Shown: positions 1 to 64,000 of the stretch, piece by piece | Numbering within the stretch: position 1 is the stretch's first letter | Layout: the number at the start of each line of letters is the position of its first letter | NCBI GenBank assembly: GCA_021234155.1 | Contig: JAJEKV010000058.1 | Span: 631,814 to 695,813, forward strand | Length of the DNA: 64,000 bases | Origin: Isoetes taiwanensis | Taxonomy: Eukaryota; Streptophyta; Lycopodiopsida; Isoetales; Isoetaceae | Reading direction: 5' to 3' | The notes under the pieces: model-generated | Told to the model about the DNA's origin: nothing | Databases searched by the model: none | Seen by the model: only the letters and a program-made list of their open reading frames with translations | Position numbers and translations under genes: made by a program

Positions 1-117
1 AACGTGATTCCGAGAGCATTGCCATGTGCTCTTACCTTTGCAAGTTGTGTAAAATCGGTCATATTGGCATATTTGATTGCTATCTGACATTGTGAACTTT
101 GAAAGGATGTTATTTTA

Positions 118-582
118 ATGGTTGAAGTATGTATTGTTATTAAAATAAAACAAAGGGTGGAGATTGGAAAATATTTGATCCAAGGGCTAGGAGCAAAAGC
201 CCTTTTGAATGGAAAAGGCACGAAGGCATTTAGGGAAGTCACGGTTGCGGAGTCTGGGCCGATCAGGGAAGAGAGGAGCGGATATCACGAGAGCGACCAC
301 CGGATCCGGAAGGGCGAGGAATGGATCGGGGAAAGAAGCAAACCCGAGCAGAAGCGTTTAAGGGAAGTGGCCGACCAGATAAGGTACAGACATAGCAGAT
401 TTAGGGAGGCCGACCATTATTCTGTTAGAGAGCAGGAAAAGCAGAAGCATATCAGAGCAGAGCATTCTAGGGAAGATCCGACCACAACAGAGGAGCGGGC
501 GGTCTCTGGAACATGTAGCGTAATCATCTTTGAAGATCTTCCGATACATTTCGGTAGGGTCATTTATTCATGCTCGAGATAA
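118..582 (+). CDS. Unidentified charged open frame
   Basis: This is an open frame of 154 codons with no family I recognise. Apart from a short hydrophobic start it is extremely rich in Arg, Glu, His and Ser, with loosely repeated blocks such as FRE-x-AES/EAD and IRxERSGYHESDH. Such composition is typical of disordered linkers in RNA-binding or retroelement gag-like proteins, but no zinc knuckle or catalytic motif is visible. The base composition (purine-rich, higher GC than the flanks) differs from the AT-rich surroundings, which is the only positive evidence for coding. It could be an exon of a host gene cut by the window edge, or a transposon remnant. Confidence 0.25.
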   Translation: MVEVCIVIKIKQRVEIGKYLIQGLGAKALLNGKGTKAFREVTVAESGPIREERSGYHESDHRIRKGEEWIGERSKPEQKRLREVADQIRYRHSRFREADHYSVREQEKQKHIRAEHSREDPTTTEERAVSGTCSVIIFEDLPIHFGRVIYSCSR

Positions 583-855
583 GTCTATCAAGTATTCTCG
601 CTACTCAATTTTTAAAACTATGAATGTGATTCTTATTGTCAAACTGCCTGTGATTATGTCTTGTTTATGAGATAAGTGCTATGGATATTTGGTGTACTCA
701 GATCTGAAACTATGGAATATAACTCTGGTTCATTATCATATTACTTGTTATGAAATGTCTCCTGTGAATCTTTAAATCCTTATCGCTATATATCTGGATA
801 CCAGGGTTCAATTCCCTGTGTATTGATAATGAATTATCTGCTGGCTATATTGTTC

Positions 856-1308
856 CTACACACACGAAAACCGTTTACACTGCCTCAAGTCTCCATCATT
901 CTTGTCTGCTTTGGCATTCAAAGCAGATAACTCATTCTTCATTCTTGTTATCTCGTTCCTTCCAATCTCAATCATCCTCTCTTCCCTTGCCATAGAGTTC
1001 TTATCTACCTCAATGGTACTAATTATTTTTAGCAGGTTAGTTGTACATTTGTTTAAATTTGTTTCCAACTTACTAACCTCCTCTTCAATCAAAGAAATAT
1101 TGAAACTTAAATTGGAAACAGAAAACTCAGAAGACTGACCTACTTTCCCCTTATATTCAAGTTGAGGTGTTGATATGCCTGAAGCTTGAGGTGTGCTTTG
1201 GCCTGAAGGAACTGTAGCTTTGATCCTTTTCACGTCTTCTTTTTTAACATCAATGTCATCCCTTTTTTTCCTAGACCAAACAATGACTTGTTTCTTGTAG
1301 CATCCCAA
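856..1308 (-). CDS. Coiled-coil frame downstream of CACTA transposase
   Basis: This 150-codon frame on the minus strand has a basic N-terminal part (WSRKKRDDIDVKKEDVKR), a Ser/Thr/Pro/Gln linker, and a long heptad-like region from about residue 65 to 135 (LIEEEVSKLETNLNKC, then EERMIEIGRNEITRMKNEL). It lies just 3' of the TNP2 relic on the same strand. CACTA elements usually carry a second, less conserved product, so it may be the remnant of that one. No DNA-binding or catalytic motif is visible. It could equally be an unrelated host coiled-coil exon. Confidence 0.3.
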   Translation of the reverse strand: MGCYKKQVIVWSRKKRDDIDVKKEDVKRIKATVPSGQSTPQASGISTPQLEYKGKVGQSSEFSVSNLSFNISLIEEEVSKLETNLNKCTTNLLKIISTIEVDKNSMAREERMIEIGRNEITRMKNELSALNAKADKNDGDLRQCKRFSCV

Positions 1309-1722
1309 TCAATCCGATGAGCCTCAGGGTTTTGCTCTCCCGACTACAATTTTGCCATGCAAATGCAAATGCTACCAGCTTCCTCAGCTCATTATTTAGG
1401 ACACTCCATCGCCATACAGGAAATCAATCAACTCGTCCAATTTTTTCTTCAAATGAGGACGGACAAAGTACATTTTGATTTTGCCTTTTTCTAATGGCTA
1501 CGACCAAACACTATTCTAATCATCTGCAGTGATATTGTTCTCCAGCCATTTCAGCTTTTGCTGCATGATGATTCCTTCACCAGTCATGAGAAATAAAAAT
1601 ATTATAAAAAAAAGTAGCGAGAAACAAGGAAGACGGAGCAAGCGCTGGGAAGAGGAAGCTTCAATTTGCAAAATGCAGGAATCAAAGTGCAATCGAAGTG
1701 CAATCTGGTCAGTACAATTCAT

Positions 1723-2900
1723 TTATCTACTTGGGCACGAATAATTACATGTCTGACACTCAAAATCATTGTTGCCGAAAAGGCATGCGAAAATAAAAAA
1801 GGTGTGTCGAGCACTGCCTAACGTGCTTTCTCCGCTTCCGCTTGTCGTGCTTTTTTGTACCCCGATATCTAACTTACACTCTACCATTAAATGGCTAGTC
1901 TTCATGAGTAACCACGGTGGTAAATTATAGTTGATTAACACCACTAGCCAAGTTGACCACACGGCCGACTGACATCCATAAGGATTAACGCCATCTGTTG
2001 CCAACCCTAATCTGAGATTTCGTGGCTCCCTTTCATGTTTCATCAATATTCTTCCATTGCTTGCAGTCACTAACCACTCGAAGTACATTGTCACTTGACG
2101 CATCAGCGGCACACCAACCCATGAGCGATGCTAGAGATTCACATCGAAACAATAGCTTTATGCGGGGGATCAACGGAAAGTAGCAAACCACCTTTATGGG
2201 GTGGTCTGTTCTTGATATTTGCGTTGTACCTAGAGGGATCACATTTAGGGCACATTTCTGTTAGTTGTCATTTGGATAATATACCATGCCATCATTTGGA
2301 TAAGCATGAAACAATATACCATGCCATCATTTGGATAAGCATGAAACTTATGATAGCCTAAACTAGTAGCTTCCGATATATTTTTTATTTCATCGCAGCT
2401 CTTGGGCATAGTGCTCCCTCGTGGGTGTATTTTCTCTTGCCATAACCTGCATAAGGTCATCTCTTACGTATACATTCAACTACAAATTTAATCAGTCGAG
2501 CGATTGCAATTGTACTTACTCTAACAAAGCCGTAACACTGGGATTGCTCCATTTGAATTTGGCTTGAAGTTTTAGTATCAATAAAGATGTCACCTATCTA
2601 GATACACTTGCCCCTAAAAATAATACTTTATGCGCCTCCTTCAATAAAGCATGATCTTCATGACCATCGCTAGGAGTATTCATGTCGGCTATGGGTTCCT
2701 CAACTTCCATGTGGTCGTCCACAGTGGCATTGACGCCATCTTCATCGTTGTTCATCGTTGTACTCTTCATTATGTGTTATGCCAATGTTTGTACCATATT
2801 GCTCGATATATTCTAATTCTACTATCCGCAATTACTATTGATGTCGCTATTTCAATAGGCTTGGATGTAGTCTCATATCCACTTGCCTATCCTGATTGCC
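1723..2900 (-). pseudogene. CACTA (En/Spm) TNP2-like transposase relic
   Basis: Read on the minus strand, several frames join into the Transposase_21 (TNP2) core of plant CACTA elements. From upstream to downstream they show an acidic N-terminal segment (near 2,640-2,780), a LGYHKFHAYPND segment corresponding to the family motif LxYxKIxACxND (near 2,320-2,360), the CPKC-like site, then KVVCYFPLIPRIKLLF with WCAAD and DSxxW-like blocks (2,060-2,200). The last block reads RNLRLGLATDGVNPYG, followed by NLPPWLLMKTSH (1,880-2,040), which matches the family's RLGLxxDGxNPF and NLPPWxCMK signatures. At least two frameshifts and a short tandem duplication (2,270-2,345) break it. The enzyme would cut and paste elements with CACTA termini. 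No flanking TIR was found. Confidence 0.8.
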
Positions 2901-3124
2901 AGATTAAATGAAATGTATACGTGATTGATACATGCATTGAGAGCCCTGTTTGTTGAATTATAAGCATTCAGTAACAAACAAAATATAATATTTTGTGTCA
3001 TAAGCAAGCCACATATTGAAGATAAATGTGTATATAATTTCATTCTGCAAAATAATATTTTACACATGGTAAGCATTCCCACAAAGCTCAGACACAATTT
3101 ATATTGATAACGTGAGTACATCAT

Positions 3125-3421
3125 CAAAGGACCTCCGGTATTGGTCTACCGTACTCATATTGAATGAACAATTTATCACCAACACGCAGACTTTTTATAG
3201 CATAAACCATGATCATCTCCCATCAATTTTACGCCTAATTTTTTAGCTTTGTTTGCCCCGACAAATTCACAATTGCTAGCTTCAGGATTCTCGATAAAGC
3301 TATTAATAAAAGCAGCAAGGTTACCATGCAATTGAGGATGACCATCAATGTATGTGAAGCCCGCGTAGTCAGTGGGCTTGGCCATTGTTCGTGCATTGGA
3401 ATTTAGGCCATAGATGAGCAT
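3125..3421 (-). pseudogene. SET-domain-like fragment
   Basis: The minus-strand frame contains HGNLAAFINSF followed by NCEFV, resembling the GNxARFINHSCxPNC core of SET-domain lysine methyltransferases. After one frameshift near 3,195 the same strand continues AIKSLRVGDKLFIQYEYG and a stop. That matches the C-terminal IxxGEELFxDYG segment which completes the SET active site. The Asn-His-Ser-Cys core is altered (INSF), so activity is unlikely. It sits upstream of the CACTA transposase relic on the same strand, either as captured host sequence or as an independent gene fragment. The assignment rests on two short motifs in the right order and spacing. Confidence 0.45.
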
Positions 3422-3880
3422 GCGCTACTGGTGCTTACTCAATTTATGCCATTATATTCAGGACCTGCATAAGGCATCAAAGGAACAGACATACCGATGA
3501 ATTCGCACATGGCTAGCTATACATCGCACTCACTCGCATCCGGACAAGAGAAGATGTACTCATCCTACTCTCACCAGAGAGCACTATGAAGCGCACTAAA
3601 AATGTCGTTTACAAAAAGTTGCTATATTGATAAGTTATGTTTTTCTCAATCTTTTTTCTATCAGGTTATGCAAGAAAATGATAAACAGTTGGGCTTTAAA
3701 TAAGGTACATCCTCACCACCTTTCACAGGTATCACAATCATCTTTACTTCAATATTTATCTATAAAATAAGGTACATCATCTCCACCTTTTGTAGATCTA
3801 TTATCTGGCCATATGATACATGACTTGATGTTTGATTACGACGAGATTCCCCTCATTCATGTTTTATGAAAGTAAAGATT
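3422..3880. other. No gene seen
   Basis: AT-rich sequence with no supported coding signal; it contains short repeated 'aaggtacatc' stretches near 3,700-3,780. Confidence 0.5.
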
Positions 3881-4265
3881 AAAATCCATCCATCGCAATG
3901 ATGGCCTAGTGGTAAATCCATTGGTTATGGGTGGCCCCCAGCCAGGATCAAAACCCACTGACTAGCATTGGGTGGTATAAAAAATAAAAAATAAAGAGAA
4001 AAAAGAGAAACAAAAAATAAAATATCCATCACGTTCGGAGCCTAGTGGTCAGGCCATTGGTAATGGGCAACCCCCACCTAGCCTCAAAACCCACTGGCTA
4101 CCATTGGGTGGTGAAAAAAAAAACACGTTTTATGAAAGTAAGAAATTAAAATCCATCCATCGAGGTGATGGTCTAATGGTAAATCCATTGGTTATGGGTG
4201 GCCCCCGGCCAGGATCAAAACCCACTGACTAGCATCGGATGATAAAACATAATAATAAAATAAAT
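3870..4265 (+). repeat. Three tandem tRNA-derived SINE heads
   Basis: Three related units start near 3,885, 4,025 and 4,151. Each carries a pol III A-box-like element (TGGCCTAGTGG at 3,902-3,912; GAGCCTAGTGG near 4,038; TGGTCTAATGG at 4,169-4,179). About 33 bp downstream follows a B-box-like element (GGATCAAAACC at 3,945-3,955 and 4,212-4,222; a variant near 4,080). This is the layout of a tRNA-derived SINE head. The units end in A-rich tails of different composition. Units 1 and 3 share the upstream stretch TTTTATGAAAGTA and ATTAAAATCCATCCATCG, so either a whole unit was duplicated or the sequence was part of the element. The units are too degenerate to fold as tRNA genes. Confidence 0.7.
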
Positions 4266-4756
4266 ATACCACGATATAACCCTCACTTGGAGGATGCTGA
4301 GGATAACATTTCCTGCTTCGTAAATGGGCCAAGTGAGAAAGATCTATATGAAATTGTGCAAACGAAGAATGATTGAAATTTCTACGAGTTTTCGTATCAA
4401 TTGATTGCTATTTCGTATCAATTGAGGGCTTTGTTGACCTTAAATTTGTATCGGCTGTTATTTAATTTAGATCTGCACTGAATGTTATATAATATTTTGC
4501 ATGATTTGCCATGTGCCAAGTTATAATGATGTCATTGATGCATCTCCCTGTTTTGCTCTTGAACATGAAATAAATCTGAGAATGGGACTTAGTGGGGCAA
4601 CGAATGATTTTTAAATTTAAGATATTAATATATAAATTGCTATATTTTGTCTGATTCATCTTACTACATAAACTACGATGCTATTATTAATGACCTCTGA
4701 GATTGGCCCCAGTAGTGCAGATTTGCCATGAAGATCATTGATGATATGTTGAGCAA
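4266..4756. other. No gene seen
   Basis: AT-rich sequence with a short direct repeat of 'tttcgtatcaattga' near 4,390-4,425. No coding or structural signal was recognised. Confidence 0.5.
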
Positions 4757-6990
4757 TTGGTCACGTGTTCCGTGGTTTGCCACTTCACTGGCCTTTTCTT
4801 GGATCTGAAGCGCGTGAGATCTTGGCTGTCTGGGCACCTTCACAAGCTAGAGTTTCCTGCTTATCAATCTATCAAGCCTTTGGCAAAAGATCAACGTTGC
4901 TTTTTTTTTTTTTTTATGTTTGAATCTCCTGAACCTGCTGCTCAACTCATAAAATGAGGTGTTGATCCTCTTTGGAAACACTTATTGCTCTATCAGTAGT
5001 ATGTTCCTGGATCCTTTCCAGCTAAGTTAGATGCCTTACATGCCCTATTCTAGTTTACTATTGAATATTTCCCTCTAGAGCTACAGGATTTTAAGTTCAT
5101 TTCTGCTATTGCTAATGAGATTGGACTCCATTTGCAACATTCCATAACCAATGGCATCACTAAGATTTGTGTTGCAAGGCCCATTCATCGTGATTTATCT
5201 TAAACAATTGTTGTCCATAACGGACCCATGTTCTTCCATTTAAGCTGCCCTTGTTGAATGGTCCTGGGCTAACCCTCATGTTTCCTAAAGCCTTCCTTTT
5301 TGCTCGATATCGCAAGGTTCACAAGCAGGGTCTTCCATCTCCTCCTCTGGCACTCCATGTTCCTAGATCAGCTCCCACCTCAATGGATGTCCCTAAAACC
5401 CTGTGACTGCCCCCTTTCCTCTTCCAATTGCAGCTCCCTCACCTCAATCTCTGGATGCATCTTCCTCGTCTTAGTCTCTAAATCACCAAATATTAAGACT
5501 GGCTAAGATTCAGAGATCGCAAGAGCAAATTGAAGAGGCTCGTGGACAGTACATGGACATTGATCCGCATGGCACCCACCCACCACCAAAACGTCCATCG
5601 GCTCTTTGTCAACCACGAAAATCAGCTAAGAGATCTAATTCCTCTGCATCCCAGACCTCAGTTCCTGCTTTATGTAGCTCTGCTCCTCCCATTGCATCCC
5701 ACTGTGGTCGCTTTGATATGCTCCACTACGCTGATTTGGTTGACGAGGTTATTGACATGCCAGATGCCCCTCAAATTTCCCTTGAGACACTATCTGAATT
5801 GATCCCATCACAAGGTCAATATGGTTAGTTTCATGGAATGTTCTGGGGGTAGCCTCTTCCCCTCTCAAGCAAAGTCGTACTTCCTTCTACTTATCTAGAT
5901 TGGGTGCTCAGTTTGTATGTCTCTGAGAGCACAAGTGTCGCAAGGGAGACGTATTAAATCTTGCTAATATGATTGATCGATGGTTCAATGTCCTTATTGC
6001 AGCGGCTGATTCTGCTAGTACGGAGGCAGTAATAGCATGGATTCCTTCCTTGCCAGTCATCTTTACTCAGGCTTATCGTTTTGGTCGTTGGACCTTAATT
6101 ATGTGGCAGTAACATGGGGTTAAGTATGGTCTAATTAATGTTTATGCCCACAACAGGCCCCATCAGCGAGCTTCATTGTGGGCCTCCTTGCGAGAAAAGG
6201 TGCTCAGTTTGAGCCACGACATTTCATGGCTTCTCGTTGGAGATCTTAATATGGTGGAAGTGAAGTCCGATCGGTTGGGGACTACCTCTATAGTGGTGTC
6301 TCGTTTTGAATGCCAGCAGTGGCTCCATCTACTATGATTACAACCTCTTAGAGATTGATGTTGAAGGTGCCTTTACTTGGTACAATGGTGAAGTTATGCC
6401 ACCCGCGTGCATAAAGTAGCTGGAAAACCTCTAGTATAGGTGTTTCTGATAAACAAATTTGACCTCTTTCTCTATGGTTTTATAACTAGAATAATATCCC
6501 AAAGATCCTATGACCCCTAGTATACATATGAAAAAGGGTAAAAAATCGTCCCTCCCGTTAATGCACGTGGTTTTGATAGCTTCCACAGGGGGATGCCCTT
6601 TGCCCCATCATCTCGGATGAGCAGCACGTATCAATAGAGGCGTGATCTTTATGCTTGGCAGTCTTTGAACTGGAAAGAGGCAAATGCCCAGGTTTGAATG
6701 GTTTGCCAATTGTGTTCTTCCAGGAGTCTTGGGAATAGCAGAAGCCAGATGTGTATGATGCTTCCTATGACTTCCGGCGATCCTCTGCTTTGAATAGAAT
6801 TCTGAACACAGCTCGTTCCCAAGGTCAAAGATCCTCAGACTATTTCAAGCTGGCTTTTGTAGAGCAGGTGAACAACATCTTGGCAGAGTCCATCTCGACA
6901 ACCCAATCAGACTTTCTTCCAAAACTGCCATTGTTGCCTATCAATATCTGCCATATGGCGCACCAAAAAAGTTTATCTTTAAATTAAAAC
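4757..6990 (+). pseudogene. Decayed LINE (L1-type): ORF1, endonuclease, RT start
   Basis: Joined frames read as a plant L1-type LINE. ORF1 (about 4,840-5,825) has the DUF4283-like pattern MFESPEPAAQLIK, GVDPLWKHLLLYQ, FPLELQDF, IANEIGLHL and a Pro/Ser-rich tail. ORF2 begins near 5,825 with a decayed APE-type endonuclease: VSWNV at its start, FVCLQEHKC (catalytic Glu region) near 5,910, and LLVGDLNMVE (DxN) near 6,235. An FTWYNG motif follows near 6,365. Near 6,690 a CPGLNGLPIVFF stretch marks the start of the reverse transcriptase, after which homology fades. Many stops and frameshifts make it non-functional. In ORF1 the stops sit at Trp and Gln positions. The element would have moved by target-primed reverse transcription. 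Confidence 0.75.
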
Positions 6991-8120
6991 TGACTTAAAA
7001 CTATTATGAGAATTTCACAATTTACAAACTTTTATCTACACATATATAATCGAGACACACCAAGATTCGATTCCCAGATTCCTGGGTGGGGGAAAAAATA
7101 GGGAGGAATTTTTTTTGGAGAAAAATAGCAGAGGAAGCCACGTTTTTATCCTTATCCGCTTCTCTGCTTCAACATGCGTTCAAGCGTGGTCGGATCTGCG
7201 GTTTCAAGCCCCAGGTGGCAAAATCGATGAACAAAGATTCACCGACATAGCGGTCCCAGACCGCTTGTTTGCCTATATAAGCCAAATGTTGCGGGAAGAT
7301 GTTTTCCAAAGCCGAAGTATTCCGGATAGTAGCGGGTAACATTTAGTCGGTTGATCTTTTTTCACCCATTTTATTCCGCCCTTGCGAGCCCCCTCATCAT
7401 ACCAAATCGTCCCCTGTTAGGCTTAGTTACGGCAAAAAAGAAAGGGCAGCCATTGGTGTTAATTTGTTGCTTTGCACGGACACAAAAGAAGTCTGAAAAA
7501 GATATTTCATGCAATTGCACAAGGCAAAGATGTCTTCTTTATGGTCACCAATATTTTCTGCTTTTAATAGGTAAGATCTTGCCTTGGCCATGAACAAGCA
7601 CTTGCAATCTGCCTCTGTCAAAATTCCTTGGTTGATGAAGTTCAAATGTGTGCACTTTTGAACTTGTGGTATGCCACAAATTTAATTTCCCTTATTGTGA
7701 ATTCTTCAGATGGGACATGGGAGTATTGATTCTTAGATCAAACCCGTTTCGTGGTTTTTCACATTTATATAAGATTTATAATGCTGGACTATTTTGATTC
7801 TTAGGTCAAACCCGTCCTGTCATATTTTCTAACAGAAAAACTAAGTGGTCCTTGATAATAGTATGAAGTTTCTAGCTGAAGTTTCTAGCTGGTATTAACA
7901 ATGGTTATAGATTTGCGCAGTTGCAGTATGAAAATACATAGTTAAGGAACATATAGTCTAATATATAAAATAACAGTTGTTTATTGGAAATGCATGTTGG
8001 TTTTAGGATTCTTTTCTTCTGAGGCAGCATTCAGGTCTGCCCAAAGACATTTCTTAATTCAAAGTGCAGAGCGACCATGTCTTTTCTGTTGGGTTCATCC
8101 ACATGCTCTTGAGCAAATGG
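6991..8120. other. No gene seen
   Basis: AT-rich sequence with several short frames but no recognisable family. A short direct repeat ('gaagtttctagct') lies near 7,865-7,890. Confidence 0.45.
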
Positions 8121-8149
8121 GCCTGATTATCGGTTCATTAATTTTCATT

Positions 8150-8313
8150 GCAATGCAGCTAGAGAATTATGCTAAAAGTGAAGAAGCCAAAATTGAAGAA
8201 TTCATTATTAAGTCTGTGGCAGACTCTGGTGCAAAGGTTGTGGTAAGTGGAGGTGTGTTTGGGAACTGGCTCAACACTTTTGTGATCGTTACAAGTAAGA
8301 TTACATGCGAAGA
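8150..8313 (+). pseudogene. CCT8 (TCP-1 theta) exon relic
   Basis: The frame from about 8,153 reads QLENYAKSEEAKIEEF followed by SVADSGAKVVVSGG. This is the hallmark of the theta subunit of the cytosolic chaperonin TRiC/CCT, around the ADSGAKVVVSGG nucleotide-domain motif. After GG the reading frame shifts by one base: the neighbouring frame continues WELAQHFCDRYK, matching the family's GEMALHFCERYK. The segment ends at a good donor (AA/GTAAGA near 8,312). No following CCT8 exon is visible in the next 1.5 kb. It is therefore an exon fragment with an indel, best read as a captured or degraded gene piece rather than a working chaperonin gene. Confidence 0.7.
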
Positions 8314-9400
8314 TAAAAAATCTTGTTTTTTCTTATTTTATTGGCTCTTTCATATACTATGTCATTTTTTTTTTTAGTTCCGGTGCATTTGCCTATTGAG
8401 ATCATTTTCTGATGGCATTTTCGAACGGGCTTATGGTCTAGCTTCATCCCCATGACTTATTTTTTTATCGATTCTGTTGCACATACAAAGATTTATGTTG
8501 AGCATGTAAGGTATTAAGTATACTAGATGTTAAGTATATTAGATCATTTTTCTCCGGTCCGCAACCTTTTGCAGCAATTACGAGTTTTGTTGAAGCTTGG
8601 GTTCATGAAAATGTTACTCATGTTGTAGACGACTAAATATCAAGTAATAACTGCTTGATATTTCCCTTTATCTTCTTTAGAATGCTTAAATCTGCCTGCC
8701 TGAGCTAGAATGCTTAAGTTCTTCTAAAATGCCATAAAGTTGCTTACTATTTTATGATAGTAAAATATGGATGTTTCTCTGTTTGCTTGAAGGCGGCTCT
8801 TGCACAGCTATTACTACATGAAATATATTGCCGAATATACATTTAAAGAACTGTTTGTACATGAAATTGATTATTGATGCATCCATTTAAGATGGAACAT
8901 TGTATTTCTGTGATAATTTCATCCTGATCTATATTTTTAGGGTGCAAATGACAAGCAAGAGCATCTAGCATTGTGATTAGAGTTTCAGTACTCTACGTGT
9001 CATTATAGCAGCCAGGGCAGTTTAGGCCAAAAAAAAAAAGGGTATGTTATTTAGTTTGCGTGTTTTTTGCAGAGTACTGACAAAAACAAATCTTAGTCTT
9101 GGTTTTTTGCATTTTGTGCGTAATTCTGGTTTTCTCCTTACTCGCATCCCCTTTCATTCACTGAGTATTTCTAGTCTTCTTAGTGCATTCTGATCTAGCA
9201 CATTTTCAAGTTGCCGCATTTGGTTGAACATGCACTCTAATTATGCTTTCGAAGAAATCATATGTAGGGCTGGTCCTATTATATGTTGCTAGTTGCCTTA
9301 TATAATTTATTGACCTGCAATAATTAGTTAAGATTGAGGAACAAATTCTACAGCCTTATCATCTTTTGCCATACTTTGACACTTGCAATTTCCTGTTTTT
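8314..9400. other. No gene seen
   Basis: AT-rich DNA between the CCT8 fragment and the tandem duplications. No further CCT8 exons or other coding families were recognised. Confidence 0.5.
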
Positions 9401-9410
9401 GCTGATTGTC

Positions 9411-9502
9411 TCGAGCATACTATCTTGTGTGTTATTGAAGAGGAGAAGAAAAGATTTGGGGCATACTATCTTGTGTGTTATTGAAGAGGAGAAGAAAAGA
9501 TC
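9411..9502 (+). repeat. 46-bp tandem duplication
   Basis: Two adjacent copies start with 'gcatactatcttgtgtgtta' and continue through 'gaagaggagaagaaaagat', nearly identical. The unit is not a multiple of three and no gene is evident. Confidence 0.85.
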
Positions 9503-9649
9503 TGGACGGACTACTGGATGTAATTATATTGAAACTTGGTTAATAATAATATTGGCTGATTTTTTCACTGACGTCGTCTGAATTAATCGATAATAGTTTC
9601 TTCTAGGATTTTCAAATATCTGTGCAAGGGTCCTTTACCCCATTGGTCC

Positions 9650-9842
9650 AAAAATAAGCATTTTCTTTAAACTACATGAACAAAATCATTTTATTCATTT
9701 TTCAATTTCCAATTGATGGTTGGTTTGTAATATTTTGTATGTTGTAAAAATAAGCATTTTCCTTAAACTGCATGAGCAAAGTCATTTTATTCATTTTTGA
9801 ATTTCCAATTGATGGACAGTTTGTAATATTTTGTATGGTTGG
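9650..9842 (+). repeat. About 95-bp tandem duplication
   Basis: Two adjacent copies begin with 'aaaataagcattttc' and end with 'tttgtaatattttgtatg'. They differ by a handful of substitutions, so the duplication is somewhat older than the 46-bp one just upstream. Confidence 0.85.
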
Positions 9843-10003
9843 GAATATCGATACTTCAAAACGCCTTTTGAAAGTTTATTAGAGCTGTTTTTTTCTCTCC
9901 CAATTGCATTTCCAGGAGGGGGATTTGCGTGATTAAAGCTTTTTTTCCTCTCTCGCAAATATTGGACGTTAGTAGCGAATCTAAGTGCACATGTTGGAGC
10001 TAA

Positions 10004-10048
10004 AGAAATGTTCGCGGCGGCCTTGGCCGCCGCGATAAATTTCTTGTA
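10004..10048. repeat. 45-bp GC-rich hairpin element, copy 1
   Basis: A 45-bp unit beginning AGAAATG and ending TTTCTTGTA. Its centre has arms CGCGGCGGCC and GGCCGCCGCG around TT, a near-perfect hairpin inside AT-rich DNA. The outer parts (AGAAAT / ATTTCT) are also complementary. Two identical copies occur at 23,859-23,903 and 28,028-28,072. The structure suggests a very small fold-back MITE. TA dinucleotides flank the copy near both ends. Confidence 0.85.
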
Positions 10049-10355
10049 CTTTTAAAAATACTTTACGAAAATTTTTAGGTAAGTCCAAATTAAATGTGTC
10101 ATCATCTTTCTTTCTTGTTGTAGCTTTAGGTAAACGTACATTTATCCAATACCATAAATGCTTCGTTGGATTTGCAGACCTTGCAGATTAAGAGGAGAAA
10201 ATGTTACAGAAAAATGTCCATAAAGCTGATAAAGAGGTAAGGAAGTTGTTCCAAGTCTGCCATGCGCGCACCATGATTCTAATATGCAATGAGGAGGGAA
10301 ATGAACGGAGGTAGTATATCGAGCACCCCTAAACTAGTAAGTTAACCTTAACCAA

Positions 10356-11713
10356 GTTCTTCATGATTTTTTTTTTTTTTTTTTTTGAGGAAAAGGAAGG
10401 ATTTGATATTAATCATAACTTAAAAACATACAAAAAATAGGAAGGCTCAGAGCCCGAATATAAAGTAACTGGATACAATGACAACTAAAATCCAAAATCA
10501 TTTCTGACACTCTGATCTGTTCTTCAGCTTCATAGCCAAATACCACTTTTGGGGGAGCGTACTTAGAGGGGGGAGATTTGAATCGGAAGAGAGGACAGAT
10601 TGAGAAGGGAGGCTGGAATAGCAGGTAAATCAGGGAAAGAGTGAGTGGCATTGAGAGGCATGGCAAAGGATGGTGGGGCAATCCAATTAATCTCAGACCA
10701 GGAGGGAGTGAGTAGCAACAATTCATCCAGGGGAACTTGGATTATGTCGAGAAGAACACCAGCAGCTGCTTCACATCTGCCTTTATGATAATAGTACATC
10801 GACCTCAGACATGAGAACTGCCTTTCTGTAAGCAGGCGGTTGTTGGTACCAATAAATTTGTGTAGGATATGCGCATTATAAGCTTCCTTGAGGAGGAATT
10901 TGAGCCTGAAGGTTGCTCTCACTGCTTGTCTTGGAGTTCCCGAGTGGTGCACAGGGACATCATCCGGTAGTATCGTCCTCCTGAAGACCTGGACCACACT
11001 GTTCAAAAAGGCTGCAATCCACAAATGAGTTCAAGTCAATCAAGGAGTCAAACCCGAACAATGAAAAAAATCAGTCTTGAAGGCCCCCAAGGCAACCAAT
11101 CCATTATCATATTTTTCCAACTTAGAGGCCTTATGGGCCATAGCACATCTAATAAGCTCAAATTGGAAATTAAGCTTCATCCAAATAAGATCACACTTCC
11201 TATTTGCCATAGCCACATTATTCCTGTGTTTCCAGACAATCCACAAGGCTAACTGCAAGATAGAGGAGTCAACTCTGGATTTCTGGAGATTGAAGAATTG
11301 AGCCATACTAGAGATGGAGTCCATGTCAGGGATACTCAATTTAGAGCCAATCTGAGACAGCCACCTCCAGAAATCTTGGATCTTAGGACAAGTAAAAATG
11401 TGAAGAACTGTCTCATCCTGACTGCTACACAGGGGGCATAAGGGGCTGTGAACATTATTAAACTGTCTCTTGATCATATTTGTATTACTTAGCAAGGCAT
11501 TGTGCAGGATCAGCCAGGCAAACACTTTGATTTTAGGACAGGAATAGGACTGCCAAATTGAAGAAAGAGTCTTCTTGAAGTTCTTGGAAGATAGGCCGTG
11601 AAAAGCAGCATACTTTCTTCTCTTCTGAGGAAGACAGGCATGATAAATTTTGGAGACCTTATAGCTCCTTTTCACTTTGAAGAACCAGTTCAAAGGGGAG
11701 TGGTTCTTCATGA
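10356..11713 (-). mobile_element. 5'-truncated LINE insertion with 11-bp TSD
   Basis: The insertion is bounded by an 11-bp direct repeat, GTTCTTCATGA, at 10,356-10,366 and 11,703-11,713. On the minus strand it runs from 11,702 to a poly(A) tail, seen as about 19 T's beginning at 10,367. The first 200 codons contain the LINE reverse-transcriptase zinc-binding region: WQSYSCPKIKVFAWLILHNALL, then CPLCSSQDETVLHIFTC and DFWRWL. A second frame (11,024-10,563) continues toward the 3' end without a recognisable catalytic motif. Truncation at the 5' end, an oligo-A tail and a target-site duplication are the classic products of target-primed reverse transcription. The insert is 1,336 bp, so only the end of ORF2 and the 3' UTR were copied. 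Confidence 0.9.
11040..11702 (-). pseudogene. LINE ORF2 C-terminal zinc-binding (zf-RVT) region
   Basis: This is an open stretch inside the truncated LINE. It carries the zf-RVT domain found after plant LINE reverse transcriptases: the conserved K-x-FxWxxxxxALLxxxN block (IKVFAWLILHNALLSNTN), the zinc ligands CPLC and HxxxxC, and FWRWL. A WxxWKHRNN-like segment (LALWIVWKHRNNVAM) follows, typical of the linker before RNase H. The frame appears to start with an ATG at 11,720, but that ATG lies in the flanking DNA outside the insertion. The true LINE sequence begins at about 11,702, so this is a C-terminal fragment without its own start. Confidence 0.8.
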
Positions 11714-12098
11714 ATTTCAAAGACTTTTATGCATAAAATAATATTTATTTTGCTAAATACTTCGAAATTTATAAGTGATATATTCTACATTTGTTATTTA
11801 GAAATTTACAAGCATGTTTTAGAAATTTAATCGGGTTTTTTTAACTTTGATGTGTATTTTAGAAAGAAATAACATATTAAACATAGTTATTGTTTTGTTT
11901 TGCCTACAGACTGCAAACATGATCTGCTTTCTTATTGATAGCTATAACAAACCATTACCTGCGATATTAGAAATTCCTTCAAAGGATCACCCATATGATA
12001 CTTCACAAGCTTCAATTCTTTCTCGAGTAAAACACATGTTTTCTACAGAATCTTCAGACATAGACAGAGGATTGTAGTTATAATAAGAATGTCAATGA

Positions 12099-12298
12099 CG
12101 TTGAGGATGATCTTGCACCTCTTGGTGTGGGTCGATGATGTGGCATGCCCTTTGGGCTGAATGGTCATCTCTCCAAGAGACACATCTCCATGATCAGACA
12201 CACCTCTTCATAATCCATCTTATAAATGTACAAGCCAAGGCTGGGGCTATTCCAGTCATTCAGATCAATATATGCTTCCGGTATTCATATTTGTGAGA
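12099..12298 (+). repeat. 5' LTR of the gag-only element
   Basis: 200 bp. The first base is C where the 3' copy has T, so the canonical TG start is lost by a C/T difference. It ends TTTGTGAGA directly before the primer-binding site. Confidence 0.93.
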
Positions 12299-12622
12299 TG
12301 GTATCAGAGCCTTAGGCTTGAAATCTTGGGCATACAAGAAGGAGATTCGGCAAGCGAAGAAATCAAATCAGAAGAAATGTGAAAGCCGAAATATTCTAAA
12401 CCTGGGAGGGCGATCACCTCTGATTGCGCCTGCCGCCTGCACAAGGTTTGCTCCACTTGATCTTCAGAAGACTGACCAAAGAAACGCCCTGTTTTTTCTG
12501 GTATCTTCTGTTGATGTCGTGTACCACAAAACGTGGCTTTGAGGATGCCAATAATAACTTTTGGTAACGTTTAGATATTTTGTTACTAAAATAATTGGCA
12601 TATTCACACTTGGCAAGTCAAG

Positions 12623-13360
12623 ATGAAGTTCCATATAATCGAGAAAGATTTATTTGGAGTCATCGATGGTTCTGAGAAGAAACCAAGTGAGGCTGCCGAG
12701 CTTGTGAAATGGGAATTAAAGAACAAGAAAGCTATGGCCATGATTGGATTGGGATTAGGAGACTCGCAAATTCACCATGTGGATTTCTCCAAATCTGCAA
12801 GAGATATCTGGAATGCACTCGACCAAATCTTTGGAGCGCAAATCAAGCATTCAAAGGTACTTCTAAAGAGAAAACTATTTGAAATTCGAATGGATGAAGG
12901 AGAAAGCCTTTCTGAACATCTAAACGAGTTAAGATCCATTCTGAATCAACTAGCCGGGATCAACGCAAGAGTGGAGGAAGATGATGCGAAAGCAATCTTA
13001 TTTCAAAGTCTTCCACCTTCTTTCGGTAATGCTGTAACCACTCTCCAGATTGTAGAACATCTTACTTTTGAGCAGATTATTGCCTCTTTATTGGAAGAAG
13101 AGCGCAAATTGCGAAAGCAAGATCTTTCCTCTGTGGCAATGTTTGCTAAAGGAAAGGATAAACAAGGAGAAAGTGAAGAACAAAATGATAGCACTAGCAA
13201 TATGGCAGAAAGAAAACCAGGAAAATGCCGCTATTGTGGAAAAGCTGGTCATTGGGCAAGAGATTGTCGAAAGAAGAAAAATGATGAATCAAAATCTAAA
13301 GAACCTGAACACAAGAGCTTTACTGCTATAATTGAAGATGATGAAGACTTAGGTTTCTAG
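12623..13360 (+). CDS. Copia-type gag polyprotein of a non-autonomous element
   Basis: This uninterrupted 245-codon frame is the sole product of the 1.6-kb LTR element. It contains the UBN2/retrotrans_gag fold of plant Copia elements: AAELVKWELKNKKAMAMIGL, then ARDIWNALDQIFG, LLKRKLFEIRMDEGES, and the LPPSFGNAVTTL region at about residues 130-140. Near residue 201 is a CCHC zinc knuckle (CRYCGKAGHWARDC; CX2CX4HX4C), followed by a basic and then acidic tail. Gag would package the element RNA into virus-like particles in the cytoplasm. It appears intact, consistent with the young LTRs. The N-terminus starts slightly inside the usual gag start (typical MAxxxKFxG...W), so a few residues may be missing. 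Confidence 0.9.
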   Translation: MKFHIIEKDLFGVIDGSEKKPSEAAELVKWELKNKKAMAMIGLGLGDSQIHHVDFSKSARDIWNALDQIFGAQIKHSKVLLKRKLFEIRMDEGESLSEHLNELRSILNQLAGINARVEEDDAKAILFQSLPPSFGNAVTTLQIVEHLTFEQIIASLLEEERKLRKQDLSSVAMFAKGKDKQGESEEQNDSTSNMAERKPGKCRYCGKAGHWARDCRKKKNDESKSKEPEHKSFTAIIEDDEDLGF

Positions 13361-13541
13361 AACTAAGGTCTATGAATGCAGATAAGAAGAAGTCACTAAA
13401 GGGTGATTGGGACTCCAAGCAGACAATTGCCGGACTAGGAGACAAGTTGATTGGAAGAATCAACAATCTTATCTGATCATTAGGTCTTAGGTCATATATA
13501 TTAGATATGCTATATTATAGAGATGCTAGATCATGGGAGGG

Positions 13542-13741
13542 TGTTGAGGATGATCTTGCACCTCTTGGTGTGGATCGATGATGTGGCATGCCCTTTGGGC
13601 TGAATGGTCATCTCTCCAAGAGACACATCTCCATGATCAGACACACCTCTTCATAATCCATCCTATAAATGTACAAGCCAAGGCTGGGGCTATTCCAGTC
13701 ATTCAGATCAATATATGCTTCCGCTATTCATATTTGTGAGA
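13542..13741 (+). repeat. 3' LTR of the gag-only element
   Basis: 200 bp starting TGTTGAGGATGATC, preceded by the polypurine tract and followed by the AATGA duplication. Confidence 0.93.
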
Positions 13742-13746
13742 AATGA

Positions 13747-14250
13747 GATCCTATGGATCTATCTGTTTTCAAGGCCAAGCATGGACGGCCACTGATTAAA
13801 TGAGTAGCATGTCTTAAATCTCTATGTTATGAACATGATTTCATTACAATTCTTTCTGTCGAGATTCTGGCATGGGTTGATAAATGGTCTATATTAGCTA
13901 GAAAGGGCTAGCTTCAATTTGGTACTTAATAAGGCTCTCAATGTAATAACATGGTACTTGTCTAGAGCAATATCTGCATTATGCACTTCAGTATTCTAAT
14001 TATTGCACATGGAGAAGCAAAAGCCATGTTTCTTTACAGGATTAGAAAAAAATTTCAATATGAGATGGTGTTGCAACCAACTCGATCATACATTTCTTTC
14101 TTTAATTGATTGACTAATGTTTTGCTTTCTAAGTTCACAACGCATTGGCTGGAACTATACGCATCGGATTTCACTTTATGAGGTATCATGTAGGGGAGTC
14201 ACTTGTGAGCATAGATTGCTCATGACCATCTCCCATGTAACAGGAGGACT
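13747..14250. other. No gene seen
   Basis: No coding or structural signal was recognised here. Confidence 0.5.
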
Positions 14251-14254
14251 TGCT

Positions 14255-14435
14255 TTTTTTGCTCCTTTTTTTTTTCCCTCAAAGACCTTTCCCCATTTGA
14301 CCCATTTTAACATTAGAGCCTTCTCAATATCATCGTCTCGCCTTTTTTGCTCTTTTCCCTCAAAGACCTCTCCCCATCTGACCCATTTTAGCATTATTAA
14401 AGCCTTCTCAATATCATCGTCTCGCCTTGCTCGCC
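14255..14435 (+). repeat. About 85-bp tandem duplication
   Basis: Two copies of a unit that includes 'ccctcaaagacctttcccc', 'tttgacccattttaacatta' and 'aatatcatcgtctcgcc'. A frame of 161 codons runs through it but is low-complexity and was not called. Confidence 0.8.
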
Positions 14436-14967
14436 GGTTCTTTTTTAAAATTTCACTTTTTGGTTATGGATTTCGCACTGATGGGCTTGCTATTATTGCC
14501 AGCCAAGGCAGGTCTGCTTCAAAAATAAGAGAACATTATTTCCTTGGTCTTTTCACCTTGCATTATGCTCTAGAACTTTGTTTCAAACGTCTGTGGTCTT
14601 AGTTGTTTTGCACCCTACATTTTGCTTCAATATCTTGCACATTTACATTCATTGTGCTTCTCCGTTCCTTTTGGACGACATTGTTCTGGTATGTTAATCG
14701 CTGCCTTTAAAGCACAAACCCATTTGCTCTTTGCTTTTGGTTTTCTTAGGGCTCTAGGATGATTTCTTCAAGACCAGCAGATCCACCCAAGTCTAGTCTG
14801 CAAATGAGGTATTTGTTTGTAGTTTCTTTTACAACATGGTTTGTATAAGGTGGAGGCAAAAATTTTTGGCTGCTTCTCCTCTCTTGTGTCTGTATCAGTA
14901 TACCATTTATGTCCAGCACCATCAACTTCCATCGAGGTTCCCATCCCCCAACGTTTGCACTCTCTGC

Positions 14968-15082
14968 CGAGTTGTGTTGCGATCTGTTGGATTCTGCTAT
15001 AGCTTTGCTACCCCGTGGTGGAGAGTGCTGCGATCTTCTGGATTCCGCTATAGCTTTGCTACCTGGTGATGGAGAGTGCTGA
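14968..15082 (+). repeat. About 55-bp tandem duplication
   Basis: Two adjacent units containing 'gcgatctgttggattctgct' and 'atagctttgctacc', ending 'ggagagtgctg'. Confidence 0.8.
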
Positions 15083-15084
15083 AA

Positions 15085-15720
15085 GCCGTAGTCAGATACA
15101 GTTGTATTAAATCAATCTGCCCCCAATGTATTGGCATTTCTTGGCTATCAGTAACCATTGCAGTGGCCTTTCGTGCTTCATCCTCCCTTTCATCATTAAC
15201 AACCTGCCTTATTCTCCTGCAATAGCAAGGTAGTGCTCCAATTACCCATTGAAATTTGTAGAGAAATATACAAGATGAAATACAACAAGAAAACAACCCT
15301 AAACCACAATCCTAAACCCTAAATCATAGATGGCACATTTTGTATATTAGAGATTGTGCTGGCACTCCATTAGTGGCATTGTCTTCTTCATCAGATTCCT
15401 CAAGTATAACCATTGGCTACCTTCTTTTTTTGCAGACAAGTTTTTACTCAAGTCTAAGTTGAATGAATTAACCGAACAAAAATTACACATTCATGGTGGA
15501 AAAAAACAGGGATCAAATATATTAATTGTTTAAACAAAAACCTTTTGGCTGATGGTTTAGGGTCTTCTTGAGCAATCAAAGTTTGCCTGCCTGAAATACA
15601 TATGGAAAAATTACATTAGTCTTATTTTTTCCCAAATGATACTTCTATAGGGACGTCTTCATCAAGATCAACATCTGACTCACTCTCGCTCTCTTCTTCC
15701 ACAACCTTCCTGGCCCTTGA
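15085..15720. other. No gene seen
   Basis: Short telomere-like words (AACCCTAAACC, AAACCCTAAATC) occur at 15,294-15,330. Otherwise there is no supported feature. Confidence 0.45.
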
Positions 15721-15725
15721 TTGTG

Positions 15726-15941
15726 TCATCTTGGAGACCTTGGAAATGACTGTAAGAACCTGCTTGTCGTAAGAACCTGCTTGTCGACATCTTCGCCATC
15801 GTTGTTCGTCCCTGCAGCAACCGTGTTAGAGGAGGCCTTTGTAGAGGCAGCTGTAAAATTTGGAACTACAATATAATTGGCAGCATCATCAGTACTACTT
15901 GAATCTCCCTTAGATTCTGAAGGGATTGGTGCCTTCAGCAC
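15726..15941 (-). CDS. Possible C-terminal exon of the RING-finger gene
   Basis: An open frame of about 70 codons, Ser/Thr/Ala/Asp-rich (SSTDDAANYIVVPNFTAAST), on the same strand 110 bp downstream of the RING-associated frame. There is no domain. It is listed only because of position and strand; it may be non-coding. Confidence 0.2.
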   Translation of the reverse strand: MLKAPIPSESKGDSSSTDDAANYIVVPNFTAASTKASSNTVAAGTNNDGEDVDKQVLTTSRFLQSFPRSPR

Positions 15942-16049
15942 TGTGCTGTCAGGTGCTACAATGTGTTGTTGACTGTTGATAGCTTACTGTCCAATGTCTA
16001 CAGGATTTTCTACTGTTACCAATTCAAAATTCAAATTGAGGCCTTGAAA

Positions 16050-16526
16050 TTAGACATGTACCCTTTTTACCATTTCTTGGCTATGGAGTTTGAACCTTTG
16101 TAGACTTGTGCTATGCTGATCCTGGGGTCCTTTTACTTCTAGGTGTATTAACGTTTTTCCTTTTTTTCTGTTGCTATCGAGAGTTATGGCTACATGCTCA
16201 TCAACATCAACTGTCTCATTCCTAGTGTTGTGAGATGCTCCAATATATAATACTTCCTGCTTTTCTGTTCCCTGCTTCCCCAATTCTTACACTAATCCTG
16301 TAGGAACAGTCTCTGAACACTCGAGGCAGCATATTTTTTCCATGAGCAAACTCAGGCAGCTCACATGATAATAATGTCCACATTTCATCCGCAGGCTAAG
16401 GGTGTATTCATCCTGGAATGCAAGATCACATGTGGAGCATCTCTCCTCATCTCCAATTGGCAATCTGAATGGTGTTGGAGTGATGCTGACCAGCTGATCA
16501 TTTCTCTTGGTCATTTCCCTCGGCAT
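16050..16526 (-). CDS. RING-H2 finger protein frame (probably broken)
   Basis: The first 79 codons on the minus strand contain a compact RING-H2 zinc finger. Ligands in order are CSTC, a 15-residue spacer, C, H (MKCGH), H (YYH), C (VSC), then the last pair in CCLEC, giving C3H2C3. RING domains recruit E2 enzymes and act as ubiquitin ligases. The frame stops after VPTGLV, but the next frame continues at once with a basic, Lys/Gln-rich stretch (16,283-16,050: KQGTEKQEVLYIGA, then DSNRKKGKTLIHLEVKG). The two may be one protein separated by a frameshift. A further acidic Ser/Thr-rich frame lies at 15,941-15,726 on the same strand. Host gene or transposon origin cannot be decided. Confidence 0.5.
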
Positions 16527-17586
16527 GGTGACATTCTATAATTCTCTTGGTCAATTCTCTTGGTTTGTACTATGGTTTCATCTATTGGCCCACTCCCCAT
16601 TTCAAGGAGGAACTTCAACATATACTCTGCCATATGAGGCTAATTTTCAAGGGCAGCAAAGTCCTCCCAGGTTTTTTACTGGTGTTTTGCTATCAAGGTT
16701 GCAACAGAGCTCTCAACCGAATTCTTTCCATTGGGTTCTTCAGTGCAGTTTGCCTTTGGTTTTGGTATTCAAGGTTTTCAATAATCAAACCACATGACTC
16801 CCAACCTTGATGGAGAAATTTGATTGGTTGGATAATTTTCTCCCAACCTGGGTTGTCACAAGTGTGATTCCACTCAAACTATAAAACCATCAGCTGAAAA
16901 CGTTCAATAATTTTTGTTCTTAAAATCTATTCTATTCTATTATTCTTTTAGAAGAACTCTGTAAAAGAATATAGTGTAAAAGAATATAGGCAAGTACATA
17001 AAGCTCCCCCAAGTGGCAGGAAAAAGGAAAGAAAGGGTCTATGAGAATACTCCATTTTAGATAAGTACATAAAGCTGCTCCAGGTGACACAAAGGAAGAA
17101 AAGAAAATATCTATGAGAATACAGCATTTTTCAGCGTATCGATTTCTATAGAAATAATTGTACATAAAGACAACCTCTGTTTGGCTCCGTTTGGCACTCC
17201 CAATGCTGCGTTTGCTGAGGAGCATGAACTATTATATAGAAATCTAGATTTTTTTTGGTTACTCACATTATATCACCAATTTATACTCAGAGCTGTCATC
17301 TCCTTCCATCATGGATCCTGCCACTCCAACTTTTATATGCGCACCGTGTCTGAATAACTAGCTGTCCCCAGATAACAGCTATTAGTATTCCAAACAGGAA
17401 CTGCTATATTAAGAAAGAGTGATAACATTCATACAGCACATCACATCATTAAACAACAGAAATAAACAGATTTGTCGAATATACAAACATTTATTTTTCT
17501 CCATATAGTTCTCAAATCAAGAAGTAAATTGTTTTGCTGGAAACGGCAACATAAGCATGTGCTTAAATCGGCCAAGCTTGACTTTG
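16527..17586. other. No gene seen
   Basis: Contains a (TATTC)n-like stretch at about 16,925-16,948, similar to the tail of the LINE at 28.2 kb, and a short duplication ('aagtacataaagct') at 16,990-17,075. It could be the 3' end of a LINE-like copy on the plus strand, but no coding homology was seen. Confidence 0.4.
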
Positions 17587-18417
17587 TCATATGTGCGACC
17601 TTTTGTTTTGAACCCTGTAGTAAATTTCGTACGCAATTCCTGTGTCAAGAATGCCCAAACATCAGTGCAGGTTCTTTTAGTCCAGTACAAAAATTAATGA
17701 CCAGAAACGTACCAGCACCAAGAACAAGAAGAAGTGTGTTACCCATTGTTTGAATTTTGTTGACTAAAGACTTGGTAGATTTAAAAGACTTGAGTGCAGG
17801 ATCCTCTTCCAAAAGCTGTTACAGCATAAAAAAATTAGTGGTTTATTAAATGACAATCTCTTTGGGCATAATTGTTTAATCTAGCCTAGAATCCATTGCC
17901 TGAAGCCTTGGCCTCCCAAAGATAAGGTTTCACCCAATCAATGAGCTGCTGCCCATTGATGGATATAAAGTTTATTTGTATCCAAGACTCCTCTCGCTGT
18001 AAAGAAATTCAAGCATCAATGGATCCTTCTTCACATGCTATCAAATGTTTCAAGTATTTTGTATACTGATCCTTCCAATTCATTGCATATGCAACATGAC
18101 CCATTAATCAACATGAATTGAATGCCTTCAACTTGGGACAGCATATTTTGCTTGTGTAAAAGTCCTTCAGGGCTAGAGTTTAGCAATTCCTTCTTTTCCA
18201 ATGTAGTAGAAAAATTGAATTGATGCATACGCGATCAAAGTCTACTGGAATTCTAGTTACAAAGCCAAACAGGAGTTATGGAGGAGGAAAAACGACATGA
18301 AAAAGAGCCAGAACTTACTGCCTTTTCTCGACTTCCCAGCTCAACGGCCATACCTCGAAACTGAGGTCTGGGAAGGCATTGGCGTGTAGAAACTAATCTT
18401 CGAGCTGCAGCCTGCAT
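17587..18417 (-). CDS. SDH7: SDH7-like mitochondrial complex II subunit (3 exons)
   Basis: This three-exon gene encodes 84 residues. Exon 1 is 18,417-18,319, exon 2 is 17,815-17,713 and exon 3 is 17,639-17,587. All junctions are canonical (donors GTAAGT and GTACGT; acceptors ending in CAG) and phases match. The first about 25 residues (MQAAARRLVSTRQCLPRPQF) form an Arg/Ser-rich, acid-free mitochondrial presequence. Then come VELGSREKALLEEDPALKSF and KSTKSLVNKI, matching from memory the conserved (V)ExGxREKALLxxDPALKxFKS block of plant SDH7. A single hydrophobic helix follows (TLLLVLGAGIAYEIYYR). SDH7 is a plant-specific accessory membrane subunit of succinate dehydrogenase. The C-terminus is short (VQNKRSHI) compared with my recollection of seed-plant proteins. 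No damage is seen. Confidence 0.75.
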
Positions 18418-18458
18418 TGCGCTTCCTTTTCCGCTATCTAGTACCCGAAGCTCTTGTT

Positions 18459-18467
18459 TTAGGGTTT
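18459..18467 (-). promoter_or_regulatory. Telo-box upstream of SDH7-like gene
   Basis: On the transcript strand this reads AAACCCTAA, 42 bp upstream of the start codon. Telo-boxes are common near transcription starts of plant housekeeping genes, including ribosomal and mitochondrial ones. A TATATAA-like run lies further up near 18,510-18,520. Confidence 0.5.
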
Positions 18468-18529
18468 TATGATGGCTGAAGATATACGGGTCGGCAATTT
18501 TTTATCACAACATATATAAGGCCCTTTTT

Positions 18530-21500
18530 CCATGGCACCTTTGTCTTATATTTAGCAGCATCTTATTGGGCCACGTAAGAAAAAAAGTCATCATAGCTTT
18601 TCCATTGAACACTTTAAGACATGTCTTAAATCCCTTCCGTACAACTTGAGAGGAGCATTTTATTCCGGGGGAAACCCCCCGCCACAAAAAAAGGTATGCA
18701 TCCCTAACCTATCACAGAGCTTCTCTGCCGCATCATTCGGCAGTCTTAAAAATGAGTGAACGCAAGGCGAGAGGGTGAATGGATCGTCGGGGAAGCGATG
18801 GTGATGAAGAACGGATTTGCTTTCGGATTGCGTAAAGGCTTTGTATTTGGTCGGATTTGCTCAGTCGGATTTGCTCAGTCGGATTGGTGTTGCGGTCGGC
18901 CTTGTAGAAGGTAATTGGTATTTGTTCTTTGTTTTTTTTTTGCAGTAGGGCCGGAATGCGATGGGGGCTCCCCGATCTGCGGTGGGGCTCCACACCCTAC
19001 ACACCTATCGGACCCTTTCGGACTGTTCTTTCGAACCTGTTCTTTCGGACTGCTCATGCCTCCACACCTATCGGACCCTTTCATGCCTTTCTTCCATGCT
19101 AAGAGTCGATTCTTGCATTGGGCTTTAAAGCCCTGTTCCGGTGATCATTCAAGCTTCTAGGCTTGTAGGATTTCTTTTTTTAAAATCATTCAACTGGCTT
19201 GTTTTTTGCAGGTTGAAGCTCTTGCAAGTGGCTTTGCAGCTCGGAGAAGCCGTGGATCAGACTATTTTCAGAAGCCACAGTCCGCTTGTTCCCACTTAAA
19301 TCCCTTCCACCACTAAGAAATCAACCCGCAATAGCAATCAGATAACAGCAAAAACAACTGGATAGACTGTTACTATTATGTATATCAGACAATCTCTCTA
19401 CTATCTGAAAATAGGGGTTTGCAGGTTTCCAGATATGCTACCTCCTGAGAGAAGAAATTGTTTACTTAAGTTTTCACACAGTTCCTCTTGCGTAGTTTGC
19501 ACAGTTCCTCTTGCGCATAGACTATTTTCAGAAGCAGTGGATCAGGAAAACTACGGAGCAGTGGAAAACCAAATTTATGAGACATGTCTTATATTATAAG
19601 ACACCTCTTATAATCAAGCCATGGAAAACTAATTTTTTTAAGACATGTCACAAGGATGATGTGGCACCTAAAATGCTGTCTTATCTAAACATATATAAGG
19701 CAGTTGGGTTTTTTGTTTGAACCTAATATTTTTTCGCCAGAAAAAGATGTGAGCATGCCACCTGTCCTTGAAAAAAAAAAGCATAAATGAAAATTAAATA
19801 AATAATGGCGACACAGGCTTTCTTGCTTCCGAAGCAATCCCCTGCTCTACTCTATGCATTTACTCTCCAAGCAATCCGTCGCCATGGATCCGGTTTCTTG
19901 CTATGGCGACATACCTTGGCGATGTTGCGCCCATTCATAAGCGCTTGCATTTCAAGGGTCCATCGATGAAGATCCGGTTGTGGCAAATCGGCAGGATAAT
20001 AGATGAGATTTTGAAACCCGATTCTTTGGGTCAAAGACGGTGATCCGGTTAGGTATGGTTATTCCATATATTATTCGTCACAGAAGCAGTTATGCCTGGT
20101 GTGGAAATCCGTCATATCCATGAAGATTTGTTCTTCCGAAGCGGAAGAAATTTCTTTGCGCCAAAGCATGGATTAGAATTGAAAACAGGAATGATAGGGG
20201 GTAATGCGGTATGATCTCATACTCTTTCATAATGGATGGGCACGGGCATTACAATAATCATGAGAGCAGAGCGGTGGGTTAGATGATTTATTCAGTACAA
20301 TTACAATGGGCAATGGGGGTACAGGGTTTCTTCCCGATGGGTCTACCACGCTACCTAACCTTAAGTTGTATGCACGGATGCAATGAGCTTATCTTGGTAT
20401 ATCTCCATGAGATGGGTTACGTAAAAAGACAATGTGTTTACCTTCTATTCTATTCTATTCTTCTAAAACCGTGCATTTCATGCTTTTTAGACAAGCAAGG
20501 CAAAAAATGCTTTGGGACCCAAATCCATGGAAGCATCTCTAGACAAGTGCCCAAGCTTGCCATTAATAATATTTATCCTTGCCCGAGCTACGTGGTGGCA
20601 CATCGACACCACTGTCAAGCACGGCATTTTAAAATCCTCTTCGATGCTTTGAGAATTTCATATAAATGATCTTCCTGTCATATTATCAATTGCGGCGTGC
20701 TTTTCATATGCTTTGCTTCATATTTATTTATTTTACTGGTTCAATAAAATGAAGTGGGTTCCTTCGCCGCAACTTATCTAAATGGAGGCTACATGTGACC
20801 ATCAACTCAAGATCCATCTCATATGATCCGCATTCTTCTAGGCGATAGAAATGGTTCACAAATGGATGCTTTTGATGGCTTTAGTGTTTATATTATCATA
20901 TGCAACATTTTGGAACCACGGACCCACAAGATGGTAAAAAGCAATGGCCATTAACGCTATGTGGGTGTAAGAAGTTAATTAGCCATCATAATCGGCGTCC
21001 TTTTGCTTTCTGCGGTTGTTGCTCTTAAGACTCTCTACCCGGTTTGTAGTAAGCCTCCTCTTTTGGGATGGAATTCCTCCAAAGCGGACCCATGCGGGGG
21101 ATTTATGACAAGGAGTCCAATGCTCGAAACAAACATTGTTGCAATGTAAGTAATTAGGTTGTATAACACAATGCACGCATTTGTTTATCTAATCAAATAT
21201 CAATTTCAATGTATATTGTGATCTCGGGCGTCTTCCCAACCTCAAGCTTCATGGTTCTTTGGGTACTTCATTGACCAAGTTCAACAATCTCTTAATTACG
21301 TAGGCACTTTTCCCACACTCAAATGTATCTTCTCAACTTTTCTTCTTAGACTACATGCCAAACATTGTAATTTCGAGACCCGAGCAACAATCATCTCGGT
21401 CAAATGATACCATTTCGATTGCCTCCACGTTTACAAGAGTTGTAAGAACATCACACTCTCCTCCTCGTTTTACCCATCCGCAGCTCATATAGTTATGGTA

Positions 21501-23850
21501 CTATTCGGGGTATCTTGGAAATAAAGTCCTAATTGGGGACATTCGTTGCATGAATACTGAGGAGCTTGGTGAGAGTCTTGGTTTTACGCACAACAATGTG
21601 CAACTCATACATCGTGCAATATCACCGAGGTATGTTCATTGGATTTGCTTTTATTTCTTTGTTTTGTTCTTCATTGTGTCTTTCCAAATGTTGGCGCCTT
21701 TTGTCACTTCTTCTATAGCATAATAGCTGGCTTCATTTGGATATACAATTAACATTGGACAGGCTGCTACAAGCAATTCGTATGGGAAATTTCATTATCA
21801 TTTATGTACTCTACTTTGCAGTCAAATATTGTGGTTACCTGTTATGTGTATTATCTTTGATTATAGTTTTTTTTTTTCGGTCATTATGAGACACTAATGA
21901 TGGAATACCCAGGTTACTCCAACCATTACGTGGACAATCTCTGGAATCCCTAAAACTTTCTGGCCAGGCCATATAGGTATAAATCGATGCTATTTCTTGC
22001 CACTCTCTATAGAGGATCATTATGTGTTTTAAAGCGGAGTTAGATAATAGAATCTATTCTAGTTCTTAATGACAGCTAAAATTTGAGTTTCCAATATTTG
22101 TGCTATGAGTCGAGCTCTCTATTTCAAGATGTTATGATGTTATGTTAAGGTGGTTGCTACCAGTTCCAGAAATTCTGGGCTATATCTTTGTTTGGCTTTT
22201 TCTATTTGTGATTTATAGAAGGGTTGTTGCTCATATTTTTTATTTGTTCTTTCTCGATATGCTTTCATTTCTAACCGTGTTACTTAACGAAAGAAAATGT
22301 CTCATGCTTTCGATAATAGAAAGTCGCATTTAATCATTCTGCGTGTAAAAGATCCTCCTTTTTCTAATGCGGTATATTTCTCCTTGCGCATATATATGCT
22401 TCGGGTTAGTCAAGATTGGGTGCGGTTGGCATAAGCACATTGCTGAAATTTTGTTGATTTGCTTCATGCAAGCTTCTCTGGAGGTTCTTTTTCTCGTCCC
22501 CAATATGTTTCTTGAGTATGTTGACATGAGGCGCATTAGCTTGGGCGTTTGAGAACGAGTTACGTTCTATCTACATTAATTCTTTGGAAATATAGTTATT
22601 GTGTATTATATCGATGGTGCGTATCGAAGCGAATTGCACAAAATCAAATGTGCGAAGTTGTCTCTATATTTTGCTTTATTGGTTGTTTGTTTTATATGTT
22701 CCCAAGATTGGGGTCATCATTACACATTGGCAATAAACATGCTCAAGCCCATCCACATGCGGCGTCTCTGATTTGTTTGTCTAAGTGAATTGGCATGATA
22801 GGGTCAGAACGTTTAAGTACCAAAGCAATGAGGTATGATTGGAGAAACAAATTATTTGTTTGTTAACATCCGAATAAGTAGTGTGGTGCATCATTGGATA
22901 TTGGGGACTTCATCACACATTGGCAATATACATGCTCAAGCACATCCACATGTCACGTCCCGCATTTGTTTATCTAAGTAAATTGGCATGATAGGCCCAG
23001 TAGCATTTAAGGACCAAAGCAATGAGATATTCTTGGAGAAATAGATTAAGCCGGTTTTGTTTGTTAACATCCGTGGTCGTGATTTTTTCTCTCTCTTCCG
23101 GTTTTGCTTGGTATTCCCATTGTCTAGGGTGGCATTTTAAAGTATATTTGTTCTACTTTCGATTTTGAAGTGCAATCGGTATTCCGACTCACCAAAGTAT
23201 CATATTGTAGAGAGCACATATGTGCAAAACTTAAGAAAGGGCGACTTTTGGAACCGGAGACAGTTAGTTATAATGGAAAAGGAAGATTAGCGAAGAAGAC
23301 CCAAAAATGTGTTGGAGGAGATGGTTAAGCATTTGTTGGCCGGGATAAAATTAAACAACGATATCTAACAATTTAATTGAGAAAGTAGCAAACATTTGAA
23401 ACTATTTTGTTACGATACTTTTATATGGGACTAGATGTTTACGACATGTTACAACATAAGTTTTGCATAGTGGAATCACCTCTCTTTTTTTTCAACCGAC
23501 CCTAAAGTGTAAATGGAAAAAAAAAAGCTTATATGAGGAAACCATGGAACAAAATCCATGTTCTCAATCCTCGTCTATTCTATGGGCAGAAAAACACGAG
23601 ACAAGAACATGATGTAAGTCCCCTGCTTCTCAAATTCATACCCACACAAATCCGACGTACATAAGTCAATACAAGGGAATCTACTTACACAAATTCTTCA
23701 CTATTAGGTCTTGCATTTCAAGAAATTTTTTCGCACCATTCCAAAGGTATATAAATCTGAGTATCTTTTGCGGCGGCCCTCATGAATTTTCTTTTGCAGT
23801 GGTACATTTTGCACTATTTTCTTTTACACCCAATATCTTTTGCGCCGTGT
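18530..23850. other. Long gene-poor stretch
   Basis: No coding family could be recognised in this 5.3 kb. Observed structure: short tandem repeats of 'cctatcggacccttt' near 19,000-19,085; and a motif group containing AAGACATGTC, a GTGGCAC-like word and ATATATAAGG that occurs near 18,505-18,640 and again near 19,575-19,705. There is also a (TATTC)n-like run at 20,444-20,462 and a roughly 200-bp imperfect tandem duplication at 22,705-23,080. One exon-like frame near 21,520-21,630 ends at a GTATGT donor but has no recognisable domain. Confidence 0.4.
22705..23080 (+). repeat. About 200-bp imperfect tandem duplication
   Basis: Both copies contain 'acacattggcaata', 'catgctcaagc', 'attggcatgatagg', 'accaaagcaatgag' and 'tttgtttgttaacatccg' in the same order, with moderate divergence between copies. 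Confidence 0.8.
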
Positions 23851-23858
23851 CGAACAAA

Positions 23859-23903
23859 AGAAATGTTCGCGGCGGCCTTGGCCGCCGCGATAAATTTCTT
23901 GTA
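23859..23903. repeat. 45-bp GC-rich hairpin element, copy 2
   Basis: Identical over 45 bp to the copies at 10,004 and 28,028. It is followed by 'attataagacagcc'. A nearby 'gcggcggccc' (23,770) and 'acggcggcgcg' (24,010) suggest further decayed GC-rich pieces. Confidence 0.85.
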
Positions 23904-24194
23904 ATTATAAGACAGCCATATTTTAAGGCAACCGTGGAAAAAGGGCCTAAGGCAGCTTGATTTTTGATTTTTTGTTTGATGTAATATTTCCGTTCCAGCA
24001 AAAAATTTGACGGCGGCGCGAATAACTGGGATTAAAAAAAAAACTGACATCATCTGAAGCCACGTTTTTCGGCGAGAAGGCCAAAGAGCTCTCTTTCGTA
24101 TGTGTTTGGCAGTGCCATAGCCAGCTATCCGGCATTCCGAGCATTGTTGTTGGAAGAAGACGCTTCGGCTTACACAGCCCCGCGATGAAATTCC

Positions 24195-24464
24195 GTGGAC
24201 ACATGCTTACATAGGGCTGCGATGAAATTCCGTGGCAGAGATGCCATGACCTATTTCAGACCGGTGCTAGATTCAGACTTGGAAGCTACTTTTCTCAAAG
24301 AGCAGGTAGTAGACATGATGCTCTGCCGGCATACTTATGAAGAGGAACTTGACCAGAGCAAGCGAATTGTGTCTTCAATTACGGCAAGCAAGTTCCGACT
24401 TATAATCTGGGATTTCGGCATAGAATTTGGCACCAAAGGAAGCGTCAAACTGCCTAAGGTATAG
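24195..24464 (+). pseudogene. RAV-type AP2 transcription factor fragment
   Basis: The frame contains RAAMKFRGRDAMTYFRPV, then DLEATFLKEQVVDMM and HTYEEELDQSKR. This is the C-terminal third of the AP2 domain plus the linker that distinguishes RAV/TEM proteins (AAxxFRGRDAVTNF, FLxxHSKxEIVDMLRKHTYxxELEQSKR). RAV proteins are intronless AP2-B3 repressors of flowering and growth. Here the first two thirds of AP2 are missing and the expected AYDRAA junction is broken by an indel at about 24,210. After DQSKR the sequence departs from the B3 domain, ending SVKLPKV and a stop. The 'gcgatgaaattccgtgg' word occurs twice in tandem (24,182 and 24,218). It is a fragment, not a functional gene. Confidence 0.65.
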
Positions 24465-25120
24465 CTATGGCAGCCCTTTTCTCTATTCTTTTTTCTTTTC
24501 TTTTTCGTTCTGGGTACTGTGTTTTTGAAAATAAAAGCTGGGATATGGCGGATTTGTGCTTTTGGAAATGAAGGCTGAGATGTGGCAGATTTACAGAATG
24601 CTTGTGCAATAATGCGAATTTACAGGGTGCTGCATATGCTTCAAACTCACGAACCAATTTTCACAGTCAACCAAAACCCACAAATCATATTCCCTGCTTT
24701 TATGACGGTACATCTGGCCTTGCTCTTTTCGGTTTCAAGCACAAGTTTTGGAGCTGGAAATGCTTGGGGGGTTCCTGTCTGGTTTGCAAACAGAAGTAAC
24801 TCATATTAGAGAAATACGACCCTTTTACTCACAGCACACATCAGTCTGTCCAAGTAAGAATGGCACAGTTGTATGCTCTTTCTGCATTGTGGTTATTACC
24901 TCTTTAGATATTTCAAATACTGGAAACTTTATTTTAATGTACTTTGGATACGTTTTGTCATCCTACTGAAGCTTTACAGCAGTGCTAACTCTACAATGAA
25001 AAGGGAATATTTGAGGCTGTAGTTGAGGTGGTTGGCTTTGTTATGTACCTTAATTGGTAAACGCCGAAATCTTTTATTGATATATTTCTCTATTATCTAA
25101 GGTGGATTAAAATCCTTATA
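24465..25120. other. No gene seen
   Basis: One open stretch (24,602-24,799) has no recognisable family. There are no other features. Confidence 0.4.
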
Positions 25121-25125
25121 AAAAT

Positions 25126-25622
25126 GGTTGGTGATAATCTATGGATGAAGGTTGATCTACAAAGCAACCAAATTGGTCCAGGATTTGCAGCATCATTGGC
25201 AAATGCACTTCGTGCATATCGGTAATTAATCCAGTTACAATTTACTATGTTATACTGGCAAATTGCTATGATGACTTTCAATTCTAAGGCAATCCTGGGA
25301 ATTACGGCAGTTTATGTTATCCAGCAAACCAATTTGTATCCAACTATGATATAATCATACATGGTATCATATTGTTATGGGTTAAATTGCAACACCATCT
25401 TCTAAAGTAAATTTGAAACGTCATGCATTGGTTTGGTGGAGGTAGATCCATTAGGTCATTACTTCGTCTCTTTTATTTTATGCAGATCTCAAGTAGAATG
25501 CAATTGGGCCAAGTGGGGATGTTGAGTTCATTGGGTTGCTCCAACGAAATGATACTATTACCACCCTTCATCTTTCAGGGAATGGGATACCCCAAGCACT
25601 GCAAATGGAGATAGGCAGCTTC
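25126..25622 (+). pseudogene. Ribonuclease-inhibitor-type LRR gene fragment
   Basis: Two exon-like pieces carry RI-type leucine-rich repeats. Piece 1 (about 25,130-25,221) reads LWMKVDLQSNQIGPGFAASL then ANALRAYR and ends at GTAATT. This matches the LxxLDLxxNxIGxxGAxxLAxAL repeat of cytosolic RI/NLRC3-like LRRs. Piece 2 (from about 25,484, after a TTTTATGCAG acceptor) reads AIGPSGDVEFIGLLQRN then TITTLHLSGNGI, a further repeat in the same register. At the start of piece 2 the frame is interrupted (stop or shift), so part of a repeat seems lost. LRRs of this type mediate protein binding. The rest of the gene was not found. Confidence 0.55.
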
Positions 25623-28020
25623 TCACTTCATTAGGATTATGGAAAAATCATTTGCTGCTTTGTTCCTTTTAAGCTATATTCTTTACCTATGGTCCTATTT
25701 CCAATGAGAGTCCGCAGAGCTACAATGTTATGAACAAGCTTCAACATATTTTAATTTTGCTGGATTTGAGATAAGAAACATGTTTCCGTGAAACCACGAA
25801 ACAGCAGGAGCTTATATCTTATGCTTGAACTTTTTTTGATAGAGTCACAAGGCAATGAAGACCAAGAATCTTGGCGTCATGAAGATCTTATCTTGGCATC
25901 CCTTTGCAAATAGGAATAATCATGACTATGGCTTTAAAGTTTTCATTGAAGCTTTATATGTTCATTATAGAAGTTATGGAAGCTGATCCTAGAACTCATC
26001 AAGGTAAAACTCATTTAGGTTCGTTTTAGAAATATGATGATTTTATATTGGTCAAGTTATAGGAAGTGGAGGTTTCTGCTATGGATGTGCATCTTTTTCA
26101 TATGTCTGCAGTAATTACATATAAAAATTCCTCCCTTCCATGTAGCGAGATGTTATAACTCAAAATGTGGTACGAGTACTGGATTAATGTTGTATATGAT
26201 CATGTTTATCATCATTTCTGTAATATCTTTGTTGGAATAACTGCATACATTTGCCCCAAATCCAACAGCTTCTTGGCTTGCCGTCAAATATGGAAGCGGA
26301 TCAATCAGGTCAGTGCACACTGAAAGCGTTGTATCTTTGATGGACTACCATATCTAAATGCTTGATCAATATTAAAAAAATACCTCAATAGTGTCTATGT
26401 CCATGCTTGCCATTTAATTTGGTCCCAAAATAAGAGCTAGATGTAGGGCATTTGATTGTGAACCAACAGGTTTGTTTACTTGCAAGTGTCTTCCTTTTAT
26501 CAAGCACAACTATCTTCCATTATGAGGTATCCTTTGCATGTTCGAGATGAATTTTGTGCACTGTAATATGTTCTTTGGCATGCCTTTGAAGATCTGCTCT
26601 GAACTCAACTTGATTATTACTTCTAACAACATTTACTTTGCAGCTTTTTGTCTATGCCGAAGAAAAAAAGGTGACACAAGTAGCTTTGGAAAACCATTCA
26701 AAAGGACTTCAGGTAACATCTATAATCATCATACAGAAAGTAGGAGACCAAATGTCAACCCATTGCATCAGGATTCCTTTTGGTTAAACTCCTATGCATG
26801 GCTGCTATAGAGCACATTCAGTTCATCCACATTTCTGTCCACATTTCTGTCAATGCAATATTTATGGGGATGTGTGTCTGCTCATATTTTGCAGTTACAT
26901 TCCCCAACTGATATTTGCTCTGCAATAATTCCAGATGACCCGTTCATTCTCATTTCACGCCTAGGATCTGTAAAGTCAGTCCATGTCCAGCCCCATTCCA
27001 TGTTGTTATCTCTTATATCTTTAGAATTCTAAGTCACGGCTATACTCCCAGTGGCACCTTGATTAAATGCATTGAGATTTGGATTCTTTATTGTTCTTAG
27101 ACCCTTCAACCAAATCATCTTTGCTTTTCTTACAGGACCACTAAGTGTGCTCTTGATCAGCTTCTGCCTCTGAGTAAATCTGTTTGGTATCCCATGTCGA
27201 CAAGCTTGTGGATTTTGTTACAACAGTTGCCAAGTTTAGAACACCGTTCAACAAAAGCAGAGGAATCCCAAATGTTATAAACAATAAACAGAAAAGAATG
27301 GAGGATCATCAAAATTCAGAAGAAAAGAGGGAGATCATTATAAATTCTAAAATTGCTGCCATGCTTCCATTACCACTTCACTTTATGCGGAGCTTTTCTT
27401 TTGGGATACAGATAGGCTACGGTTACGCCTATCCAGTAAGCTTGGTCAATAGATGTCCCCATGTATAACTGATTGATTTTCTTTGGCCACAAGTTGCATA
27501 AGTTGTGAACTTGACCATTGGACATTTCCATAACTGAGTTCAACCATGATCCTTCCAAATTTCATTGAAATTTTTATGCAGACGGAAAATTGCATTCTTC
27601 GACTTTAATGCTTTAGATATTGCTAATTTTGCAGGCTTTAAAATTGCATTCTTTGACTTGATGCTTTAGATATTGCTAATTTTGAAGGCCTTTTGCTCTT
27701 TCGAAGCCTAGTTACTTGTTGGATAAGCATTGGTTTTGGTGCTAGAATTAAACGTGGTCAATATTCTTGCCTTAAACATGGTCAAGTTTTAGCATTTGTG
27801 AAAAGGGATGGGTTTAACTTATCTTCCAAATCAAATATTGAAGTTAATGTGTGAGAAGAAAATGTTCAAAAATGTGTGACATCATTGTTATGTTAGTAGC
27901 TTTCTATCCATTGTTCAGCTGCTAGAACACAGGATCATAAAGTGCTTTCGTGCATGTTCAATATTGATATGCAATTACACATGAGATGATTAAGATTGGT
28001 TTGCTTCTCTAGATACAGGG
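25623..28020. other. No clear gene; isolated exon-like frames
   Basis: An exon-like stretch at 26,643-26,712 (CLCRRKKGDTSSFGKPFKRT) is bounded by a TTTGCAG acceptor and a GTAACA donor and looks like a juxtamembrane basic segment, but no partner exons were recognised. A small duplication ('attgcattctttgac', 'ttagatattgctaatttt') lies at 27,588-27,688. Confidence 0.35.
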
Positions 28021-28027
28021 TGTAAAG

Positions 28028-28072
28028 AGAAATGTTCGCGGCGGCCTTGGCCGCCGCGATAAATTTCTTGTA
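28028..28072. repeat. 45-bp GC-rich hairpin element, copy 3
   Basis: Third identical 45-bp copy. Flanked on the left by TGTAAAG and on the right by AGACAT; a TA lies at each side, as for copy 1. Confidence 0.85.
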
Positions 28073-28210
28073 AGACATAAATGTTCTTGCAATCCATACC
28101 AAGAGGATGAATACCAAGAGGTTGAAGGACATATCATAGAAAAGATGTCTTAGAGACAACGCTTTGTAATAAGATTTTGCTTTAATTCGTGTAGAAAAAT
28201 TTTGGAGGGA

Positions 28211-29625
28211 TGATAAGAATAGAATAGAATAGATTTTTTAGCGTCCACGGAGACCGATTGGCCTATGGGACCCAAACAAAAAGAGAGCAGCAAGCGTATT
28301 ACTGACAGGATTAAAAAACCCCCGCCCCGAAGGGCTTTCGAGGGAAAAAACCTTAGCAGTAATAAGTATGATGGCACGTTGTACAATTGTATAGGACAGT
28401 TCAATTTCGTCTCGGAGGACACAGCTGAGTCCGTGCACCCATAACCTCCTGGAGGTATGACCCCAACAGACCCACTAACGCCGTATTCAATAACTCATGC
28501 AACGGTTGGCCAGGCACTAGTAATCGAACATACCGCTCTTGGATATGGGCAAACGCTGGGCAAATCTGGAGAGCATGACATTCATCCTTAATGGCGCCCT
28601 GGTGGCAACACTGGCAAAGCCTTTGCTCTCGTGCTTCCGAGCCCAACGTCCTGTCTCAATGCGGAGGCGATGCACCCGTGCAAATGGAAGCTATAAGTCT
28701 ACGTTTCTTCATGGACAACTGGGTGTACAAGTACTGGTGTGGGCCTCTCGTGAGCCTAGGATTGACTTGCTGCTGATAGTGTGCCAGCTTAACGTGCATC
28801 AGAGCATTTGCATCCTAGAGCTTGCGAAAGAAAGTAGCATCTAGGTACAGCTTAAGTGCTCTGTGATCTTTCTTTGTCCTTACATGTATGCATCTGTTTG
28901 CCTGTACACCCCAGCGTGAGAACCACTGAGCTTGCTTGTCCTTCCAGCAGGCTTTCAGGCGTTGGGGACCCATCGCCATGGCCAAAACAGGGTTGGGCAA
29001 ACGTGTATCACCCATAGCGACCACCTTCTGGAAGTAAATGATATGGCGTCCTAATGCAACCCGTTGAAGGGGTAGAAAACCTGTCTCCTGGAGTAGGATC
29101 TGATATGGAACCGTGGACTTTACCCCAAGGGCTCGTGCCAAAAAGGCTTTCTGCACCTGCTCGAGGTCACTCCAGGTGTTGAGGGATATCACCTGACCCC
29201 ACACTTCTGCCCCATACAAAAAGACCGGCTTGACCAAGGCCCGAAACAAGTGTGACTGATGGCCCCAGGCATACAACTCTGCCTTGTGCTGCATGGCATA
29301 TAGTGCTTTCCAACCCGCCGTGACCCGCAACCTGATGGCAGCATCCCAATGGGTTGTAGTGGAGAACTCGATCCCCAAGTACTTGTACGTCATAGCCACT
29401 TCTACATCTTGTCCCTGGTAAGTGAATGAGGGAAGCCTTGGCAGACGGGATGATGAAACTAGCAGCACCCTAGTTTTGGCCAAGTTAACTCGCATGCCAG
29501 TGAATCGGCAGAAAGTGTCAAGAGCATCCAGGTGACGTTGCATGTCCTCTGGAGTATAGGCCAGGAGGTTGACATCGTCAGCATATATGAGTTGTTGGAT
29601 CGTGTGATGCATGAGGTTGATAAGA
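28211..29625 (-). mobile_element. 5'-truncated LINE with RT and (TATTC)n tail
   Basis: On the minus strand the element runs from about 29,617 to a 3' UTR. It ends in a (TATTC)n repeat, seen at 28,219-28,232 as GAATAGAATAGAAT. An 8-bp candidate target duplication, TGATAAGA, lies at 28,211-28,218 and 29,618-29,625. The coding part begins inside the reverse-transcriptase palm domain just before the YADD motif. The 3' UTR translates in no long frame and includes a GGGTCCCATAGGCC stretch. The short TSD and the microsatellite tail instead of poly(A) make this a different LINE lineage from the one at 10-11 kb. Confidence 0.75.
28401..29612 (-). pseudogene. LINE reverse transcriptase C-terminal half
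   Basis: The 265-codon frame (29,612-28,815) begins MHHTIQQLIYADDVNLLAY, containing the catalytic YADD of the RT palm. It continues with TGMRVNLAKTRVLL (primer-grip region), TYKYLGIEF (the conserved KYLGI motif) and LFRALVKPVFLYGAEVWG of the thumb. After a stop, the overlapping frame 28,646-28,401 adds a zinc-finger-like block, LCQCCHQ with ECHALQICPAF, typical of the end of ORF2 in several LINE clades. The enzyme copies LINE RNA at a nicked target. The fragment has no N-terminal endonuclease or fingers because of 5' truncation, so it is dead on insertion. Confidence 0.85.
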
Positions 29626-29639
29626 CGATTGCATTCGAG

Positions 29640-30525
29640 GAATTACGCCTGGTAGGGTCCTCTTATACTGGCTTTTAAAAGCTAAATTAATATCTTTGCA
29701 TATAGTTTACCCCTACGTTGGAGAAATTCCCTGGGAGAGTGTTATGCTTAGCCCAAATAGAGGCGGAAACACCCCCAAAATGGTTATGCACAAAAATGGT
29801 AAAAGCAAACACTTAGATTTGCATACACATGTTTTGTATACCCAAGAAATATGAATCCCACCGATAAAGATTTAGAAGTAATAAAGTTGACTATAGTTTA
29901 ACAAATGTGCCCTTTTAATATGTGCTTTTTATAAACCCGGACCCAGCGCTGAATCAGCACTAAAATTAGCCCTCAGCACGGAGCCAGCATCGCAAGGTAC
30001 TCTTTGTGCGGGCTGATGCTCCAAAATCCTTCAAACTAATACCCCGATGAGTCCGTCGCTTACTCAGCCATGACACATTTACATGCCCAAACAAAAAGAC
30101 GATGGGCTATCCTCAACAATTACCCAATTCCAAAAGCTTTACCCAGGAGAAGGAAGAACTATAGTAGGGTTCACATGGATGAGTGCGTTTGACTGCGGGC
30201 TGACTCAGCATGGTCAGCGCTGAACGTTTTATTCAGCCATGTATTCACATGCAGCCAGATGTTTTTAATATTCAGCCATGAACTCCCACCGCCATTAAGC
30301 CAGCTTAAAAACAATCAATATTGGGTAGAAGCATGAAAGGGTGATTGAATTTTTTTGTATATTGATGTAAAAATTTGAACTGGGTTAAAGTGTTTGTAAT
30401 GTACATTTTGAATTTTACATGGAGTTGCCTATCATTAATAAAGGCGGTTGACGTACAATATTCTCCATAATTATACCAAATCCTCCCGAAATCTTGTACT
30501 AGCTTCTCTATCAATAAAATCTAAA
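29640..30525. other. No gene seen
   Basis: Intergenic sequence with a repeated CTCAGCA/TCAGCC-like word (29,940-30,290: several copies of 'agcgctga', 'gcatggtcagc', 'tattcagccatg'). No coding signal. Confidence 0.45.
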
Positions 30526-30529
30526 TATC

Positions 30530-33500
30530 TTGCACTGCGAAAAAAAAAACTTTGGCGCACATTTTGAACTTTCCTCAATCGATCAAACATGGCTCGAATT
30601 CTACCTCAACGAAAACTTGGCCCGAATCGATTATAGGCTGCTCCTAAATCGAATGCATTTCAAGAAACAAATGTATCTTGAAGAAATTGAAATCCCTTTC
30701 CTTCAAGCGATAATACAAATCCCTTCAAGCGATAATAACAAATCACGGTTAATAATCGATTTTTGTGCGGGGCGTTGTATCCCCTTTCTGCTTGAATGGA
30801 TCGATGTCTTAAAGCACCGGTTGAAGAAGAAACTATGGAAGAAGGATTGGACTCTCATGCAAGCACTTCGAGGTCAGCACATCGGGTTGATTTCAATCCT
30901 CTGTTGATGAAGTTTGGAAAGCTTCTTGTTACAAGCGAGCAAAGAAAATCAAAGCAGAGGGTTTGTAGGGGTGGATACGTTGACAAAGCCAATTAGAAGA
31001 AAGGTGAATGCTTACGTAAATCTCATAATGAATGAGGTATCTAATTTGACTCCAAAGCAGCAAAGTATATTTGCAAGAAGATTATTGCAGGACAAAAGAT
31101 TGCAATTCCTATTTGAGCCAGGTCATTGGAAGGCCTCAAGAGCTATCGTGAAAACAGATCTGGTAAAGAATTTAAAGGATGGCCTCCAAGGCGTCAAAAT
31201 GCAAATAGCAATGACGGACTTGCTGCAAAGCATTACGTACTATCTATGGTGGTTGGAGAGGAAGGAGAATTACGAAGAGTTCACTAGCGACTAAGTTCTT
31301 TGAAAATACATCCTAGAAATATGAAACTAGCGATTGGAGAGAAGGAAAAGAATGTCACTAGGTGGAACAAATCGTGGGCATTAGCGGTCGAAATCCAAGA
31401 ACAAATCACGATAGATCGGGCTATGAAGGATATAGGTTGCCCGGTTTTGGTTAGATAACTCAAAGGTTTCACCAAAAATTAGAGATGTCATGAAGAAGAG
31501 GACACAACCAATTCAATATATTGACATTACACGAATACAGTTGTAATTTAGGCTGTAATTGCATCTTGTTTTTCAGAATAAAGATGTTTTTATTTTGTAA
31601 CAAATGATGTAAAGTTTGTAGATTTCTTTACTTTTTGGCAGAATAAAGATGTCTTTTATTTTGTAACACTGATGTAAAGTTTGTAACAGATTTCTTTACT
31701 TTTTGAATGTAATGTAGATGCAGTCTGCCCTAGTTGTTCTACATGGAAATGTCAAATTATTTCATGGCAACACGTACATGTATATTTGTTTACATGTATA
31801 TTCTGGATGTATATTTGTTTACATGTATATTCTGGATGTATTGTAGATGTAGGCAGTAACTAAGAAGAAATTAGTGTGGAGATGTATTAATTGTCAAAAA
31901 ATTATGTGACTTCATAGTAAATGAAATAAAATTCATGTCAGAATGTACATGTATGTGTGGGAGTTTAGGGTCTTGAATATGTAAAAGATTTGTATGTAAT
32001 GTAATGTAATGAGGTGACTAATTTTATTTCACTGTAATTTTACAAAATTTGAATTATTCGAATTTTGTGGATCATTATCGAGAGGTTCGGATTGGGCTTA
32101 GGCAATTTGAATACTTAAAACCTTCTTGCATTAAAAGCTAAAGGAAAGAAACACATGTTGTTGCGTGAAACATGAGCAATCGGACACACAAGCGGGCATT
32201 TAATTTGATGAGGTCAAGACTCCATGAAAATTGTTAGTGCAATTGTGGTGTGTGCGCATCTGAAGCTCATGCTAGAATATGTCAAGCCAAGGACAAGACA
32301 TTTGATAATGTTAGCATATTTTGGAGGGCTATGGTATGTGTGAGAGCGGCCGAGGCAACGAGTGGCATAAGCTACAATGTATCAAATCAGTTGTGGAAAC
32401 TGTGGGAAACAATTAATTGAGTTGTGTCCAAGAGAATACAAGGAGGCAGATTGATCAAGCGGCTTGATTGGCAAGTCTATGGTTACGTTAATGAGCCCTC
32501 GAAGAAAGGAACTTCCACGAAGACTAAAGCTAATTGACAAGAAAGGCAGCTCGGTAATATGTTGGATAACATGTTTGATCATATGTCGAAGTTTGTATAT
32601 CATAACTTTGTGGCACATTGGCGAGCAAAACAATTCAAAGGAATCCATGAAGAGTCTTCGTGATGATGATACCCGTATTATCGGTTGTTGATTTCTCGGA
32701 GAATTATACTTTGAAGCCATTCAACGAGATTCAAGCACAACATTGGTACAATGAACAAATCAACATATTGGTCCACATCCGCGATGTTCAAGGTACGAGG
32801 GTAAAATGAGGAAATGTGTGCACTTCTTTATTTCAGATGACAAAACACATGATACTCACTTTGTACAAAAAGCATTCAAGATGCACCTCAATTGGCTGAA
32901 AGAAAATGGTCTTTGGTCATATGAAATACCACTTAGTTTGGTCTCGGCGGGTGTGCAGCCCAATTCAAGTCGAGAAGAGCTTTCTATCATGTAACTAGGT
33001 ATCATCAAGAGCATAAGATCAGAATGCACTGGAATTTCTTTGGCTCGGGGACATGGGAAGGGCACACATGATGGGAGAAGGAGCCATAGCCAAACTATGG
33101 CTCGAGGCGGAACAAAGAAAAAAAGGATGGGAAAGTGATAAAAAATCACGAAACGCATGTGAGGTTCTTGAAGAGAAAATTTCTGATATGGAAAGGGTAT
33201 TTTGGAAGGTGTCCGACATTGACCGTTCCCAAAGATTTGATGTGCTCCCGGTGAAAGGGGTGCAATCTCTTCATTACATTATCATCCATAGATCCAAATG
33301 ATCCAACAAAGTTAATGTGTAGATCTCTTTCATGTTTTTGTAAGGCATGCATCAATTTTGATTGGCATGCTTGTGAGAATCTTGATCATTGTGGCGGTGG
33401 GAGTTGAGAAAACTAGAGCCTACAAACGGGGACAATGTTGAAGAAGATGGAGTGCAGGCGAGGAGGACTTGTGGGCAAATGGCGTGGACAATGTGGATGA

Positions 33501-33895
33501 GGCAGTCGATGCGGGTTGGAGATTATTTTGCATCATTCACATCCCGGACAATTATGAAAGGATCCCTTATTATCTCATCCGGTTACGTAAGAAGTGAAAC
33601 ATGCCCTCGAAGAAGACACCAAGGATGACTATGGAAATGAATTTTATTGTGGTAATGAAGTTATAGCTGGTAACTACTTTGAATTGATTCACGGTTGCCA
33701 TCAAAAAATGCAGGCTTATTCAAGGAAAGAAGGTTCTTGTCCATCCCGAAATCGATGGTGGGGTGAGATTTCCATTGGAGCCATCAAACATAAGATTAAA
33801 GGTACATCTTATGCATATGAACCCGACTAACTATTGGCATGAAATGTTCTTTGGGAAATTTGCGAGAGATTGTAGAATCTACATAATACGTTAAC
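30530..33895 (+). pseudogene. Broken DDE-like transposase gene (DFSENY / ISDD / HGKG family)
   Basis: Pieces on the plus strand line up as one protein. N-terminal part (30,530-31,294): basic and helical, with LTPKQQSIFARRLLQDKR. Core (about 32,360-33,300): a Cys pair (CGNCGKQL), FVYHNFVAHWRAKQF, then VDFSENYTLKPFNEIQAQHW near 32,686, HFFISDDKTHDTHFVQKAF near 32,823, CAAQFKSRRAFYHVTRY near 32,951 and MHWNFFGSG followed by GHGKGTHDG near 33,026. C-terminal part (33,480-33,895): PDNYERIPYYLIRLRK, then EDTKDDYGNEFYCGNEVIAG. This motif order belongs to a widespread group of transposase-like proteins, and the conserved acidic residues fit a DDE catalytic triad. I cannot name the superfamily. At least four frameshifts or stops disable it, and an AT-rich duplicated segment (31,550-32,090) splits it. 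No terminal repeats were found. Confidence 0.65.
31573..31702 (+). repeat. About 65-bp tandem duplication
   Basis: Two copies of 'cagaataaagatg', 'ttttattttgtaac' and 'tgatgtaaagtttgta' in order. A second short duplication ('tgtatatttgtttacatgta') follows at 31,778-31,838. Confidence 0.8.
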
Positions 33896-33899
33896 CTGT

Positions 33900-35120
33900 T
33901 GTTGAAGTAACTTTTCTATGCACTAAGGCATGGACTTGCAAACTGAATGTAATCAGAATGTGAACCAGATTAAAACACAAACATTAATATATTGTTTATA
34001 TAGTTCCAAGACTGTTATACTTAGTGTAAGTTGTAAAAAACACTGTAAGCAGAAGGTCTCAAGATTCAAGATTCAAGACTCAAGATTCATCCAGAAGGTC
34101 CTGCAGTGTGAGATCAGCAATGGTCCTGTTCCCGAAAATTGTGAGAAGAGTGTCCAGGACAGCTGTTTGGAAGTTGGTGAAGTCTAACAGAAGCAAGACA
34201 TGTGCTTCTACTTACATTTGCCATTTATGATAGAGATTGGTAAAGTATGGTTTGAGGCTATTGAATCTCCAAACCTCAGCCCTTTTCAGCACTTTGTTGA
34301 TTGCTTTTGCATGCACAACTTCCTATTTAAGTTGAATACTTAAACAAACTAAAGAATATTCCTTTGAAGGTAATAAGGAATATTCCTGATAACTAGGCGC
34401 TAAGGAATATTCCTTTCAATGCAATAAGGAATATTCCTTTCAAGGTAATAAGGAATATTCCTTGTTATCTCTATATTGTTGACTCACGCTTTACCAAACA
34501 CAATATGCATAGGTACACAATATGCCTTAACATAATCCATTCATTTGGCATTTGTTGATTTGGCAATTGTTGATTTGGCAATTGTTGATTTGGTAACATG
34601 TGGAACATTGAATGCATGTGGGATATTTGAGCCTATTACTAAAAAAAAAGGGTGGACTAGGATTACATCTTGGACAGTTATGACACGCTGGCCTGTAACT
34701 GAAGATTACAAGCCAGCGAGCCATAACTTTTCAACATCTAATCTCTATCCACACTTATCAATGAAGCAGCAAAACCCTATTTATATATGCGCACGATTTT
34801 TGTGATATATGCATGTGGGATATTGCTAACTTTGTGTTAGGGTTGTGCTAACTGCATACCAAGCAATTGGTCTCATAATATGGCTCAACCTATACATTTT
34901 ACATTTGCAAAAATATTGAGGTGGGTGGATCGGCTCCCGAGGTGTGAAATCTTATGCATGGATACATCCCTTTCCTCTTCTGCCTAATTCCCAAAACAAA
35001 ATCGTATGCATGCAAACATCCCTTTTATTCCCAAAATTCTGCCCTGCAGCTTCATTCCGTCCCCATCGTCTATTCCGCCATCTCCTTCACTCCTTCCCCA
35101 TTCCGTCCATCTCCTTCACT
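33900..35120. other. No gene seen apart from the palindrome array
   Basis: Small tandem repeats of 'caagattcaagattc' (34,060-34,090) and 'ttgttgatttggcaa' (34,552-34,592) are present. No coding family was recognised. Confidence 0.45.
34351..34464. repeat. Five phased AAGGAATATTCCTT palindromes
   Basis: Five copies of a palindrome with core GGAATATTCC (first copy AGAATATTCC) have cores starting at about 34,353, 34,377, 34,404, 34,428 and 34,452, a spacing of 24-27 bp. Between them are short linkers such as 'aaggtaat'. There is no gene in the immediate vicinity. Each unit can extrude as a small hairpin or act as a dyad-symmetric binding site. Confidence 0.9.
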
Positions 35121-35126
35121 TCCGCC

Positions 35127-35420
35127 ATGGCCAAGTTCAAGACCACACTCCGCAGGAACACTATCCCGGCCATTGTGCTCCTCCCCCCCCGACCAACGGT
35201 CCTCCTCTTCCTCGGAGGGATCCGTGTCTTCCTCCCGAGAATCCGTGTCTTCCTCCTCGAGGCCACCCGGTTCTGATCGGTGAGAAGTTCACTCCACCAG
35301 AGGTGGAGAAGCTCATCATGGATCATCAGGCTGTCGCTTCGTTGGGTGATCGAGTGGGTGCATGAGGCTTACCTCGGCGAGGGCGACTCCTCGAAATGAA
35401 GATGTATGCCATGGAGGGCG
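35127..35420 (+). CDS. Unidentified Pro/Ser-rich N-terminal frame
   Basis: An ATG at 35,127 opens MAKFKTTLRRNTIPAIVLLP, followed after a C-rich run by a Ser/Pro-rich tract. In an overlapping frame, RGHPVLIGEKFTPPEVEKLI leads to a helical acidic stretch (EWVHEAYLGEG). GC content is well above that of the flanks. The frame switches near the poly-C run suggest a damaged N-terminal coding exon, perhaps of a transposon protein. No domain is recognisable. Confidence 0.25.
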
Positions 35421-35860
35421 ACCTTCATATAGAGCTGAAGATGGCACGAAGATCAAGCCTTGTTTTTTAAGTAAACCACGGTTTCAATTTTTTTGGTAAT
35501 AGTCCTTGTGACTATTCTTTGTAAAACTTTTAATTCAACTTGTTTTGCAATAGTCCTTGTGACTCCATTTTTGTAAAGCTTTTTCATTAATGACGAACTC
35601 CTCTTCTCAAATTTTATTGTGACTATTTTTTTTGCTTTAACTGTTCTCTGAGTTTCCACTGTTCTTTTAGTTAACTGAACTATTTCTATCCTTTTCTGTA
35701 TAGATATAAGAAACATGTTTGGTACTTAGTTCAGAGTATTTTTCTTTAAATGCATCTTGAAGCATCTGAAGCACCTGCCAAAAATTTCTGGATGTTGGTC
35801 CAGAAACCTCTTGAACAATACCATCTGCATGAAATGAACACTAAACTATTAGGGTGTGTA
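35421..35860. other. No gene seen
   Basis: AT-rich; 'aatagtccttgtgact' occurs twice (35,496 and 35,549). Confidence 0.45.
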
Positions 35861-35875
35861 TACCATACCAAACAT

Positions 35876-36350
35876 GCACCATACCATGCCCCACACTATC
35901 ATATTCACTAGAACGAGCACATCCCACCACACACCACACCATTCACCACACACCCCACCACACACCACACACCATACACCATAGACCATACATCAACTAT
36001 CATATTCACCAGAACGAGCACATCCCACCACACACCACACCATTCACCACACACCATACACCATAGACCATACACCAACTATCATATTCACCAGAACGAG
36101 CACATCCCACCACACACCACACCATTCACCACACTCCCCACCACACACCACACCATTCACCACACACCATACACCATACACCAAATGGTGGAGTGTGGAG
36201 CGGTGGTGGAGTGTGGTGGTGGGGGGTGGTGGTGGTGGGGTGGTGGTGGGGGGTGGTGGTGGTGGTGTGTGTAGTGGTGTGTGGTGGTATGATGTGGTGT
36301 GGTGGAGTGTGGTGGGGTGTGGTGGTGTGGTGTTGTGGGGTGTGGTGTGG
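35876..36350. repeat. CA-rich to TG-rich strand-switch repeat
   Basis: From 35,876 to about 36,185 the top strand is almost free of G and built from ACCACAC-type words, including about three copies of a longer unit with 'cagaacgagcacatccc' and 'accacaccattcaccacac'. At about 36,186 it flips abruptly to the complementary composition (GGTGGTG, GTGTGGTGGAGTGTGG) until 36,350. The halves can pair as a large imperfect hairpin. The GGTGGTGGGGGGTGGTGG-like core at about 36,214-36,256 has strong G-quadruplex potential. Open frames across it are composition artefacts. Confidence 0.85.
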
Positions 36351-36516
36351 TACAAGGTCACAAAATATATCAGTCGAAACAATCAAGTAACTGTTTTGAT
36401 TGACCAAAAAGGGTACAAGGCTTCTTTAAATCAGAAATCTTTTTTCTTCAAAAAAAAAAAAACTTACATAGTCATAAAGTATACTATCAGTAGTATACTA
36501 TTCAACATAGTATCAT

Positions 36517-38791
36517 TTACACATTCCTTATGATAGGAAATGTGAACACATATATAAGCCTGTTACATAGTTCATCTTGCAAAATCAGATACTCAGACTC
36601 ATGATCATTTCGAAATCGGAGGAGGGCTTGATACGTCGTTCTTTTCGGATTGGCATCACAATGCATGACCAAAGCATCTATTAGAAATTGTCGTCGTGAC
36701 AGGGCGTATTCATGAGAGAACCATTTAGATGTAATCTGTGACATCCATAAATAAGGTTAGAAATATTTAAAGGAACATGAGATGCAGTACATACAAGGGA
36801 AGGCATACAACTTACTTCCATATCTCTACCAGAGACAAGAGCTTCAACATATTTGTGCATAAATCCCATCACATACAACCCACATGATGTTAAATCGGAC
36901 TCTTTGTGGCACCTCTACTTGCTTGAATCGATTAACATTATTTCTCTTCATGAAATCGGCGCCTCTAGATACTTGGCCGTCGATGTGGTTAACATTTGTG
37001 TGTGCAACCTACATATCACGAAATTTAGCGGACCCGAATTAGCGAAGAAAAGCAAAGCAACAACTTAAAGTATTACATACCCTTTGATTGCTTTTTAGTT
37101 AAATGATAACCTGTAAGAGGATTCAAGGCGTGAATTCTGGGTGCGGTAGGATCTTGAATCGGATGGTGCGGCGTAAAACAGCCAGCACAAAATGGTCATT
37201 CTCAAGGATAGGTGCAAGGATATGATGGCATTTAGCTACCACAATCCCCTTCATCCCCGATTTCACTATTTCAATGACATTCGGTGATCCTTCACCGATT
37301 CACCCTTTCTTTTTCTTTCTTTGGTAGCTTCTCTAAACCTTATATAGTTGTAAGCGGGGATAAAAAAAGATTTTGCTCTTCCACTTTCGAAAGGCAATGT
37401 CTCATACAAGCATCTGGATTAGATTAAGATTAACATTAGAGACAAGGAATAGCAACAAATACATTTTCGGTTACAACCGGGTTATTACACGCCATAAAGA
37501 TCCAATGGCGGCTACTCATTTTAGAGTTAGTTGCACATAAAATTGCTATGTCGGATGCAACCACTTTCATTTCAGCCCGGCGGGACGGTTCTTGAATGGC
37601 GTCCATAAGTTTATCCTTGTCATCATTTACGTTTGTCGGATCCAAGATGTTAGTGTCATATTAACAATTGATCCATGACAATAAAGCATAAATTGATACC
37701 TTCCAATCTCTGTTTCCAATGGTTTAGACACACAAAAAAGAGTAGAATATAATAAGCTCTTGAAGTATAAGTAAGTCAATGTTAGTGTCATATTAACAAT
37801 TGATCCATGACAATAAAGCATAAATTGATACCTTCCAATCTCTGTTTCCATGGTTTAGACCTGCAAAAGCGAGTAAAATATAATAAGCTCTTGAAGTATA
37901 AGTAAGTCAATGTAAGCTAGCAATTACCGCTTTGCAACGGATGTCCTGCTACGGTTTGCACTCTCTTTTTCCAAATTTGTTTTGGCATCACCAGTGACCA
38001 TAAATTTAGTCGTTGCCTTGGTTTTGCAATCTCAAAGGCTTCTTCAACATCATCTAGCTCCTTTGAATCGCCGCAAGTCTCTCGAAGACAAGAAAGTGCT
38101 TCATTCTAATGTTTTGAAAGCAAGACAAAAAAAGAAACACGTGCACGCCAAAGAACAAGCCTTTTCCTCAACTTGAAAAACAAAGACTTCAGGTTGTTTT
38201 CAATGTCGTCACCAACATCTTCGATAATTTTATCTAAACACGTCAACGTAAGTTTCAAAATACAAAAAAAAAAAAAAAATAAAACCACGAAAAAGGAGAG
38301 AGAATTACTTTTACGGGCTTTCGACTAGTTGCTCAATAATAGCGGCTTCGGCTTCAACGGTGGGATCTCTTTTTGGAAAACAACCTCTGCTCACGCAAAA
38401 TATTGAACATTAGTGAACTCTAACTACAACGGATGCAATCTTAATGTAATCGAAATGTAATCACCCTACCTTCCACATACCCCTCTGTCTCCAAATCCTG
38501 CGACCCATTGCTTATGAGTTGTTGCAATTCTCAAAGGTGATGTAGATGTGGATGGACTTCCAACATCGATAGCGCGACATCTTTTGTGCCGGGTTCAAAA
38601 ATTGGGATGTCCGAGAATGGTAAATGCAACCCCTTCTCAATAACATTCTTCTTTTCACCTACAACATGAAATTTTGCTATATTGAAACTTAAGCATAGTG
38701 CACGAAAACATGAATTGTTTAGTTTACCTGCAGTTTTACTTCTTCCTTTCTTGATACTACCCATGTCTGCATTGACACAATTGGGTGTCAA
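36517..38791 (-). pseudogene. Ulp1 (C48) protease gene, 3' exons
   Basis: Several exon-like minus-strand pieces belong to a transposon-type Ulp1 cysteine protease. The catalytic His lies in ILENDHFVLAV (near 37,200). After one shift, PRIHALNPLTGYHLTKKQSK corresponds to the region of the catalytic Asp, with Asn at the usual DSL position, and ends at a GTATGT donor near 37,080. The catalytic Cys is in SDLTSCGLYVMGFMHKYVEA (about 36,903-36,845). A following exon is 36,744-36,517. Upstream exons include MGSIKKGRSKTAG between good splice sites (about 38,767-38,729) and the GEKKNVIEKGLHLPFSDIPI exon from 38,658. C48 proteases remove SUMO-like modifiers and are carried by plant MULEs and some CACTA elements. 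Frameshifts and a 135-bp duplication make this copy doubtful. Confidence 0.6.
37648..37918 (-). repeat. About 135-bp tandem duplication inside the Ulp1 gene
   Basis: Two adjacent copies share 'gtgtcatattaacaattgat', 'accttccaatctctgtttcc' and 'taataagctcttgaagtata'. The copies differ at a few positions. It duplicates an exon edge, since both copies keep the same short open frame. Confidence 0.85.
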
Positions 38792-39009
38792 TAAGAAATG
38801 TAAACACTTGATTCAGAATCAAGGGGAGATGTAGAGTAGATAGAAGCAAAATCCGAAGAAAAAACAATCAGATGCAAATCAAAACAGAACAAATGTTAAT
38901 TACATGCAAGTAGGTTTTTACTACAGGCAAACTTTCTGCTGATAATGTAACGACAAAATAGAAGTACATTAGTGTACATAGCTATCACTATTACCCCAAA
39001 ATCTGATCT

Positions 39010-39430
39010 ATGTGTAGTTTTTTGCTGTCTTTTTTGCAAAAAAACAATACTTAAAAGCCACCCATAGTAATGTTCCGAAAATGCTAGAAACAACGGGTGT
39101 TTTTTAGTGTACTTTTTCACACACAAAAAACGTGTAGTTTTTATGCGTTGTTTTTAGACAAAAACAACCCGTAATTTTTATGTATTGTTTTCACGTGGTT
39201 TTTAAGAAAAACATGTAAATTTTATGTATAGTTTTTGCTAAAAAATAAAAACTATGTATGGTTTTTAGATGTGGTATTCACTTAAAAACAATGCATGGTA
39301 TGTAAACTTTTTAGCATAGTTTTCCTTCAATTGTCCACATGTTATTTTCATTGTTTATAGGGCAACCACGTATTATTTTTTCGTAAAATAACACATGTTT
39401 TTCTCTAATGTAGTTTTAAACAAGGTGTGG
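39010..39430. repeat. Left subterminal repeat block of CACTA element
   Basis: Many degenerate copies of GTGTAGTTTTTA / GTTGTTTTTAG words, the complement of the AAAAACNACAC words near the right end. CACTA transposases bind such subterminal arrays. Confidence 0.7.
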
Positions 39431-39979
39431 ATTTTATACAAAATGACAAATATAAGAAACTTTACAGTGCTGTTTTTAGTTGTGATAAAGAAAGAGAATT
39501 ACACTGCAATGGTAACAAATAAATTATTGCATTGTCTAATGAGTATACATTTCCCATTTCAAATTTTTAGTATATACAATCACATATTGTTCATTTCAAA
39601 AGTATCGTCTTATTTTCAAATACTAGATTCCAAACTTTACAAGCTCAAAATGAGCAATCTATTATGAAATATAGTCTACAATGTATAAAATGTAAAGTAG
39701 CAAAGAACAATATAAGGTAATTCACAATATAATGTGATCGACAATTTACAATTAGCTTTATGCTTTAAAAACAGGGGGCGTCCATATCTGCAATGCCAGA
39801 AACAAGCATATAAGTAAAAATATCTGGAAGCAAAAGAAGATTCTGAAACCTACAAGAATATTTTTGTGTTTCCTGTTTGCAACATAAACATGAATGTTCT
39901 CTGCTGTCCTCTAAAATTTGAAGAACCACAAGTGAGATGCAAATAACAAATAGAGAAGAACACCAGTTATACCTGAAAC

Positions 39980-40140
39980 ACGGTAGTCTTGAAGCAGTTA
40001 ATGAGGCCCTTCGTTATTGGCAAGATTGCAAGTGCTTGCTGTCAAAAGACCTGGTTTTCAGATTCCAGATTAGAGAGTCTTTCTTCTAATCTGGGTTGCA
40101 GCAATAACAGTAATTAAGTCATCTTCCTTTGGCCAATCAA
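39980..40140 (-). pseudogene. Captured myosin XI coiled-coil fragment
   Basis: On the minus strand about 40,095-39,985 reads LEERLSNLESENQV, one stop, then QQALAILPITKGLI and KTTVFQ. This matches the end of the plant myosin XI coiled coil (LExKxSNLESENQVLRQQALxISPxxK) just before the globular cargo-binding tail. Myosin XI drives organelle transport on actin. A stop replaces the expected LR codons and no motor or DIL domain is present, so this is a gene scrap. It lies inside the CACTA-type element, consistent with capture of host sequence. Confidence 0.6.
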
Positions 40141-41583
40141 AGTTCTTGACAAGAGAAGGCAGAAAAAGAAGAACAAAAGATAGTAAAAGCATAATGAGAA
40201 AGTGAATATATGCCAATAATGGTCTTGTAGATTCTTAGCCTAACAAATAGGCAAAAACAGGTTTGTTGGAGAGGAGGCAGAGATTTCTCAATCCCATTAC
40301 TGATAGCACATCAAATACCTTTATAGTTTGGCTGCTTATTGGAATTACAATCTTGAATGCCATCAAATCAGACACTGGGGGTGTAGAAGAAAACCCTTCA
40401 AGGCATGTATACATCAAATACCTTTGCACAACTTTTTGTGTCCCTCTTTCTCATCAGAAATCACTGCGAGTGCTCTCCGGCATTTGCCCTTGCTTCAAGA
40501 GTAACAACCAAACCCTGATCGAATCCCACACACGCACATGCGAGTCTCAAGCTAAGAAAAATTCCAAAAAATAAAATAGAGCATGGAGATACCATAAGGG
40601 TGCCAATCTGGAGTCCGGTCTTCTTCCTGTATCAAAGGTAATTCCTTGAGCTCTGCCATGGCCATTGTTTGCTGCCAGAGCTTGTCATACAGGCTGCAGC
40701 TTCGCCTCTGAATCTCTATTTGCCTCCATGCTCCCTATTCCGGTGCCTCCATACTCCCTATTTGCCTTAATCTGACAAAAGAAAACAGGGAAGGTTTCGA
40801 TCCTTCAAATCTGACAACAGAAAACAATGAAAAGCAAAGACAGGGGGCGGGAGTGCTCGGGATGCGCTGGAATGGCCGGAGTTAGATCCGCCAGGGGGCC
40901 GGAGTAGGAGGCTGCTGGAGTCGACATGCACAATATGCTGAATAGGGTTTCGAATGCAGATGTGCTGAAAAGGGTTTCGTACGGGAACATAATACACGCA
41001 TTTGAAATTATCCCGCCCTCTTTATGCACTCTCTTTATTATTATGCATTATGGAGTATACACGCAAGATAATTTCAAATGCGTGTATCATGTTCGCATTG
41101 GTCAAATTTAAATTAGGGAGTATACATGCGGGATAATTCAAATGTGTGTATTATGTATTAGTCAAATTTAACATAATGCACACTCTTTATTATTATTATT
41201 ATTATTTTTGTTCATTGGATCCTAGCATATTCTCAAAAATATACCCAATCTAGGGTGGGAAAAATTACACAGATCCGCATATTGATGCTTCCCATATGCA
41301 AATAGTATGTATAAAAATACGTTTCAAAAAGGTAAATACATGGCCCTAGACCATTGCAAGTAGAGGAAAATCCATGAGGGAATTTCTTGAGGCGGCGTCC
41401 AAGCGGCGAAGCTGTAGTGCCACCGAAGGAATATTCTCAAGGGAATATTTTGAGGCAATGGACTTTCCCTTACGGAATGCAAGGTTGAGCAAATTACACT
41501 CCGGCACGTGGTAAGTGTGAAAATCTTATTCTTTACTCTGTTTCGGTAGTAAGTACAATTCTGGCATTTTACAGAGATTCAAG

Positions 41584-41820
41584 TCACAGAGTTGCATTTC
41601 GCATAGGTTCAAGGTGGTTTATGCATAGAAGGTTGTTAACTACATAAGCCATAGCCATCACCACAATCAGAGAACGAAATGCTTTATTTTTGCGACCTTT
41701 GGAAGTTGTGGCTATGGTGGCTTTATCTTCTGCAGCGCCGAACATAGATCCCCATAAGCCCCTTCCCATCCTCTTCTTTGTCAAATTTTTACCTGCAATA
41801 GGCGGTTCCAATAGGTTCAA
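41584..41820 (-). CDS. Unidentified basic frame inside CACTA element
   Basis: The exon-like frame after a TTGCAG site reads KNLTKKRMGRGLWGSMFGAA, then TTSKGRKNKAF and a hydrophobic stretch (SLIVVMAMAYVVNNLL). It could be a captured host exon with a membrane-anchoring end. I do not recognise the family. It has no neighbours that would make a gene. Confidence 0.25.
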   Translation of the reverse strand: MNLLEPPIAGKNLTKKRMGRGLWGSMFGAAEDKATIATTSKGRKNKAFRSLIVVMAMAYVVNNLLCINHLEPMRNATL

Positions 41821-42185
41821 TTTCTATGGGCATGTTTCCTGCCCTCCTTCCACTCTTCCTAATTCTTGCACAAGTTAATCTACAGATATGGCCATTGGAC
41901 AAAAGAACAACAAGTGTGCATTACGTATGGTTAGTGATAAATTAGGTTAAGTGATACCTTTTGAGTTTTTTTTTAAGTTTTAACCATTGGATTATAAACC
42001 ATTGAATTGTCAAATATATAAACAATAAATACCTGAAAATGTACAAATACATCCCGGACTCACTGGTTTACAAAATCAAGGCTTTACTGCTGAGCTCCGG
42101 TCGCAGTCTCCCACAAACCTCCAGACCTCCTCCTTTGGTTCACCCATAGTCGACCTAAAGCTTTGCATGCATCAATGTCCACTAA

Positions 42186-42479
42186 TTATTTTGAAGGATA
42201 ATATAGGATGTGTGCATTAGCAAGGCAATGGAAGAAGGATTCGGCAACGATGATGGCACCGTGAAGCAGTTTGTCTCTCCAATTGTAAGGCAAGCCCCCA
42301 AGCTTCTGTACTGGCGCATGAGAATCAGAGTAGAAGATGCACGCATTTTTGTTGGTAGGTTTCATTGCCTTGACAAGTAGGGAACATAATTCTGCATGAT
42401 ACAGTGGAACACAAAACTCATAGATTTGCATCATCTCAGGAGCAAGCACAATCTTGGGCTGGTTCTCATTTCGACGCAC
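42186..42479 (-). pseudogene. RNase H-like fragment
   Basis: The 97-codon frame contains YHAELCSLLVKAM then NACIFYSDSHAPVQKL, resembling the AExxALxxAL ... IxSDSxxxxxxL pattern (Glu and Asp catalytic residues) of RNase H domains at the end of plant retroelement polyproteins. The DEDD set is incomplete. It is probably a LINE remnant inside the CACTA-type element. Confidence 0.35.
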
Positions 42480-42957
42480 TACTAAATATCATGTGCTATA
42501 GAGTGCAGTCTGTTTGAGCAGTTTGGCTTGCTTTCTATCCACAAAAATGATAGAGTGCACACAGAGGATGGAGCCATTCAGGTTGATCAATTGGTGGCTT
42601 AAACAACATATGCAGGTCTTATTCTAACACAATAGAAATATAAAATAAACAAGACAGGGAAGTTAAGCTTAGCATTGAGGCCTTTGACAAACTAAAAGAA
42701 TGCATATTTGCAATATTTCCCTTCCCTTAAAGATAAGGTTTCTCAAAATCAATAGTGCCATTTAATTCTGTTATTATACAACATTATAAATCTACATCAA
42801 AAAATAAATATGACATCTTATAATAGGACCAATAGTATATTGTTCAAAATGCTTATACTTATAACAAGTTTTTGAGCACTAAGTAGTTGTTGAGCAAGTC
42901 ACGGGTACTTTACAGGTTCTTTTGAGTATGATAAGCAGGTGAGTAGGACCTCAGGGT

Positions 42958-45122
42958 AGCATGTTGGAGCCTAGGTGGCATTTTTGAGCGCCTTGGCGTG
43001 TTTGAGCCACATTGGCATGTTGGAGCCTAGGTGGCATGTTTGAGACTAGGTGGCATGTTGGAGCCTAGGTGGCATGTTTGAGCCAACCTTGGCATGTTGG
43101 AGCCAAGGTGGCATATTGGAGCCTACGTGGCATGTTTGAGCCATGTTGGCATGTTTGAGCCTCGGTGGCATGTTGGAGTATGTGTGGCATGTTTGAGCCA
43201 CCTTGGCATGTTGGAGCCTAGGTGGCATGTTGGAAACCACGTGCCATGTTTGAGCCACCTTGGCATGTTTGGGTGGCATGTTGGAGCACACATGGCATGT
43301 TTGAGCCACCTTGGCATGTTTCAGCCTAGGTGGCATATTGGAGTCTAGGTGGCATGTTTGAGCCACCTTGGCATGTTGGAGCCCATGTGGCATGTTTGAG
43401 CCACCTTGGCATGTTGGAGCCTAGGTGGCCTTGGAGCCCGCGTGGCATGTTTGAGCCACCTTGGCATGTTTAAACCCTAGGTGGCATGTTGGAGCCTAGG
43501 TGGCATGTCTTGGTGTGTTGGAGCCTAGGTGGCATGTTGGAGCCCATGTGGCATGTTTGAGCCATCTTGGCATGTTGGAGCCTAGGTGGCATGTTGGAGC
43601 CTGCTTGGCATGTTTGAGACACCTTGGCATATTTGAGTCTAGGTGGCATGTTGGAGCTTAGGTGGCATGTTGGAGCCCGCGTGGCATGTTGGAGCCACCT
43701 TGCCATGTTGAAGTCTAGGTAGCATGTTTGAGCCACCTTGGCACGTTTGAGCCTAGGTGGCATGTTGGAGCCTAGGTGGCATGTTTGAGAGCTGCCTTGG
43801 CATGTTTGAGCCTAGGTTGCATGTTGGAGCCCGTGGCATATTTGAGCCACCTTGGCATATTTGAGCCTAGGTGGCATGTTGGAGCCTAGGTGGCATGTTT
43901 GAGCCAACCTTGGCATGTTGGAGCCAAGGTGGCATGTTGGAGCCCGCGTGGCATGTTGGAGCCACCTTGGCATGTTGAAGTCTAGGTGGCATGTTTGAGC
44001 CACCTTGGCACGTTTGAGCCTAGGTGGCATGTTTGAGCCACCTTGGCATGTTTGAGCCTAGGTTGCATGTTGGAGCCCATGTGGCATATTTGAGCCACCT
44101 TGGCATATTTGAGCCTAGGTGGCATGTTGGAGCCTAGGTGGCATGTTTGAGCCAACCTTGGCATGTTGGAGCCAAGGTGGCATGTTGGAGCCCACGTGGC
44201 ATGTTTGAGCCACCTTGGCATGTTGGAGCCTAGGTGGCATGTTGTAGCCCACATGGCATCTTCGAGCTTAGGTGGCATGTTGGAGCCTAGGTGGCATGTT
44301 TGAGCCACCTTGGTGTGTTGGAGCCCACGTGGCATGTTTGAGCCACTTTGGCATGTTGGAGCCTACGTGGCATGCATGAGCCACCTTGGCATGTTTGTGC
44401 CTAGGTGGCATGTTGGAGCCTAGGTGGCACATTTGAGCCACCTTGGCATGTTGGAGCCTAGGTGGCATGTTGTGAGCCACCTTGGCTTGTTGGACCTAGG
44501 TGGCATGTTGGGCCAGCGTGGCATGTTTGAGATCGTTGGCATGTTTGAGCCTAGGTGGCATATTGGAGCCTAGGTGCCATTTTGAGCAAACCTTGGCATG
44601 TTGGAGCCAAGGTGGCATGTTGGAGCCCACGTGGCATGTTTGAGCCATCTTGGCATGTTGGAGCCTAGGTGGCATGTTGTAGCCCACGTGGCATCTTTGA
44701 GCTTAGGTGGCATGTTGCAGCCCACACGACATCTTTGAGCTTAGGTGGCATGTTGGAGCCTAGGTGGCATGTTTGAGCCACCTTGGTGTGTTGGAGCCTA
44801 GGTGGCATGTTGGAGCCCACGTGGCATGTTTGAGCCACCTTGGCATGTTGGAGCCTAGGTGGCATGTTGGAGTCTGCATGTCATGTTTGAGCCACCTTTG
44901 TATGTTTGTGCCTAGGTGACATGTTGGAGCCTAGGTGGCACATTTGAGCCACCTTGGTATGTTGGAGCCTAGGTGGCATGTTGTGAGCCATCTTGGCTTG
45001 TTGGAGCCTAGGTGGCATGTTGTGAGCCACCTTGGCTTGTTGGAGCCTAGGTGGCATGTTGGAGCCCGCGTGGCATGTTTTAGCTACCTTGGCATGTTTA
45101 AGCCTAGGTGTGGCATGTTTGA
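42958..45122 (+). repeat. 2.1-kb minisatellite of alternating 20-22 bp units
   Basis: About one hundred units alternate between GAGCCTAGGTGGCATGTTG-type and GAGCCACCTTGGCATGTTG-type. CCTAGGTGG and CCACCTTGG are almost reverse complements, so neighbouring units can pair. The roughly 21-bp period keeps a reading frame open, which gives frames of up to 117 codons (PPRLQHAKVAQTCH repeats) on the minus strand. These are artefacts. The array lies entirely inside the CACTA-type element. Confidence 0.95.
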
Positions 45123-45266
45123 GTCTAAGAAATGCCTATATGATGCCCAACCAGTGTCTATCTTTGGTTCTTCGTATCAATGTGTCTTCTACAAGTTGCC
45201 AAGTGATGGACCTCTTCAAGTTGTACGCTCTACAAGCTCGGAGGCCAAGACCTTGGCCGCCGCAAG

Positions 45267-45267
<1 letters not shown>

Positions 45268-45342
<75 letters not shown>
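45268..45342 (+). repeat. (CA)n microsatellite
   Basis: About 75 bp of uninterrupted CA dinucleotide, 150 bp after the minisatellite. Uninterrupted length suggests recent expansion. Confidence 0.98.
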
Positions 45343-45344
<2 letters not shown>

Positions 45345-45439
45345 TATGAAAAATGCTAGTGATTGTGTCAAGCATGCATACAACTCTTTTATGCCGCCAT
45401 TTTGTGGCAGTAATGGTATGTGGACAACTTGGTCATACA

Positions 45440-45735
45440 TGGATTCTTAGAAAACCATAAAAAACCACACCTAAAAAAAAACACTACCTTAAAAAACAAC
45501 ACCTTAAAAAAAAGCATCCCTTCAAAAAACCATACCGCCTGAGAAAACAACATATCCTTAAAAACGAAACTACACCTCCTTAAAAAACCACACATTCTTA
45601 AAATAGAAAACTACGGCTTCCTAAGAAAAACTACATCATATCCTTGAAAAACCACACCTCCGTATAACTACGTATAGGTTTTTTTCAAATCTTCAAAAAA
45701 ACAATCCGTACTTTGTTTTTACTGTTGTTTTCAGC
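45440..45735. repeat. Right subterminal repeat block of CACTA element
   Basis: At least ten degenerate AAAAACCACACC / AAAAACTACAC words in direct orientation, mirrored at the left end. Confidence 0.7.
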
Positions 45736-46275
45736 CGTGGACCAAATGTTGGGGTTGTAGTGTATCACAATGTAAAGGAAAACCAAATACTAAATTCAAA
45801 TGTATTTCAGAACAAAATATTTTATCAATACACCCTATCAAATACATCATTCAGCATTGAATGTAAAGGAAAGTCAAATACCAAATTCATATGCATTTCT
45901 GATCACATGTAAATGCAAAGTACAGTCAATGCAATACACCCTATTAATACACCCTGTAAAGGAATTCTAGAAAAGCACTTCATGGCACATGTAAATGTAA
46001 AGTACAGAAGCAAATACATTTCCTCTTTACAGTAAAGACAAAACCACGCCAAATCCAATGTTAATACAGTTATGTACATGATGGAAGCTAACTACATCTA
46101 AGTACACTCAAACTAATTATGTAATCAAAATAGAAATAGATGTACCTTCGGAAGGGATTCCTAAGCAATGTCGCAGGTCCTCGGACCATGAACAATCATG
46201 TACACATGTATTAAATCGTTGAAACCACGAATATAAGACAAAATAGACAATATGTATGACCACAAAGTGGAGATA

Positions 46276-47149
46276 TTACCATGGTCGAGTCAAGGCAATC
46301 ATTGCATTTCTTTGCAAGTATTGCTTATATGTGAGAATGAAGCCGCTCCGTCTTCTTTCATGAGTATGGGGCCGGGCTGCAGGCCCTATCGGGTCTGATC
46401 TTTCCAAATGCTTACTCATCTCCTTTATTCTATTCTCACAGTTGGAATTAACTTCCAAATCCTTGCTGATTTTTTCAATGGCAGCTTCTAATTCTTGCAA
46501 ATCAGCCTTTAAACAATCAATGGGAATCATTAGAGCATCTAAGTCAGCAATATAACTTGATTTCTCCTCCGCTAAATGGGATGCCAAAGCCATTTGCACA
46601 TCGGTTGGCTTCCCGCTTGGTTTTAAATCTGCCATAATCTTTGAATCGCTCACATATTTTTGCATCTTTACTCTGCACAAGTCTTGTCAAGAAGCTCTTA
46701 TCACTCTCATGCTTCAACAGTTCAATTTCCATTGTTTTCCTTTTCTCTTTTAAAGTCTCAGTATTTCATCAAGCATGGAGGCGAGAATCTAATGCTCTTG
46801 TTTCCCTCCACCTTTTCATCATTTCCAACTAGCTGCCCCAATTCTACACGGGCATACATTTAATAGCTTTAACATTGGAAGACTTTCTTCAGTAGCTAAT
46901 TAAATGGGGCCATTCTTTTTGAGAGCCTTTTGAATGAAGACTTGCATTTGCTTTCACCTCATCCCAATCAATGCTTACTCCTTTGTAATGAGAAGTGCAT
47001 ATGCTTTCGGGCAAAATACAATGGAATGTGATGATTTGCAATGTCCCTCCTACAAAAACGTGCTCATACCTGAGGAAAAATCTGCCATCCAACCCGGGGC
47101 TTAATCCTGCACTCTTGATAACCCCTAACGGCGGGAGCTTGAACCCCAA
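46276..47149 (-). pseudogene. Ulp1 gene, 5' coiled-coil exons
   Basis: Minus-strand exon-like frames lie upstream of the CACTA insertion. The first (47,149-46,889) has FFLRYEHVFVGGTLQIITFH and WDEVKANASLHSKGSQKEWP. The next (46,732-46,276, one frame switch at about 46,650) is a coiled coil with HLAEEKSSYIADLDALMIP, LQELEAAIEKISKDLEVN and a basic end (THERRRSGFILTYKQYL), running into a GTAATA donor. Together with the C48 exons at 38.8-36.5 kb this gives the usual order, helical N-terminal region then Ulp1 protease, with the CACTA-type element in the intron between. The connection is inferred from strand, order and the exact target duplication. Confidence 0.45.
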
Positions 47150-47433
47150 ACATCCGCACTATTTGCACTAGCCACGGAAACATGCTATCAAAATTGTTGC
47201 TCCTAAAGGCTGCCTGATGCTTACCTTGTCAAACTTCGGGCGGCAAGACCTCCCGATCTGAAGAAGACCCACTCTTGAGTTTTGGTGGCGAGTTCTAGTG
47301 GGAGACCTTGGCATGGGCTTTCTGAGGTTTGTTCGAGGAGATTTCCTTGGAGATGTCTTTGTTCCAAGCTGTTTAAAGTCATGATCTCTTCCACAGTGCT
47401 TCAGCTCTCTGAAAATGCAAGCTTTTGGCTATG

Positions 47434-47612
47434 GAGGTCCCGATCTTGGCTATGGAGGTTGAATATGGATGTCAAGCTTTTCGGCTATGGAGGTTCGAAT
47501 ATGGATGTCAAGCTTTCGGCTATGGATGTTCGAATATGGATGTCAAGCTTTAACTATGGAGGTTCGAATATGGATGTCAAGCTTTCGGCTATGGAGGTTC
47601 GAGCGGGAGGAA
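47434..47612 (+). repeat. 36-bp tandem repeat, about 4.5 copies
   Basis: The unit contains 'ttcggctatggaggttcg' and 'aatatggatgtcaagctt'. A 210-codon frame (47,282-47,914) runs through it (NMDVKLSAMxV repeats), but its flanks show no domain, so it was not called as a gene. Confidence 0.9.
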
Positions 47613-47619
47613 GGTTGAA

Positions 47620-49090
47620 CAGAGCGCGGGAGGAGAGTTCAAAATTATTTGCCCTATTAATGATTCATTCCAAGAATAATAATTTCTGGGGGGGAGGGAT
47701 TTCCTTACATTTTGAATTTGTAAATGTAAAATACGGGCACTTTTTTTGCCCACCCTTTCATGCTTCTACCCTATTCCCTGAAATATTTATCTCTTCTTGG
47801 CGAGGTATTCAAGCTGCAATTAATAGCACCCAGAAAGTCATACAGAAATTAGGGTTCATAAAAAAAAGGGGTTACTTACTTCTGAACTCGCGGTCTGGAG
47901 GAGCTAGGTGTTGATAAGCACGGCAATGGGATGGAGCAGGTTTTTTATTCGTCTGTTGGGTTTTTCCCTCGTGATCCCTTTGTAGGCGCACTGATGTTTA
48001 TTAACCATTTTTCCCCAGTTCCGGCAGCTTACTGTGCTGCCCACACAGAGTCCACTAGAGAAGAACCTTTCTTCTCATCCATCGCCATAGCTCAATTTGC
48101 CGATTAGACGGTTTCGAGAGTGGCCACCCAGCAACAGGGATGACCAATAGTTTACAGTCTATACTGAATTTGGAGCAATTTTTGGCATATTCTGGGCATA
48201 TACTGGAATATACTGGAAATATGCTGAAAATTCAGATAAGCAAGGGATTGCCCCTCTAGGGGCAACCAAAAAAGACATGCCTAGAACAACTAATTTGCAT
48301 ACATTGAAGTTGACGAGGCTCTAACCCTGATTATAAAAGTAGTTCCAATTGTAGCACAAATTGATAGCTCCCTAATGGCAGATCCTACCATAGTAAATAT
48401 TAACCATGTTAGCTGCAAAACACTCTCACATTTTGCATAAACCTGAATCTGAATCACTGAAAGCAAATATATTCATCATTGCTAAGAAATCATGAGAATT
48501 ACAGGATGTTTTACACTAAACTGAGTTTTATTTTTGCATTTTTGGAGCAGACAAACCGATATCCATCATTCCAGTGGCTGAGGCATTTAATTTCCTTCAT
48601 TGCAACAAGTATTCCACATGTGGGCACCTAACCTACAGATTGAAGACATTTTGTAACAAATATTCTACATGTCGGCACCTAACCTATAGATTTAAGACAT
48701 TTATATAACACGAGTACCTCATGCAAAACGACAATGTAGTATTTTAACATTGCTTTGACACAAATTGTAGCGAAAACAAATAGTCCACAAAGCTAAAATG
48801 AGGGCGATTTTGCATCGTGATTCTGGCTTATAGCTATTTTTTTCAACTTATAATTCCACAGTTTAAATTTTGTTGAAGTTCGGTTTCTACAGAAGTTGTA
48901 GAATTTCGGAATTAATATTATAAACTGGATTTGAATTCGAGTCAATGACTTGAGATGTAAGGAAGAATTCTAGGGATCGTATACTGAAACAAAAAACTGC
49001 AGTTTTTTCACTATTTTTGTGGGTGCAGGAAAGAATTTACGTCATCTAGCATATATTTTAAGTACAACAACAATATAGATCAGCAGCTAG
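47620..49090. other. No gene seen
   Basis: AT-rich. There is a roughly 65-bp duplication at 48,600-48,715 ('acaagtattccacatg', 'ggcacctaacctacagattg'). No other structure. Confidence 0.45.
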
Positions 49091-50300
49091 TCATCATTGC
49101 AAAGCTTCTTAGCAATGCTTCCAATAAAAAGGAGAAAGTTTAATGAAGCAGCAGAATCACATATGGTAGCGCCACGCAACTCCTGTGTTCTACGACACTT
49201 CAGGAGCTGGTCAATTACGTCACCAACCTCGATTACTTTTTCCCAGAGAGAGGGAAAGCACCTCCCCCCAGGACTTGCCCACACCAAACCTCTCAGCATC
49301 TACTAGTACACCTCATGTTGATGTCTCAGACGAAGAAACACCTCATGTTGATCTCTCAGACGAGGACCTACCAAAGCCACAAGACTCTATGTTCGAATTC
49401 AAAGCTCCTGCAAGTAAGAATCTTAAGCGAAACTTACACAAGAAAGCATGTACAACCCAAAGAAGAAAGAAACTCATGGACGAGGCTCACTTGAGGGCAA
49501 CACATACAAAGCACTGTTGTTCTCAACGTTGTTTGCTTAAGATTGGACGAAAGGAATTGAGGTTGATTCGTGATAGTTACAGTTCAATGACTCTGCTAGA
49601 CCAAAGGGGCTACTTAGCCTTCAATATTAGGCCAGATTATGGTGAGAAGTTTACTTACACAGCTGGTGGCCACACCGTCTGTCAAACAGCCTTTAAATTG
49701 ATACATGCCTTAGGCAGCAGACGACTTGACCGCCTGAAGAAAAGGCTTGACAAGAATCCAGGCATTAATGACTACTGCCACTCAGGAGGTATATCCAGAG
49801 TTCATGCCCTTCAATGTGTTTCTTGGATGGAAGGTTTCTTTAAGGAGTCTTGCGAGAAACTCCCTAACCTACTATGTTCTTGGAGGCACACATAGTTACA
49901 AGGCAAGGAAAGAACTAGCAAAGGAAGAAAGCCGTAACGAAGTGTGGAAGCGCATATATATGTGGGTGTAACAGATGAAGAAGCAAAAGTCATTGCCGTG
50001 AGTCATAATCTCGACAATGACTTCAGATTAAAAATGAGTTTAATAGACAAGATCCGTTTCATGCACCGTGAGTACATGGAGTTCAAACAAGTGCATGGAG
50101 AGGACTTTAAAAAGCAAAAGAACAAACTCCAGGAGCTTCGAGAAGCCTGTGTGACAGAGTGCTGCCTCAGTTATGATTCTGATAAGAAGCCCATTATGGC
50201 TGTGAAACAATACGTTAACTACTTTCAGCTCGCTTTCAGAGACGGTCAAGTAAGTAAATGCTTTCATTCTGTCTTTTCGTGGTTACAAGTGCCCGGGCAC

Positions 50301-50316
50301 GGTATAAATTTATACC
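50301..50316. repeat. GGTATAAATTTATACC palindrome in intron 1
   Basis: Perfect 16-bp palindrome. It is nested in a second inverted repeat, GCACGGT / ACCGTGC (about 50,297-50,331). Confidence 0.95.
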
Positions 50317-51394
50317 GCGACTAGTCACCGTGCGCATTTAGACAGTAGACTGTGCAACAAATTCTCTTACGCCATTCAACACTATACTACTTGCGTTTGT
50401 CCATTTACAGGTGTGGGATCTTCAGGAGAGAATTTTTTGTATGTTCGAAGATGGCGAGCTTAAAGAACAAGCTAGCCTCGCAGGAAAGAAACAAAAAAAA
50501 AGTGGTGAATCAAAACAAAAAAATATGAGCATTGTACCCTACGCAGTACAGGGTCTAAAAAGCAAAGACATTTTTGTTCGCCTCTTGGAAAAAGTCGTGG
50601 CCAAGGAATTCACATTAGACAAGATGGCCAAGGAAGCTAAGACGTAAGCCTCATTTGATATGCCGTGTTTTTTTCCACCTTTTTTGGTCTTACAACATGT
50701 TTCTCTTTGCAGTCAGAAAGACATTGTTACCTGCCAGGCCGAGTTAATGAAGCAGCTAAACCTAGAGGACTGGGAGGAGTGCAAGCTTCTATACCCAAGT
50801 TGTACCACAGATAGTATCATCAGAGAGCACGTTGTTAACTTCAGTGGCTTGGTAAGTTTTGCCGAAAATATGTTCTGTGTTTGTGCCTTTGTCTCACAGT
50901 ATTCTTACAGAACAAGAAGAAGGGGCTACCCGCTGGATTTTTAAACCTGGTTCGTAGGGCCAAGGAGGAGAGGCAGAGACTTAAGGCAATCGAACAGGGA
51001 AAAGAGGTCGGCACTAGCAGTTTTGACACTACTTATGAGAGATTTACAACGTTTGGTCAGGACTGCTTGTACAGAGTTGTTCAGGGTGATTGCACGAGGC
51101 TGGGGACACTTCTGGACAAGCAAAATTTTACATTATGCATTGCAGATATTCCCTGTGGCTTCAAAATTAAGGATAGCACTTTTGACGAGGAGGCTTTCAT
51201 GCACGTGCAAGTCCATTCTTTTTTGGATGGCCTGAAGGAAGTCACCCTATTTGCTAACTGGAGGGTCATCATTTTCCATTCCGACCTACAGACGATGTCG
51301 GTGCTTAAACCTATGGGAGCGGTCTGTAACGCCGGCTTCGAAAACTGCGTTTGGTAAGCTTTACATTTAACGCTTTTCTTTTTAGTAACTCCAC

Positions 51395-51525
51395 GGTATA
51401 AATTTATACCACAACTGCCTTAAGGTTTAAATTTAAATGGCAAGGCAATGTTTGTATAAATTTATACGGCTTGCCGCCTTGGTATAAATTTATACAGCAA
51501 GGCAACCCTGGTATAAATTTATACC
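51395..51525. repeat. Phased palindrome array in intron 4
   Basis: Four exact copies of GTATAAATTTATAC lie in palindromes at 51,395-51,410, 51,454-51,467, 51,481-51,495 and 51,510-51,525, plus one diverged copy (GGTTTAAATTTAAA, 51,424-51,437). Centres are spaced 28, 30, 28 and 29 bp apart. Linkers share a 'caaggcaa' word. The regular phasing resembles an iteron or operator array more than random AT-rich DNA. Confidence 0.95.
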
Positions 51526-52279
51526 GCCACACTACCGGGCTAACTTATTTTCCTTGTTTTCATTCTACTAATATTTAACTGTTGTATTGTTTGGCATTCT
51601 TAAAACAAACGTCAAGGGTCATGGTGGTGGTCCGCGCTTAGTGAGTTGTTTCGAGCATTTTCATATAGGTTTTTACAGCGCGGACGCCAAAAAAACCATG
51701 GTTCATTTTAATACGCAGAATGAGAAGACTCCTCCCTGCAATGCTTTTCAGTTCCCGGCTGTTCTGCAGAAATTAAGAGACCCACCGCGACAAGGCGCTG
51801 TGGTGTCCCATTATCAGAAGCCACATCGGCTTATTAATAATTTGATACAGTGGTTTTCTCGCCCTGGAGACTGGATCTTAGATGCCTTTTCTGGATCAGG
51901 CACCACAGCAGTTTGCGCCCTTAAGCAAGGGCGCAATGTCGTCTCCGTCGACATAGACCCAGATAAAGTAAGTTTCATCAGGACCAGGATAAGCTCTTGT
52001 GAATCCTTTCCTGATGAAAACGAGGAACTGGGAGCAAAGAACGGTGCCAGCGATGTTAAAGGCACTTATACAGAAATACAGCCTCCACTTACAGGAAGAA
52101 AAGACGAGGAGGTGGAGTTTGTCGACTTGGAGCCTGTGGTGCCTGAGCCCGAGAAACCGCCTGTGCCAGTAGGATTGGAATCAGAAGGAGGCGTCTCTGC
52201 TGTTGTAAGCTCGCAAGAGCCAGATCCTAAGGGGTACAAGAGTCCTGTGGACTGGGAAGAGCCACCTCCCCCACCTCTC

Positions 52280-52293
52280 GTATAAATTTATAC
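52280..52293. repeat. Palindrome overlapping the methyltransferase stop codon
   Basis: Exact GTATAAATTTATAC; its TAA is the stop codon of the methyltransferase frame. Confidence 0.95.
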
Positions 52294-52880
52294 AGACAGA
52301 GTTCTTAACTACTTCTATTGTAAACTATGTGCTAAGTATTATTATAATTTATTTTGCTGAAGATTTTTAAACTGAAAGCTTTGTCTCTTCAACAATGCTT
52401 AATTAGAACAACTCTTTCTTGCTCCATGATTTCACACTCTGTCTTTCCAATGTTTGATTTTCTTAGTACTTATATTAAGCTTGCAAAAAGACAAACTATA
52501 TTTCCTTCTGTTTTTAACAATAAATACTTACTGAGTTATCAAAATTAATGTCTCTCTCCTCAAAACAAGCTTTTTTTTTTTTTGCCCTCTTTTAAAAATG
52601 AAAAGGCTTCAAAAATGTTGCTTTTTTTGGGGTATTCCGAATGTGAATTGCTCAACAATCTATTTTGCTCCCTATTTTGTGTGTTTTTTTCAAGTTTTCA
52701 ATTTTTATAAAGGAATCTTTCAAACGCACTTCTTAAATAAGTGCGTTTCATTTTAAACCTTGTTTTACAATAGTAGCAGGGGTCCTTTAATACTTATATA
52801 CTAATAAGACAATGCGGAATGAAATAGTGCAAGGTCTGACCATCACAGGAAATTTGTAAACAGTATGCTAATAACATTTT
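52294..52880. other. No gene seen
   Basis: AT-rich 3' flank of the methyltransferase gene. An inverted repeat 'aaacgcacttcttaaataag / tgcgttt' (52,712-52,748) could act as a terminator-like or processing structure, but this is speculative. Confidence 0.4.
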
Positions 52881-52883
52881 CCC

Positions 52884-53120
52884 CTTTCTTGTTGCTGATG
52901 TGGACAATCTTCAGAATGTAAAGCTTCTTGCATCTGGAGTTCTTGTTCGTTGGCCGAAATGTTTTGCCTTATGGATGCTTGACGATGATGCATCTCCTTA
53001 TGTTGCTGCTTTTCCTTGAAAGGTGATTCCTCACGGGAAGGCTACTAAACTTTTGGGTATTCCCGTGGGCTTTCATATTTCTAACTCAGATGCTTGGGCT
53101 TCGCATCATCTTCGTAGCTC
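52884..53120 (+). pseudogene. LINE reverse transcriptase scrap
   Basis: The frame reads VADVDNLQNVKLLASGVLVR, a stop, then IPHGKATKLLGIPVGFHISN and SDAW. This corresponds to the LxxGxxxxYLGIPLGxxxSxxxxW segment after the RT palm of plant LINEs. It is a short internal piece with no ends visible. Confidence 0.6.
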
Positions 53121-53281
53121 ACCATTGCTGATTGAAATATGCTTTCTATTCCCTTTGACAATCGGCATGTCCTATGTGCTATTTTTACCCTAATTATTAT
53201 ATTCCTTTGCTTCTCAAGGAGTTGCCCTCTAAATATGAATTGATGGTGTTTTTGTTTGCCTTAGAATGCCACTATTCTAGC

Positions 53282-54925
53282 TGTGACGTTCCAAGTATTT
53301 ATACGGTATAAGTATAAATATGTTGACACGTCACCAGGGATACATACGCCATATGGGGTATGGGAACCTAGGTGGTTCACTTAAAAAGGATTAAATTAGC
53401 TATGCTAATTTAATTATTAACAATAATAACCTATAACTAAGGAACTAACATTTAAAAACCATAATTAAGTTAATTATGGTTTGGGAGGGCGCCACGTGGC
53501 CACCCTCGATTGGTTAGCATGATAATGCTAATTGGGGTCAATAGGGTGGATCACCACCCCATATCAACCACAACTCACCTTGAGCGGTGGAGCGCCACCT
53601 TTGTGACCCGGTGGAGCCACCTTTGAGCAATTGGGCGCCACCCTTCTTGCACAAAGTGAACACCCGGACCAAGAAGATGGAGATCCCCAACGACAATGGA
53701 GTCGAGCGAAACACACAGGTGGCTAGTGTAGTTGTGAATTCTAGGATAAAGCCCCCAGGGCACCCGCTTGGGTTGCTGGTCTATTCTCTCTGTGTTTACT
53801 CGTAGGGAACTAACCCTTGATTGTAAAGGTAGGTTCTCTATATATTTCGATTCTGGTTTTGCTTGTAATGGATGGACTGGTGGTTGTTAGCCTAGTGTTA
53901 CTCTGGAAATGGGGAATTAAGGGGGGGTAGAGACCTCAGAGGCTATTTATTGTAGTATGCTCCTAGATAGAGCCCCAGTATTATCCCGTTAATTGCGGCT
54001 GTGCACAAGAGCCCACCGGGTCATAGATGCTATGGTGGTGCGGCTTAGCACCAGGACAAAGGAACACAGTGGTGAAGTGGAGGTGGGGTCTTGCACCTAA
54101 CATAAAAGGCTCCAGGACTCCTATAGCGAGCTAGACCTGGCCCAGTCCGCGTAGGGGCGGGGTATGGGTCCGACACTCCAGGTGGGAAGATGTGACCCGT
54201 ATGGGGCACCTTGCACTTTGAGTAGATTTAGAGGCCGAGTAAGTCGGCATGCGGATCGCGGGGGATCGCTGATGCGTGCGGCACGTATTCTCTAGCTAAG
54301 CCCATGGAGCCAACCGATTACGGAAGGGGCGCTTCCACGACCGCCTCATCGGACCGGGGATTTCATGAACCCTGGGTAGGCTCGGCCCGGGGTGATGCCT
54401 CGAGCCTGCGTCTCCTGGAAGGCTATAAGCGGCGCCATAAGCGTGAATTGACCCATCGCAAAGTGTGTGCAGGGAGGCGGATGGAGTGGACAACCCTAGC
54501 CAATGTTCTATGCCAGATAGCGCCATGTCAAGATTACATGCTGGCCCGATCTCTTGAGGCCCTAGCCGTCGGTCGATCCTCAGGAGTGCGAACAGGGGTA
54601 GAACCATGGGTTTGGGGGTGTTTTCTTAGGTTTAGATGCATATTCTTTGCCGTTGGTATTTGGATGGATATGCCACCCTTCGAGGTGGTTATTTATATGT
54701 GATTTATGTTGTGTGCTAACCCTTGTATTCACGCTTCCTTCGACGTAGGAGCCCCATTGAAGCGTGGGCGAATGAATGACCCCTTTCAGTGTCCTTCTTT
54801 CGGGCATCATATTATAGATGGCCGGAATAGGCGGAGGAGCCACTGCTCATGGCGAGTTGGTCGCCATGGGAGGGGAAAGTCGTATGTATCGTCAGAGGGT
54901 CGATATATGCGAGGAGCGTCCATGA
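53282..54925 (+). repeat. Candidate 5' LTR of an outer LTR retrotransposon
   Basis: It starts TGTGACGTTCC and ends close to TCCATGA immediately before TGGTATCGAGAGCC (54,926), a good match to the initiator-tRNA-Met primer site. A TATA-like CTCTATATATTT lies at 53,834. The second LTR is not in the window, so LTR status rests on the start motif and the primer site. Open frames inside it (54,304-54,702, both strands) show no domain. Confidence 0.5.
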
Positions 54926-55557
54926 TGGTATCGAGAGCCGTGATTTGGTTTTCGAAATCATAGCAGACCGACAAGCCCTAACTTCGTTAGTTCGGTAGTT
55001 AGGAGGGAGTTAAAGCGAGTGTGATTGTTTAGCTCTTTGATGTTTGGTTTTGTGCTAGGTTGATATAGTAAATTGTAAGTCTTTAGGAAGTTTAGGGCGA
55101 CCGGATGACTCAAGTTGGAAAGTGCCATAACTTTCCTCGAGCAGCTTCGAATCGGAAAAGTTTTGTTTCATTCGTCGGGGACCCTTGAATTAGTCTAGGA
55201 CCTTTGCCGGTGAGCGAAGTGGTGATCGAGGGGGGCGAAAATTAAAATAAGGCGCACTTGGGTAAATAAGGGTTTATTTTGCGATTTTAAGGGCCAAAAT
55301 ACCCAAGTCCGCCGGTTTGACCAGGCGTTGACCATTTTTAAAAAAAAAAAAAAAATTAATTAACGAGGCGAAATTTAACCACGGACGTTTTTTAGGGTTT
55401 TGGCTCACCTACTCCTTTAGGGTTCCGCCTCCTCACCCAGGCCAAAGCGCCATAGCGCCCGTATTTGTCCGTACCCGGTTTGACCAACCCTTTTTGGAGC
55501 GCCCTAGTCGCGACTTCGATCTCCGCGGCCTGCCACTTCATTGAAAAGAGATGGCGA
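54926..55557 (+). mobile_element. Interior of outer LTR element, left part
   Basis: It begins at the primer-binding site. GC-rich leader-like sequence, no recognisable gag. It is interrupted at GAACC (55,558-55,562) by the nested LTR element and resumes at 62,172. Confidence 0.45.
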
Positions 55558-55562
55558 GAACC

Positions 55563-58165
55563 TGTAACGATCCTAGGCCCTAAGACTCCAGCATTGGTAT
55601 TGCACATAAAGCATATGTCTAATAGATTGGGATATATGCATTGGGATATATGCATGGCATATATCTAATATCCACATAAGCAAACTATAAAAAAAAAAAT
55701 TGTAGAAGAGGGCCTTTGGTGGTGCGTGAGGAGTTTTGCAAGAGAGGAGCTCCGGAAGGGATTTGAGTTGCAGAGGAGCCGGAGGAGGCTATCCGGAGGC
55801 AAGAGCTTGCATAGAGCGGCGTCAAATTGTTCTTCCTTTCCGGGTGGGGTTTTGAATTCTGATTCTATGGATTCAATTGAGCTGCATGGGCTGTTAGGAT
55901 CAGATTTGCACATGCTTTTGGGAAGGACTTTTGTAAGAACTGAATTTGATGGACCGGAGAGGCTTTTTATGGAGCAAGCATATGAGATGAGGTTGATGGG
56001 AAAATTATAGTAAGAGGGCACAGTAGGCCGAAATTGATCGAGGAGGGATCAACTTCCAGAAATCATACACTGCAGCAATAAGTTTTACCTGTAAAAGCCA
56101 TCCTAGATGGCACCGGAACACTGGAAGCACTTGAAAACGACACAGGAACAGATCGAAATTGTGGAATAAGGGCGAATTTGGGTTAGCAAGGGCCGAAATG
56201 GTCGAGGGCATGTATGTATTAGATTGATCGAAGGATTCGCCCAGCCAAAGTCTGCCAAAACCATGCATTTAGAGGAGTCGTCTTTGCAAAAATCCGACTT
56301 AGAACTGCAGTCGATGGCCTAGATTGCTGAATCGATGCATGGGCTGCCTATTTTGATGCGTGAGAGGGGCCGTGCAGGTCGCTTCAAGGTCCTGGTTGGT
56401 TCTTGTGTTAAGCCCGTAGTCATAAATTTGGCTGAACAATTGGTTGCTTGGTTTAATTGTTGCTTGATTTGTTGTTTAATAATTGCTTGATTTATTGACA
56501 CATAAAAAGCTAGGTGAATTGGTTTATGTCTTGGCTTAAGAGAAGGCTTAGCCATGGAGGAAAGTGGATCCCAAGAGCTAAGCTGGGGTAATAATGGCAA
56601 TAGTGATACATTAATAAGCATTTGTATTCCATGAGCGGTTGAATTTAATTAATATATTATGAAACTTAAATCTAAGAAAATTCAAGGTATCTAGAGCAAT
56701 GGTATAGACTTGTTCTTGGAGATGGGGCATAACCTGGGATCAGTGGACAAGGCTTACCGACAGTTGCGGTCATAAGATCCTGTAGATTTTATGGTTGTAA
56801 GCCTTAAATTATAAGACTCCGCATTACTTGTCTCAATAAATTAGTTAGCTATGGAAGTGGCTTTTAATATTAAAATCTTGAAACCATATCTAAGGAAGCT
56901 TAAGTAAATAATATGGTGAAGTGAGTACTGCATCGACCTTATAGGGATGGTTTGAGCACGCTACACCAACATTTGAGTTGTCATTATGGTTTTCATCACC
57001 GATCTAGCTACCTCGGCATGGTTAGGTTGTATGGGCAACCTCGACAAGGGCTAAGAGTATGATCTAGGCACATTTATAGTAAATTCTCTAATGAACACAC
57101 ATGTTATGGTCTTTGAATTGTTTCACTGTTGTTCTTGATATTATGTATGTACTTGGAACCTCCGGCCTCGGACTTCGAGGTTAGGTGGCACGGGTAGTTC
57201 GGCATTCTCATGTCATCCGTGTTCTTTGTATCTATGCTCAGTGACCTCCTCCGGCGTGGCCTCCTCACAGGGCGTAGCTTCCTGAGGTTGTACGATCAAC
57301 TCTGTGACTCCATGGTAAGAGAGGTCCTCTTTTCAAATTTGTCACCTCTACTTTCTTACGTTTGGCTAAACTTATATTTAGGGGTAAAAATCTTCTATCA
57401 TTTGAGGTTCACCCCACCAAATCCGATCATAATAGGGCTCGGAATGTGGTAAAAGCGGGCATTTCTCTCAAAAGCTTCTAGCTTGCTTGTCTCAGGTTTT
57501 GGCATTACTTTCTTCACGATTCCATTGTCGGGAAATAGACTTGGCTTGTTTTCTTTTTTGGCCCATGTTGTTTTTTTCCCAACAAGTACTTTTAAGCTTT
57601 TGTGTTCTTTTTTTTTTCCACCTCGACTCTTATGATGTTTCTTACATTGTCATTGTCTAGCACTTTCCATAGTCTCTTGTATATTTGGAATTGTCTATGT
57701 TCTTGTTATCATTGTCTGTAAGATGCTCTTGTGTTTCCATGTATCACTTGTTTGTTATCCAAGATGCCCGGGATCCCCACTTAGTCCCCGAGGACTAACC
57801 CGGTGAGTGCATGTCGCGCGGAACCATGAGGTGGCGGTCAAGTTGATGGTGGCAATGTGGCGGGAATGCGTGCTTGAGTTCTAGAGCTAGCAGTTTCTGT
57901 TGATTCGCTCAGTGTTGTTGTATATGGATATTGATAACACATTGTAAATATTTACGCTATTGATTTGTCCAGTTAGAACTTGGAATATATTAAGCTTGTG
58001 AATATGTTGAATGCATGAACCAGGATTGCTTGTTGAGCCTAAACTGTGGATTTAATTTGCAAAGGAAGATTTAATTCTTCACCTAAATTCACCTGTGCAT
58101 AAATCTAGTTGTAAGTCGAGACAAGATCCCGAAGTTGCCCGAGGGTCAACTCGGCGAGCTAAATC
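55563..58165 (+). repeat. 5' LTR of nested element
   Basis: About 2,603 bp. The 3' boundary is set by the primer-like site. Its last roughly 12 bases differ from those of the 3' LTR, so the end is accurate only to a few bases. Confidence 0.85.
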
Positions 58166-58270
58166 TGGGTATCGAGCGTGTTGGATTCTAGTGGGAGTTT
58201 GAGAATGGTTCATGCTCTTGAAGTGGGTTGTTAATGTTTCCATTGTCTATGTGCAGAGTAGTAAGAGATC

Positions 58271-59552
58271 ATGGATGCTGGTGGTGCTAGTAGTGCAGGG
58301 GGAGACGGAGCCGATGGAGCTCCAGATGTAACTAGTATCCTCGCAAGCTATTCGAAGAAGCCTTGCGGCCGAGTGCATCGCAGCCGAGTAAGAGTGAGGC
58401 TGAAAGCCATTGATAAAGTGTTGAAGGACACCAAAAGAGAAGTGTTCACGGTGAGAACACAACGAGGGGATGATGCTGATGCACGGCCGTGGGGTAGAGT
58501 TTTATTTTGATCTAATCAAAGCCGCGATTCTTACGTGAAGGCTTTGCTTGCTCGAGGCAATGTTAGGAGGCTTTGCAAGAGTTTGGTGGGAGACATGCCT
58601 GATTGATCTGGGGAAGACTCCAGTACAGGCTACATGGGCTGATTTTAAGACCGCTTTTGAGGGTCATTTCACACCTCCAGGGTACAAGGTTGAGAAGATG
58701 AACGAGTTCTTCGATTGTGTACTGACGGGCACACGCGATGGCAGATTACAATGAGAGGTTTAGAAGATTGCGACCTCATTGTCCTGCTATGGATAAAGTC
58801 AAGTTGTGTTCTAGATTTGTGAAGGGCCTTCATGTGGATATCAAAAGTGCGATGTCGAGTTGCTTATAAGGACCTTGAGGAGGTTGTTTGGATTGCCAAA
58901 AGCCGAGAAACAAATTTGGCAGAGAAAGCTGCATTAGAAACCCAAAGGAAGAGATAGACACCTTCCTCTTGGCCAGCTGAGAATTCGTATGGCCGAAGAC
59001 GATCATTTAGAGGGGAGCCATCTGCTAGTCCATCTGTGGAAGTTCAAAGCAACAATATGAGGAACCGGGCAAGTAGTAGCCAGATTGAAGGTAGTAAGTT
59101 ACCCCACGGCTCACCGGACGAGGAAAGGCGGTGCTTTGAAGAGGGCGTTGTTTCCGTTGTAGAACAACAGGCCACACAAGAAACAATTGCCCAAGTATTT
59201 GGCGATATTGAGGGGCGTAACTCCTCAATGCCCATGGATTCACAACAGACTAGATAGAAGTGCCATGGGACCCGAAGCGATCAATCGATATCAAATGCTT
59301 GGTAGAGGCAGAGGCCGTGGAGAACCTCGTCGAATCAAAGGGAGCCCGGCTGAGGAAAGATGGGGTACGGATGATAGAATCATTGAGCGAAGGCCGGTGG
59401 TGAAGCTAGAGTCACCGCAGATGATGGATCTTCCGCAACACCAAATGGTTGTGTACGCTGCCGAAGCTCCACGTGATGGAGCTCAAGGAGCTTCTGTAGT
59501 GCAGATTCCAGGTAAGGTTCAGGATGGTTTTGCTTTTGTCTCATTGTTGTAG
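58271..59552 (+). pseudogene. Ty3-type gag remnant
   Basis: An ATG at 58,271 opens MDAGGASSAGGDGADGAPDV. After frame switches the retrotrans_gag core appears: GGFARVWWETCLIDLG, TWADFKTAFEGHFTPPGYK (58,570-58,690), then ADYNERFRRLRPHCPAM and LCSRFVKGLHVDIKSAM (58,740-58,850). This is the conserved RxWWExxxxxxxxxxTWxxFxxxFxxHFxPPxY ... FxxGL signature of plant Ty3 gag. No CCHC knuckle or protease is evident in the remaining frames (59,036-59,552), which are Arg/Glu/Gln-rich. At least three frameshifts break it, so it would not make particles itself. Confidence 0.8.
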
Positions 59553-59657
59553 CAGTATGTGTATCTTGCTTTAGATTGCTAGTGCAAATTGTCAGTAAGT
59601 ATGACAGCTCCTAGGATCGACCCATGAGGACATGGGTTGAATTTTAGAAGGGGAGAT

Positions 59658-62166
59658 TGTAACGATCCTAGGCCCTAAGACTCCAGCATTGGTATTGCAC
59701 ATAAAGCATATGTCTAATAGATTGGGATATATGCATTGGGATATATGCATGGCATATATCTAATATCCACATAAGCAAACTATAAAAAAAGAAAAATTGT
59801 AGAAGAGGGCTTTTGTTGGTGGTACGTGAGGAGTTTTTGCAAGAGAGGAGCTCCAGAAGGGATTTGAGTTGCAGAGGAGCCGGAGGAGGCTATCTGGAGG
59901 CAAGAGCTTGCATAGACGGCGTCAAATTGTTCTTCCTTTCCAGGTGGGGTTTTGAATTCTGATTCTATGGATTCAATTGAGCTGCATGGGCTGTTAGGAT
60001 CAGATTTGCACATGCTTTTGGGAAGGACTTTTGTAAGAACTGTAACGGTGATGGACGGAGAGGCTTTTTACTGGAGCAAGCATATGAGATGAGGTTGATG
60101 GGAAAATTATAGTAAGAGGGCCTGAAGTAGGCCGAAATTGATCCAGGAGGGATCAACTTCAGAAATCATACACTGCAGCAATAAGTTTTACCTGTAGCAA
60201 AGCCATCCTAGATGGCACCGGAACCGCTGGAAGCACTTGAAAACGACCTGGAACAGATCGAAATTGTGGAATAAGGGCCGAATTTGGGTTAGCAAGGGCC
60301 GAAATGGTCAGGGCATGTATGTATTAGATTGATCAGAAGGATTCGGCCCAGCCAAAGTCTGCCAAAAACCATGCATTTAGAGGAGTCGTCTTTGCAAAAA
60401 TCCGACTTAGAACTGCAGGTCGATGGCCTAGATTGCTGAATCGATGCATGGGCTGCCTATTTTGATGCGTGAGAGGGCCGTGCAGGTCGCTTCAAGGTCC
60501 TGGTTGGTTGCTGTGTTAAGCCCGTAGTCATAAATTTGGCTGAACAATTGGTTGCTTGGTTTAATTGTTGCTTGATTTGTTGTTTAATAATTGCTTGATT
60601 TGTTGACACATAAAAGCTAGGTGAATTGGTTTATGTCTTGGCTTAAGAGAAGGCTTAGCCATGGAGGAAAGTGGATCCTGAAGAGCTAAGCTGGGGTAAT
60701 AATGGCAATAGTGATACAGTTAATAAGCATTTGTATTCCATGAACGGTTGAATTTAATTAATATATTATGAAACTTAAATCTAAGAAAATTCAAGGTATC
60801 TAGAGCAATGGTATAGACTTGTTCTTGGAGATGGGGCATAACCTGGGATCAGTGGACAAGGCTTACCGACAGTTGCGGTCATAAGATCCTGTAGATTTTA
60901 TGGTTGTAAGCACAGAATTATAAGACTCCGCATTACTTGTCTCAATAAATTAGTTAGCTATGGAAGTGGCTTTTTAATATTAAAATCTTGAAACCATATC
61001 TAAGGAAGCTTAAGTAAATAATATGGTGAAGTGAGTACTGCATCGACCTTATAGGGATGGTTTGAGCACGCTACACCAACATTTGAGTTGTCATTATGGT
61101 TTTCATCACCGATCTAGCTACCTCGGCATGGTTAGGTTGTATGGGCAACCTCGACAAGGGCTAAGAGTATGATCTAGGCACATTTATAGTAAATTCTCTA
61201 ATGAACACACATGTTATGGTCTTTGAATTGTTTCACTGTTGTTCTTGATATTATGTATGTACTTGGAACCTCCGGGGTCGGACTTCCAGGTTCGGTGGCC
61301 TGGGTAGTTCTGGCATTCTCATGTCATCTGTGTTCTTTGTATCTATGCTCTGTGACACCGGGCGTGGCCTCCTCCTACTTCGTAGCTTCCGGTGAGGTTG
61401 TGCGTCAACTCCCGTGGTGACTCCATGGTAAAGAGGTCCTCCAAACCGCCGGGGCGTGGGCTGGGGAAGGGTATCTTGCTATCACGAGGTTCACCCCCAC
61501 CAACTCCGCCAACGGGGCTCGGAATGTGGTGGCGGGCATTTCTCTCGCTAAGAGCACGCTTGTAGGTCGGGCCGAGCTTCCCATTGTCCCGGAGCTTTGT
61601 TATGTTGTTTTGGTACTTTGGCTTTGTGTTCTTTGCTCCTGACTCTTATGATGTTTCTTCTGTTGTCATTGTCTAGCACTGCACATAGTCTCTTGTATAT
61701 TTGGAATTGTCTATGTTCTTGTTATCCAAGATGCCCGAGTGTTTCCATGTATGCGGCCCGGCGACTCTGGGGATCCCCACTTAGTCACGAGGACTAACCC
61801 CAGTGAGTGCATGTGCAGTGAACCCGCAAGGTGGCGGTCAAGTTGATGGTGGCAATGTGGCCGGGAATCGTGCTTGAGTTCTAGAGCTAGCAGTTTCTGT
61901 TGATTCGCTCAGTGTTGTTGTATATGGATATTGATAACACATTGTAAATATTTACGCTATTGATTTGTCCAGTTAGAACTTGGAATATATTAAGCTTGTG
62001 AATATGTTGAATGCATGAACCAGGATTGCTTGTTGAGCCTAAACTGTGGATTTAATTTGCAAAGGAAGATTTAATTCTTCACCTAAATTCACCTGTGCAT
62101 AAGTCTAGTTGTAAGTCAGACAAGATCCCGAGTTGCCCGGAGGGTCAACTCGGCAGGCTCGTCACA
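59658..62166 (+). repeat. 3' LTR of nested element
   Basis: 2,509 bp, from TGTAACGATCC to CGTCACA, followed by the GAACC duplication. Confidence 0.88.
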
Positions 62167-62171
62167 GAACC

Positions 62172-62920
62172 AAGGGCACTAAGAGCTTCTCAAGCTGCGA
62201 TGTTGTCCAGCTCTTCTGTTTGCTTGGGGACTACATCGGAGATACAGAAGAAGGGCCAGAGAAGACTGAACTCCTCCTAGATCAACTAGTGTTACGATTC
62301 ATGGAGGGGATCGGATACCATACCCGTTTTCCATTTGACGTAAGCGGTTCTTGCTAAAGCTCAACGCTGAAGGGATGACTTATACCTTGGTGGAGCAGGG
62401 AGGACCAAACCCTAACCTTAGTTAAATACTACCCTCGCTGGATATGGCCCCAGATGCTTTGGAGCCGAGGCTCGAGAGAGTAGCCACCGACACAATGGCC
62501 ATGGCCCACGAGGAAGATCTTAGGGAGGCGGCTTCGTGCGCACCCGGCTACAAGGGGTCATGAGTATCGTGTATTTGGGACGGGTAGAGCCATGCTGGGG
62601 CCACGCTTTTAATACCCCCATACTACTACGATGAGGATGCCCAGTTCTTTATCCGAAGATGTTAACCCCCGCTTCCCCGAGGAAGAACCGATGGATGTGG
62701 AACTTGACATGGCGGCCCGACCGGACCGATATCTTGCGAGAGATCCGACGACGGACGGCCGCACGCTTGTTAAGGGAGCAAAGACGCCGAAGCGACAGCA
62801 GCTTCGGATACTAGTAGCCGAGACGGATACCGGGTTAGGGGGAGCCCCTAACCGCTTTTACTGGGCGGAAGAAAGACCACCAGCCCAACTCTCCGGGTCA
62901 CAATACAAGACCCATTTCGG
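62172..62920 (+). mobile_element. Interior of outer LTR element, right part
   Basis: It continues the sequence broken at 55,562. Open stretches (62,180-62,355, including LFCLLGDYIGDTEEGPEKTE; 62,631-62,921, DVELDMAARPDRYLARDPTT) look protein-like but match no domain I know. GC content is clearly higher than in the left half of the window. Confidence 0.35.
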
Positions 62921-63330
62921 GTGATGGGTGGGGTTGCGAAGAAGAGGGGATACCCGGCGGACACCTTAGTTGAGCGAGCCGACATCCGACCCCGGAGGGG
63001 AGGGAAGAGACTTCCTCTTGTTCCCCCTCTTCGTAGGAAGCCCCACCGGTTTAGACACGGGGCGGTGGCCACTGAAATCCGCAGTATCGGTTCCGCGGAG
63101 CTTCTCCTTAGGAAGTTGCCGTTCAAGCGTCTTGTTCGGGAAATCGCGCAGGAGTTTAAGACTGACCTCCGGTTCCGGGCGCATGCCATCTTGGCCCTCG
63201 GGTGAGGCGGTGAGGATTATCCGGTTTAGCTTCTTGGCGACGCGAACCTCTCCCCATTGCTATACATGCTAAGCGTGTGACCATCATGCCCAAGGATTTG
63301 GCCTTGGCGTAGGATTCATGGGGAGAGGCC
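62921..63330 (+). pseudogene. Histone H3-like relic
   Basis: From the ATG at 62,924 about 42 divergent residues are followed by the H3 core: [17 protein letters not shown], then [20 protein letters not shown] and [16 protein letters not shown]. This corresponds to the KKPHRFRPGTVALREIR ... [27 protein letters not shown] segment (alpha-N to alpha-2). The frame then stops near 63,202, but shifted frames continue the alpha-3 end (GDANL near 63,237; HAKRVTIMPKDLALA near 63,270, matching AIHAKRVTIMPKDIQLA) to a stop at 63,310. The N-tail keeps its length but loses the ARTKQTARKS and K27 contexts. H3 packages DNA in nucleosomes; this copy cannot make a full protein. It lies in the apparent interior of an LTR element, so capture is possible. 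Confidence 0.8.
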
Positions 63331-63600
63331 TTAATTGTCCTCAATTTTGTAATATGTGTTGTATCTTTTGTACATCTGTTTTGATTAATATAAAGTGTTA
63401 TCTTAACATCATATTCTATTACGCATTTGCATCTTTGTCTATACATGCAAACTTTCAAATCGAAAAAAAAAAACACACAACAAAACACCATTTTTTTTCC
63501 AATAACCAAATAATAATAAATTATTTCACTTGAGAATATTCTTTTTAAAAAAAAAAAAAACAAAAAAAAAGCTTTTTCTTTTTTTAAACGTGCCCCTTTC
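63331..63600. other. AT-rich tract, no gene
   Basis: Homopolymer A and T runs (63,462-63,495; 63,541-63,590). No coding signal. Confidence 0.6.
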
Positions 63601-63714
63601 CTTTTAGGGTTTCCAATCTTGTGATAAGCTCTTCCCTTTTCCTATCATCCTCCTCCTCCTAGTAATCTGCTATGGACCATACCCAGCGTCGGCAATGGTA
63701 CCCGCGATGGAGAG

Positions 63715-63935
63715 CGATGGGATCCCGATGTCCCCTTTGAGCAGCTCCATCCTTATTTGTTACAAGAGGTGGATCTTATCGCCAATATGGAGACCCATCC
63801 CGACTATGCCGATTTCTTGCGGTTTTACATTCAAGAGATGGTGCCCCAAAGCACTTTCCGTGATGGCGATCCTCCTCGGCTTTACCTCCACGAGATCCGT
63901 ACTTATGCGATGCTTGGGGATGACAAACATCTTTG
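63715..63935 (+). CDS. Unidentified acidic frame
   Basis: The frame reads DPDVPFEQLHPYLLQEVDLI, then METHPDYADFLRFYIQEMVP and GDPPRLYLHEIRTYAMLGDD and a stop at 63,935. It is regular, helical and acidic, with a plausible start region at 63,673-63,715 (WYPRWRAMG) in another frame. The family was not recognised. Probably a fragment of a transposon or host exon near the window end. Confidence 0.3.
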
Positions 63936-64000
63936 AGGATACACTTAGGGTATTCATTGGCCAGCCGTGCTCTCATCATGCTCCTATCCTCCTCCGATTT

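Follow-up and report, generated by a model that had tools for sequence, protein, structure and literature searches.

A decayed-looking amino-methyltransferase gene with a probable ParB-like segment and a gene-associated palindrome in plant DNA

In land plants, amino-methyltransferases are represented by the N4-cytosine methyltransferases of the bryophyte Marchantia. We know of no ParB-like part in these bryophyte enzymes, and we are aware of no report of a ParB-type amino-methyltransferase from a vascular plant. Within the open PMC literature, as far as the titles and the beginnings of abstracts among the matches listed indicate, no description of a plant ParB-methyltransferase fusion was found. 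In phages and bacteria, by contrast, such fusions occur; Bce_0392 of B. cereus is cited as one in the excerpted text of PMC5512222, in which the ParB domain of a ParB-methylase is reported to nick DNA. Bacterial gene transfers have been reported in Ceratopteris, and no DNA methylase is named among them in the available part of that report (PMC9477723). VANC21 of VANDAL21 in Arabidopsis was reported to bind YAGTATTAY, a motif dense in noncoding parts including its own introns (PMC5735166, excerpt), and VANC proteins were reported to cause methylation to be lost at sites of this kind (PMC10398659, excerpt). Methyltransferases borne by retrotransposons include Dam in DIRS elements, as well as DNMT in LINE/DIRS elements of Symbiodinium and Gypsy elements of Klebsormidium (PMC5890265, excerpt).

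The gene described here was first drawn as a ParB-like/methyltransferase gene at 49115..52285 on the plus strand of a 64-kb window, by which we mean the whole stretch of DNA that was analysed, and this copy of it looks decayed. The drawn limits agree with an ATG at 49115 and a TAA at 52283-52285. As in phage and bacterial ParB-methylase fusions, exemplified by an Anaerosphaera phage protein (XPP58267.1), the probable ParB-like part precedes a beta-class amino-methyltransferase, most of whose length can be aligned. Unlike those fusions, however, the window gene is nuclear, contains introns, and carries an extra Cys/His N-terminus and a long linker; its ParB part is too diverged for Pfam, and its motif IV follows DxP[YC]GF instead of DPPY. 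The locus resembles VANC (PMC5735166 and PMC10398659, excerpts) in that a short motif is arrayed within introns and other noncoding parts of the gene itself, here within the 64-kb window, and differs from VANC21 in that the motif is a 14-bp palindrome (YAGTATTAY is none), the gene encodes a methyltransferase domain, and a scan for transposon ends found none. With N4CMT of bdelloid rotifers it would share the capture of a bacterial amino-methyltransferase by a eukaryote (PMC8885841, excerpt), whereas the SPPY motif and chromodomain of N4CMT were both lacking in the window gene (DIPCGF; Pfam, E<=10). With the retrotransposon methyltransferases it may have in common that mobile or repeated DNA carries a DNA methyltransferase (PMC5890265, excerpt); the latter are, however, C5 or Dam-type enzymes in retroelements, and Pfam gave no reverse transcriptase domain in the joined window reading.

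The assignment of the product to the beta-class amino-methyltransferases, already made in the sequence-only reading, was upheld: exon 5 matches PF01555 with an E value of 2.9e-15 and 57.2 bits, against a cut-off of 26.7. The motifs stand in the permuted order of this class, with motif IV (DIPCGF, 51145..51162) ahead of an intact motif I for S-adenosylmethionine binding (DAFSGSGTT, 51881..51907). When the joined reading (862 aa) was used as the query, 10 of 7993 scored candidates were obtained at E<=0.01, all 10 with PF01555, and one of them alone, P0003, also had ParB PF02195. Sixteen PDB sequences matched at E<=0.01; the best four were DNA modification methylases (MboIIA, RsrI twice and CcrM), and the others include non-DNA methyltransferases and dehydrogenases. 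Of 304 phage records matched by the methyltransferase domain, 17 covered at least 80% of the query; a methyltransferase of a Geobacillus phage aligned to 95% of the domain with 25.6% identity (5e-7). As judged from these similarities, the methyltransferase identification is right. Catalytic motif IV takes the form [DNS]PP[YFW]. That form, drawn partly from the excerpted text of PMC8885841, differs from the residues observed here, which are DIPC in the window and DAPY or DALY in Adiantum. With Cys in place of the motif IV Tyr, the window copy would most probably yield either a protein that binds but does not methylate or no product at all.

The gene had also been described as containing introns, which proved correct for introns 1-3, with GT-AG borders and with exons 2-4 forming one open reading; the strong donor of intron 4 has no in-frame acceptor that spares a conserved piece. 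Towards the N-terminus, a reading in frame +3 at 49170..49892, with its earliest in-frame ATG at 49389, contains the Cys/His-rich residues HCCSQRC...GHTVCQTAF (about 49503-49757), for which neither Pfam nor PDB gave a match; no likeness to transposon zinc domains is claimed. One part of the ParB-like segment is in frame +1 at 49861..49968 (SLTYYVLGGTHSYKARKELAKEE), and its remainder, with the part as far as intron 1 (IYVGVTDEEAKVIAVSHN...YFQLAFRDGQ), occupies frame +3 at 49938..50249. Intron 1 (GTAAGT...TTTACAG, 161 nt) lies at 50250..50410 and contains one palindrome; over its position the Adiantum gene models read uninterrupted (FRDGEVWDLQE). It is followed by exon 2 (50411..50643), intron 2 (69 nt, 50644-50712), exon 3 (50713..50851), intron 3 (59 nt, 50852-50910) and exon 4 (50911..51353), which encodes the N-terminal half of the methyltransferase. 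The extent of intron 4 (51354..51598) is implied by homology and its right end is uncertain, as is the left end of exon 5 (51599..52285), which holds the C-terminal half with PF01555 and an acidic/proline-rich tail. All of these features are on the plus strand.

That the exons form one continuous gene, as initially drawn, was contradicted by the frames, because a reading from the drawn ATG must pass from +2 to +3, +1 and again +3. Frame +2, entered at the ATG at 49115, meets a stop at 49306; the part with GGTHSYKA is in frame +1 (49738-49968) and that with VGVTDEEAK in frame +3 (49938-50249). The last change, at 49956..49968, is independently shown, since the alignments of the Adiantum proteins P0011 and P0012 cover 49861-49968 in frame +1 and then, overlapping, 49956-50276 in frame +3. 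Twelve splice combinations would explain this change, with donors that agree with the consensus at no more than 5 of 8 positions. An intron was also considered and rejected as the cause of the change from +3 to +1, for which 14 combinations leave an open frame; the donors of the 12 listed again reach 5 of 8 at best. For the strong donor of intron 4 (51354), 51645 and 51678 are the only acceptors that preserve the frame, and the use of either removes KTNVKGHGGGPRLVS or more, a piece whose counterpart KPNIHGYKLDRLSW is kept in Adiantum; weaker upstream donors (3-5 of 8 positions matched) with acceptor 51616 save part of KTNVKGHGGGPRLVS and lose the end of exon 4. As assembled, the window copy failed to give one open reading frame after splicing. 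The frame changes, the acceptor problem of intron 4 and the Cys at the Tyr position of motif IV make the copy look as if it is decaying, or else the assembly is in error. The latter possibility leads to an alternative, namely an intact and expressed gene for a domesticated fern methyltransferase, in which errors in the assembly or the reads account for the shifts of frame and intron 4 ends at 51678 or 51645. The change from +1 to +3 does coincide with a short AT repeat (gcgcatatatatgtggg), where an indel error is likely; no stop interrupts the joined exons 2-4, or exon 5 by itself, and an in-frame join of donor 51354 with acceptor 51678 is available. Nevertheless, three frame changes are counted from the drawn ATG, every in-frame splice from the strong donor costs a conserved piece of the methyltransferase, and the motif IV Tyr has been replaced, and we consider an intact gene rather unlikely. 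Domestication, which had been suggested earlier, fits the window copy badly because that copy looks decayed.

For the ParB-like domain the outcome was divided: alignments to phage ParB proteins are in register, but no profile match is significant. We regard the segment VLGGTHSYKARKELAKEE...HIYVGVTDEEAKVIAVSHN as probably, although not provenly, ParB-like, resembling ParB/Srx proteins. Three of 50,697 phage records matched it at E<=10, all annotated as ParB-like and with ILAGNHTLMAFRELAEQEPEDPRWRK...VDVDDDMADRIVVADN in register, at 34-36% and E values of only 5-10, two of the three records being the same phage. The motif G-x-[HR]...A...[DE]EA...N, in a form derived from the aligned phage sequences, was compared in register in these weak matches. 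PHROG 6392 (ParB-like) matched the window segment with an E value of 0.033, a PHROG family of unknown function scoring better, and the PHROG ParB-like family matched the same stretch of the whole joined reading with an E value of 0.25; the Adiantum proteins and the P0011 segment gave no match to PHROG ParB. Neither the joined reading nor any of the three Adiantum proteins gave a ParB match (PF02195) in Pfam at E<=10; NCBIfam likewise gave no ParB profile at E<=10, or at E<=1 for the whole joined reading. In hhalign, a profile of 11 phage/bacterial-type ParB sequences (10 of 40 listed matches, 79 records having matched, plus P0003) barely outperformed column shuffles (1/100; 5, 2 and 6 of 150), and the reversed control reached 9.2 versus 17.4 for the real profile. 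BLASTP of the segment against the ParB part of P0003 (18.9 bits, E 0.12) was discarded, the register being wrong. Five PDB matches of the ParB-like profile at E<=10, to designed repeat proteins and a sigma factor, were taken as chance; the designed repeat proteins had total E values from 6e-4, with no single stretch passing alone. An AlphaFold model of P0012 from a six-row alignment had a mean pLDDT of 38.3, too low for its fold to be read.

Relatives of the exon-1 part were sought with it as a protein query, and of 1043 scored candidates 3 passed E<=1, with E values of 7e-21 to 2e-13; all three belong to Adiantum, one to A. capillus-veneris and two, on separate contigs, to A. nelumboides. Adiantum belongs to the Pteridaceae, as looked up for A. 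nelumboides, and the label "fern-type" for the window DNA rests on these homologues. The two A. nelumboides proteins, P0012 and P0013, extend through the linker to include the N-terminal half of the methyltransferase, where they are 23-27% identical to the window (27% for P0013) and have motif IV as DALYGF and DAPYGF, respectively; P0011 ends ahead of the methyltransferase. Pfam gave no PF01555 in any of the three models, in which the C-terminal methyltransferase half, going by the predicted proteins, is missing or replaced. The ParB-like part and the methyltransferase half are joined outside the window too, and their union is therefore not a local accident.

The order of the two parts, ParB-like and then methyltransferase, is common to the window gene, P0012 and P0013, conditional on the ParB assignment, and is found likewise in two ParB-methyltransferase fusions of phage/bacterial type, P0003 and L016. 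The latter, the second-listed phage match, is a 413-aa Anaerosphaera phage gene annotated as ParB-like, in which a ParB segment is followed by a methyltransferase. Because the phage and bacterial-type fusions share this order, a bacterial or phage ancestry of the window gene is likely. With P0003 as the query, five methyltransferase loci in genome contigs were recovered, matching its methyltransferase part alone, and no relative was found among viral contigs. A profile search with four fern rows gave 0 of 7999 at E<=1, a weak null since P0013 (608 aa) was missed as well. A contaminant from bacteria or viruses, or else an endogenous gene of giant-virus origin, could be proposed on the ground that the matches outside Adiantum (ten proteins and the phage records) concern the methyltransferase only. 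Contamination is, however, argued against by the introns and the existence of the Adiantum homologues, one of which sits on a 162-Mb contig, and by the plant transposons found in other parts of the window (copia gag PF14223, zf-RVT, RVT_1 and Transposase_21), which confirm the surroundings described in the sequence-only reading. Five stretches in viral contigs fitted the search pattern and none was confirmed as a relative in a search that detects close relatives only; we hold a foreign or viral source to be very improbable.

A mobile element carrying its own DNA-modifying enzyme, as had also been suggested, is a possible reading: two related gene models lie on different contigs of A. nelumboides, but no pair of terminal inverted repeats (TIR) and target site duplication (TSD) was found around the window gene. 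A scan with 12-bp arms, at most 1 mismatch and a TSD of at least 4 gave 0 pairs between 45.0-49.1 and 52.3-57.0 kb, and 20 shuffles gave 0-2; no significant repeat was found between the two flanks of the gene. The enzyme may instead be an epigenetic writer serving its host rather than a self-serving element, and the rotifer N4CMT shows that a captured bacterial amino-methyltransferase can join in transposon silencing (PMC8885841, excerpt). However, Pfam at E<=10 gave neither a chromodomain nor another chromatin reader in the joined reading, and the two A. nelumboides models together with a decayed window copy better fit a turnover-prone family, so that we regard a host-serving writer as quite improbable.

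Of all features of the locus, the gene-associated palindrome is of greatest interest and is the least well explained. The perfect 14-bp palindrome GTATAAATTTATAC has six exact copies in 64 kb, where 0.01 would be expected with up to 1 mismatch allowed, and six copies were reached in 0 of 100 shuffles, a test made once the motif had been noticed. One copy lies in intron 1 (50302..50315), four lie in a tandem array in intron 4 (51395..51525; exact at 51396, 51454, 51482 and 51511), and one covers the last codon and stop codon (52280..52293), all on the plus strand and inside 2 kb. The period of the array is approximately 29 bp, and its spacing is 28-29 bp once a degenerate copy at 51425 is counted. 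When up to 3 mismatches were allowed, 13 matches were found versus 4.85 expected (12 in the largest of 100 shuffles): the six exact copies, 51425 in the array, 49691 in exon 1 and five elsewhere in the window. Among 40 14-mers listed for having at least 3 copies in at least 3 separated places, not wholly within the 43-45 kb satellite, GTATAAATTTATAC was the only palindrome and the only motif confined to one gene. The palindrome-pair pattern occurred 0 times in viral contigs. An ordinary minisatellite that fell in the gene by chance and has no tie to the protein is a serious alternative, falling just short of probable, and other palindromic repeats in the window speak for it, namely a 24-bp array at 34350-34463 and a hairpin repeat of about 50 bp. 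Against it, exact copies occupy three separate places in the gene and none in the other 60.8 kb, the chance that three independent places all fall in the gene being approximately 1.2e-4 as computed after the motif had been seen, and slippage does not give single copies 0.8-1.1 kb from an array.

Taken together, we lean slightly towards a decayed family member combined with a proposal of self-targeting as the best overall explanation. For identity, ancestry and decay together our confidence is good, although it is reduced because the Adiantum models lack PF01555 and one ends before the methyltransferase. The window would thus hold a decayed copy of a multi-locus family, for which these searches gave fern members only, and whose ancestor was presumably a bacterial or phage ParB-methyltransferase fusion that later gained introns and the N-terminal Cys/His-rich part. 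Self-targeting in intact members is an unlikely proposal, inferred at every functional step. The N-terminal and/or ParB-like region might bind the palindrome as a dimer, which would direct the methyltransferase to adenine or cytosine amino groups at its own locus and at copies related to it; that mark, or else the protein while bound, might then keep the DNA expressed against host silencing, as in VANC, or regulate the gene. The palindrome recalls both VANC anti-silencing motifs and parS sites, and palindromes of similar length are bound by ParB-family proteins. The precedents of VANC21, of ParB at palindromes and of nicking by a ParB-methylase are the reason for proposing that intact members may recognise the palindrome and either mark their own DNA or stay bound to it.

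A bolder formulation, to which we likewise assign little probability, is that of a selfish fern family in which a phage ParB-methylase has been turned into a self-addressing epigenetic device. Its protein would recognise a 14-bp parS-like palindrome placed within the introns and at the stop codon of its own gene and would write 6mA or 4mC, or merely sit there, so that its own copies evade host silencing; such a family might be an independently evolved, DNA-writing counterpart of VANC. Should intact members place 6mA or 4mC on their own palindromes, a bacterial mark captured by a vascular plant could be studied in ferns as a tractable case. Sequence-specific anti-silencing would then have a second origin, and genuine plant 6mA or 4mC would become testable at a named enzyme and a named candidate site.

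Several minor observations concern the repeats themselves. The RNA fold of intron 4 is far better than the folds of its shuffled versions (z -4.85, 0/200), which is expected because of the palindromes. No methyltransferase was recognised beside the second palindromic array (24-bp, 34350-34463), and palindromic arrays can therefore arise in this DNA without one, which speaks against the self-targeting proposal. A spacer CAAGGCAA common to both arrays was considered and dropped, the agreement being in the consensus only; the actual spacers at 34 kb are CAATGCAA, CAAGGTAA and GAAGGTAA. The hairpin repeat of approximately 50 bp is located at 10002-10055, 23852-23910 and 28024-28073.

The copia-type element at 12100-13741 is bounded by terminal repeats of 199 bp that are 98.5% alike, and because a gag ORF (PF14223, 12590-13357) was the sole domain match found within it, the whole could be a short LTR element of the gag-only kind. 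A pair of direct repeats (55549-58155 and 59646-62154), whose copies are separated by approximately 1.5 kb and whose two main parts are 95% and 89% alike, possibly represents the LTRs of a non-autonomous retroelement, or else a duplication. Other domain matches included a Transposase_21 fragment (tnp2, CACTA-type; PF02992, 7e-20) on the minus strand at 1726-2130 and a plus-strand histone-fold fragment (PF00125, 7.5e-10) at 62852-63202, which appeared H3-like by eye.

Besides the array in intron 4 of the methyltransferase gene, a second palindromic minisatellite (AAGGAATATTCCTT, period 24 bp) was observed at 34350-34463, and no recognised gene was tied to it. A GC-rich hairpin repeat of approximately 50 bp, with the core GCGGCGGCCWWGGCCGCCGC, was present in three copies (10002-10055, 23852-23910, and 28024-28073) showing 93-98% mutual likeness, and a 19-bp satellite occupied 42955-45127 with approximately 115 copies (72% matches).
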